Assembly: GCA_021779915.1 (NCBI GenBank) | Contig: JAJXZR010000047.1 | Location: 1-40,652 of the forward strand | Source of the DNA: a bacterium | GTDB lineage: Bacteria > Patescibacteriota > Minisyncoccia > CAIUEV01 | Direction: 5' to 3' | Length of the DNA stretch: 40,652 nucleotides | Shown: one piece after another, positions 1-40,652 of the stretch | Numbering within the stretch: position 1 is the stretch's first letter | Layout: each line of letters begins with the position of its first letter | Position numbers and translations under genes: made by a program | The notes under the pieces: generated by a model | What the model was told of the DNA's origin: nothing | Seen by the model: the letters and a program-made list of their open reading frames with translations, nothing else | Database searches by the model: none

Positions 1-23
1 TCCAGCATTAAAGCAGTTGCCGC

Positions 24-164
24 ATTATTCTAATTATACTAATTAATCTAAAAAAGAACCAAATACTAAGTACCAAAAAAGATAGGTGATAACAATATTT
101 TTTGATAATTAGGTTAATTTGGATTTTTTAGGTTAATTAGGTCAATTAGTATAATTAGAATAAT
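24..164. repeat. AT-rich palindromic repeat (family B core)
   Basis: 21-bp perfect arms 24-44 and 144-164 (ATTATTCTAATTATACTAATT); same core as spacers of the elements at 31556 and 32966. Confidence 0.85.
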
Positions 165-172
165 TTAAACCT

Positions 173-1027
173 ATGTTCGCCCTCGGTTTTGATATCGGCG
201 GTTCCAGCATTAAAGCAGTTGCCGCGGAGAATAAAAAGATTATTGCTTCCAAAATAGAAGTATTGCCCAAGAGTTTTCAAGGATTTCTAAAAGTGGCTAA
301 GGAAATGAAAAATGCCCTTGAAAAAGAACTTAAAAAAAAGGCTGAAGGAGCTGGATTTTCTTTTCCTGGTCCGATTGACAAAAAAAGAGAAAAAATTATT
401 GCCTGTCCCAATATTCCTTATCTTGCCAACAAGTCGATTTTAAAAATTCTAAAGAAAGAGCTTCAAATCTCCTCTATTAAAATTGAGCACGATATTCATT
501 GTTTTTTACTGGCTGAAAGGGAGTTTGGAGTTTCTAAAAAATACCAAAATGTTTTTTATTTAGCTATTGGAACTGGTTTGGGAGGAGCTTTTTCGATTGA
601 TGGAAAAATTGTACGTGGATTTCATGGCTCAGCCGGAGAATTCGGGCAGATGATTTTTAATTTAGAAAGAAAAGAAACGCTGGAGGATATTTGTTCCGGC
701 AAGTATATTGTCAAAAAACTGGGTATAGATGTTAGTACTGCGATAACAGAGGCAGAAAAGGGAAATGGAAAAGTACAAAAGGTATTTTCTGAGTTAGGCT
801 ATAACCTGGGTGTGGGGGTTGCCGGAGTTATCAATATTCTTGATCCGGAAGTTGTGTTTATAAGCGGAGGCATATCTACGGCAAGAAAATTCTTTGATTT
901 GGAAATGAGAAGAGCGATCCAAACTTTTGTTGTTTCGAAAAAGGCGAAAAAAACGAAAATCATTTTTAGCAAACTGGGGAGGTTCGGAGGAGCAATGGGG
1001 GCGGGCCTGATGGCAGTTGAAAGTTAA
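173..1027 (+). CDS. ROK family sugar kinase (glucokinase-like)
   Basis: N-terminal FDIGGSSIKA phosphate motif, GTGLGGA motif, ROK-like HGSAGEFGQ and CSGKY segments. Confidence 0.88.
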   Translation: MFALGFDIGGSSIKAVAAENKKIIASKIEVLPKSFQGFLKVAKEMKNALEKELKKKAEGAGFSFPGPIDKKREKIIACPNIPYLANKSILKILKKELQISSIKIEHDIHCFLLAEREFGVSKKYQNVFYLAIGTGLGGAFSIDGKIVRGFHGSAGEFGQMIFNLERKETLEDICSGKYIVKKLGIDVSTAITEAEKGNGKVQKVFSELGYNLGVGVAGVINILDPEVVFISGGISTARKFFDLEMRRAIQTFVVSKKAKKTKIIFSKLGRFGGAMGAGLMAVES

Positions 1028-1130
1028 AAGTGCAAAGTTAAAAGTTAAGGAGTCGCCTCAGGCGACAGGCAATTGAATGTGTGCGAAGCTCACACTTTAA
1101 TTTTGAATTTTGCACTTTTAACTTTTAATT
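1016..1130. repeat. Palindromic intergenic repeat with internal GTCGCCTCAGGCGAC and GTGTGCGAAGCTCACAC hairpins
   Basis: Outer arms TTGAAAGTTAAAAGTGCA / TGCACTTTTAACTTTTAA plus two GC hairpins, between convergent genes. Confidence 0.85.
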
Positions 1131-1826
1131 GTTCATTATCCATTCCATTTCGTTGTCATTTTCCAGATGACAAACTATTTCTGTTTCTCCTTCTGGCAAG
1201 CTTTCTGTGAATTTGCTGGGGTTTTTCATCCATCCAAGGCTGATCATATAATCAGAAGAATTGGATTCCTTTTTTTGCTTTTTTGTTAAATAGGTTAAAT
1301 ATTTTCTTTTATTGATTTTTTGTAAAAAAGATAGAATTAAAGGGATTATATTCCCTTTTTCGTAAAGTACTTTTTCTCGGCTAAAGCGTACGTGGGGGAT
1401 ATTAAACTTATCAGAAAGTTCAAGGGCGATTTTAAAATAAGGTGGAAAAAAGTGGACATATTCGTGAGAATTTAATCCGTCAGGAAGTTGTCCGAAGATT
1501 TCTTCGAACTTTTTTATTTGCCTTTCCCAGTCTTTTTTCACTTTCGTAATGTTATTTGCTCTGGAAAAAAAGTTTAAAGCAAACATAAAAGAACGCTTGA
1601 GAATACTAAATTCATCTTCTCTTTTGCTTTTGGGAAGTTCAAGGTGAATATCGAGTTTAACCTTTGAATCAAGTAGTTCGTGCGTTTCGTTATCTGAAAT
1701 TTTTCTGTCTACCATTACAGCTACACGATCAATTTTGTTTAGTCGGACAAGCTTGGCAATGTTATCGTTAGATTTTTTGTTTTTTCCGAAATCGTCCGCG
1801 GAAAAGACAATCTTTGTTCTTGACAT
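1125..1826 (-). CDS. YdjC/ChbG-like carbohydrate deacetylase family protein
   Basis: MSRTKIVFSADDFG start, HLELP and NSHEYVHFFP motifs; the ORF extends to 1946 but the start at 1826 fits the domain better. Confidence 0.7.
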   Translation of the reverse strand: MSRTKIVFSADDFGKNKKSNDNIAKLVRLNKIDRVAVMVDRKISDNETHELLDSKVKLDIHLELPKSKREDEFSILKRSFMFALNFFSRANNITKVKKDWERQIKKFEEIFGQLPDGLNSHEYVHFFPPYFKIALELSDKFNIPHVRFSREKVLYEKGNIIPLILSFLQKINKRKYLTYLTKKQKKESNSSDYMISLGWMKNPSKFTESLPEGETEIVCHLENDNEMEWIMNN

Positions 1827-2029
1827 AGGAGGTCGATTATTTTTTTCAAACCAATACATCTTCGAGTGTAAACGGAAAATTGTAATCTTGCGAATTTTTT
1901 GGTCGTTAATATAACTGTGGGGCGAATAATCTATTTGCCCCTGCAATTTGATTTTCGTTTTATCTTTTTTTTATAATTTTTTTATCTTAGTTATATTAAA
2001 CTTACGACATAAATTTTAATTTAAAGTTT

Positions 2030-2785
2030 ATGGAAATCACCAAAAAAGATTTAGAAGGTATGTTCAAGGCTCAAAGCGAAGATTTAAGAGGCGAAATAAA
2101 AGCTCAGGGAGAAGAATTGAGGAAAGAAATGAAGGTTCAAGGAGAAGAGCTAAGAAATGAAATGAATCTTATATTTGAAGTTCAGGATAATCATTTGACA
2201 AAGGAGTTAGACGAACGGTTCGAAACTCAAGATAATCGGTTAACAAAGGAGTTAGACGAACGGTTTGAAGTTCAAGATAATCGGTTAACAAAGGAGTTAG
2301 ACGAACGGTTTGAAGTTCAAGATAATCGGTTAACAAAGGAGTTAGACGAACGGTTTGAAGTTCAAGATAATCGGTTAGCAAAAGAACTAGACGAACGGTT
2401 TAAAACCCAGGATAACTATTTGAAAAAAGAACTAGACGAACGGTTCGAAACTCAAGATAATCGGTTAACAAAGGAGTTAGACGAACGGTTCGAAGTTCAA
2501 GATAATCGGTTTGAACAAAAAATGGACAATCGATTTAAGAACCAAGAAGAACTGTTCAAAACTCATACGGGAACTTTGTACGAAAAATTTCAATCCGATG
2601 TGGAGTTATTAGCCGAGATGGTAAAAGCTAATGGTGATAAGATTGAAGATGTCAGGGAAATGGTAGAAAAAAATACCGAAGACATTACGGAAATAAGAAT
2701 CGATATCAGTTTAATTAAAAATGAATTAAAGAACAAATTAGATAAAAGTGAATTTCAGGCTTGGAAAAAGGCTTATGCGAGTTAA
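2030..2785 (+). CDS. Coiled-coil protein with 15-residue tandem repeats (KELDERFEVQDNRLT)
   Basis: Continuous ORF; 8 units of 15 aa, charged heptad-like composition, no TM segment. Confidence 0.8.
   Translation: MEITKKDLEGMFKAQSEDLRGEIKAQGEELRKEMKVQGEELRNEMNLIFEVQDNHLTKELDERFETQDNRLTKELDERFEVQDNRLTKELDERFEVQDNRLTKELDERFEVQDNRLAKELDERFKTQDNYLKKELDERFETQDNRLTKELDERFEVQDNRFEQKMDNRFKNQEELFKTHTGTLYEKFQSDVELLAEMVKANGDKIEDVREMVEKNTEDITEIRIDISLIKNELKNKLDKSEFQAWKKAYAS
2165..2524 (+). repeat. Tandem repeat, 8 x 45 bp, in frame in the coiled-coil gene
   Basis: GACGAACGGTT recurs at 2210, 2255, 2300, 2345, 2390, 2435, 2480; several units are nucleotide-identical. Confidence 0.95.
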
Positions 2786-2847
2786 AAAGTCTTTGAAAAA
2801 AAGGTTATTCCCGTGTTTTTTAAGTTTTATAACTTTCAAGGCTTTTC

Positions 2848-4998
2848 TTAAAATATCATCGTTAAATTTACTCTTCCCATCTTGTCGATTTCTTTAACTT
2901 TAACTCTCACTTCGTCTCCTTCATTTAAGTATTTGCGAATATCCTCCACTCTTTCCTTGTCAGTAATTTGGGAAATATGAACCATTCCGTCTTTATTGGG
3001 AGTGAGTGAAATAAAAGCTCCGAAATCCATGATTTTAACAACTTTCCCAGTGTAAATTTCGCCAGCCTCAACTTCCTTGGTGATGCTTTTGATAATCTCA
3101 ATGGCTCGATTAAGTCCAGTTTCGTTGGCCGAAGCAACGCTGACAATTCCGGTTTGTTCAATATCGATGGAAGCACCTGTTTCATCAATGATTTCATTAA
3201 TTACTTTTCCTCCCGGTCCAATAACATCTCGAATTTTGTCTACCGGAATTTGAATAGTGGCAACCCGTGGAGCGTAAGGAGAAAGATTTTCTCGGTTTTT
3301 GGGGATTACTTTCAACATTTCTTCTTGAATCTTCGTTCTTGCTTTTGAAGATTTTTCAAAAGCTTCCTCGATCACTTCATAAGGTATACCTTTAAGTTTG
3401 ATATCCATTTGGATGGCGGTGACTCCTTCTTTTGTGCCGGCAATCTTAAAGTCCATGAAACCGGAAAAATCTTCCGTAGCACAGAGGTCGGTGAGGACGG
3501 TGTATTTCTCAGTTTCTTTATCGTACATAAGCCCCATAGCAATCCCAGTTACTGGTCTTTTAATTGGAACTCCGGCGTCCATTAAAGCTAGAGTGCTTCC
3601 ACAGACGCTCGCCATAGAAGTCGATCCGTCGCTAGACATAATTTCAGTCTGCATCATTATGGTGTAAGGAAATATTTCTTTTTCCGGCATTACTGGTTCA
3701 AGGGCTTTTTCTCCGAGGGCTCCGTGACCTACTTCTCTTCTTCCTGGACCTCGAAGTGGACGGCATTCTCCGACTGAAAAAGGAGGGAAGCTGTAGTAGT
3801 GGATGTAACTTTTTTTAGTGTCGACTTCGTCAATCATTCCATCGAGAATGAGCGAATCTCCGGGAGCCCCCAGTGTTGTGAGGGTTAACCCTTGGGTCCA
3901 TCCGCGAGCAAAAATAGATGATCCATGAGTGCGTGGAAGAACCCCCACTTCAATTTGAAGGGGTCTAATCTCTTCAATCGCTCTTTTATCAACCCTCTTT
4001 CCTTCTTTGTTAAAAAGATTCCTTACTTCTTCCTTGAAAATTTTATCAATGGCTTCACTAAAGATTGAAGTGTTGCCTTCCGGCTTTTCAGTGTGGGTAG
4101 AGTTGTACTCGACCATCAAATTTTCAATGTTCTCTTTTTTGAGTGTCAATGTTTCAGTATCAAACCATTTTTTATCGTTGAATGTCCCAACGATTTCTTT
4201 GATTTTTTCCCCCAGAACTTTTTTAACTAATTCTAAAATTTCAGGATCAATCGTGTGCAGAGGCACTTCCCTCTTTTCTTTTCCAGCTTTGGCTTGAAAT
4301 TCTTCCACAAGGGCGATTACTTTTTTGGATTCCTCCTGGGCAAGTTTGATGGCTTCTTTTACTTTTTCTTCAGGGACTTCTTTAGCGCCCGCCTCTATCA
4401 TGGCAATCTTTCCTTCTTTGGTGGTCGCTACAGTCAGGTTTAGCTTGTTATTTCCATTTTCAGTGAGTTTTGGATTGATTACAAGTTTTTCATCAATAAG
4501 ACCGATTTTAACTGCTCCCAGAGTGGTTTCAAAGGGAATATCTGAGATTGCCAGGGCAGCACTTCCAGCGACTAGTGCTAAGAAATCAGGATCACTCTCC
4601 TTGTCAAAACTGAGGGCAGTGATTATGATTTGAACTTCGTTACGCATTCCATCAGGAAAAAGCGGTCTAATGCTGCGGTCAAGCACTCTTCCCGTGAGAA
4701 CGGAATCATCAGAAGGCTTGCCCTTTCTCTTCATAAAACGGCTTCCACGAACTTTTCCGGCAGCATAGTGGTTTTCTTCATAGTCAACCGTTAGAGGAAA
4801 AAAATCCAATCCCTCTCTTGCTTCTTGGCTCATGACTGCCGTTCCTAAAAAGACAGAATCTCCATAAGTGACCAGCACAGACCCATTGGCTTGGTTAGCC
4901 AGTCTTCCAGTTTCAAGAGTCAATTCTCTCCCCCCAATTTCCGCTGAAACTCTAATAGGGTTCACAAAAGACCCGAGATTTTTTTCTTTGTTCTCCAT
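2848..4998 (-). CDS. pnp: Polyribonucleotide nucleotidyltransferase (PNPase)
   Basis: Two RNase PH domains, FFPLTVDYEE, GSRFMKRKGKPSD, KH (GPGGKVINEI) and C-terminal S1 domain. Confidence 0.97.
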   Translation of the reverse strand: MENKEKNLGSFVNPIRVSAEIGGRELTLETGRLANQANGSVLVTYGDSVFLGTAVMSQEAREGLDFFPLTVDYEENHYAAGKVRGSRFMKRKGKPSDDSVLTGRVLDRSIRPLFPDGMRNEVQIIITALSFDKESDPDFLALVAGSAALAISDIPFETTLGAVKIGLIDEKLVINPKLTENGNNKLNLTVATTKEGKIAMIEAGAKEVPEEKVKEAIKLAQEESKKVIALVEEFQAKAGKEKREVPLHTIDPEILELVKKVLGEKIKEIVGTFNDKKWFDTETLTLKKENIENLMVEYNSTHTEKPEGNTSIFSEAIDKIFKEEVRNLFNKEGKRVDKRAIEEIRPLQIEVGVLPRTHGSSIFARGWTQGLTLTTLGAPGDSLILDGMIDEVDTKKSYIHYYSFPPFSVGECRPLRGPGRREVGHGALGEKALEPVMPEKEIFPYTIMMQTEIMSSDGSTSMASVCGSTLALMDAGVPIKRPVTGIAMGLMYDKETEKYTVLTDLCATEDFSGFMDFKIAGTKEGVTAIQMDIKLKGIPYEVIEEAFEKSSKARTKIQEEMLKVIPKNRENLSPYAPRVATIQIPVDKIRDVIGPGGKVINEIIDETGASIDIEQTGIVSVASANETGLNRAIEIIKSITKEVEAGEIYTGKVVKIMDFGAFISLTPNKDGMVHISQITDKERVEDIRKYLNEGDEVRVKVKEIDKMGRVNLTMIF

Positions 4999-5191
4999 TA
5001 CTTTAGTTTAAATAAATTAAAATCGAGTAATGGGGAGGTGAGTGAGTAAATAATAATAAATAAAATTTACATTGTACTCATTACCATTTACTACTTACCA
5101 GCATTACCGATATAAATTGGGAGCTATCAAAAATGCTATCAACAAATGAAACAGACAAACACCGCAACTTAACATTCTAACAATCCCAGTC

Positions 5192-5461
5192 CTATCTCTG
5201 TTTTAGCTTAAGGTTTTTGGTGGTTTTCATGTAAAGATCTTCGTTGGTGTGCTTCAAATATTCCAGCATTTTTCTCCTTCTGACTACCATTTTAAGAAGA
5301 CCGCGTCTTGAATGTTTGTCTTTATTGTTGCCTTTCAGGTGTTCAGAAAGACGCTCAATCCTTTCTGTAAGAAGGCTTACCTGAACAGCGGCACTGCCAG
5401 TGTCGGTTTGGTGAGTTGCTGATTTCCCAATGATTTTCTGTTTAGTTTCCTTGTTTAACAT
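5192..5461 (-). CDS. rpsO: 30S ribosomal protein S15
   Basis: 89 aa, TGSAAVQVSLLTERI, HLKGNNKDKHSRRGLLKMV; classic rpsO-pnp order. Confidence 0.96.
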   Translation of the reverse strand: MLNKETKQKIIGKSATHQTDTGSAAVQVSLLTERIERLSEHLKGNNKDKHSRRGLLKMVVRRRKMLEYLKHTNEDLYMKTTKNLKLKQR

Positions 5462-5562
5462 TTTCTTTACTACATTTAACGGCTTAATATCAATTTCTTT
5501 GTAACACAGGTTTTTTTATAAGTCTAAAAAATGATAAAAGGTAAGATTATTAACGTTGTTCT

Positions 5563-5693
5563 CCTCACTGTCTTTTTGAATTTATCTAAAACTTGGAAAT
5601 TGCATTTTAAAAAATAGGGGATTTCCTATAAAAAAATCATAGTTTTTAAAATGCAATTTCCAAGTTTTAGATAAATTCAAAAAGACAGTGAGG
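5563..5693. repeat. 51-bp perfect inverted repeat with a 29-nt spacer
   Basis: Arms 5563-5613 and 5643-5693 (CCTCACTGTCTTTTTGAATTTATCTAAAACTTGGAAATTGCATTTTAAAAA) are exact reverse complements. Confidence 0.95.
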
Positions 5694-5828
5694 GAACGGA
5701 AGAATAACTTTATAAACTTTATAAACTTTATAACTTGATAAACTAATGTAGACTTTCCTTTTTTTTTACTTTATCATACTAATAGTTAAAGTAGTGTTTT
5801 TTGATTTTAGAAACATAAAAATAAAGTC

Positions 5829-8039
5829 GTGGATAATAATACAAAAACTGATCAGACAGGCTCAGAAAAGGACAAGGCTCTCAATTTGGAGGATGTTTCG
5901 ATTAATACTATGAAGAGCGATATTGCCAAAGCGGAGGGAAAAGATGGTGGCTGGTTTGATTTTCTTTCTAAACACAAGGAAAACAAAACTGGTCAGCCGT
6001 TATCTAAAAAGGAGGATGAAGAAAAGAAGGAGATTGTTTTTGAAACCAAGCCAGATAATTTGCCCATTTCAGACCCGGCTAATTCAGAAACAAAAATAGT
6101 TGAAGAAGATGCGGGGGTTAAAGAAATTGAAAACTCCGATGTTACGTTAAAAGATGAATTGCAAGGCAATATCAATGAGCTGTCCAAAGTTTTAACTCAA
6201 AACAAAACAATCGAAGATACAAATCTCGATAATCCATTGCCAACTGGCAGCTTAGAAGAAAAAATAAAAGCGGTAGAAGGAATCAATTCAGAAAACCCTT
6301 CCGAAGAAACTGAGAATGACGATAGCCAAAATTCAACAGAAGATTCTTTAAACAATGAACTTGAGGCTTTTAAAAAGGAAATAGAGAAAGAAAACTCGGA
6401 TGAAAAACCTTCTGAGATTATTCCAGAAAATCTGCCTGTAGTCGAAAACGCAACTATTCCATCTCTATCCTCATTTTTTCCTTCTAAAAATGCGGAAGAA
6501 AAACCAACGGTCTTGGAAGCTGAAAATCAAAAAGAGTCAACAAACAAATTAGCGGAAGCTTTAAATAAAAATATTAACGAAAACTATTTAGAAAAAAGTG
6601 AAGCCGAATTAGTTGATGAAAAAGGAGAAAAAAAAGAAAAATCAATTATAGAATTTAAAGGAAACCTTGAACCTGACAAAAAAGAATCTTCGAATCAAGA
6701 ATCCGCTCCTCTAGATTCCTTTCTCAAGGGGGGCAGTATTGGAAATGACATGGAGGAACCAGAAAAAAAACAGGAAAAATCGGATGAAAGTCCCCTACCT
6801 CTTGAACTCAAAAAATTTACTTTGGAGGATGAAGACAAAGCTGAAAAGGAACAAAAAGTCAATACGATCAGCCCTTTTAGGGGTGATGGATTGGCGGGAA
6901 CCGTCGTTAATGCCAGTGAAGAAAATCCATTTTCAGCGCACCTTGATCCTCGAGAAAGAGAAGGGTCTTCTCTTCTTCAAAAAGTTGAATCTGCAATCAA
7001 CTACTCTGCTTCTCCTGATTTTGCCAAGGAAAGAGAAGCTGGGGAAAAGTTAACTCAAGAAATAAAAGAAGGGACGAAAGTTGTTGACCTAAAAGGGAAA
7101 AGTGTTGTGGCAGACAGTTCTTCCAATAAAAAGAAATATATTTTTATAGGTGTTGGAGTTTTTGGAATAATATTTGTTTTTATTGTCTTGTTCCTGATTT
7201 TTGGTGCGGGGAAAAGCTCTAATTCTCCGATCGCTGACAATAAAAATTTAAATACGAATGCAAACGGAAATATTAATACAAACGCCAATAAAGTGGTAAA
7301 ACCGATACCAATTAATGATAATGTTGATACAACACCAAAAATTGCCATTCAAAAAGTAATATTAAATGTTGAAAGCAAGGTTGTAAATAGTCCGCAGGAG
7401 CTGACAAAAGTAGTTGAGAGTTACAAGAGCGGAACAGCTGTATCGAAACTGACACAAATCGTTTTTGCCAAGTCAAATGGAAGTTCTCTGTCCTTGGCCG
7501 ATCTTGATTTGGACTTAGGAATAAAAATTCCAATCAAGATAATCCCTAACCCGGAAACCGTGCCAGCCCTGTTTTTTGTAGATTATTTCAATAAAGGCAA
7601 TGTTTTTGGATTGATTATCCCAACTGAAAATCGGGATGAAACTTTGTTTTCCGCGATGAGTGATTGGGAGCCGACAATGGTCAGTGATTTGAAGCCACTT
7701 TGGGACGGATATACAATCGACAATCAAAATGGTTATTTTGCCAACAGTAAACTCTTTACTAATTCAAGATACGCTCTTATCGACAAAAAAACGGGAATGT
7801 CACTTGATTACGTGATAAATGGAGGAAATATTTTCATTACTTTCGGGCGGTACAGCATGCAGGCTCTTAATAAGGAATTCATCGGAGTAAACAAAACGGT
7901 TAACAGTGGTATAAAATGGGAGGCTTCATCAGGAAGTGATTCGACGAGCTCAAGTGATGGTGCCAATATTGGGAGCAACTCTAATTTGAACGGTAGTGAC
8001 GACGTTAATAAAAATGCCAATACGAATAATGGAAATTAA
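5829..8039 (+). CDS. Large acidic single-TM protein of unknown function
   Basis: GTG start; long E/K/N/S-rich N-terminal region, TM segment YIFIGVGVFGIIFVFIVLFLIFG, N-rich linker, globular C-terminal domain. Confidence 0.7.
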   Translation: MDNNTKTDQTGSEKDKALNLEDVSINTMKSDIAKAEGKDGGWFDFLSKHKENKTGQPLSKKEDEEKKEIVFETKPDNLPISDPANSETKIVEEDAGVKEIENSDVTLKDELQGNINELSKVLTQNKTIEDTNLDNPLPTGSLEEKIKAVEGINSENPSEETENDDSQNSTEDSLNNELEAFKKEIEKENSDEKPSEIIPENLPVVENATIPSLSSFFPSKNAEEKPTVLEAENQKESTNKLAEALNKNINENYLEKSEAELVDEKGEKKEKSIIEFKGNLEPDKKESSNQESAPLDSFLKGGSIGNDMEEPEKKQEKSDESPLPLELKKFTLEDEDKAEKEQKVNTISPFRGDGLAGTVVNASEENPFSAHLDPREREGSSLLQKVESAINYSASPDFAKEREAGEKLTQEIKEGTKVVDLKGKSVVADSSSNKKKYIFIGVGVFGIIFVFIVLFLIFGAGKSSNSPIADNKNLNTNANGNINTNANKVVKPIPINDNVDTTPKIAIQKVILNVESKVVNSPQELTKVVESYKSGTAVSKLTQIVFAKSNGSSLSLADLDLDLGIKIPIKIIPNPETVPALFFVDYFNKGNVFGLIIPTENRDETLFSAMSDWEPTMVSDLKPLWDGYTIDNQNGYFANSKLFTNSRYALIDKKTGMSLDYVINGGNIFITFGRYSMQALNKEFIGVNKTVNSGIKWEASSGSDSTSSSDGANIGSNSNLNGSDDVNKNANTNNGN

Positions 8040-8068
8040 TTTTATAACAATTTTTATAAGCTGATTCA

Positions 8069-9436
8069 ATGAAAAAAATAAAAAAAATATACATTTTACC
8101 GTTTTTACTTTTGCTTATCCCTGTTTTAATTAAAGCCACAACAATCCTGGGAATAAATGATGAATTTCTTTGGGTAGGCAACAATACTTATAATACGGGA
8201 GACAGCGGTGATCCTTCGGTTGGGATGATCAAGCTTTCTGGAAAAGGCTATAGTGTTAATTTGGAAGACGAAGCGTCTGGTACGAGAGTTCTAACGGGAG
8301 AAGCCTGGATTGGGGTCGGTTCAAATGACGACAAAGTAGGCTCTTTCTATCCAGAAGAAGCGGATAGTCCTTCTATCGGATGGCTTAGGTTTAATCAAGG
8401 GGTGCCGGCAAATTGCACTAATCTTGATTCCAGCGATCCTAATGGTTGTCACCCCGTTACCTGGATTAGAAGAAATGGAGCCGCTAAAGACAGCCTTGAA
8501 GGATATCTTTCTGGGTGGGCAAAATTTGATATTGGGAAAGATGCTTTGGGTACGTCTTATCCAGAGACATGGGTTCATTTTAAGACTCCCCTTGATATTT
8601 CTGGTTTTGACTGTAACACTAATGGCAAACCTTCACAAGGAAATAATTATTACGTTTGCACAGATAGTTCAGGAGCCTTTTTTGGCTACGCTTGGAGCTC
8701 TGGTCTTCCTTCGTCTTCACGGACAGATAATCCAGGGTTTGGTTGGATTGGTTTTTCGCGTGCCGGAACAATTGTTCCCGGGGAGACCACGGATATAGTT
8801 TCTGACAGTAGTTGCTATATTCTAAATGATCTTCCTGGCAGTTCAATCTGCGGGAGTCCTGGGGTTTCTACTACGGCCAACCTTTTTGCTAATTTTATAG
8901 ATAATAGCGTTAACACAAATAACTATGATTATCAATGGGACTGCAATGGATCGGGGAGTTATACCCCAGGAGGACAAACTCAACAATGTACGTATTCCCC
9001 TTCTTCAAATACAACTTACATTCCAAAGCTACAAGTTAAGCCAAAAAGTGGAACGACATGGGCAGATTGTTCCTCTTCAACCAGCATGATTAAATATTAT
9101 ACAGGAAAAAGTTGCCAAGTGGTTGTTAAGGATATTGACAATAGTAATAATAATAGCGTTGTGAACCCTTATAACTCTAGTTCAACAATCTATATTGAAA
9201 AGGAAATGGAAGCAAAGATTGTCAGGCAATGTGTCCTTGGAGGAACGGTCGTTTGGAGTCAACCTCAGAATGGAAAAATTACCAGCTATCCTGATAAATG
9301 GACAATGAGAACAACTTTTAATCCGGCAGGAGATGGAAAAATTGGAGCTATCGTCAAAAATGTTTTGGGTGGTGGAGATGTAACTTGTTCAGAAGCAATT
9401 GTCAGAGTGAGAGATAAAGTGAAATGGGGACTATAA
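8069..9436 (+). CDS. Secreted protein of unknown function, paralogue of the product of 24797..26113
   Basis: Signal peptide; GWLRFNQGVP, GYLSGWAKFDIG, TWVHFKTP, YYVCTDSSGAFFGYAWSSG, GFGWIGFS; ends KVKWGL. Confidence 0.8.
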   Translation: MKKIKKIYILPFLLLLIPVLIKATTILGINDEFLWVGNNTYNTGDSGDPSVGMIKLSGKGYSVNLEDEASGTRVLTGEAWIGVGSNDDKVGSFYPEEADSPSIGWLRFNQGVPANCTNLDSSDPNGCHPVTWIRRNGAAKDSLEGYLSGWAKFDIGKDALGTSYPETWVHFKTPLDISGFDCNTNGKPSQGNNYYVCTDSSGAFFGYAWSSGLPSSSRTDNPGFGWIGFSRAGTIVPGETTDIVSDSSCYILNDLPGSSICGSPGVSTTANLFANFIDNSVNTNNYDYQWDCNGSGSYTPGGQTQQCTYSPSSNTTYIPKLQVKPKSGTTWADCSSSTSMIKYYTGKSCQVVVKDIDNSNNNSVVNPYNSSSTIYIEKEMEAKIVRQCVLGGTVVWSQPQNGKITSYPDKWTMRTTFNPAGDGKIGAIVKNVLGGGDVTCSEAIVRVRDKVKWGL

Positions 9437-9490
9437 AATGGTTAAAAGTATAAAGTTGAAAGTTTGAATTTCAAAATTGATAACCCCCCT

Positions 9491-10027
9491 TTATTTAGTT
9501 GGATTTGGGTAATTATTTTCACCTGTAGCTCCTGAATTAATTTGCTTGGCATAATCCAGAGCTTTTTGATCAGTTACTTCGGGAGGAACGGGGGCAGTTT
9601 CTCCTCGCGTTGTAAGAGAAGTTTTTTCTTGTGAGTTTGAATTGACAGGAGGAGGAGTGATTGTAGTTTTTACTTCTGGTGGAACAGGATAATTTTCTTC
9701 AGGAGCTCCTTTGGGGATATTTTCTGATCCCGAGGGATTGTTGGTTAGAAAGGTGTTTTCATTAGTGTTGGTAGTAGTATTACCCGGAATATTGGAAGTG
9801 TTTGGAGCTACCTCTAAAGAAGGATTAACTCGATTTTTCAAAGAGGAAGAAGATTCTATCTTACTGGGAGTATCTTTGTCAATATTTTTCTTGCGTGATT
9901 CTCGGATTAGGATGGAAATAATAATGAGCAAAATAATAATTCCCACCATACCGAGTCCTATGATTTTGGGGGATAGCTTGCTTTTTTTGTCTGAAAAATT
10001 GTTGGGGTTTTTGTTTCCATCTTCCAT
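9491..10027 (-). CDS. Small single-TM protein with N/T/P-rich extracytoplasmic tail
   Basis: TM segment IIGLGMVGIIILLIIISILI followed by low-complexity tail. Confidence 0.6.
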   Translation of the reverse strand: MEDGNKNPNNFSDKKSKLSPKIIGLGMVGIIILLIIISILIRESRKKNIDKDTPSKIESSSSLKNRVNPSLEVAPNTSNIPGNTTTNTNENTFLTNNPSGSENIPKGAPEENYPVPPEVKTTITPPPVNSNSQEKTSLTTRGETAPVPPEVTDQKALDYAKQINSGATGENNYPNPTK

Positions 10028-10120
10028 TTTTTGTTTTTTAAAAAATTAGTTTATAGTGAACTCATGAGAAGTGTGCAATATGACTTTGATAATATAAATA
10101 ATAGGTTAATTTTACTTAAA

Positions 10121-11152
10121 ATGCAAATGAAAACAAAAATATTTTTTCTTGTATTTTCTCTGCTTTCTTCTCTCTGCTTTCCCCTTTCTGTTCTCTATGC
10201 CTGGGTGGAGCCTTCCGATACATCAAACATCGCGGCGCCACTTAATACAGGTTCGACTACTCAAATAAAAATAGGCGACCTTGGAACTAATGGGAGTTTA
10301 TGCATCAAAGGAGATTGCAAATCTGCTTGGCCTAATAATTCCCTCTGGAGCCAGAATGGAAGCAGTATTTATTACAACGGAGGGAGTGTGGGGATTGGGA
10401 CGGCGAGTCCCAGAAATGACATGGGCTGGGCAGGAGCTTTGGACGTCAACGGACAGATTCGGGGAACAAGATATTATGATGACGATGTGAACTATTACGC
10501 TGACCTGAATAGCGGAGCTAATTTGGGAGGGAATTGGTTGTTCAATGGAAGTGTTGGAATCGGAACGAATCCGAATGCAAAACTTGATGTTAACGGATAT
10601 GTTCAAGTAGAGTCTGTTAATGGGGAGGGTGGAACTATAAAGCTGATGGGCAATAATGGTGCTAATCTTTATCTTGAAAATATTAACGGAACCTTCAGAG
10701 TACTCAACAGTTCTTGGACAGCCGGTACTTTTCATGTGGATCAAGGAGGGAATATAAGCAATCCCGGTGACATAAATATGGGAGGAGGACATACTTTTTA
10801 CGCTCCCGGACGAATGCACATTTTTGGAGAAGAAAATTTATATTTACTAAACAGAGGATCGATTATTGTTAGCAGGGCTTGGGGAGGAACCGGCAATTTG
10901 TATGTGGAAGGAAGTTTATGTGTTGGTGGAAGTTGTCTATCTAATTGGTCAGACCTATCATTGGATTGCTACACTACGGATTGGGGTCCAGCAAGTGCTT
11001 GTGCTAGAGAACCAGAGGCAAATCATCCAGGCTGTAATCCTGGCTATATGGATGTTGGTATCGCTTCAGAAACTCATTCTGACACAGGTTGTGGTCATTC
11101 TTCTATTAATTATCAAAAAGTTAAAACTAGATGTTGTCGAGTAACAAGATAA
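10121..11152 (+). CDS. Secreted surface/tail-fibre-like protein (AWVEP N-terminus, SVGIGT...AKLDVNG repeats)
   Basis: Signal peptide, AWVEPSDTSNIAAPLNTGSTTQIKIGDL, repeated SVGIGT and DVNG motifs; ORF starts at 10031 but signal peptide starts near 10121. Confidence 0.7.
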   Translation: MQMKTKIFFLVFSLLSSLCFPLSVLYAWVEPSDTSNIAAPLNTGSTTQIKIGDLGTNGSLCIKGDCKSAWPNNSLWSQNGSSIYYNGGSVGIGTASPRNDMGWAGALDVNGQIRGTRYYDDDVNYYADLNSGANLGGNWLFNGSVGIGTNPNAKLDVNGYVQVESVNGEGGTIKLMGNNGANLYLENINGTFRVLNSSWTAGTFHVDQGGNISNPGDINMGGGHTFYAPGRMHIFGEENLYLLNRGSIIVSRAWGGTGNLYVEGSLCVGGSCLSNWSDLSLDCYTTDWGPASACAREPEANHPGCNPGYMDVGIASETHSDTGCGHSSINYQKVKTRCCRVTR

Positions 11153-11181
11153 AAAATCGAATTCCCGCAAGGTCTGAATAT

Positions 11182-12513
11182 TTAAGTAGTCGTTTTTAAT
11201 TTTTTTGTTATTTTCCTCACTTCCCTTTCTTCGTCCCATGGGATCATCTCTTTTCCAATACACATCTTTTTTTCTCCCCCTTTACCGCAAAGAATCACCA
11301 CGTCGTCTTTTTCTGCTAGAAACAAGGCTTTTTGGATGCCTTCAGTTCGATTAACAAAAGAAAAGGCACTTTTTCCTTCCTCAAATTTTTTATTAGTAAG
11401 AACTCCTGCTAAAACTTCTTTATTTATTTCTCTTGGATCTTCCTCGTAGGGGTCTTCTGTTGCCACCACAACAATGTCGCACAATCTTCCGGCGATTGAT
11501 CCCATCACTTTTCTCTTCCATTTATCTCTGCCTCCACCTTGCCCTCCAGTGAGGCAGATTAATTTTTTTCCTTTAGGGAGAATTTCTTTCCCGGCAGAGA
11601 GAACAGAACTGAGGCTCAATGGCTCGTGAGCATAATCCAGAAAGAGACGGAAATTTATTTTGGGGTCTTTAATTTCCTCGATTCTGCCTTTGGGGAGCTT
11701 TAAGTTGGGAATGACCCTGATTATTTCCTTAAATTTTATTCCGGCAGAACGGGCAATAGTGAAGGCCATAAGCAGGTTTTGAGCGTTGAATTTTCCGATG
11801 AAAGGGAAATTAAAATTCTTTTGCCAAAAGGGCTCCAAGGTATTATTTTTATATTCTCCTATTTCTATTTTGTTATTCTCTTTGATATTGCCCAAAATTA
11901 TTCGGTGAAGCTTTTTTGAGTATTTTTTAACATTATTAATATCAAAAGTAATTCCCCATTTTTCTTCGGCGTCGTGACGGAGAAAGTCGTCGGCATATTT
12001 ATCGTCCAGGTTAACAACATGAATTCCTTTGCAATTTTTAAACAACTTTTCTTTAGTTTCTTTATAGTTGAAAAAGCTTCCATGCCTTTCGATGTGTTCG
12101 GGGGCAAGTCCCGTAAAAACAACCGTATTATAATCAAGAAATCTGGAACGGTGTTGCATAATTCCTTCCGAGGAAGTTTCAATAATAGCGTACTTCACTC
12201 CAGATTTTACGGCCCTGTTTAAAAATTGAGGAAGAAAAAATCTTCCCGGCATTCCCATTTTGGTAAGATTCGGCTCAATTTTACTCCCGATGGCGAACAT
12301 AACAGTTGAAGTGAAAGCAGTTTTTTTATTCGTCTCTTCGAAAATTTGATAAGTCAAATAGGCAGTAGTAGTCTTGCCTTTAGTTCCTGTTATCCCAATC
12401 AAATAAAGATTCTTGCTGGGATTTTGATAAACTAAATTACCCATTTTGGCAAGAGCGAGGTGATAGAGGCTGAAGAGGGGGGAGGGGATGAGTTTTTTGA
12501 GAGAAGAAAGCAT
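11182..12513 (-). CDS. murE: Mur ligase family protein (MurE-like)
   Basis: GITGTKGKTTTAYL P-loop, ETSSEGIMQHR, DYAHEPLSLSSVL, LTGGQGGGRDKWKR. Confidence 0.75.
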   Translation of the reverse strand: MLSSLKKLIPSPLFSLYHLALAKMGNLVYQNPSKNLYLIGITGTKGKTTTAYLTYQIFEETNKKTAFTSTVMFAIGSKIEPNLTKMGMPGRFFLPQFLNRAVKSGVKYAIIETSSEGIMQHRSRFLDYNTVVFTGLAPEHIERHGSFFNYKETKEKLFKNCKGIHVVNLDDKYADDFLRHDAEEKWGITFDINNVKKYSKKLHRIILGNIKENNKIEIGEYKNNTLEPFWQKNFNFPFIGKFNAQNLLMAFTIARSAGIKFKEIIRVIPNLKLPKGRIEEIKDPKINFRLFLDYAHEPLSLSSVLSAGKEILPKGKKLICLTGGQGGGRDKWKRKVMGSIAGRLCDIVVVATEDPYEEDPREINKEVLAGVLTNKKFEEGKSAFSFVNRTEGIQKALFLAEKDDVVILCGKGGEKKMCIGKEMIPWDEEREVRKITKKLKTTT

Positions 12514-12545
12514 AAGAAGGATTTTGATAATTTCTAAATGTTACC

Positions 12546-12691
12546 TGTCATCCCGGCCTCCGAGCCGGGATCCAGGAGCATAGCATTAGCCTAATAGAAT
12601 GTTAATTTATGTGCGTTAAGTTTTTTAAAAGTAAACATTAGAATAAAATTCTATTAGTCTAACTGGATCCCGGGTCAAGCCCGGGATGACA
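12546..12691. repeat. REPIN-like element 1
   Basis: TGTCATCCCGGCCTCCGAGCCGGGATCCAG ... CTGGATCCCGGGTCAAGCCCGGGATGACA. Confidence 0.93.
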
Positions 12692-12711
12692 CGATAATTC
12701 AAGGCTTTTTT

Positions 12712-12803
12712 TGTTTAAGACATTATTAAATTAATAAATTGGAAATTGTTTGGAAATTGTCTCCTTAGGCGACCCGCCTAGGGCGGGAAAATTGAAAATT
12801 AAA
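12712..12803. repeat. AT-rich palindrome with GC cap (family F2), reverse complement of 23818..23912
   Basis: GGAAATTGTCTCCTTAGGCGACCCGCCTAGGGCGGGAAAATTGAAAATT. Confidence 0.85.
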
Positions 12804-12806
12804 TCC

Positions 12807-13706
12807 CTATTTCCACTTATAATTTCTAAAAACCCATTTAGCCATTTTTTGGACGTCGTTTGTGGAGGCGCTTCTTGATTTTGCTCCGAAGACTACTGCT
12901 ATGATATCATTTTTTTCTTTTTTACCCTTAGCTTTGACGAGAAGATTATAGCCTACTTCGGGAAGATAGCCTGTTTTGGCTGCTAGAACGGAAAATCCGG
13001 AGTTTTTGGCGGTAATAATCGGGCTGGTGTGGATGACCGTTTTTTGCCCCTTACCGTTATTGTAATAGAAGGAATATTTTTTAGTAGAACTTACTTTACA
13101 AAGCGTACTGTTGGAAAAAACTTTTTGAGCAATCAGAGCGATGTCTTTGGCGGTAGAAGTGTTGTTGGGAGAAATTCCACAAGCATCTACAAAATTAGTT
13201 TTATCGGATGCTCCGACTGATGTAGCTAAAGAATCCATTCTGTTAATAAATTTATCTTTAGAGAGACCACTGGCTCTTACGAGGGCGGTAGCGGAATTGT
13301 TGGCTGATCCAACCAAACTGGAATAGAGAAGGTCTTTGAGTTTTAGACTGGTTCCCACTGGTAATTTTAGTCTTCCTCCTCCTACCTCATCGGAATTAAG
13401 CATAGCGGTTTTTTTGTTAAGATTGGGATCTTCGTTTAAAAACACATAAGCTCCGGCAATTTTTGTAATACTGGCAAGAGGTTTTTTGTCTTCTTCTCTT
13501 TTCCCAAAAAGAACTTCTCCACTACTTGCATCCAAAACAACTGCGGAGTAAGAACCAATATTAGATTGTTTCAGAGATTTGAAGTTCTTTATTTTTTGGG
13601 GAGAAACCGCCCAGGAAGTGAGGGGGAGGAGTAAAAAGGTGATGATTATTAGTGATGCGGAACGCATGGGTAATTTTAAATTCAAAATTTTAAATAAGCG
13701 TGTCAT
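12807..13706 (-). CDS. Serine-type D-alanyl-D-alanine carboxypeptidase (peptidase S11)
   Basis: Signal peptide, SITK (SxxK), SANNSA (SxN), KTGY (KTG) motifs. Confidence 0.88.
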   Translation of the reverse strand: MTRLFKILNLKLPMRSASLIIITFLLLPLTSWAVSPQKIKNFKSLKQSNIGSYSAVVLDASSGEVLFGKREEDKKPLASITKIAGAYVFLNEDPNLNKKTAMLNSDEVGGGRLKLPVGTSLKLKDLLYSSLVGSANNSATALVRASGLSKDKFINRMDSLATSVGASDKTNFVDACGISPNNTSTAKDIALIAQKVFSNSTLCKVSSTKKYSFYYNNGKGQKTVIHTSPIITAKNSGFSVLAAKTGYLPEVGYNLLVKAKGKKEKNDIIAVVFGAKSRSASTNDVQKMAKWVFRNYKWK

Positions 13707-13977
13707 CCTCGGCGTGTCGACCGGGGATCCAGGAGAATAGGATTAATCTAACAAAATTCCAAATTCCAAGAAACAAATTACAAACAAGATACAATTTTCC
13801 AAAACTTGTCTCGCCTAGGCGGATTCGAAATTCCCGACAAAGGTGGGTCGCCTATGGAGATAAAACATTATTTTTTCGTTTGGAGCTTGCAATTTTGAAT
13901 TTGTTTGTAATTTGTTTCTTGTTTCTTGGAATTTTAAATCTTACTTTCCTGGATCCCGGGTCAAGCCCGGAATGACA
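13701..13977. repeat. REPIN-like element 2 (long spacer containing another palindrome)
   Basis: TGTCATCCTCGGCGTGTCGACCGGGGATCCAG ... CTGGATCCCGGGTCAAGCCCGGAATGACA. Confidence 0.9.
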
Positions 13978-14012
13978 CTCAGGGTTTAATGATACTGGGA
14001 AATTGTTAAAAA

Positions 14013-16511
14013 TCACCCCAAATATTCCATCGGCAACTCAAATTCCGCCCCCTTCTCAATTTTTCCTGCCATCATGTCTCCCGCAATTCCGTTTTCGATA
14101 TCCTTTTGAACAACTCGCCTCAATTCTCTGGCTCCAAACTCGCTACTAAAAGCAATATTAGCTAATTTATTTTGGAAATCTTTGCTGTAGGAAATAAGAA
14201 TATTTTGTTCTTTGAGGCGATTTTTAAGGTCCAGAAGGGATAGTCCGGCAATCTGGAAGGTGTCTTCTTCTGTTACGGGGTGGAACATTATCGCTTCATC
14301 AAACCGATTTAACAGTTCGGGAGAAAAAATTCCATCTTCTTGAATTTTAGACAAAACCTCTCTCTGCACGGCCTCCTGCTTCTTTTTTCCGTCAAAAAGA
14401 TTTTTTATTAACATCGATTCTGCATTGGAAGTGGCGATGATGATTGTCTCACGAAAATTTAATTTTTGCCCTGTTCCAGTTTTTGCCATGCCTTCTTCCA
14501 TAATTTGGAGCAATAACTGATGGACAACTTTACTGGCTTTTTCTAACTCGTCTAAAAGAATCAAACTAAAAGGATTTTGGGATAAAATTTTGTGAAAATA
14601 CCCTTCAATTTTCCCAGAACTGTCGCCGAGCAGTTTGATTAAAGCGTCTTCTCCTTGATATTCACTCATATCCAGGCGTGCCATTCTGTTCTCACCTCCA
14701 AAGTATAAGCTAGCGAGGACCTCGGCGGTGTGAGTTTTTCCTACTCCGGTTGGCCCTAAGAAAAGAAAACAACCTGCCGGTCTACCTGGATTGGAAAGGT
14801 CGAGCCTCCTTCTCTGCAGGGCGGAAGCGACAGCCTTAATTGCTGGAGTTTGACCGACAATCTTGGTTTGCATAGATTCTTCAAGGTTTGCCAATTTTTC
14901 TTTTTCTTCACTCTGAATTTCCCCAATATTCACCCCGATTTTATCGGAGGCGTAATTTTCAATCTCGGTTTCTTTAATGATGTGGTCTTCGGGGTCTTTA
15001 TTGTTAAGATAAACGATTGTTTCCTTAAGAAAATCAATCGCTCTTTGGGGCATAGCTGGTTGATTTAAGTAACGATCACTAATCTCAAGCAATCTTTTAA
15101 GAGCCCTATAAACGATAAGTTTGTTATATTTTCCCTCCAAAGATCTTCCCTCTTCAGCCATAATAATTAAACAGGTTTCTAGATCTGGCTCCTTGAGTTG
15201 TATCTTTTTTAAATACTTTATGACTGCCGGTTGTTTTTCCGAAAGAATGTTCATTTCTCCGGGTGAAGCGAGGGTGATGATCTGGATATTGGCATTTTCG
15301 AGGTAATTAAGTAGAATGGCAGATACGTCTGTTTTGCCGATCTGGCCTTCATTTGTGTCGGTATTGAGATAAGTTCCCAGGCTTGGAATAAAAAGGAGAA
15401 TATTTCCGGCATTGGATCCTTCAAAAAGTGCCTTTTGAAGTAAATAAATCTTTTCTTCTGGTAAACTGCTCCCGGCAAGCAAATCTTCAATGTGAAATTC
15501 TAAAATTCTTTTTCCGAGGAGTTTGGGAGGAACGTTGCGATTGGCAATATCATAAGCCAGGCTCTCTACCAGTTCTTTTCTACCAGTTCCCGTTTCTCCG
15601 ACGATAGCAATGTTGAGTCCTTCAGTGCTATTCAAAATACTTTTAAGGTTTTCTAGTTCCCCCTGGTTAGAAATAGAATTTCTAGCAAAATTTTGATGGG
15701 ATAGGTCGCTCGAATATTGATTAAGAGTGAAAGTCCAGCCATAAAACCAATCTTCGGTAATAGGTCTTTTTGAAAACAAATTTTTTCGACTGAACCAACA
15801 CATATTTTCGTAATACTCAATTTGCTTGTTTGCTTCGAAAGAAACGAGCAAGTCGAATTCAGGTTTTTTTAACCGATTGGCGTTTAGGACTGTTTCTATA
15901 GACCCTTTTTGTAGGCTTTCTAAGAGGTTATCTTGAGAAACAAGCAGATGAGCACACAATGAACCAAACCAAGGGTCGTCTACTTGGGGATTTTCTGGAT
16001 CAACTACGAGGAATCGAGAGATTCGATGGTACTTTGTTACTTTTATTTCCAGAAAAATTAAAAATAGAGCGAAAAACAAAATACCGGTTGGAAATATTAA
16101 TTGGGGAGGATCACTAATTGATCCAAGAGTGTTTGGAATAAGTAAAATAAAATACAAGATTAGGGCAATAGAGAGAAAAGGAGCAATTAGCCAAATAGGA
16201 AAAAAAGCTAAAACAAGGGAAATCCAAGCTATTTCTAGGAATAAAAACATTACCAACGCAACCAATTTGACAAAAGCCCCGATAATACGGGAGAAAAAAT
16301 TAAGCAAGTGGCGGTTAAACCATTCCTTAGGGTCAAATCCTGCGCCTTCTTTGAACTCCACATCTCTTTTCCAAGTCCAAAACAAGGTTCTAATCAAGAT
16401 ATTGACTGCGAAAAGATGGAAGATGAAAGCCGAAATTCTTCCCACAATTCTAAAATATCCAACAATTCCTCTCCCCCACCGGAAAACAATGTATTCTAAA
16501 AAGTTTTTCAT
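14013..16511 (-). CDS. Membrane-anchored Clp/ClpB-like AAA+ protein
   Basis: N-terminal hydrophobic segments, degenerate D1 (GETGTGRKEL, Walker B replaced by LLFIPSLG), intact D2 (GPTGVGKT, LILLDELEKAS). Confidence 0.85.
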   Translation of the reverse strand: MKNFLEYIVFRWGRGIVGYFRIVGRISAFIFHLFAVNILIRTLFWTWKRDVEFKEGAGFDPKEWFNRHLLNFFSRIIGAFVKLVALVMFLFLEIAWISLVLAFFPIWLIAPFLSIALILYFILLIPNTLGSISDPPQLIFPTGILFFALFLIFLEIKVTKYHRISRFLVVDPENPQVDDPWFGSLCAHLLVSQDNLLESLQKGSIETVLNANRLKKPEFDLLVSFEANKQIEYYENMCWFSRKNLFSKRPITEDWFYGWTFTLNQYSSDLSHQNFARNSISNQGELENLKSILNSTEGLNIAIVGETGTGRKELVESLAYDIANRNVPPKLLGKRILEFHIEDLLAGSSLPEEKIYLLQKALFEGSNAGNILLFIPSLGTYLNTDTNEGQIGKTDVSAILLNYLENANIQIITLASPGEMNILSEKQPAVIKYLKKIQLKEPDLETCLIIMAEEGRSLEGKYNKLIVYRALKRLLEISDRYLNQPAMPQRAIDFLKETIVYLNNKDPEDHIIKETEIENYASDKIGVNIGEIQSEEKEKLANLEESMQTKIVGQTPAIKAVASALQRRRLDLSNPGRPAGCFLFLGPTGVGKTHTAEVLASLYFGGENRMARLDMSEYQGEDALIKLLGDSSGKIEGYFHKILSQNPFSLILLDELEKASKVVHQLLLQIMEEGMAKTGTGQKLNFRETIIIATSNAESMLIKNLFDGKKKQEAVQREVLSKIQEDGIFSPELLNRFDEAIMFHPVTEEDTFQIAGLSLLDLKNRLKEQNILISYSKDFQNKLANIAFSSEFGARELRRVVQKDIENGIAGDMMAGKIEKGAEFELPMEYLG

Positions 16512-16542
16512 TAAATATTTGTTTTTGGTTTATTTCATGGTA

Positions 16543-16660
16543 AATATCTGGTTTTTTAGGTGTGGTTTTTTTGTTAGTTTTCTTGTGAGGACCTGTCTGA
16601 GCGAAGCGAGTTCCGCAACAAGAAAATAACAAAAAAACCACACCTAAAAAACCAGATATT
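16543..16660. repeat. Long inverted repeat, 44/43 bp arms
   Basis: AATATCTGGTTTTTTAGGTGTGGTTTTTTTGTTAGTTTTCTTGT vs right arm at 16618-16660, identical apart from one indel; loop contains GAGCGAAGCGAG. Confidence 0.93.
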
Positions 16661-16792
16661 AAAGATATTTTACTGATTCATTATTACTTAATTTTATTAA
16701 TTTATAAAACTGTTGTAGACAACTATAATAAGTTGGAAAAGCACTTTAACATTTTGGTTGGTTCAAGTTTTATTTTTCGGAAAGGAGAAACA

Positions 16793-18241
16793 ATGAGTAG
16801 TAAGCCGAACATCATTATTGCTGACACCAACATCCACATTTATGATCCAGAAGCCAGTAGTGTTTTTTTAGAAGGAGGAAAAAATAAGCTTGTCATACCC
16901 TCAATCGTTCTCTATGAACTAGATAAACTCAAACACAAACCGGAAAAGGGGTATGATGCAAGAGAGGCGATTAGAAGAATTGAAAGTATTCTCGACTCAG
17001 AGGATGGTTCTATTGTTATTCAATCTAGGCCAGGAAATAAATATTTTGGGGATCTGGACAAGAATCACCCTGACCATCAAATAATTGCCACCGCTAAATA
17101 TGTTGAAAAAAATAAGAAAGATTTTGGCGATTACGATCAGGTTAAACTAATCTCTAGGGATAGTATGGTAAGGATTCTTGCGAAGAAACACAAAGTCAAT
17201 GTAGAGGATTACCGCAGGAATAAAATAGAAAATCCCAAGCAAAGTCTTCCTCAAAGTATTCATCTTAGCTTCGGTTGGAATGAAACAAAACCGGTAAGAG
17301 AAAAAAGGGACGGATTAGAACGCTATCTCTATCCTTATTTAGAGGAGGAACACGGGAAAATATTGGAAAACGAGGGGGTGGTCTGTTTCGGAAGCAATAA
17401 TGGCGATGGATGGCAAGAAGTTTGTGCGGCGATCAGAAAAGGAGACTCTCTGGTCAGTGTGCCTGAAGAAATTAATGCTTATGGGCTTCGACCTTATTCA
17501 ATGAGTAACGGCAACGGAAATGGCAATGGAAACGGAAATGGAAATGGAAAAGATAAGGCAAACAAGAAGAATTGGGGTCAATACATTGCTTTAGCACAAC
17601 TTCTCGATCCTGCGATCAAACTGGTTTTTTTGCAAGGAGGAGCGGGTACAGGAAAAACTTTGTTGGCGGTTGCTTCTGCTCTTGAACAAAGGCACAAATA
17701 TGGTCAAATTATTATTTCTAGACCTGCCGTGCATTTGGAAGACGAAGACACGCTAGGGTTTTTGCCGGGTAAATTGGACGAAAAACTTTCTCCTTGGATG
17801 TACCCGATTCAGCAAGCGATGTCATTTTTAAAGAGTCCAAAGGGTGATTCAGTTTCTCAGGGTAAGGGATTGGCTAGAAAAAAAGCTGCCAAAGAGAGTC
17901 AGGACATCATTGCAAAGTTGCAATTGGAAAAGAAAATCGAGTTTATGTCTTTGGATTATATCAGGGGAATGAGCTACCATAACACCTTTTTAATTATTGA
18001 TGAAGCACAGAATTTAACCCCCCACCAGGTGAAAACCATTATAACGAGAGCCGGAGAAAGGACAAAACTTGTTTTTACCGGGGACCTTGGTCAAATTGAC
18101 AGAACTAGAAGAATTGATGAGAAATCGAGCGGACTGACTTATGCAATGAACAGAATGGTCGGAAAGCCAATAGTTGCCTCCACCAATTTTAGCGAAACCG
18201 TCAGGTCGGAACTAGCTAAACTAGCCGAAGAACTTTTGTAA
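16793..18241 (+). CDS. PhoH family ATPase with N-terminal PIN domain
   Basis: PIN (IADTNIHIYDP), P-loop LQGGAGTGKTLLA, FLPGKLDEKLSPWMYP, DEAQNLTPHQVKTIITRAG; AAGGAG RBS before ATG at 16793. Confidence 0.92.
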   Translation: MSSKPNIIIADTNIHIYDPEASSVFLEGGKNKLVIPSIVLYELDKLKHKPEKGYDAREAIRRIESILDSEDGSIVIQSRPGNKYFGDLDKNHPDHQIIATAKYVEKNKKDFGDYDQVKLISRDSMVRILAKKHKVNVEDYRRNKIENPKQSLPQSIHLSFGWNETKPVREKRDGLERYLYPYLEEEHGKILENEGVVCFGSNNGDGWQEVCAAIRKGDSLVSVPEEINAYGLRPYSMSNGNGNGNGNGNGNGKDKANKKNWGQYIALAQLLDPAIKLVFLQGGAGTGKTLLAVASALEQRHKYGQIIISRPAVHLEDEDTLGFLPGKLDEKLSPWMYPIQQAMSFLKSPKGDSVSQGKGLARKKAAKESQDIIAKLQLEKKIEFMSLDYIRGMSYHNTFLIIDEAQNLTPHQVKTIITRAGERTKLVFTGDLGQIDRTRRIDEKSSGLTYAMNRMVGKPIVASTNFSETVRSELAKLAEELL

Positions 18242-18260
18242 AAAATTACAAAACAACACT

Positions 18261-18292
18261 AAAAAGCGATTCAAACTTGAATCGCTTTTTTC
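18261..18292. terminator. Bidirectional intrinsic terminator between convergent genes
   Basis: AAAAAGCGATTCAA-ACT-style perfect stem (AAAAAGCGATTCAA / TTGAATCGCTTTTT) with T-run, between stop codons of the PhoH gene and the pilin-like gene. Confidence 0.85.
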
Positions 18293-19662
18293 TATGGAGT
18301 TTTTACTAAAGAAACATTTACTCTGGTTATTCCATTTACCAAGCTGGTACCGGAAGAAGCGGTATAACCAGTTTTTGTGATGCTGTAACTGTAGGTCGTT
18401 CCGGCAGTGATGGTTACGGCTGGGGTGGCAATTTGGGGAAAATAAGCGATTCCGTTGTCGTCGGTGGTTGCGGTTTGGATTACATTGTTGGATTGATCGA
18501 GAATTTGGACGGTAGCTCCGGGTAAAACCGCCGTGGAATCTTGCTCTTTAACGGTAAAAACCAAAAGGTTAGCAGTTTTGTCACCCATTATGACAGTTAC
18601 AGTTTGGTTGCCGTTAGGTGCCAGAGCCCAAGGTAGTGTCGGAGAAGTGGTAATGAGCTCGTAATTGGGGTTAGTAATAGTGAAATAGTAAGGACCTTTT
18701 CCCAAGTCGGATTTTGTCCAGTTTCCGCTAGTATTGGTCGTAAGAACGGCCTGATCATAATAATAAACTTGTTTGGGGCTTGGTTCGACGGTGGTGCCGA
18801 TTACGCGTCCGCCTTTCAAGGCAAAAGGAGTGTTGGGAATTCCATTACCCAAAGTGTCCCGTAAATTGATGGTGAGACTACTTATCATGTCAATAACAAA
18901 AGATTTGCTAGTGATACTGCCTTTGGCAACTGAGAGGTTGACGTCGTTTGGATTAAAGGGAGAAGAAGGATAGGGCGCATAGGTTTGAACGCTCTCGTAG
19001 CCTGACTTCGTGGCAGTTATTTCATAACTGGTGGTGGCCGGTTTTGCTCCTGGTAAAGTTAAGCCTCCATTGGCGTCTGTTTCTGTCGTAAAATCGATTT
19101 GGGGGCTTAAAGCGGTATTTTTGATGTGGACTTCAGCATTAGAAATAGGCAGCCCTTGGCTATTAGAGATGTTAACCATAAGAACTCCCATATTCACTTC
19201 GGTTTCAACTTGAGGAGGGGCAATGATAGTATCCAAAACAACAGTATTTGATTTAAAACCGGAAGGCCAGGAAACTTTGACTTCAATTTGTTTGTAGTTG
19301 CAGGGACTAGTATCAACAGGGGCAAGATTGTTATAGGGATCGTCAATACATTTGACGGTTTTCTTGATTGTGTAAACTCCATGGTCTCGAGTTTCTGTTT
19401 CTGTTGCAAGAAGCGTCCCCGAGGGAATACCACCGGAAATGCCAATATTATCATAAGTCATAGCATGGATGGCTTCAATTTGCTCTTCGGCAATGGAAGT
19501 GCCTTCTGTTATCATTCGATCGTGGTTTGTGACTTTGATACCCAAGGAATAAGTTCCATAAATACCCAAAAACAAAAGAGTGAAAAGAAAAACTCCCACC
19601 AAAAGTTCTACCAAGGTAAACCCCCGTTTACTTTTTTTCTTATTTTGTTTTTTCATTTTCAT
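18292..19662 (-). CDS. Type IV pilin-like N-terminus fused to repeated carboxypeptidase-regulatory/Ig-like domains
   Basis: KRGFTLVELLVGVFLFTLLFLGIYG prepilin motif; repeated NAEVHIKN...TDANGGLTLPG and GATVQILDQ...TDDNGIAYFP domains. Confidence 0.8.
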   Translation of the reverse strand: MKMKKQNKKKSKRGFTLVELLVGVFLFTLLFLGIYGTYSLGIKVTNHDRMITEGTSIAEEQIEAIHAMTYDNIGISGGIPSGTLLATETETRDHGVYTIKKTVKCIDDPYNNLAPVDTSPCNYKQIEVKVSWPSGFKSNTVVLDTIIAPPQVETEVNMGVLMVNISNSQGLPISNAEVHIKNTALSPQIDFTTETDANGGLTLPGAKPATTSYEITATKSGYESVQTYAPYPSSPFNPNDVNLSVAKGSITSKSFVIDMISSLTINLRDTLGNGIPNTPFALKGGRVIGTTVEPSPKQVYYYDQAVLTTNTSGNWTKSDLGKGPYYFTITNPNYELITTSPTLPWALAPNGNQTVTVIMGDKTANLLVFTVKEQDSTAVLPGATVQILDQSNNVIQTATTDDNGIAYFPQIATPAVTITAGTTYSYSITKTGYTASSGTSLVNGITRVNVSLVKTP

Positions 19663-19718
19663 AGTTTTGTTTATTTTAGAAGAGAAAAACGAGATTGGAA
19701 ATTTAAGTAGTTGAGAAA

Positions 19719-19812
19719 GTTAGAAAGTTCAGAAGGTTTAGAAAGTTATCAATTGGAAAATTAAAGACTACTACTTTCTAAACTTTCATAACATTCTAAA
19801 CCTTCTAAACTA
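19719..19812. repeat. AT-rich palindrome of AGAAAGTTTAGAAGGTTTAGA type
   Basis: GAAAGTTCAGAAGGTTTAGAAAGTT mirrored by AACTTTCATAACATTCTAAACCTTCTAAACT. Confidence 0.75.
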
Positions 19813-19899
19813 GTGTTTTTGATTTTCGTTTTATTTTTATTTTAGAAAAAATTTAAGTTTGATGGGCGATAATAGGGGGAATCTTAAAATTCCCTCATC

Positions 19900-22326
19900 G
19901 TGCCAAATTATCCTCAAACAATCAAATTTATCTTTCCCCGCCTTATTCTTATATTTTCTCTCGTCTTAATTACCCGAGCGGTTTTTCTTTTGCCGGGAAT
20001 GATAAATAAGAACTGTCCTCAAGAAAATATTTGTAATCTTGCTGGAGAAAAAGTGGGCGTTTGGGGGAAAGTAGTTTCCATTCAAAGCGAAAGGATGGAA
20101 AAAACCTTGCTGGAAATTGAGACGACTGAAATATCCGAACGAGATATCCAAAAAAGCAAAATAATGGTCGTTCTTCCATATGATAGTTATGATTATTTTT
20201 ATGGAGATACTATTTTTGTTTCAGGCAAAATAAAAATTCCTGACGAGCTGGAAGAAAGCAATTTTTCTTACCCGCTCTATCTTAAAGGAAAAGGTATTTA
20301 TTCTTTACTGACCTATCCGGAAGTTAAAAAACCGGAATTGGGAGAAAAATCTTTAAAACTTGATCTGTACGAAAAAATTTATCGGGAAATTCTTTTTGTG
20401 CGAGAAAAATGTAGAAATTTCATTCAATCCTCACTTAAAGAACCAGATGGATCGATTGTTAGCGCATTTATCATTGGGGATCAAGGAACTATTCCGGAGA
20501 ACATCCGAAATGATTTCGGCAGAATTGGGATTATCCACATTCTTTCTGTCAGTGGTGCGCATGTTACCCTTTTGATTTTTATTCTGGCTTGGATTTCCAA
20601 TCAACTATTTTCCAGAAAAATATTTAAATTGATTCTTACGGTGGTTTTTGTGTCTTTTTATTTGGTTCTTTCGGGGTCTCCCAGTTGTGCCTTACGTTCT
20701 GGCATAATGGGAATATTCGCCTTTTTAGCTATTTATCAGAACCGGTTGGCCAATATAAAAACGATGTTGTGGCTTTCCTGTGCTATTTTGCTTTGGCAAA
20801 ATCCTCTTTTGCTTGTTTCCGACATTGGATTTGAATTGTCTTTTTTAGCGGTTTTTGGGATGACGTATATCTACTTGATTTTTGACAAGCTACTTCTTTG
20901 GGGGAAAGAAGGATTTTTTTGGAAGGTAATTAAAATTGTTGTTCTCTCGATATCGGTGGAAATAGCGGTTTTACCCCTAGTTTTCTATTATTTTGGTTTT
21001 ATTTCTTTGATTTCGCCACTGGCTAACATTTTATTACTCCCCTTATTTTCTTTTCTCATCCCACTAGGCTTTTTAATTGTCATAGTTAAATCCTTGGAAT
21101 GTTTTTTTATTTTTTACGGTGTTATGGAACTTCCCCTCACAATTTTGAGGGAAACAATCGCTCTTAGTACTCATTTTTTAATGTTTTTAGTGGATAAAAG
21201 TGCTTCGATGCTAGCTAAAATACCTCTCGGGTCTTTTGACGGGAAAATCAAGATTGGCTTCATAGTGCTTTATTACAGCTGTTTGTTCCTTATGGTTATT
21301 GTCTATAATTTAGTATACAAAAATCGAATTTTGCTTAAGAAGCTTGACTATTTTTGTACTAAGGAATTTTTGGGCGAAGAAACTGAAAATATTCTAAAAA
21401 AAGAAAAAATTCCTGGATTTTGGCAAAAAGTGGGGGGACGGATTCGTTTACAAAAAAAGATTTTTTCGCAAGCGATTGATTCAAAAGAGGCAAAAATAAA
21501 GGTGTTTTGGCTGATAGTGGCTTGTTTTCTGTGGTTTTTTTCTTTGGTCTATCTTTATTCTTCTAGTCGTCCAGCCAGCGTTGTCGCTCTTGATGTCGGT
21601 CAAGGAGACGCCATTCTTTTTAATTTTCCGGCTTATCACTTTCAGATGCTCGTAGACGGCGGACCGGGGAGAAGGGTTTTGCCACCCCTTGGAGAATTTA
21701 TGCCTTTTTACGATGACAAAATTGAAATGGTATTTTTGTCTCACGAGCATCAAGACCACGTCGAAGGACTTCTCGATGTTTTAGAGCGTTATCAAGTTTC
21801 CTCATTTTTTCTCCCTAAAACTCCCAGTCAAAATTCGAGCGATCTTTACAAGAAATTATGGGAAAAGATTAGAGAAAAAAATATTCCAATTTTAAAAAAG
21901 AAGCAGGGAGATGAAATCAACCTTCAGTTTAATGGCAAGGTGTGTAAAATCAGGTTTTTATCCCCTTTTTACGATTATGGTTTAGAAAAATTAAACAATA
22001 TCAACAATGAAAGCATGGTTCTTGAAATCGATTTTTCAAAAAAGATACTTCTTACTGGAGACGCAGAACAGGGGCTGATGAAGGCGCTACTTTATAAGAG
22101 TAAAGATAGTCTTAAGGCGGATATTCTCAAAGTTTCCCATCATGGCAGTCGAATTTCCGCTTATAACAGTTTTTTGGAGGCAGTGAAACCAAAAACCGCC
22201 CTTATCAGTGTCGGAAAAGACAATCAATTTGGTCATCCATCGAGCTTGACAGTCTCAAGACTGGTTGATTTGGGAGCGAAAGTGAGAAGGACGGATTTAG
22301 AGGGAAGCATAGAAACAAATTTCTAA
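19900..22326 (+). CDS. comEC: ComEC/Rec2 family DNA uptake channel with metallo-hydrolase domain
   Basis: Competence domain (HILSVSGAHVTLL), multi-TM region, ALDVGQGDAILF, LSHEHQDHVEGL, LKVSHHGSR. Confidence 0.93.
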   Translation: MPNYPQTIKFIFPRLILIFSLVLITRAVFLLPGMINKNCPQENICNLAGEKVGVWGKVVSIQSERMEKTLLEIETTEISERDIQKSKIMVVLPYDSYDYFYGDTIFVSGKIKIPDELEESNFSYPLYLKGKGIYSLLTYPEVKKPELGEKSLKLDLYEKIYREILFVREKCRNFIQSSLKEPDGSIVSAFIIGDQGTIPENIRNDFGRIGIIHILSVSGAHVTLLIFILAWISNQLFSRKIFKLILTVVFVSFYLVLSGSPSCALRSGIMGIFAFLAIYQNRLANIKTMLWLSCAILLWQNPLLLVSDIGFELSFLAVFGMTYIYLIFDKLLLWGKEGFFWKVIKIVVLSISVEIAVLPLVFYYFGFISLISPLANILLLPLFSFLIPLGFLIVIVKSLECFFIFYGVMELPLTILRETIALSTHFLMFLVDKSASMLAKIPLGSFDGKIKIGFIVLYYSCLFLMVIVYNLVYKNRILLKKLDYFCTKEFLGEETENILKKEKIPGFWQKVGGRIRLQKKIFSQAIDSKEAKIKVFWLIVACFLWFFSLVYLYSSSRPASVVALDVGQGDAILFNFPAYHFQMLVDGGPGRRVLPPLGEFMPFYDDKIEMVFLSHEHQDHVEGLLDVLERYQVSSFFLPKTPSQNSSDLYKKLWEKIREKNIPILKKKQGDEINLQFNGKVCKIRFLSPFYDYGLEKLNNINNESMVLEIDFSKKILLTGDAEQGLMKALLYKSKDSLKADILKVSHHGSRISAYNSFLEAVKPKTALISVGKDNQFGHPSSLTVSRLVDLGAKVRRTDLEGSIETNF

Positions 22327-22423
22327 TTTACCTAATTTCTAAGTTCTAATAAAAATCCCAAACTACAAATTCCCAATTAAAAAATATTTTTTACTTTTTC
22401 TATTTGGATATTAGAAATTTTAT

Positions 22424-23803
22424 TTAGTTTTTCCGGTACAAATAGTCTCTTACTGAATTTACTTCTCGCAGAGCGGATTCATCTCTTCTTATGAGGTCTT
22501 TGATTTTGCTGTAAGAGTGCATGATGGTGGAGTGGTCCTTCTTGAAGACTCCCCCAATGCTGGGATAGGAAAGATTAGCTTCTTTTCGCATAAGATAAAT
22601 AGCCATTTGCCGAGGTTTGACAATCTCGCTTCGACGGCTGTTTCCTAAGAGTTCTTCAGACTTCAAGTGAAAAAACTTGGCAACTTTTTTGATGATGTGA
22701 GTGGGGGTGATAGAACGTTTCTGAGAAGCACTTATTTCTGAGGCGAGGACAGTTTTAGCGGTTTTAACGGAAAAATCATAATCTTGCAACTGGCAGGTAG
22801 CGATGAATTTGTTTAATATACCCTCAAGTTCGCGAATGTTATTCTGTTTATAAGAAGCGATGTATCCGAGAACTTCCTGATCGATTTCTACTCCCTTCTC
22901 CCTAGCCTTGGTGTCGAGGATAGCGATACGGGTTTCGAGGTCAGGTTGGCTGATATCGGCCATCATTCCCCCTTCAAATCTTGAACAAAGACGTTCTTCG
23001 AGGGTAGCAATCTCTCTGGGCAGTCGATCGGAACAAATCACGATTTGTTTTCCCCTTTGGTAAAGAGAATTGAAAGTGTGGAAAAATTCTTCTTGAGTTT
23101 TCTCTTTGCCACCGATAAATTGGATATCGTCTACTAAAAAAACGTCAATATTGCGGTATTTTTCCTTAAATTCCAAAGTTTTCCCCTTGCGGATTGAATC
23201 AACCAATTCTTTGGCGAAATCCTCGGTAGTAATGTATTTAGCCTTTAAATTTTTTTTCTTAGCAATGACCTCGTTGCCGATAGCCTGCAGGAGATGGGTT
23301 TTTCCTAGCCCTACTCCGCCATAAATGAACAGTGGGTTAAATTTTTTCCCTAACTGATCCGCTACCGCTCGAGCTGCCGCTTCAGCCAGGGCATTATTAC
23401 TACCCACAATAAAAGAAAAGAAGGTATAGCGAGGATTTATGCCAGTCGAGTCTTGGGGGGAATAGTGATGAGCCTTTAAACTTTCATCAATCCCATTGAG
23501 AGTTTTTCTTTTGACATTATCCGGTAAAGATTTTCTGCTTTGTTTTTCAGATACGATAACATAATCGACTGACTTTACGTCGGAACAAAAGTTGCGGATA
23601 GAATCGATTATGTGTTTGTTGTATTTTTGTCCCAACCACTGTTTCGAAAAATCACTCGGCACTTTAACGGTCGCTTTTCCATCTTCAATACTCAGAATTT
23701 TGGTGTTGGGAAACCAAGTGGTGAAGCTGGCTCTTCCGACAATCAACTCCATTTCCCCCAATACTGCCTGCCAAATTTTATCCAAGGTAGCTTGCTCGAG
23801 CAT
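22424..23803 (-). CDS. dnaA: Chromosomal replication initiator DnaA
   Basis: GGVGLGKTHLLQAIGN, FLVDDIQFIGGKEKTQEEFFHTFN, C-terminal DHSTIMHSY. Confidence 0.97.
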   Translation of the reverse strand: MLEQATLDKIWQAVLGEMELIVGRASFTTWFPNTKILSIEDGKATVKVPSDFSKQWLGQKYNKHIIDSIRNFCSDVKSVDYVIVSEKQSRKSLPDNVKRKTLNGIDESLKAHHYSPQDSTGINPRYTFFSFIVGSNNALAEAAARAVADQLGKKFNPLFIYGGVGLGKTHLLQAIGNEVIAKKKNLKAKYITTEDFAKELVDSIRKGKTLEFKEKYRNIDVFLVDDIQFIGGKEKTQEEFFHTFNSLYQRGKQIVICSDRLPREIATLEERLCSRFEGGMMADISQPDLETRIAILDTKAREKGVEIDQEVLGYIASYKQNNIRELEGILNKFIATCQLQDYDFSVKTAKTVLASEISASQKRSITPTHIIKKVAKFFHLKSEELLGNSRRSEIVKPRQMAIYLMRKEANLSYPSIGGVFKKDHSTIMHSYSKIKDLIRRDESALREVNSVRDYLYRKN

Positions 23804-23817
23804 AGTGAATATTAATT

Positions 23818-23912
23818 TTCAATTTACAATTTTCCCGCCCTAGGCGGGTCGCCTAAGGAGACAATTTTCAAACAATTTTTAATTTATTAATTTCACAATG
23901 TTTTAAATAAAT
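23818..23912. repeat. AT-rich palindrome with GC cap (family F2)
   Basis: AATTTTCAATTTACAATTTTCCCGCCCTAGGCGGGTCGCCTAAGGAGACAATTTTCAAAC. Confidence 0.85.
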
Positions 23913-23929
23913 TAAGCCTAGGAGCGTTG

Positions 23930-24068
23930 TGTCATCCCGGGCTTGAACCGGGATCTAGTTAGACTAACAAAATGTTATTTTAACGTGTATCATTAAGAAA
24001 CTGAGTAAATTAACATTTTGTTAGTCGAATGCTACTCTCCTGGATCCCGGGTCAAGCCCGAGATGACA
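23930..24068. repeat. REPIN-like element 3
   Basis: TGTCATCCCGGGCTTGAACCGGGATCTAG ... CTGGATCCCGGGTCAAGCCCGAGATGACA. Confidence 0.93.
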
Positions 24069-24150
24069 CGTAGTTTCTAATTTTACTTTTTTTAGATCAT
24101 TATTAAATTACAAAATTAAAAATTGTTTGAAAATTGTAAATTAATTCTGA

Positions 24151-24681
24151 TTACTTTCTTAGCGATCTCCAGTCCCCATATTTAATCTTCTTAAGTTTGG
24201 CTTCTGATTCTTTGACGACAGTCAACCACCTTCGGTGAACGATGGTTTTTTCCATTTGATCTCCCTTATGGGTGCGTAGTTCAAACTTGAATCTCTTTAA
24301 GCTTTTGCTTACTGAAGCAAGTTTTCTGGTAAGTTCCATTTCTTCTCTCTCTAAAATATCCACCTCCTTTTCTTCTCCTCGAATTTTATTTTCCAATTCT
24401 CGAAGTTCTTGAGTAACCACATCTAGTTCTCTTTTGCCGGTTTCATATTCACTTTCATAATAATGGAGGAGGTTTTCTCTTTTGATTCGATCTTCCCGCC
24501 TTTCCTCATTGGGGTTACCTTGTCCATAGTGTTGTTGTTCACTTTGCCCCTCTGGTCGGTTGCTTACTTGCAGAGGACCGGTTTGTATTAATTTTTTATA
24601 ATCAGTTTCCCGTCTCTCAATCGGTTTGAGATTTTTTTGAGGGTCAAAAAAACCACTCGTGGAACTGTTGGAATCGTCCAT
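24151..24681 (-). CDS. Coiled-coil protein of unknown function
   Basis: Stop-free ORF in gene orientation with charged helical composition. Confidence 0.6.
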   Translation of the reverse strand: MDDSNSSTSGFFDPQKNLKPIERRETDYKKLIQTGPLQVSNRPEGQSEQQHYGQGNPNEERREDRIKRENLLHYYESEYETGKRELDVVTQELRELENKIRGEEKEVDILEREEMELTRKLASVSKSLKRFKFELRTHKGDQMEKTIVHRRWLTVVKESEAKLKKIKYGDWRSLRK

Positions 24682-24796
24682 TTGTGTGATTAATACTTGT
24701 TTTTTAATCTTTTTACTGTAGTTCCTTTATTTTAATAGCAAACAAAAAACAGAGCAAAGTTTTCCACAGGAGGGAGATAAAATTTAAAAACTCTAT

Positions 24797-26113
24797 CTAG
24801 TTTCCCCACTTTATCTTCTCTTTAACCTTAATTTTAACTTCCCCACAATCAATCTTATCTCCCTTGGAAGTGGTGATTGAAGCATTTATCGAAGCGTCTC
24901 CGCCCAGTGGGGCAAGAGCTTTAAGAACTTGATTGTCATTAGAAATAGGATTTAAATTTGTTTGATTCCAGTTGGTTTTGGTACTACCTAAACATTTTCC
25001 GGTTATTCGTGCTACTACTGTATCGCCAGAGGTAATACTCAAATTTTGACTAAAAGATCCGTTGGAACCAAATTCGCGGGCTTCTACTTGGCAAGTGGCC
25101 GTGTCGTCTACTAAAACTTTCGTCATTGAGTTACAAGCAATGTCGTCCTCATCGTTTATGGTAGAAATGATGAGGGTTGGCGGTTTGTCTCCGGAACATT
25201 CGTGAGAAACAGAGTTGTTCGTTTGAGGTGCTTCCCCATCGCATTGCCAGGTGTAATCTTTGATGTCGGCGAAATCCGCCGAAGCTTTGTAAACAACTTT
25301 GTCATTTGGCTGACAAATCGTTTTTTCTTTAGCGATTGAATCGACAAAATAAATATCACAAGTTTTAGATGCACTCTGTTTTGCTTGACTCGTGCTTTGT
25401 TGGCTGGTTGTATCAACAGTATTGCTAGTGTTGTCTAGTTGTTGAGGAGAAACTTGTTGAGTGAAAGCGTCAGGAAGGAAGCTGACTTCCGAAAAATCCA
25501 AAAAGCCAAGTCCCGGATTGTCAGAAATGGAAGTTGAAACTACACCTGAACTCCAAGCGAAACCGTGAAATTTGCCATCTTGATCAGAACAGACAAAATA
25601 ATTTTCATCCTTTGTCTTGGTGTCTCCTGAACAAGGGTAGTTCGAGGGGTCGGCTGGCGATCTGAAATGAACCCAAACATCCGGATATTTCCCCGGCGCC
25701 CCAATTTCCATCTTCGCCCAACCGGAAATAAAACCTTCCATTTGATTAATTGAACCTAACTTTGCCGTCCATTTGGCCGGATAGCAATCCCCCGTCCCAA
25801 AACAGTCATCACTAGGAGCTCCTTGGTCAAACCGAAGATAACCAGTCCTCATCCCGTTGATGCTAGAAATAGGATTAATCTGGCTTTTCAAAACAAAATC
25901 ATTCTTAGCCCCGCCAATCTCCCCACTCCCGACAATCTTTCCGTCCTCCAAATTCAACCCATCCATCCTAATAGCCAGCGCCGAAGGATTATTCATTGCG
26001 ATTCCGGAACCCGAATCATTCCCAATCCAAACAAATCCGGAAAAAGGGGATGAGGCGCTTGCGATTAGGGGGGAGAAGAGGAATAAAAGTGAGAGATAGA
26101 ATGATTTTTTCAT
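24797..26113 (-). CDS. Secreted protein of unknown function, paralogue of the product of 8069..9436
   Basis: Signal peptide; GYLRFDQGAP, GFISGWAKMEIG, VWVHFRSP, YFVCSDQDGKFHGFAWSSG, NPGLGFLDFS; ends KIKWGN. Confidence 0.8.
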   Translation of the reverse strand: MKKSFYLSLLFLFSPLIASASSPFSGFVWIGNDSGSGIAMNNPSALAIRMDGLNLEDGKIVGSGEIGGAKNDFVLKSQINPISSINGMRTGYLRFDQGAPSDDCFGTGDCYPAKWTAKLGSINQMEGFISGWAKMEIGAPGKYPDVWVHFRSPADPSNYPCSGDTKTKDENYFVCSDQDGKFHGFAWSSGVVSTSISDNPGLGFLDFSEVSFLPDAFTQQVSPQQLDNTSNTVDTTSQQSTSQAKQSASKTCDIYFVDSIAKEKTICQPNDKVVYKASADFADIKDYTWQCDGEAPQTNNSVSHECSGDKPPTLIISTINDEDDIACNSMTKVLVDDTATCQVEAREFGSNGSFSQNLSITSGDTVVARITGKCLGSTKTNWNQTNLNPISNDNQVLKALAPLGGDASINASITTSKGDKIDCGEVKIKVKEKIKWGN

Positions 26114-26231
26114 GGGTTTTGTTTTTTTGATAGCTATAAAATCATAGAGTTTCCTTTCCAGATAAAACAGTAGTATTTTGGGGTAGATAATAACGATTAT
26201 TTGTTATTATCTATCTCTATTTTATTCTAAC

Positions 26232-27416
26232 TCATATTTCCGAAGCGGAAATACAATAATCAATCTGATTAAATTCCTGGGAAATCAAATATTTTTCTTT
26301 AATACCAATCGAATCGCTTATTTTCGAAAGTTTCTTGTAGTCAACCCTCGACCCCTTCTGCTTGACTTCAAAAGCGATTTTTTTATTAAGGATAAAATCA
26401 ATTTCCCCGCCGGATCTTTTTTGATAGTAATTTATTTGACCATATTTTTTTAAACCAAGAAAAACTGCGTTTTCCAAAATAGAGCCGGAACTGACCTGGG
26501 CAAAATTGTTGATTATTCCGGTATCGCAAAGATAAATTTTTCTTTTGCCACTAATTTCCCTGTCGATATTTCTGGAAAAAGGCTTCAGTAAATAAAGAAA
26601 ATAAGTTTTCTCCAAAAAAGAAAGAAAGGCATAGATGGTTTGCCTGGAAACCCCCAGCTCACTTGAGATTTTAGTGATTTCAATTCCCGAACCAACTCTT
26701 TGCATCAAAAGCAAGATAAAATCTCGCAGGACGTTTATTTCTCTGAAATCTCCCAAAAATCGAATGTCTTTTTCGAAGTAAGACTGAAAAATGTCGTTTA
26801 GTCTTAGTGTTTTGGTTTCCTGATCTTGAGCTAGTACCACTCCCGGAAACCCTCCAAAACGTAAATACTCCTCGTAGTATTTTTGTTTTTTTTCGTATTC
26901 AATTAAGCTCTTTTTTTTTGCCATTTCGGCAAAATCTTGGTGGAAATCGGGATTTTTAAAATTTTTAAAAATTAAAAACTCCTCGAAATCAAGCGGGAAA
27001 ATTTCAAAAATAAATTTTCGGCCGGACAAGCTTTCAGGGAAAAGATTTTTCAAATAAAAACTGCTTGACCCTGTCAAAAAAAACTTGATGTCGTAATGGT
27101 CATAAAGATACTTTATGGCTTTGACTGCGAAAGGAGCCGCTTGAATTTCGTCCAAAAAAACATACATCTTTTCCGATTTTTTCAATCCCAGAGAAACAAA
27201 ATTGTGGATTATATTGTCGAAGTCCTTCTCTTCAAAAACCTTCTGATTAATAGGGTTTTCCAAATCCAAAAAAATTTTATTAGCACTTTTTATATTATCT
27301 AATAAAATCTGGCACAAAGTAGTCTTTCCGACTCTCCGCATACCCGTGATAACGACTATTTCTTTGTCTTTCAAGCGAGCTTTTATCGAAGAAAGTATCT
27401 TTCTTTGGTAGAACAT
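26232..27416 (-). CDS. AAA_14 / DUF4143 family ATPase
   Basis: VVITGMRRVGKTTL, MYVFLDEIQAA, FFLTGSSS, SGRKFIFEIFPLDFEEFL, C-terminal ENAVFLGLKKYG...GGEIDFILN. Confidence 0.9.
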   Translation of the reverse strand: MFYQRKILSSIKARLKDKEIVVITGMRRVGKTTLCQILLDNIKSANKIFLDLENPINQKVFEEKDFDNIIHNFVSLGLKKSEKMYVFLDEIQAAPFAVKAIKYLYDHYDIKFFLTGSSSFYLKNLFPESLSGRKFIFEIFPLDFEEFLIFKNFKNPDFHQDFAEMAKKKSLIEYEKKQKYYEEYLRFGGFPGVVLAQDQETKTLRLNDIFQSYFEKDIRFLGDFREINVLRDFILLLMQRVGSGIEITKISSELGVSRQTIYAFLSFLEKTYFLYLLKPFSRNIDREISGKRKIYLCDTGIINNFAQVSSGSILENAVFLGLKKYGQINYYQKRSGGEIDFILNKKIAFEVKQKGSRVDYKKLSKISDSIGIKEKYLISQEFNQIDYCISASEI

Positions 27417-27473
27417 TGAAGTAAAAATTTATTAATCACAAAACTGTCCAGTAGTAATTAACATATTTTATAC

Positions 27474-27502
27474 AATTTTGTCAATTATCACTTGACAAAA
27501 TT
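27474..27502. promoter_or_regulatory. Operator-like palindrome upstream of the AAA_14 ATPase gene
   Basis: AATTTTGTCAA-TTATCAC-TTGACAAAATT, perfect 11-bp arms, 58 bp upstream of the start codon. Confidence 0.6.
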
Positions 27503-27508
27503 CCAACC

Positions 27509-27612
27509 TTTTCCAATCCAAACAAACCCGGAAAAAGGGGATGTGGCATGGGAAATTAGGGGGGATAAGAGGAATAAAAGTGCGAGACAGAATGATTTTT
27601 TCATGGGTTTTT
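27509..27612 (-). pseudogene. Truncated copy of the 24797..26113 gene 5' end
   Basis: Reverse strand encodes MKKSFCLALLFLLSPLISHATSPFSGFVWIGKGWNFVK* versus MKKSFYLSLLFLFSPLIASASSPFSGFVWIGND. Confidence 0.85.
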
Positions 27613-27635
27613 TGTTTTGGTTTTTGACGGAGCTA

Positions 27636-28028
27636 CTAAATCAAAGAAAGAACAATTTTTCTAATATTTTTTGCCATTTTATAGGCTGTTTCTGCCTCTT
27701 TTAGGGAAAATTGGGGAACATCTCCAGGGTAACGGGTCTCTGTATAGTAGTCGCTAAGCAGGATTGCTTCCTCTTCGATTTTAGAAAAATTTTTGTCGTA
27801 TTTTTTGCATTCTAGAACCAGTTTATCCAACTGATGAGTTTTTACGGGAGAGACTTTTTGATAGGCTAAGTATCCTTTTAAATACTTCTCCCCCATCTGC
27901 TCGGCGTGAAGGCAAATTTGGTTCGGTGGACCGTTTTCTTTGATAGCAATTAATATTATCTGCTCGTCTTCCAAAGCATATTTTTCCCACTCCTCGAACC
28001 TTTTTAGGGCTTTTTCTTTTTCACTCAT
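27636..28028 (-). CDS. HEPN domain protein (toxin-like component of HEPN/MNT pair)
   Basis: 130 aa, QICLHAEQMGEKYLKGYL...THQLDKLV...DYYTETRYPGD typical of HEPN. Confidence 0.82.
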   Translation of the reverse strand: MSEKEKALKRFEEWEKYALEDEQIILIAIKENGPPNQICLHAEQMGEKYLKGYLAYQKVSPVKTHQLDKLVLECKKYDKNFSKIEEEAILLSDYYTETRYPGDVPQFSLKEAETAYKMAKNIRKIVLSLI

Positions 28029-28039
28029 AATTTGTTTGA

Positions 28040-28357
28040 TTAAGAAGTGTAGATAATTTTACCTTTTTCTAAAATTTTCTCTATGAAAGGATCTCCTATT
28101 TCATTTCTTTCTTTCACCTCTTTGGGCGTATAGACAAGAATATCGGTTGCAATTTCACTTCCAAAAATCATTTTACGAACCTCTCTGGCTCTGTCAATTC
28201 TGCGCTTCCTGCTTTTTTTAATGATGAATAAATCCAAATCACTGTCCTTTTCCGGTTTTCCCCACGCATAAGAACCGAAAATAATAATTTTTTCCGGCTT
28301 AAAACTTTTAACAATCTGATTTTTGATTTTGAGGACATCAGGTTTTAAGTTTTCCAT
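28040..28357 (-). CDS. MNT-type nucleotidyltransferase (antitoxin-like)
   Basis: IIIFGSYAWGKPEKDSDLDLFII: GSxAxGxxxxxSDxDL motif, adjacent to HEPN gene. Confidence 0.88.
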   Translation of the reverse strand: MENLKPDVLKIKNQIVKSFKPEKIIIFGSYAWGKPEKDSDLDLFIIKKSRKRRIDRAREVRKMIFGSEIATDILVYTPKEVKERNEIGDPFIEKILEKGKIIYTS

Positions 28358-28403
28358 GATGGGAATTTATCATTTTAAAAGGAAAATGACAATAAAAACA
28401 GAC

Positions 28404-28465
28404 AAATTTTGTCAATCCACACTTGATATTCTTTGTGCAATTTTGTCAAGTAGCAATTGTCAAAT
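28404..28465. promoter_or_regulatory. Operator-like sites upstream of MNT gene
   Basis: AATTTTGTCAATCCACACTTGA and AATTTTGTCAAGTAGCAATTGTCAAA, about 48-80 bp upstream of MNT start; first matches the site at 27474. Confidence 0.55.
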
Positions 28466-28480
28466 AATGCTAATTGTTCT

Positions 28481-28582
28481 GAGTCCAAATGAATCCGGAA
28501 AAAGGCGATGAGGCGTGGGAAATCAGGGGGGGAGAGGAGGAATAAAAGTGAGAGACAGAATGATTTTTTCATGGGTTTTTTG
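28481..28582 (-). pseudogene. Second truncated, frameshifted copy of the 24797..26113 gene 5' end
   Basis: MKKSFCLSLLFLLSPP then +1 frameshift in a C-run; frame-corrected continuation is LISHASSPFSGFIWT. Confidence 0.85.
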
Positions 28583-28647
28583 TCTTGATAAAACATTGCT
28601 TTAACTTTTAACCATGTCAGATTTAATAATTTTCTTCAGATATTTCC

Positions 28648-29310
28648 CTAATAAGATACTGTATCAAGTGCCTTTTGATATGAGTAGTAAGGAAGTAAAA
28701 GGGAGCCAGATTTATTAACATCAACATATACTTTACAAACACCCTGGCAATATTCGGAAGGAGATATGAATGTTAAAAGAGCTGGACCACTCATAATAGT
28801 AGATGTAACATAACCAGCTCTCCCTGATAAATAAGGATATGGTTCAGTAAATTTTGAAACTTTTCTATTAAAAATCCCATTCTTATAACAAGAACAGTCG
28901 TTATTTAAAGAAATCTGAATACCACTTGGATCATTAGAAACTAAATCATAACTCCCAATCTCTCCCTGACTATTCCACACCCACTTCGCATCCACCCCTC
29001 CATTGTTCCCTCCCCCACCGCACGCGCTCCAATCTTGCCCTGCTTGGGGTGGGCAGCAGGATTGGGTTCCGTCGGGTTTTTTGATGCAGAATTTGGGGGA
29101 TTCGACGCCGACGTCGAAGCTGAAGGGGTTTGTGATGACGCGGATCCAGTTGTTGAGATTGAGCCAGCCTTTCTTTTCTTGGCCGTCAGAGCTGGTATTG
29201 AGAACCGCCGGGATTTCTTCGCCCTGTTTGGGCTCGACCCAGGCGGAGGCTTTGAGGGCGATGATTGTGGTGATAGAAACGAGGATAGCGAGGAGGAGTT
29301 TGGTTTTCAT
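28648..29310 (-). CDS. Secreted AWVEP-type surface protein
   Basis: Signal peptide followed by AWVEPKQGEEIPAVLNTSSDGQEKKGWL, matching the N-terminus of the product of 10121..11152. Confidence 0.65.
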   Translation of the reverse strand: MKTKLLLAILVSITTIIALKASAWVEPKQGEEIPAVLNTSSDGQEKKGWLNLNNWIRVITNPFSFDVGVESPKFCIKKPDGTQSCCPPQAGQDWSACGGGGNNGGVDAKWVWNSQGEIGSYDLVSNDPSGIQISLNNDCSCYKNGIFNRKVSKFTEPYPYLSGRAGYVTSTIMSGPALLTFISPSEYCQGVCKVYVDVNKSGSLLLPYYSYQKALDTVSY

Positions 29311-29410
29311 AGGTGTTTGATGATAATTTTTAAATTTTTATAATTTTGTAATTTTGTAAATAAATTCTAATTTCTCAATTTTTAAACATTAGGGATCCTG
29401 TTGTTTTATG

Positions 29411-29566
29411 TGTCATCCCGGGCTTGACCCGGGATCCAGTAAATACGTATATAATTAGACTGATAGATCATTCTTTTATTCGATTTTCTTGAATGTTCAC
29501 ACTAAAAGGATACTCTCTCTTTTTGATCCCATCCTCCTGGATCCCGGCTCGGAGGCCGGGATGACA
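29411..29566. repeat. REPIN-like element 4
   Basis: TGTCATCCCGGGCTTGACCCGGGATCCAG ... CTGGATCCCGGCTCGGAGGCCGGGATGACA. Confidence 0.93.
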
Positions 29567-29655
29567 CGCTTTTTTTAAAATAAGCGTAAATCGTTTAAAA
29601 ATTTAAAAAATTAAGATTTATTTCAAAAATTACAAAATTACAAAATTACAAAATT

Positions 29656-30354
29656 CTACTTAGGTGGTCCTATATTCATATCATTTGGATAAACTACGAT
29701 CTTTCCGTTTCCATCGCTGTCCTTCAAAAAATTAATCTGTGAACCGGTTTTTATTGCTGAAAAATCAGTCGGTTTCTCAATGTATTCCTCGAGCGTCGGA
29801 TCATTTCCCATGGCCTTGGTATATTCATCCATAATTTTTTGCATATCCGCTTGTTTTTGTTTTTCTTCCGGAGAAACTGCTTGACCTTGAGTAACCCCGG
29901 TGGGAGGAGTAAAAGTGGCATTTCCATTAGCGTCTTGTGGAGCAACCGGCATCTGATTCATATCGAGCCCCTGATCTTTCAATTGTTTTTGTAATTCTTG
30001 TTCTTTGGCATCGAGCTTAGCTTGGTCGAAATCGGGATTCTTTTGGTAAGAAACCACGGAAGCCACGTCACTTTTATTGATTGCATACTCCAAGTCGAAA
30101 TTGGCGAATTGCTTGATCACGATTTTATCTGGAGCAATTGAGGCTACTATTCCTGTCACGGTACTGGGGATTTTCTCTTTTTCGGAAACAACAGTTTTTT
30201 TCTGAACATTCGGAGTTATTGCGCTTGGATTATTCTCTAAAATCTTCTGAGTCGCTGTCTTTGCTCCCCAGCGGAAAAAGACCATTGCCAAAATAAAAAG
30301 GACAATTACAGCGATTAAAACTGAAACGATGACAGTCAATTTTTTATTTTCCAT
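29656..30354 (-). CDS. Single-TM protein of unknown function
   Basis: N-terminal TM VIVSVLIAVIVLFILAMVFF and soluble domain VTGIVASIAPDKIVIKQF. Confidence 0.65.
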   Translation of the reverse strand: MENKKLTVIVSVLIAVIVLFILAMVFFRWGAKTATQKILENNPSAITPNVQKKTVVSEKEKIPSTVTGIVASIAPDKIVIKQFANFDLEYAINKSDVASVVSYQKNPDFDQAKLDAKEQELQKQLKDQGLDMNQMPVAPQDANGNATFTPPTGVTQGQAVSPEEKQKQADMQKIMDEYTKAMGNDPTLEEYIEKPTDFSAIKTGSQINFLKDSDGNGKIVVYPNDMNIGPPK

Positions 30355-30420
30355 TTTTTTTGTTTTTAAAGAAGTTACTTTAGTTAAAATAAAGCACGAA
30401 AAAATAGATTTTAGAAATTT

Positions 30421-30879
30421 TTAAACCAGCTCTTTCCTCAACTTATTCTCCAATTTTTCCATCTCCCCTTTATCTTTCTCGTGGTCAAGGCCAATGAGGT
30501 GTAACATTCCGTGGATAAATAAAATGGAAACCAGCTCTTCCCCACTTCCCCACTTTTCCATTTTTTTGTTTTCATCTTTAACCCATTCGTAATTCAAATA
30601 AATCTCCCCCAAAGAATTTTTTTCTTGGAGGTATGAATCCTCATCTCCGTAGTCAAGCTCAGAGAAACTTAAAACGTCAGTTGATTCGTTTTTATTTCGA
30701 TAAGTATTATTGAGTTCTTTTATTTTTTTAGAGTTGGTAAAAATTAGACTAATATTGTGTTCTTGGTGAGAATCAAAAAAAGAATCCTTTGAAAGATTCC
30801 TATAAACAACGCTGAGAGATTTTTGGATTTCTCTTTTGATTTTTGGATTTTCTTTTGTGTCCCAAAAGATTTGAAGCAT
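30421..30879 (-). CDS. ybeY: Endoribonuclease YbeY
   Basis: TDVLSFS, LGEIYLN, HGMLHLIGLDHEKD metal-binding motif. Confidence 0.92.
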   Translation of the reverse strand: MLQIFWDTKENPKIKREIQKSLSVVYRNLSKDSFFDSHQEHNISLIFTNSKKIKELNNTYRNKNESTDVLSFSELDYGDEDSYLQEKNSLGEIYLNYEWVKDENKKMEKWGSGEELVSILFIHGMLHLIGLDHEKDKGEMEKLENKLRKELV

Positions 30880-30927
30880 TAATTAATGGATAGAATTTTT
30901 AAAATCTAAGTTTCATCTATAACCAAG

Positions 30928-31066
30928 TGTCATCCCGGGCTTGACCCGGGATCCAGTTAGACTAATTGAATATTATTTTAATGTGTATCGTTAAAAAACT
31001 AAACAAAATAACATTTTACTAGACTAATATTGCCCTCCTGGATCCCGGGTCAAGCCCGGGATGACA
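30928..31066. repeat. REPIN-like element 5
   Basis: TGTCATCCCGGGCTTGACCCGGGATCCAG ... CTGGATCCCGGGTCAAGCCCGGGATGACA; spacer matches element 3. Confidence 0.95.
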
Positions 31067-31146
31067 CAGTGTGTTTTCTGTAAGATCTTCTAATTTCACC
31101 AAGTCTACAAAGAAACATCAATAACTTGATGAACTTTATAAACTGT

Positions 31147-31407
31147 TTAAATGGATCTTCTTTGGTAAATCTTCCCTTTTCTGAAGTGTTCTTCTTCCAG
31201 TTTGCCGAGTTTGTAAAGTTTTTCGTATTCTTTCTTTTTCTCGGTTCGATAAAGCGCTCGGATTTTTCGTTCGCGTCTGGTAGCTTCTTTTTCATAGAAG
31301 CGCCTTTTTCTGGCTCGCACACCAACACCGCTTTCCTGCCATTTTCTGGTGAAACGTCGAAGCATACTTTCCGAATTTTCGTTCTCTTTTTTCTGAACTT
31401 CAACCAT
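31147..31407 (-). CDS. rpsU: 30S ribosomal protein S21-like
   Basis: SESMLRRFTRKWQESGVGVRARKRRFYEKEATRRERKIRAL; GGAGG RBS upstream of ATG at 31407. Confidence 0.85.
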   Translation of the reverse strand: MVEVQKKENENSESMLRRFTRKWQESGVGVRARKRRFYEKEATRRERKIRALYRTEKKKEYEKLYKLGKLEEEHFRKGKIYQRRSI

Positions 31408-31555
31408 AGAAATAACCTCCTCTTCTAAATTAAAATTAAAAACATTCTTTTTATACGTAAAGAATTTCCTTAGTTTTTCTAACACTAAATAAAAAGAATG
31501 GCAAAATAAAAAAATTTCTAATTCACCTAATAAAAAGGTAAAATAGTCATCATCG

Positions 31556-31776
31556 TGTCATCCCGGCCTCCGAGCCGGGATCCAGGTTAGACTCATTAAT
31601 TATTCTAATTACTCTAATTAATCTAATTATTCTAAACAAAATCCCAAGAACCAATCTCTAAGATTTATTTTTTATAGTTTGGTACTTGGTGCTTTTTTAG
31701 GTTAATTAGTATAATTAGGTCAATTAGAGCAATTTTACGTTCTCCTGGATCCCCGGTCGACACGCCGGGGATGACA
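31556..31776. repeat. REPIN-like element 6 (family B spacer)
   Basis: TGTCATCCCGGCCTCCGAGCCGGGATCCAG ... CTGGATCCCCGGTCGACACGCCGGGGATGACA. Confidence 0.93.
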
Positions 31777-31871
31777 CACAGACCTATGTTGTTTCGAATT
31801 TGGAAAATTGTATCTTGTTTGCCTGCCTGCCGGTAGGCGGGTAATTTGTTTCTTGGGATTTGGAATTTCTA

Positions 31872-32249
31872 CTACAGTTTCCAATTCCAATTGGCCAAAA
31901 AAGTTTTAATACCTGAATTAGTCTTTTCCACCCAGTGATTCTTGCCTTCCAGAAAAAATAGGGAAAACAAAATCGCAATACAAATTAAACTGGTACCAAA
32001 AACGGTCTTGAGATGAGAGTTGATTTCTTCGTATTTTTTCCTTTTTTCTTCGCTTTCAAAAGCAGGGACAGTCTTAGCAGAGGGTTTATCAGTGGATAAT
32101 TTCAAGGAATCATCAATACCTCCCTTTTCCTTGGAGGAAAATTTTTCAGGAGCAGTATCTCTATTTAAAACAGATTCTTTGGGCTGTACTTTTCCTATTT
32201 TCATCATTTTCCTCATTTTTCGGCTCCACCTTTTTTTATTCTTACCCAT
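31872..32249 (-). CDS. Small single-TM protein of unknown function
   Basis: C-terminal TM TSLICIAILFSLFFLEG; same strand as neighbours. Confidence 0.55.
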   Translation of the reverse strand: MGKNKKRWSRKMRKMMKIGKVQPKESVLNRDTAPEKFSSKEKGGIDDSLKLSTDKPSAKTVPAFESEEKRKKYEEINSHLKTVFGTSLICIAILFSLFFLEGKNHWVEKTNSGIKTFLANWNWKL

Positions 32250-32317
32250 AAAAGTGTGAATATTAAAGCAATATTACTTTATAAACTTGATAAACTTTAC
32301 AAACTTTATGAACTCAT

Positions 32318-32890
32318 TTATGCAATTACCCTGTCAACAACCCCATATTCTTTGGCTTCCAAGGAAGACATGTAGAAATCCCTGTCCGTATCTTTCTCAA
32401 TCGTTTTTAAGGGCTGATTAGTGTGTTTGGCGAGGATTTTATTCAGTCTTTCCTTGATTTTCAGAATGTGCCGGGCGGAAATTTCAATGTCGCTGGCCTG
32501 TCCTTGTGCCCCACCCATTACTTGGTGAAGCATCACTTCGGAGTTTGGTAGAGCCATTCTTTTTCCTTTGGTTCCAGCAGCCAAGAGCACTGCCCCCATG
32601 CTGGCGGCAATCCCAACGCAAATAGTAGAAACATCGCTTTTAATGTATTGCATGGTGTCATAAATAGCCAGTCCTGCGCTGACCGATCCGCCAGGAGAGT
32701 TGACATAAAGCTTGATGTCTTCTTTGGCTTGATTTTCAAGAAAAAGCAGTTGGGCAATGATGATATTGGCAACGTTATCATCGATTGGACCACCCAGAAA
32801 AATAATCCTTTCCTTAAGAAGACGAGAGTAGATGTCATAAGCCCGCTCCCCATAATGAGATTTTTCAATAACAGTTGGAATTAAGTACAT
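32318..32890 (-). CDS. clpP: ATP-dependent Clp protease proteolytic subunit
   Basis: [33 protein letters not shown] (Ser), PNSEVMLHQ (His). Confidence 0.97.
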
Positions 32891-32965
32891 AAAATTGGAA
32901 TTATTTATTAACATTCTTGTGATGTAAGTCTATAACAGATTGAGGCGAAATGCAAGGGGAAGACG

Positions 32966-33185
32966 TGTCATTCTCGCGAAGGCGGGAATCCAGGTTAGAC
33001 CCACTAATTATTCTAATTGCACTAATTAAACTAATTATTCTAAACAAAATACCAAGAACCAATTTTTAAATTTTATTTTTTTATTGTTTAGCACTTGGTG
33101 TTTTTTTAGGTCAATTAGTATAATTAGGTCAATTAGTGCAATTTCTTATCCTTCTGGATCCCCGGTCGATACGCCGGGGATGACA
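32966..33185. repeat. REPIN-like element 7 (family B spacer)
   Basis: TGTCATTCTCGCGAAGGCGGGAATCCAG ... CTGGATCCCCGGTCGATACGCCGGGGATGACA. Confidence 0.92.
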
Positions 33186-33227
33186 CCTTTTTATGGAATC
33201 GTACAAAGAAATAAATATAGTATTGTT

Positions 33228-34613
33228 CTATTTTCCCTCTATTTTCCTGATCTCTTCTTCTAAATCTTCCACTATTTTATTTTCTTTTTCAATATTCTCT
33301 AAAACTTTATTATAGGTGAGGGCGGCGGCGACTCTTATTTTGAGTCCCTCAGTATCGTCCCCAAGACTTTCTTCAGCCTCTTTGGGAGAAGGATAGGAGG
33401 CGACAATTTTTTTCAGTTCTTCCTCGATCTCTTCTTGTGTCGGGGCAATTTTTTTATCTAGGGCGATAGCCTCGATAATTCGGTGGAGTTTTATAATTTT
33501 TCGGGCTCTTTCCTTGAAGGATTTATCCATTTCTTCTGTTTCTTTCTTGTCTCTTTTCTCAATCAATTCCTTTGCCTTTTCCCCATAGGTTTCCTCCATG
33601 TTTCGCTCAAAATATTCTTTTTCCCTTTGGGCGCTTTCTTCTACGAGCGATTCGGGAATTTCGAGATTTACTTTGCCGATCAGTTCTTCGATCAAAGCCT
33701 CTCTTCGGCGATCCTTTTCCGCATACAGTTTTTCTAGGACTATGCCATCTTTCATGGAAGACTCAAGCTCCTTGATTGTTTCGAATTTACCCAATGATTT
33801 GGCAAATTCATCATTAAGTTCAGGAGTTTCAGAAACGAATATTTTTTCACATTTAAGCTTGAATTTAGCTTTGTCTTTTTCGATAGTGCAATCGATTTTT
33901 GCGAGAGAGTCCGCCAGCCTTTTTGCGTTTTCGTCAGTTAAATTAGTTATTTCTATAATCTTTTCTTCTCCCTCTCCTATTTGCTTCGTTTTTTCGTCAA
34001 ATTCCTTGCCGTATTGCTCTAATCCCCAAGTAAAAATATCTTGGTGCTCCTTAGAAGTGTCTTCTTCTTTCGAAATTTTAATGAAAGCCAAGCGATCTTT
34101 TTCCAGTTTGCCTCCCGCGGGTTTAAGAATAGTCCTTTTCTTTTGCAAACTCTTTAATCCTTCCTCAATCTCTTTAGGCGAGGCGGAAATATCTTTTCCA
34201 AGAGTCTCCTTTTTAATTATAACCCCTTGATCTAGTTTTTCTACTTCTTCTTTTTTAAGGCGGGGGAAATATTCAATTTCTATCTCGACATCCAAGGATT
34301 TTTGGCCGTCGTTTTTGTTTATGGATTTGAAATCAACGATGCGGGTTATTCTACCTAAATCGCCTTGATTCTCTTCAATCCAATCATGAATAACTTTGTC
34401 TTGAAGTTTAATGCTGAGAAGCTGATCCCATTCCTCGCTACTTACCAGCTCCCTAATTTTCCAAAGAGGAGCGTTTCCCTTGCGAAAACCCGGTATTTCT
34501 AAGTTTCTGCCTTTTTCGTTAAGGGACTCTTCTTCCATCTTTTTTACTTCTTCTTGGGAAAAAGTTTTTTCGACTAATACTTTGGTTGGAGAAAGGTGTT
34601 TTTTGATGAGCAT
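33228..34613 (-). CDS. tig: Trigger factor
   Basis: N-terminal ribosome-binding signature GFRKGNAP, trigger-factor C-terminal helical domain; upstream of clpP as is common. Confidence 0.88.
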   Translation of the reverse strand: MLIKKHLSPTKVLVEKTFSQEEVKKMEEESLNEKGRNLEIPGFRKGNAPLWKIRELVSSEEWDQLLSIKLQDKVIHDWIEENQGDLGRITRIVDFKSINKNDGQKSLDVEIEIEYFPRLKKEEVEKLDQGVIIKKETLGKDISASPKEIEEGLKSLQKKRTILKPAGGKLEKDRLAFIKISKEEDTSKEHQDIFTWGLEQYGKEFDEKTKQIGEGEEKIIEITNLTDENAKRLADSLAKIDCTIEKDKAKFKLKCEKIFVSETPELNDEFAKSLGKFETIKELESSMKDGIVLEKLYAEKDRRREALIEELIGKVNLEIPESLVEESAQREKEYFERNMEETYGEKAKELIEKRDKKETEEMDKSFKERARKIIKLHRIIEAIALDKKIAPTQEEIEEELKKIVASYPSPKEAEESLGDDTEGLKIRVAAALTYNKVLENIEKENKIVEDLEEEIRKIEGK

Positions 34614-34691
34614 AAGAGGGATGGGGATTAAGTATAAATTTTGGGAACAAGAATATCTTTACTATTTTTATTAGTAGTTTCATTTTTTAAC

Positions 34692-34840
34692 ATTCCCAAA
34701 TTTCTAATTCATCTAATTTCTAATTTCTAATAAAATCTCAAATCCTCAAAAACTAAAATCTAAAAAGATTTTAACATTAGGTATTGGGAATTTTATTAGG
34801 TGAATTAGGTAATTAGGTGAATTAGAAATTTATTTTATAT
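34692..34840. repeat. AT-rich palindrome of AAATTTCTAATTCACCTAATT type
   Basis: AAATTTCTAATTCATCTAATT ... AATTAGGTGAATTAGAAATTTA, between tig and rpmC. Confidence 0.8.
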
Positions 34841-34906
34841 ATTTATAAGTCAAACCTAAATACAAAAAAATAAATAAAAAGTGATTGTATTTTCTGTATT
34901 CTACTA

Positions 34907-35089
34907 CTATTTTCCTTCAAGAATTGTCAGAATTCTTGCGATGTTTTTTTTGCTTTCCGAGAAGAGATGGTTGCGACGTAGTTTGCCTTCGTTATTTTGA
35001 AAACGTAATTTTCTAAGAGACTCCCCTTCTTCAGTAAGAATGGCCCTCAGCTCTTTTTCAGATTTTTGGCGTAATTCTTTGATAGTCAC
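34907..35089 (-). CDS. rpmC: 50S ribosomal protein L29
   Basis: TIKELRQKSEKELRAILTEEGESLRKLRFQ; probable GTG start at 35089; S10-cluster position after L16. Confidence 0.85.
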   Translation of the reverse strand: MTIKELRQKSEKELRAILTEEGESLRKLRFQNNEGKLRRNHLFSESKKNIARILTILEGK

Positions 35090-35094
35090 GGTAA

Positions 35095-35190
35095 AAAATT
35101 CAAAATTAAAAATGCAAAATTCAAAATTAATGTAATTGATTGTCGCCGTAGGCGACTCCATAATTTTGAATTTATAACTTATAACTTTCA
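35095..35190. repeat. Palindrome between rplP and rpmC with GTCGCCGTAGGCGAC cap
   Basis: AAATTCAAAATTAAAAATGCAAAATTCAAAATTAAT / ATAATTTTGAATTTATAACTTATAACTTTCAATT flanking GTCGCCGTAGGCGAC. Confidence 0.8.
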
Positions 35191-35194
35191 ATTA

Positions 35195-35596
35195 TTAGTC
35201 TTTTACAACCAATTTCGTTTTAACGGAAAGCTTGCTTCCTGCCAAGCGAATAGCTTCTTTGGCGGTTTCAAGAGTTACTCCGTCGATTTCAAAAATAATC
35301 CTGCCGGCATGAGCCACGGCTACGAAATGGTCTACGTCTCCCTTTCCCTTGCCCATTGGGACTTCCGCTCCTTTTTTAGTGATTGGTCTATCTGGGAAGA
35401 TTCTAATCCAAATTTTTCCTTCTCTCTGGACGAATCGGGTCATTGCGCGTCTGGCAGCTTCTAGCTGACGGGCGGAAATCCAAGAAGACTCCATGACTTT
35501 AAGTCCGAATTTTCCAAATTTAAGCTTATCTCCCCTCTTGGTAGTTCTACGAAGGGTAGGAGTATGTTGCTTTCGGTGTTTGATTTTCTTAGGCAT
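35195..35596 (-). CDS. rplP: 50S ribosomal protein L16
   Basis: MPKKIKHRKQHTPTLRR...ARRAMTRFVQREGKIWIRIFPDRPITKK. Confidence 0.95.
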   Translation of the reverse strand: MPKKIKHRKQHTPTLRRTTKRGDKLKFGKFGLKVMESSWISARQLEAARRAMTRFVQREGKIWIRIFPDRPITKKGAEVPMGKGKGDVDHFVAVAHAGRIIFEIDGVTLETAKEAIRLAGSKLSVKTKLVVKD

Positions 35597-35624
35597 TAAA
35601 GGCATGGCGGTAGGTATAATTAAA

Positions 35625-35738
35625 TGACGAATGATGAATGACAAATGACGAATTTTGGAGTCGCCCCTGGCGACAGCTAATTGAAAGTCGCCTAAGGCGA
35701 CACATTAATTTGTCATTTGTCATTGGAAATTTGACATT
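35625..35738. repeat. Palindrome between rpsC and rplP with two GTCGCC caps
   Basis: ATGACAAATGACGAATTTTGGAGTCGCCCCTGGCGAC...GTCGCCTAAGGCGACACATTAATTTGTCATTTGTCAT. Confidence 0.85.
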
Positions 35739-36386
35739 TTACTTAATTTCTCCCTTATACAGCCAAACCTTGACTCCGATGGCTCCGTAGGTTGTTCTGG
35801 CAACATATTTGGCAAAGTCGATATCGGCTCGGAGGGTATGAAGAGGAATACCGCCTTTGGCAATCCATTCCGTGCGAGACATTTCGGCACCATTCAATCT
35901 GCCACTGACCATTATTTTGGCTCCCTTGTTTTCCGGTCTTTTCATAATTTGCTCCATCACCGTTTTTAGCACTCTCCTAAAGGCGACCCTTTTTTCCAGC
36001 TGTTCGGCTACGTTTTGAGCGACTAATTGGGCGCTTTCTTCAAAATATCTCACTTCTTTGACATCCAGATTAACAGTCATTTTACCTTTTTCTCCTCTTT
36101 TTTGCAGTTTGGCTTGAATCTTTTCTTTGATCACATTAGCTCCGGCTCCAGATCTCCCGATAATAACTCCAGGTTTGCTAGTATAAATGATTATGCGAAC
36201 TGAATTGGGTGATCTTTCAATTTCCACTTCCTTAATTCCAGCATTCTTGAGTTGCTTTTTAATACCCTCTCTAATCTCGATATCTTCTCTAAGACTTTCT
36301 TTATAGCCACGAGGGACAAACCAACGCGACTTCCAATTCTTGTTTATGCTGACTCTGAATCCTACTGGATTAACTTTTTGACCCAT
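35739..36386 (-). CDS. rpsC: 30S ribosomal protein S3
   Basis: MGQKVNPVGFR, KH domain GVIIGRSGAG, SGRLNGAEMSRTEW. Confidence 0.97.
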   Translation of the reverse strand: MGQKVNPVGFRVSINKNWKSRWFVPRGYKESLREDIEIREGIKKQLKNAGIKEVEIERSPNSVRIIIYTSKPGVIIGRSGAGANVIKEKIQAKLQKRGEKGKMTVNLDVKEVRYFEESAQLVAQNVAEQLEKRVAFRRVLKTVMEQIMKRPENKGAKIMVSGRLNGAEMSRTEWIAKGGIPLHTLRADIDFAKYVARTTYGAIGVKVWLYKGEIK

Positions 36387-36398
36387 GGAAATTAGTTA

Positions 36399-36497
36399 AT
36401 AAAGTTTGTAAAGTTATAAAGTTCATAAAGAAAAAATGATACATCTGTAGTCTATAGTTTGATAAACTTTATGAATTTGATAAACTTGATAAACTTA
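36399..36497. repeat. AT-rich palindrome between rplV and rpsC
   Basis: AATAAAGTTTGTAAAGTTATAAAGTTCATAAAG / TTTGATAAACTTTATGAATTTGATAAACTTGATAAACTT. Confidence 0.8.
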
Positions 36498-36500
36498 TGC

Positions 36501-37112
36501 CTAGCCTTTTTTCGCTGTTCTTCTCAGCAAGCCCTTGATTCCTTTGAAGCTGTCGCCTAATCGACCTAATTTGGCTTTCTCTTGGGTTTTTTTGCCAAAA
36601 TCCTTGCTGTCTTTAGAAACTTTGGAAGAAACGCCTTCCTTGTCTTTCTTACCTGAATCTTTTTTTGCGCCTGCTACCATCTTTGAGGCTTTCTGAGCTT
36701 CTTCCATTGCTTTCTTAACTTCTTCATAACTTACGGTTTGGATTTTTGATTTGCGTCCTGTTCTTTCCTCTTTCGGTTTTTCAATTTCCTCCAAACAGAG
36801 GAGAATATGGCTTCTTTTCTTTAAAATCTTGTTAGCGTGTCCGTGAGCTCGAGGCATCCATCTTTTAAGAACCAAGCCCTCGTTGGCTTGAATTGATTTG
36901 ATAAAAAGATTATCTTTTGAAATACCATAGTTATGAACTGCATTAGCTACTCCGCTTTCAATCAGTCTTTGAACTATTCCAGATGCTTTTTTGTTGGAAA
37001 AACGCAAAATACCTTCAGCCTCGGCGACTGATTTTCCTCTTACGGTGTCCAATACCAATCTAGCCTTTTGTGGTGTGGTAAGTGCGTTTTTAATCGAAGC
37101 TTTAATTTCCAT
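36501..37112 (-). CDS. rplV: 50S ribosomal protein L22 with long Lys-rich C-terminal extension
   Basis: KARLVLDTVRGKSVAEAEGIL, VLKRWMPRAHGHANKILKKRSHI, then about 90 aa basic extension. Confidence 0.93.
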   Translation of the reverse strand: MEIKASIKNALTTPQKARLVLDTVRGKSVAEAEGILRFSNKKASGIVQRLIESGVANAVHNYGISKDNLFIKSIQANEGLVLKRWMPRAHGHANKILKKRSHILLCLEEIEKPKEERTGRKSKIQTVSYEEVKKAMEEAQKASKMVAGAKKDSGKKDKEGVSSKVSKDSKDFGKKTQEKAKLGRLGDSFKGIKGLLRRTAKKG

Positions 37113-37113
37113 T

Positions 37114-37222
37114 ACACGAGTTCATAAAGTTTATAAGGTTTATAAAGTTCATAAGGTTTATGAAGTTAGCAAACTCATAAGAAACTTAGAAAATTCCTTT
37201 ATGAACTTTAAAAACTTTAAAA
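37114..37222. repeat. AT-rich palindrome between rpsS and rplV
   Basis: AGTTCATAAAGTTTATAAGGTTTATAAAGTTCATAAGG / CCTTTATGAACTTTAAAAACTTTAAAAACTTTATGAACT. Confidence 0.8.
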
Positions 37223-37238
37223 ACTTTATGAACTGATT

Positions 37239-37529
37239 TTACTTTTTTCCTTTCATCTCAACTTCTTTCTGCAGTTTTCCTCCGTGTTTGAAGAATTTTC
37301 TGGTAGGAGCGAATTCTCCCAGCTTGTGGCCGACCATGTCTTCACTGGCAAAAACTTTGATAAAAGCCTTACCATTATGAACGTCAAAAGCGAAACCAAT
37401 CATTTCGGGGGTGATAGTTGAATTTCTGCTCCAAGTTTTTATCGGGGTTTTGTCCCCTGACGCTTTTTTGCGTAATTTATTAAGAAGGCTCTCACAAACG
37501 TAAGGCCCTTTCTTCAAACTTCTGCCCAT
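37239..37529 (-). CDS. rpsS: 30S ribosomal protein S19
   Basis: [51 protein letters not shown]. Confidence 0.96.
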
Positions 37530-37660
37530 ACAATAAAATTTTCAATTATAAATTTTTCCGTTCGAGGCGAGTCGCCTCCCAGTGGCAACTTTCAAACAAT
37601 TTTCAATTGAATCGATAACACCTAATTTACCAAATACAAAATCAATCAATTGAAAATCGA
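37530..37660. repeat. F2-like palindrome upstream of rpsS
   Basis: AAATTTTCAATTATAAATTTTTCC GTTCGAGGCGAGTCGCCTC ... TTTCAAACAATTTTCAATTGA. Confidence 0.65.
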
Positions 37661-37752
37661 AAATGCACTTCTTTATATAGAAGGAAAATATTAATTTTGT
37701 AAAGTTTTCGGTAAGAAAATAAGGGTGGATAGTCGGTAAAAAGAAATTAAAA

Positions 37753-38463
37753 CTAGTCTTTTTGGTAGTCTTTTATCACGGTTCCTTTAAAAGACTCGCT
37801 ATTAATCGCTTTTTTCAAGTTAGCAAGATTATTTCCCTCTAAAAGAAAAACTTCCAGCTTTTCTTTTTCTCCAAGATTGGCGGCTTTTGGATCGATCGGC
37901 AATGACATTCCTGCTTGCCAGCTTTTTCCTTTTATCAGGGAAAAATATTCTTTCCAAGAGAGCTTCTCAATCTTTTTGGCTGTTTTATCTTTGTTCACGT
38001 CTTTGTCATAAATATATGGAACATTGGTTGCAATAATTACTCTTTTTGTCCCATGTATTAAAGCGAGCTTAAAGGCTATAAAATCGGTTGAATTGCCGGG
38101 ATACCATCCGGAACTGATTAAAATATTTGCTTCTTTACTAGCTTTTTGTCTCGGACCAGTAATGACCTCCGAAGAAATATTGAAAAAATGTTTCAAAAAC
38201 TCGGCGTTTAGCTCCGTTGTTTTTATCCCTATCCAATCTAGAGAATCGTTGCTTTTAATTCCTACCTTTTTCGCTTCATCTTGATAGAATCGACAAACTT
38301 TTCCCCCGCCGATCACAAGAATAAATCGATAATTGTTACTTTGTTTAAGTAAAAATTGCTTAAGTTTTTTTAAGTAAGGAAGATTAAATCCTTCGAGGTT
38401 AGGAAAGACAATCGATCCTCCCAGGTCGATGACAATAGTTTCTTTTTTGGCTTTTTTAAACAT
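37753..38463 (-). CDS. Amino acid kinase family protein, archaeal-type UMP-kinase-like
   Basis: IVIDLGGSIVFP, LVIGGGKVCRFYQ, PGNSTDFIAFKLA, NVPYIYDKDVNKDKTAKKI. Confidence 0.75.
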   Translation of the reverse strand: MFKKAKKETIVIDLGGSIVFPNLEGFNLPYLKKLKQFLLKQSNNYRFILVIGGGKVCRFYQDEAKKVGIKSNDSLDWIGIKTTELNAEFLKHFFNISSEVITGPRQKASKEANILISSGWYPGNSTDFIAFKLALIHGTKRVIIATNVPYIYDKDVNKDKTAKKIEKLSWKEYFSLIKGKSWQAGMSLPIDPKAANLGEKEKLEVFLLEGNNLANLKKAINSESFKGTVIKDYQKD

Positions 38464-38511
38464 GGTTTACGTTTGTTTCTATTTTTTAAATAAAGTAAGA
38501 TCAAATTCGCG

Positions 38512-38669
38512 CGTCATCCCGGTCCCTGAGCCGGGATCCAGGAGAATAGATATTATTAGTCTGATAGAATATTCTTTTGTCTATTCTCTTAACGATGCAA
38601 GTAAAATAACATTCTAGAAGCCTAACAAAATTTTACCTTTTTGGATCCCGGGTCAAGCCCGGGATGACA
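38512..38669. repeat. REPIN-like element 8
   Basis: CGTCATCCCGGTCCCTGAGCCGGGATCCAG ... TGGATCCCGGGTCAAGCCCGGGATGACA. Confidence 0.92.
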
Positions 38670-38694
38670 TAAAGAGTAAAGGATGACACAGGAA

Positions 38695-40652
38695 TTATTT
38701 CCTCGTTCTAGCTGTGAAAAGATATCTTAAATTGATGTCGTCCAATCTATTGGATTGGTTATAGATAACCTTTACGCCTATGCCTTTATAATCTTCCGAA
38801 ACCCCATAAAGATAGTAAGGAGAAAACAAGAAGACGGCGGGAGATTCGTTAATAACCAATTGTTGGAAATCTCGGTAGAGTTGGGCGCGAGTGTTTTCAT
38901 TGACTTCTTGTCTGGCTCGGTCAAGGAGTTGGTCGGCTTGGCTGTTGTCAAATAAGGATAAATTGAGTCCGGGTGCCTGTTTGCTACCGGAATGCCAGAA
39001 AGGAGTTGGATCGGGGTCGGCCTGAAAAACTTCTCCGAATAAAAGGGCTTCATAGTTTCTCTCGCTGATTCTAGTTTGCAATGTCTCTGAAGTATCCATA
39101 GTTTCGACATTGATATGGGCACCAGCCTTTTCCCACTGCTGTTTCAATAAATTGGCCGTTTCTACCAATTCTGGATAATCCGGGACGGAAAGATTCACTG
39201 TCAAAAACTTCTTGGCTTTGTCGTTATAGAGAATAGTGTTATTTTCTGAGGGAGCTTCGTTTTTCAACTTTTTAAATTCCTTGTCGCTAAGCATCTTATA
39301 GCCTGCTTCGTCAAGCAAAGATTTCGCCTTGTCAACACTGTAATCATATTTTCCCAGTTGAGAGTCATATCCCGGCATGTTGGGTAATAATGGAGTATTG
39401 ATGACAACCCCCTGACCCAAGAGAGCCTTGCTAAGAAGTTCATTTTTGTCGGTGGCATAATTAAGCGCTTCTCTTACTTTTTGCTCTGCAAGGGGAACAC
39501 TTTTTTGCTGATTAAAGAAGACGGCGTAAACGCGAGTGGTGGGTATAGGGTATATTTTGAGTGCTTTTTCATCTTTCAATTTGTCGAGATCGACATTCTC
39601 AATTTGACTTATGCCTTGGATAGCCCCACTTTTGTAGGCATTTAAAATGTCGTCAAAAGAAGAATAAAATTTAAATGATAATTCTTTCAATTTTGGTTTT
39701 AGACCATAATAATCCGAGTTAGCCTTTAGGGTGATCGCAATAATTTTTCCCTCCTTGTCTTTTTCAAGTCTAGAAAAGCTGTACATTCCACTTCCAATCG
39801 GCTTTTTATTGAGCTCAGTAAGTAAGAAAGTGTCACTTCCGACTTTTTCCCAGAGATGTTTTGGGAGAACCCCAAAAGTCAAATTGTGGAGGAAAGGGGT
39901 GTAAGCTTTTTTTAGGGTGAATCGAATGTTGTAGTCTCCGGTTTTGTCCACTTGAATTCCTTCCCAGTTTCCTCGAAGACTGGAAGTATAACTGGGGTTG
40001 CGGATTAAGTTTAAGGTAAAAATGACGTCTTCTGCAGTTACGGGCTGTCCGTCTTGCCATTTGGCGTTTTTTCTTATTTCAACGTTATATGTCAGACCAT
40101 CCTCCGACCTGTCCCATTTTTCGACTAGATCCTGACTTAATTTTCCGTTTTCATCATATCGAAAAAGAGAAGAAAAGAGCAAGAGACTCAAATCGCTGTC
40201 AACCGGGTTGTTATAAGCAATAACAGGATTCATATAAACAGGTTGACCGATAATTCCTTCGCTATATGATCCTCCAAGAGCCGGTTTTTTGTCGGTGTCT
40301 TTGATATAAATTAAGAGTCCCCATAAACCAACCAAAAGCCATACGGCAAAGAGAGCTATAGTGACAATTTTTTTCTCTTTTTGAGACAAAGTTCCGATTA
40401 GAAACTTCCATTGCTCTATGTTGGGCAAATGCCAAGATTTTTTTTGTTCCTTAATTGGCTTTTCTTCCGGAGAAGAAACTATTTCTGGCTCCGTAGAATC
40501 GACTTCCAGAGTTACATTTTCAAAAGCCTCGTCCACTTTTCTTTTGGGAGGAACTTCGCTAATTCCTTTTTTTGTCAGAAAAATATTTGTTCGCGGGGTA
40601 ATAAGTTGCAGAGCATCTTTATCCCCTGTATAAATCTGAATCTCCATCCCCT
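38695..40652 (-). CDS. ABC transporter peptide/solute-binding protein (SBP_bac_5) with a polymerase-I 5' nuclease-like N-terminal fragment; truncated by window edge
   Basis: TM anchor then GQPVYMNPVIAYNNPVDSDLSLLLFSSLFRYDENGK...LTYNVEIRKNAKWQDGQPVTAEDVIFTL; N-terminus IYTGDKDALQLITPRTNIFLTKKGISEV. Confidence 0.85.
   Translation of the reverse strand, partial: GMEIQIYTGDKDALQLITPRTNIFLTKKGISEVPPKRKVDEAFENVTLEVDSTEPEIVSSPEEKPIKEQKKSWHLPNIEQWKFLIGTLSQKEKKIVTIALFAVWLLVGLWGLLIYIKDTDKKPALGGSYSEGIIGQPVYMNPVIAYNNPVDSDLSLLLFSSLFRYDENGKLSQDLVEKWDRSEDGLTYNVEIRKNAKWQDGQPVTAEDVIFTLNLIRNPSYTSSLRGNWEGIQVDKTGDYNIRFTLKKAYTPFLHNLTFGVLPKHLWEKVGSDTFLLTELNKKPIGSGMYSFSRLEKDKEGKIIAITLKANSDYYGLKPKLKELSFKFYSSFDDILNAYKSGAIQGISQIENVDLDKLKDEKALKIYPIPTTRVYAVFFNQQKSVPLAEQKVREALNYATDKNELLSKALLGQGVVINTPLLPNMPGYDSQLGKYDYSVDKAKSLLDEAGYKMLSDKEFKKLKNEAPSENNTILYNDKAKKFLTVNLSVPDYPELVETANLLKQQWEKAGAHINVETMDTSETLQTRISERNYEALLFGEVFQADPDPTPFWHSGSKQAPGLNLSLFDNSQADQLLDRARQEVNENTRAQLYRDFQQLVINESPAVFLFSPYYLYGVSEDYKGIGVKVIYNQSNRLDDINLRYLFTARTRK

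Follow-up and report, generated by a model that had tools for sequence, protein, structure and literature searches.

Three copies of the 5′ end of a secreted-protein gene bracket two cassettes

The window, by which we mean the whole contig of 40,652 nucleotides analysed here (C8), belongs to a source genome (G000) of 1.12 Mb in 48 contigs. It carries an intact gene for a secreted protein, about 100 bp of whose 5′ end is present three times, and the intervals between the three copies are filled by genes of other families. Read along the minus strand, the locus comprises, in turn, fragment 3, an MNT-HEPN gene pair, fragment 2, an AAA_14/DUF4143 ATPase gene, and fragment 1 with the intact secreted gene. 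The features are the following.

24797..26113, minus strand: target gene, intact, secreted protein of 438 aa (open reading frame; 48% identical full-length homologue in the sister genome G003)
26014..26127, minus strand: repeat copy 1, the intact gene's leader, start codon and signal peptide (sequence comparison)
26232..27416, minus strand: cassette 1, AAA_14/DUF4143 ATPase, PADLOC defence candidate PDC-S01 (PF13173, E 5e-32; PF13635, E 3e-27)
27417..27502, minus strand: promoter-like leader of cassette 1 (direct reading; similarity to G003 from 27498)
27505..27618, minus strand: repeat copy 2, 5′ end of the secreted gene, truncated (sequence comparison)
27636..28028, minus strand: cassette 2, HEPN-domain protein (PF05168, E 3e-20)
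28040..28357, minus strand: cassette 2, MNT nucleotidyltransferase (PF18765/PF01909; PDC-S09/PDC-M05A matches)
28423..28464, minus strand: promoter-like stretch, second copy (76% identity with 27458-27499)
28473..28586, minus strand: repeat copy 3, 5′ end of the secreted gene, frameshifted (sequence comparison)
28648..29310, minus strand: upstream neighbour, second secreted protein (its orthologue adjoins the fragment in G003 too)

When the whole source genome was searched with the ~100 bp segment, exactly three matches were obtained, all at this locus, with identities of 100%, 88% and 86% for copies 1, 2 and 3 (E 1.1e-32 for copy 2 and 1.9e-28 for copy 3). This bears out the triplication of a leader and signal-peptide segment reported in a preliminary description of this DNA. 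Reading both fragments likewise agrees with their earlier portrayal as truncated and frameshifted: copy 2 reads MKKSFCLALLFLLSPLISHATSPFSGFVWIGKGWNFVK and then meets a stop after 38 codons, and a single additional C within a C-run shifts the frame of copy 3. The placing of the ATPase between copies 1 and 2, and of the HEPN/MNT pair between copies 2 and 3, is confirmed by the domain matches. Alignment of the copies gave about 100 bp common to all three, as had been proposed; what had been missed is that copies 2 and 3 remain alike over ~156 bp (27467-27619 versus 28432-28587, 81%), because a promoter-like stretch of ~40 bp with TTGACAAAATTG is present in both. The repeat units in the window measure 114-156 bp. 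Past the first ~33-57 codons, no trace of the body of the secreted gene was found in any fragment of the window or of G003. Paralogues of the secreted protein are common in G000 and its family.

The cassettes encode a candidate defence ATPase and an MNT-HEPN pair

The ATPase has both the AAA_14 and the DUF4143 domain that characterise the single-gene family PDC-S01, and it matches the profiles of this family along nearly its full length (E 3e-69). The description of PDC-S01 comes without a mode of movement, whereas insertion with target duplication is proposed here. The Walker motifs are conserved, and so is an E-I-D...E-V-K pattern, which looks like the motif of PD-(D/E)XK nucleases. The predicted structure has a mean pLDDT of 90; in a fold search with this model, AAA+/STAND proteins were matched at no more than a low TM-score, which indicates a loose likeness, and solved structures searched by sequence with the ATPase profile gave no match. 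The leader of the cassette contains a perfect palindrome, AATTTTGTCAA-N7-TTGACAAAATT, at 27474-27502.

The second cassette resembles type VII (HEPN/MNT) toxin-antitoxin systems in the adjacency of its two genes and in the GSX10DXD motif of the MNT protein (GSYAWGKPEKDSDLD, in 28040-28357). It differs from them in that the MNT protein scores 29.8 bits against NCBIfam MntA, below the cut-off of 60 bits, and in that the RX4-6H RNase motif is absent from the HEPN protein (27636-28028, read from sequence); an active RNase toxin is therefore not assumed.

The genes of the cassettes are the ATPase or MNT-HEPN only, with no transposase or integrase among them. When the cassette ends were compared for terminal inverted repeats, 11 of 12 cassettes did not exceed what shuffles gave, and the MNT-HEPN ends reached p 0.04, uncorrected, which we take as chance. 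The lack of a transposase in the cassettes and of terminal inverted repeats beyond chance speaks against a DDE transposon or IS element. There is no tRNA in the window, which speaks against a tRNA-targeted integrative element and agrees with the earlier remark that the locus is not tRNA-linked, and Rfam gave no match near the locus. No end is common to the cassettes and the repeat sequences are unrelated between loci; these unrelated repeats and the absence of an integrase within the cassettes speak against an integron gene cassette. At 19900-22326 the window holds a ComEC-like gene, recognised by eye, which makes DNA uptake plausible.

A sister genus lacks the MNT-HEPN cassette

Among 55 related genomes searched, the secreted-protein family was found in four, the source itself included. 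The genome G003 represents another genus of the same family as G000. In its locus, which is split across two contigs that both end inside the ATPase gene, the 28648 orthologue (55% identical along 169 aa) is followed by a fragment comprising 57 codons of the secreted gene, the promoter-like stretch, the ATPase and the intact secreted gene. No MNT-HEPN pair lies between fragment and ATPase in G003, which therefore displays the state preceding the second insertion, an empty site. The promoter shared by copies 2 and 3 fits this order, in that the second insertion would have duplicated fragment and promoter together. An uninterrupted orthologue of the 24797 gene, which would be the empty site for the ATPase, was not found among these genomes; the nearest relatives are paralogue-like and out of synteny.

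A block of high similarity between G000 and G003 (85% at the DNA level) runs from the promoter (window position 27498) to the ATPase stop codon (26239), and outside it the two genomes are far less alike. The copies of the secreted gene's 5′ end are mutually 85-91% alike in G000 (codons 1-22) and 89% alike in G003 (codons 23-57), while G000 and G003 are only 59-72% alike over those codon stretches. Since the copies are closer within than between genomes, the target genes seem to have diverged before any of the duplications arose. The junction of fragment and cassette falls at codon ~33 in G000 and at codon ~57 in G003. Gene conversion between the repeats could imitate lineage-specific duplications.

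Between the genera, protein identity is 93-96% for the ATPase, which is under strong purifying selection, and 66-67% for PNPase. Pooled over fourfold sites, identity is ~0.51 for the ATPase and ~0.32 for a comparison set of four, made up of PNPase and three local genes. The synonymous-site divergence of the ATPase, a fourfold identity of about 0.5, weakened an initial view that this gene had been transferred very recently. As far as sequence comparison can tell, the data favour a separate arrival of related cassettes in the two genera. That the same target gene was hit in both is a coincidence that random integration alone leaves unexplained.

Bracketed cassettes recur around similar cargo

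Direct repeats bracketing a gene within 1.5 kb were sought at AAA_14 loci from GTDB genomes and at class-level loci. AAA_14 genes were bracketed in 12 of 84 cases and other open reading frames in 16 of 392 (Fisher p 0.001); in the same test the counts were 0/28 for dnaA and 3/26 for MNT genes, one of these three being weak. The 16 other bracketed frames are mostly toxin-antitoxin genes (AbiEii and PIN, with others that visual inspection assigned to Phd/RelE and MNT-HEPN). The remaining 72 of the 84 AAA_14 genes have no detectable bracket, as is expected of old insertions and equally of other modes of entry. Relatives of AAA_14 occur in archaea, Bacteroidetes, Nitrospirae and other groups, and we therefore conclude that the family has been widely transferred.

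The repeats around AAA_14 genes elsewhere, in Patescibacteria and other phyla, measure 42-275 bp and, where they could be placed, usually match one end, 5′ or 3′, of an adjacent gene that stays intact. One AAA_14 gene precedes a type IV pilin gene, of which the leader and first 14 codons are duplicated (78 bp, 94%), and at an oxidoreductase-like gene 138 bp of the 5′ end are repeated; elsewhere an AAA_14 gene follows a gene with a duplicated 3′ end (77 bp), adjoins a repeated clpB 3′ end (139 bp, 99%) or occupies a gene boundary with a 275 bp repeat. The 16 other bracketed frames include an MNT-HEPN pair that follows an intact neuB-like gene, with a 195 bp copy of the 3′ end of that gene (92%). 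The bracket at locus L206 is weak (69 bp, 77%) and may be a match between pilin paralogues.

A scan of G000 for brackets formed by low-copy repeats covered ~95% of the genome. Dispersed intergenic repeats of the TGTCATCCCGGGCTTGACCCGGGATCC type mimic brackets in this genome and were filtered by copy number, with some retained in one set of control counts. The scan revealed a zeta toxin gene bracketed by 182 bp that correspond to codons 1-61 of an ABC transporter ATPase, the intact gene lying downstream. It also revealed two arrays. In one, the 3′ end of an epimerase gene is present four times around AAA_14, SLFN/AlbA_2 and AbiE genes; in the other, a histidine-kinase-like 3′ end likewise occurs four times. 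The window is thus one of three stacked loci in G000. Other low-copy brackets enclose HsdR with Bro-N and a bAvd protein.

Serial insertion and the alternatives

The locus probably records two successive insertions of small defence or toxin-antitoxin cassettes into the 5′ end of one secreted gene, with a long piece of the target duplicated on both occasions. What can be read from the sequences compared is that there are duplications and in which order they arose, that the cassettes have sharp borders, that MNT-HEPN is absent from the sister genus and that the pattern recurs around similar cargo. Serial insertion with regeneration of the target 5′ end was among the options of the preliminary description, and it is favoured by the lineage-specific duplications, the empty site for MNT-HEPN in G003 and the many independent loci with the same layout. 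In a first step, the ATPase gene would have entered with its promoter, duplicating the leader and signal-peptide segment and leaving an intact gene downstream and a dead 5′ fragment upstream. The MNT-HEPN pair would then have entered between this fragment and the ATPase promoter, with duplication of ~150 bp of fragment and promoter. The cassette would encode no mobility function of its own. The incoming DNA was probably taken up by transformation. It may have been joined to the chromosome on one side by homologous and on the other by illegitimate recombination, or a circular form may have entered through a single crossover where the two had a short sequence in common. In a compact genome, selection would mainly let events survive that spare both neighbours, and the association of the cassette with a duplicated gene end would follow from this.

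It is possible, if rather unlikely, that the ATPase was inserted only once, before the genera split, that the copies were homogenised in each genome by gene conversion, and that only MNT-HEPN came later. The gene, the side and the promoter are the same in both genera, and the synonymous sites of the ATPase are diverged enough that its arrival need not be recent. However, this divergence is still below that of neighbouring and housekeeping genes, the fragment-cassette junctions differ between the genera, and conversion would be required to operate on repeats of ~100 bp beside dead fragments. The preferred reading of serial insertion also has to be set against an integron-like system of site-specific acquisition in which the leader and signal-peptide segment is the attachment site. 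Such a system would be consistent with the three directly oriented copies, which enclose different cargo, and with the four-copy arrays at two other loci of G000. We nevertheless regard it as very improbable, and do not uphold the earlier suggestion of a site-specific acquisition site: the 100-bp segment is confined to this locus, the cassettes have no integrase, terminal inverted repeats or shared ends, and the repeats at other loci are unrelated, vary from ~40 to 280 bp and derive from 5′ or 3′ ends of different genes.

A repeated leader that serves each cassette as a regulatory leader or by translational coupling, and was recruited repeatedly, deserves slightly less credence again. Every fragment does lie just upstream of a cassette with promoter-like sequence, but copy 3 is frameshifted, copy 2 ends early, and at other loci the duplicated segment is a gene 3′ end located downstream of the cassette. 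We place least weight on the other origin that had been suggested, in which the secreted gene was first duplicated in tandem as a whole and the gene bodies then decayed and were replaced. Frequent secreted-protein paralogues in genome and family would make it conceivable, but the fragments hold no remnant of a gene body, and the same bracket structure recurs with the same types of cargo at unrelated target genes, so that the repeats follow the cargo and not the target. Finally, the AAA_14/DUF4143 protein, as a STAND-like ATPase with a winged helix and a nuclease-like C terminus, might itself be a single-gene mobile defence element of bacteria and archaea, making the widely staggered cut behind the long target duplications and also aiding the insertion of toxin-antitoxin cassettes; we consider this very improbable.

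Relation to known insertions with long target duplication

The locus exemplifies a pattern of insertion that is known but has drawn little notice, here with cargo families new to it and with insertions stacked on one another. Insertion with long target duplication was reported by Nobusato et al. (2000, Gene 259:99) for restriction-modification genes of Helicobacter pylori and, in the passages of PMC1643837 and PMC3874152 that deal with it, the duplications are on the order of 100 bp, variable and without a link to mobile elements. Measured against those passages, the present loci are alike in the long and variable direct repeats of the target, in the addictive or defence cargo, in the lack of a known mobile element, and in the target gene that is left intact in the window, in G003 and at other loci. 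They differ in their cargo, a candidate AAA_14/DUF4143 gene and MNT-HEPN instead of restriction-modification genes, in the stacking of insertions with 3-4 copies, and in the host, which is probably Patescibacteria-like and not H. pylori. A likeness also exists to homology-facilitated illegitimate recombination and single-crossover circle integration (PMC3240628, PMC5361080), which share the combination of one homologous and one illegitimate join. In E. coli, circles with a short target segment produced partial lacZ duplications of 109-950 bp by a single crossover (PMC3240628), and a related process has been proposed for the stacking of Vibrio gene arrays (PMC5361080). The E. coli case is experimental, whereas ours is deduced from genome structure alone.

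The pattern is thereby extended from restriction-modification genes to an almost unstudied large ATPase family, a PADLOC candidate, and to MNT-HEPN, AbiE, zeta and PIN modules, with the stacked cases preserving the order of insertion. Searching for small cassettes enclosed by direct repeats of an adjacent gene's end is a simple means of finding recently acquired defence genes that lack a mobility gene, and the movement of such defence genes becomes a testable question.

Stacked and single-cassette loci elsewhere in the genome

Besides the window locus, the source genome (G000) holds a second stacked array at L145, where AAA_14/DUF4143, SLFN/AlbA_2 and AbiEi/AbiEii genes lie between four copies of an epimerase 3' end, and a third at L196. 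The L196 cargo, flanked by copies of a histidine-kinase-like 3' end, comprises a DUF4325 gene, a NUDIX-like block and an APH-like gene, and is not obviously of toxin-antitoxin nature.

L145 (contig C15) 741-851, 2195-2311, 3680-3794, 6140-6248: epimerase 3'-end copies
L196 (contig C41) 723-871, 1426-1526, 4127-4252, 6206-6335: histidine-kinase-like 3'-end copies
L151 (contig C22) 11582-12987: zeta toxin and small partner gene
L188 (contig C28) 11662-12749: gene for a bAvd/23S-intervening-type four-helix protein

The L151 pair sits between a 61-codon fragment of an ABC transporter ATPase gene and the intact copy of that gene. At L188 the insertion point is the 3' end of a gene encoding 734 aa, and the duplication measures 185 bp (90%).

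Other repeats and proteins of the window

Window 23929-24075, 29407-29440, 30921-30957: copies, some direct and some inverted, of a dispersed intergenic repeat (GTGTCATCCCGGGCTTGACCCGGGATCC)
Window 2030-2785: protein containing numerous near-identical repeats of ~16 residues, DERFEVQDNRLTKEL type

The intergenic repeat is frequent across G000. Residues 1 to ~95 of the secreted protein encoded at 28648-29310 are far better conserved than the remainder with its orthologue in G003, a sister genome from another genus of the family, which suggests that the C-terminal part has been exchanged as a module.
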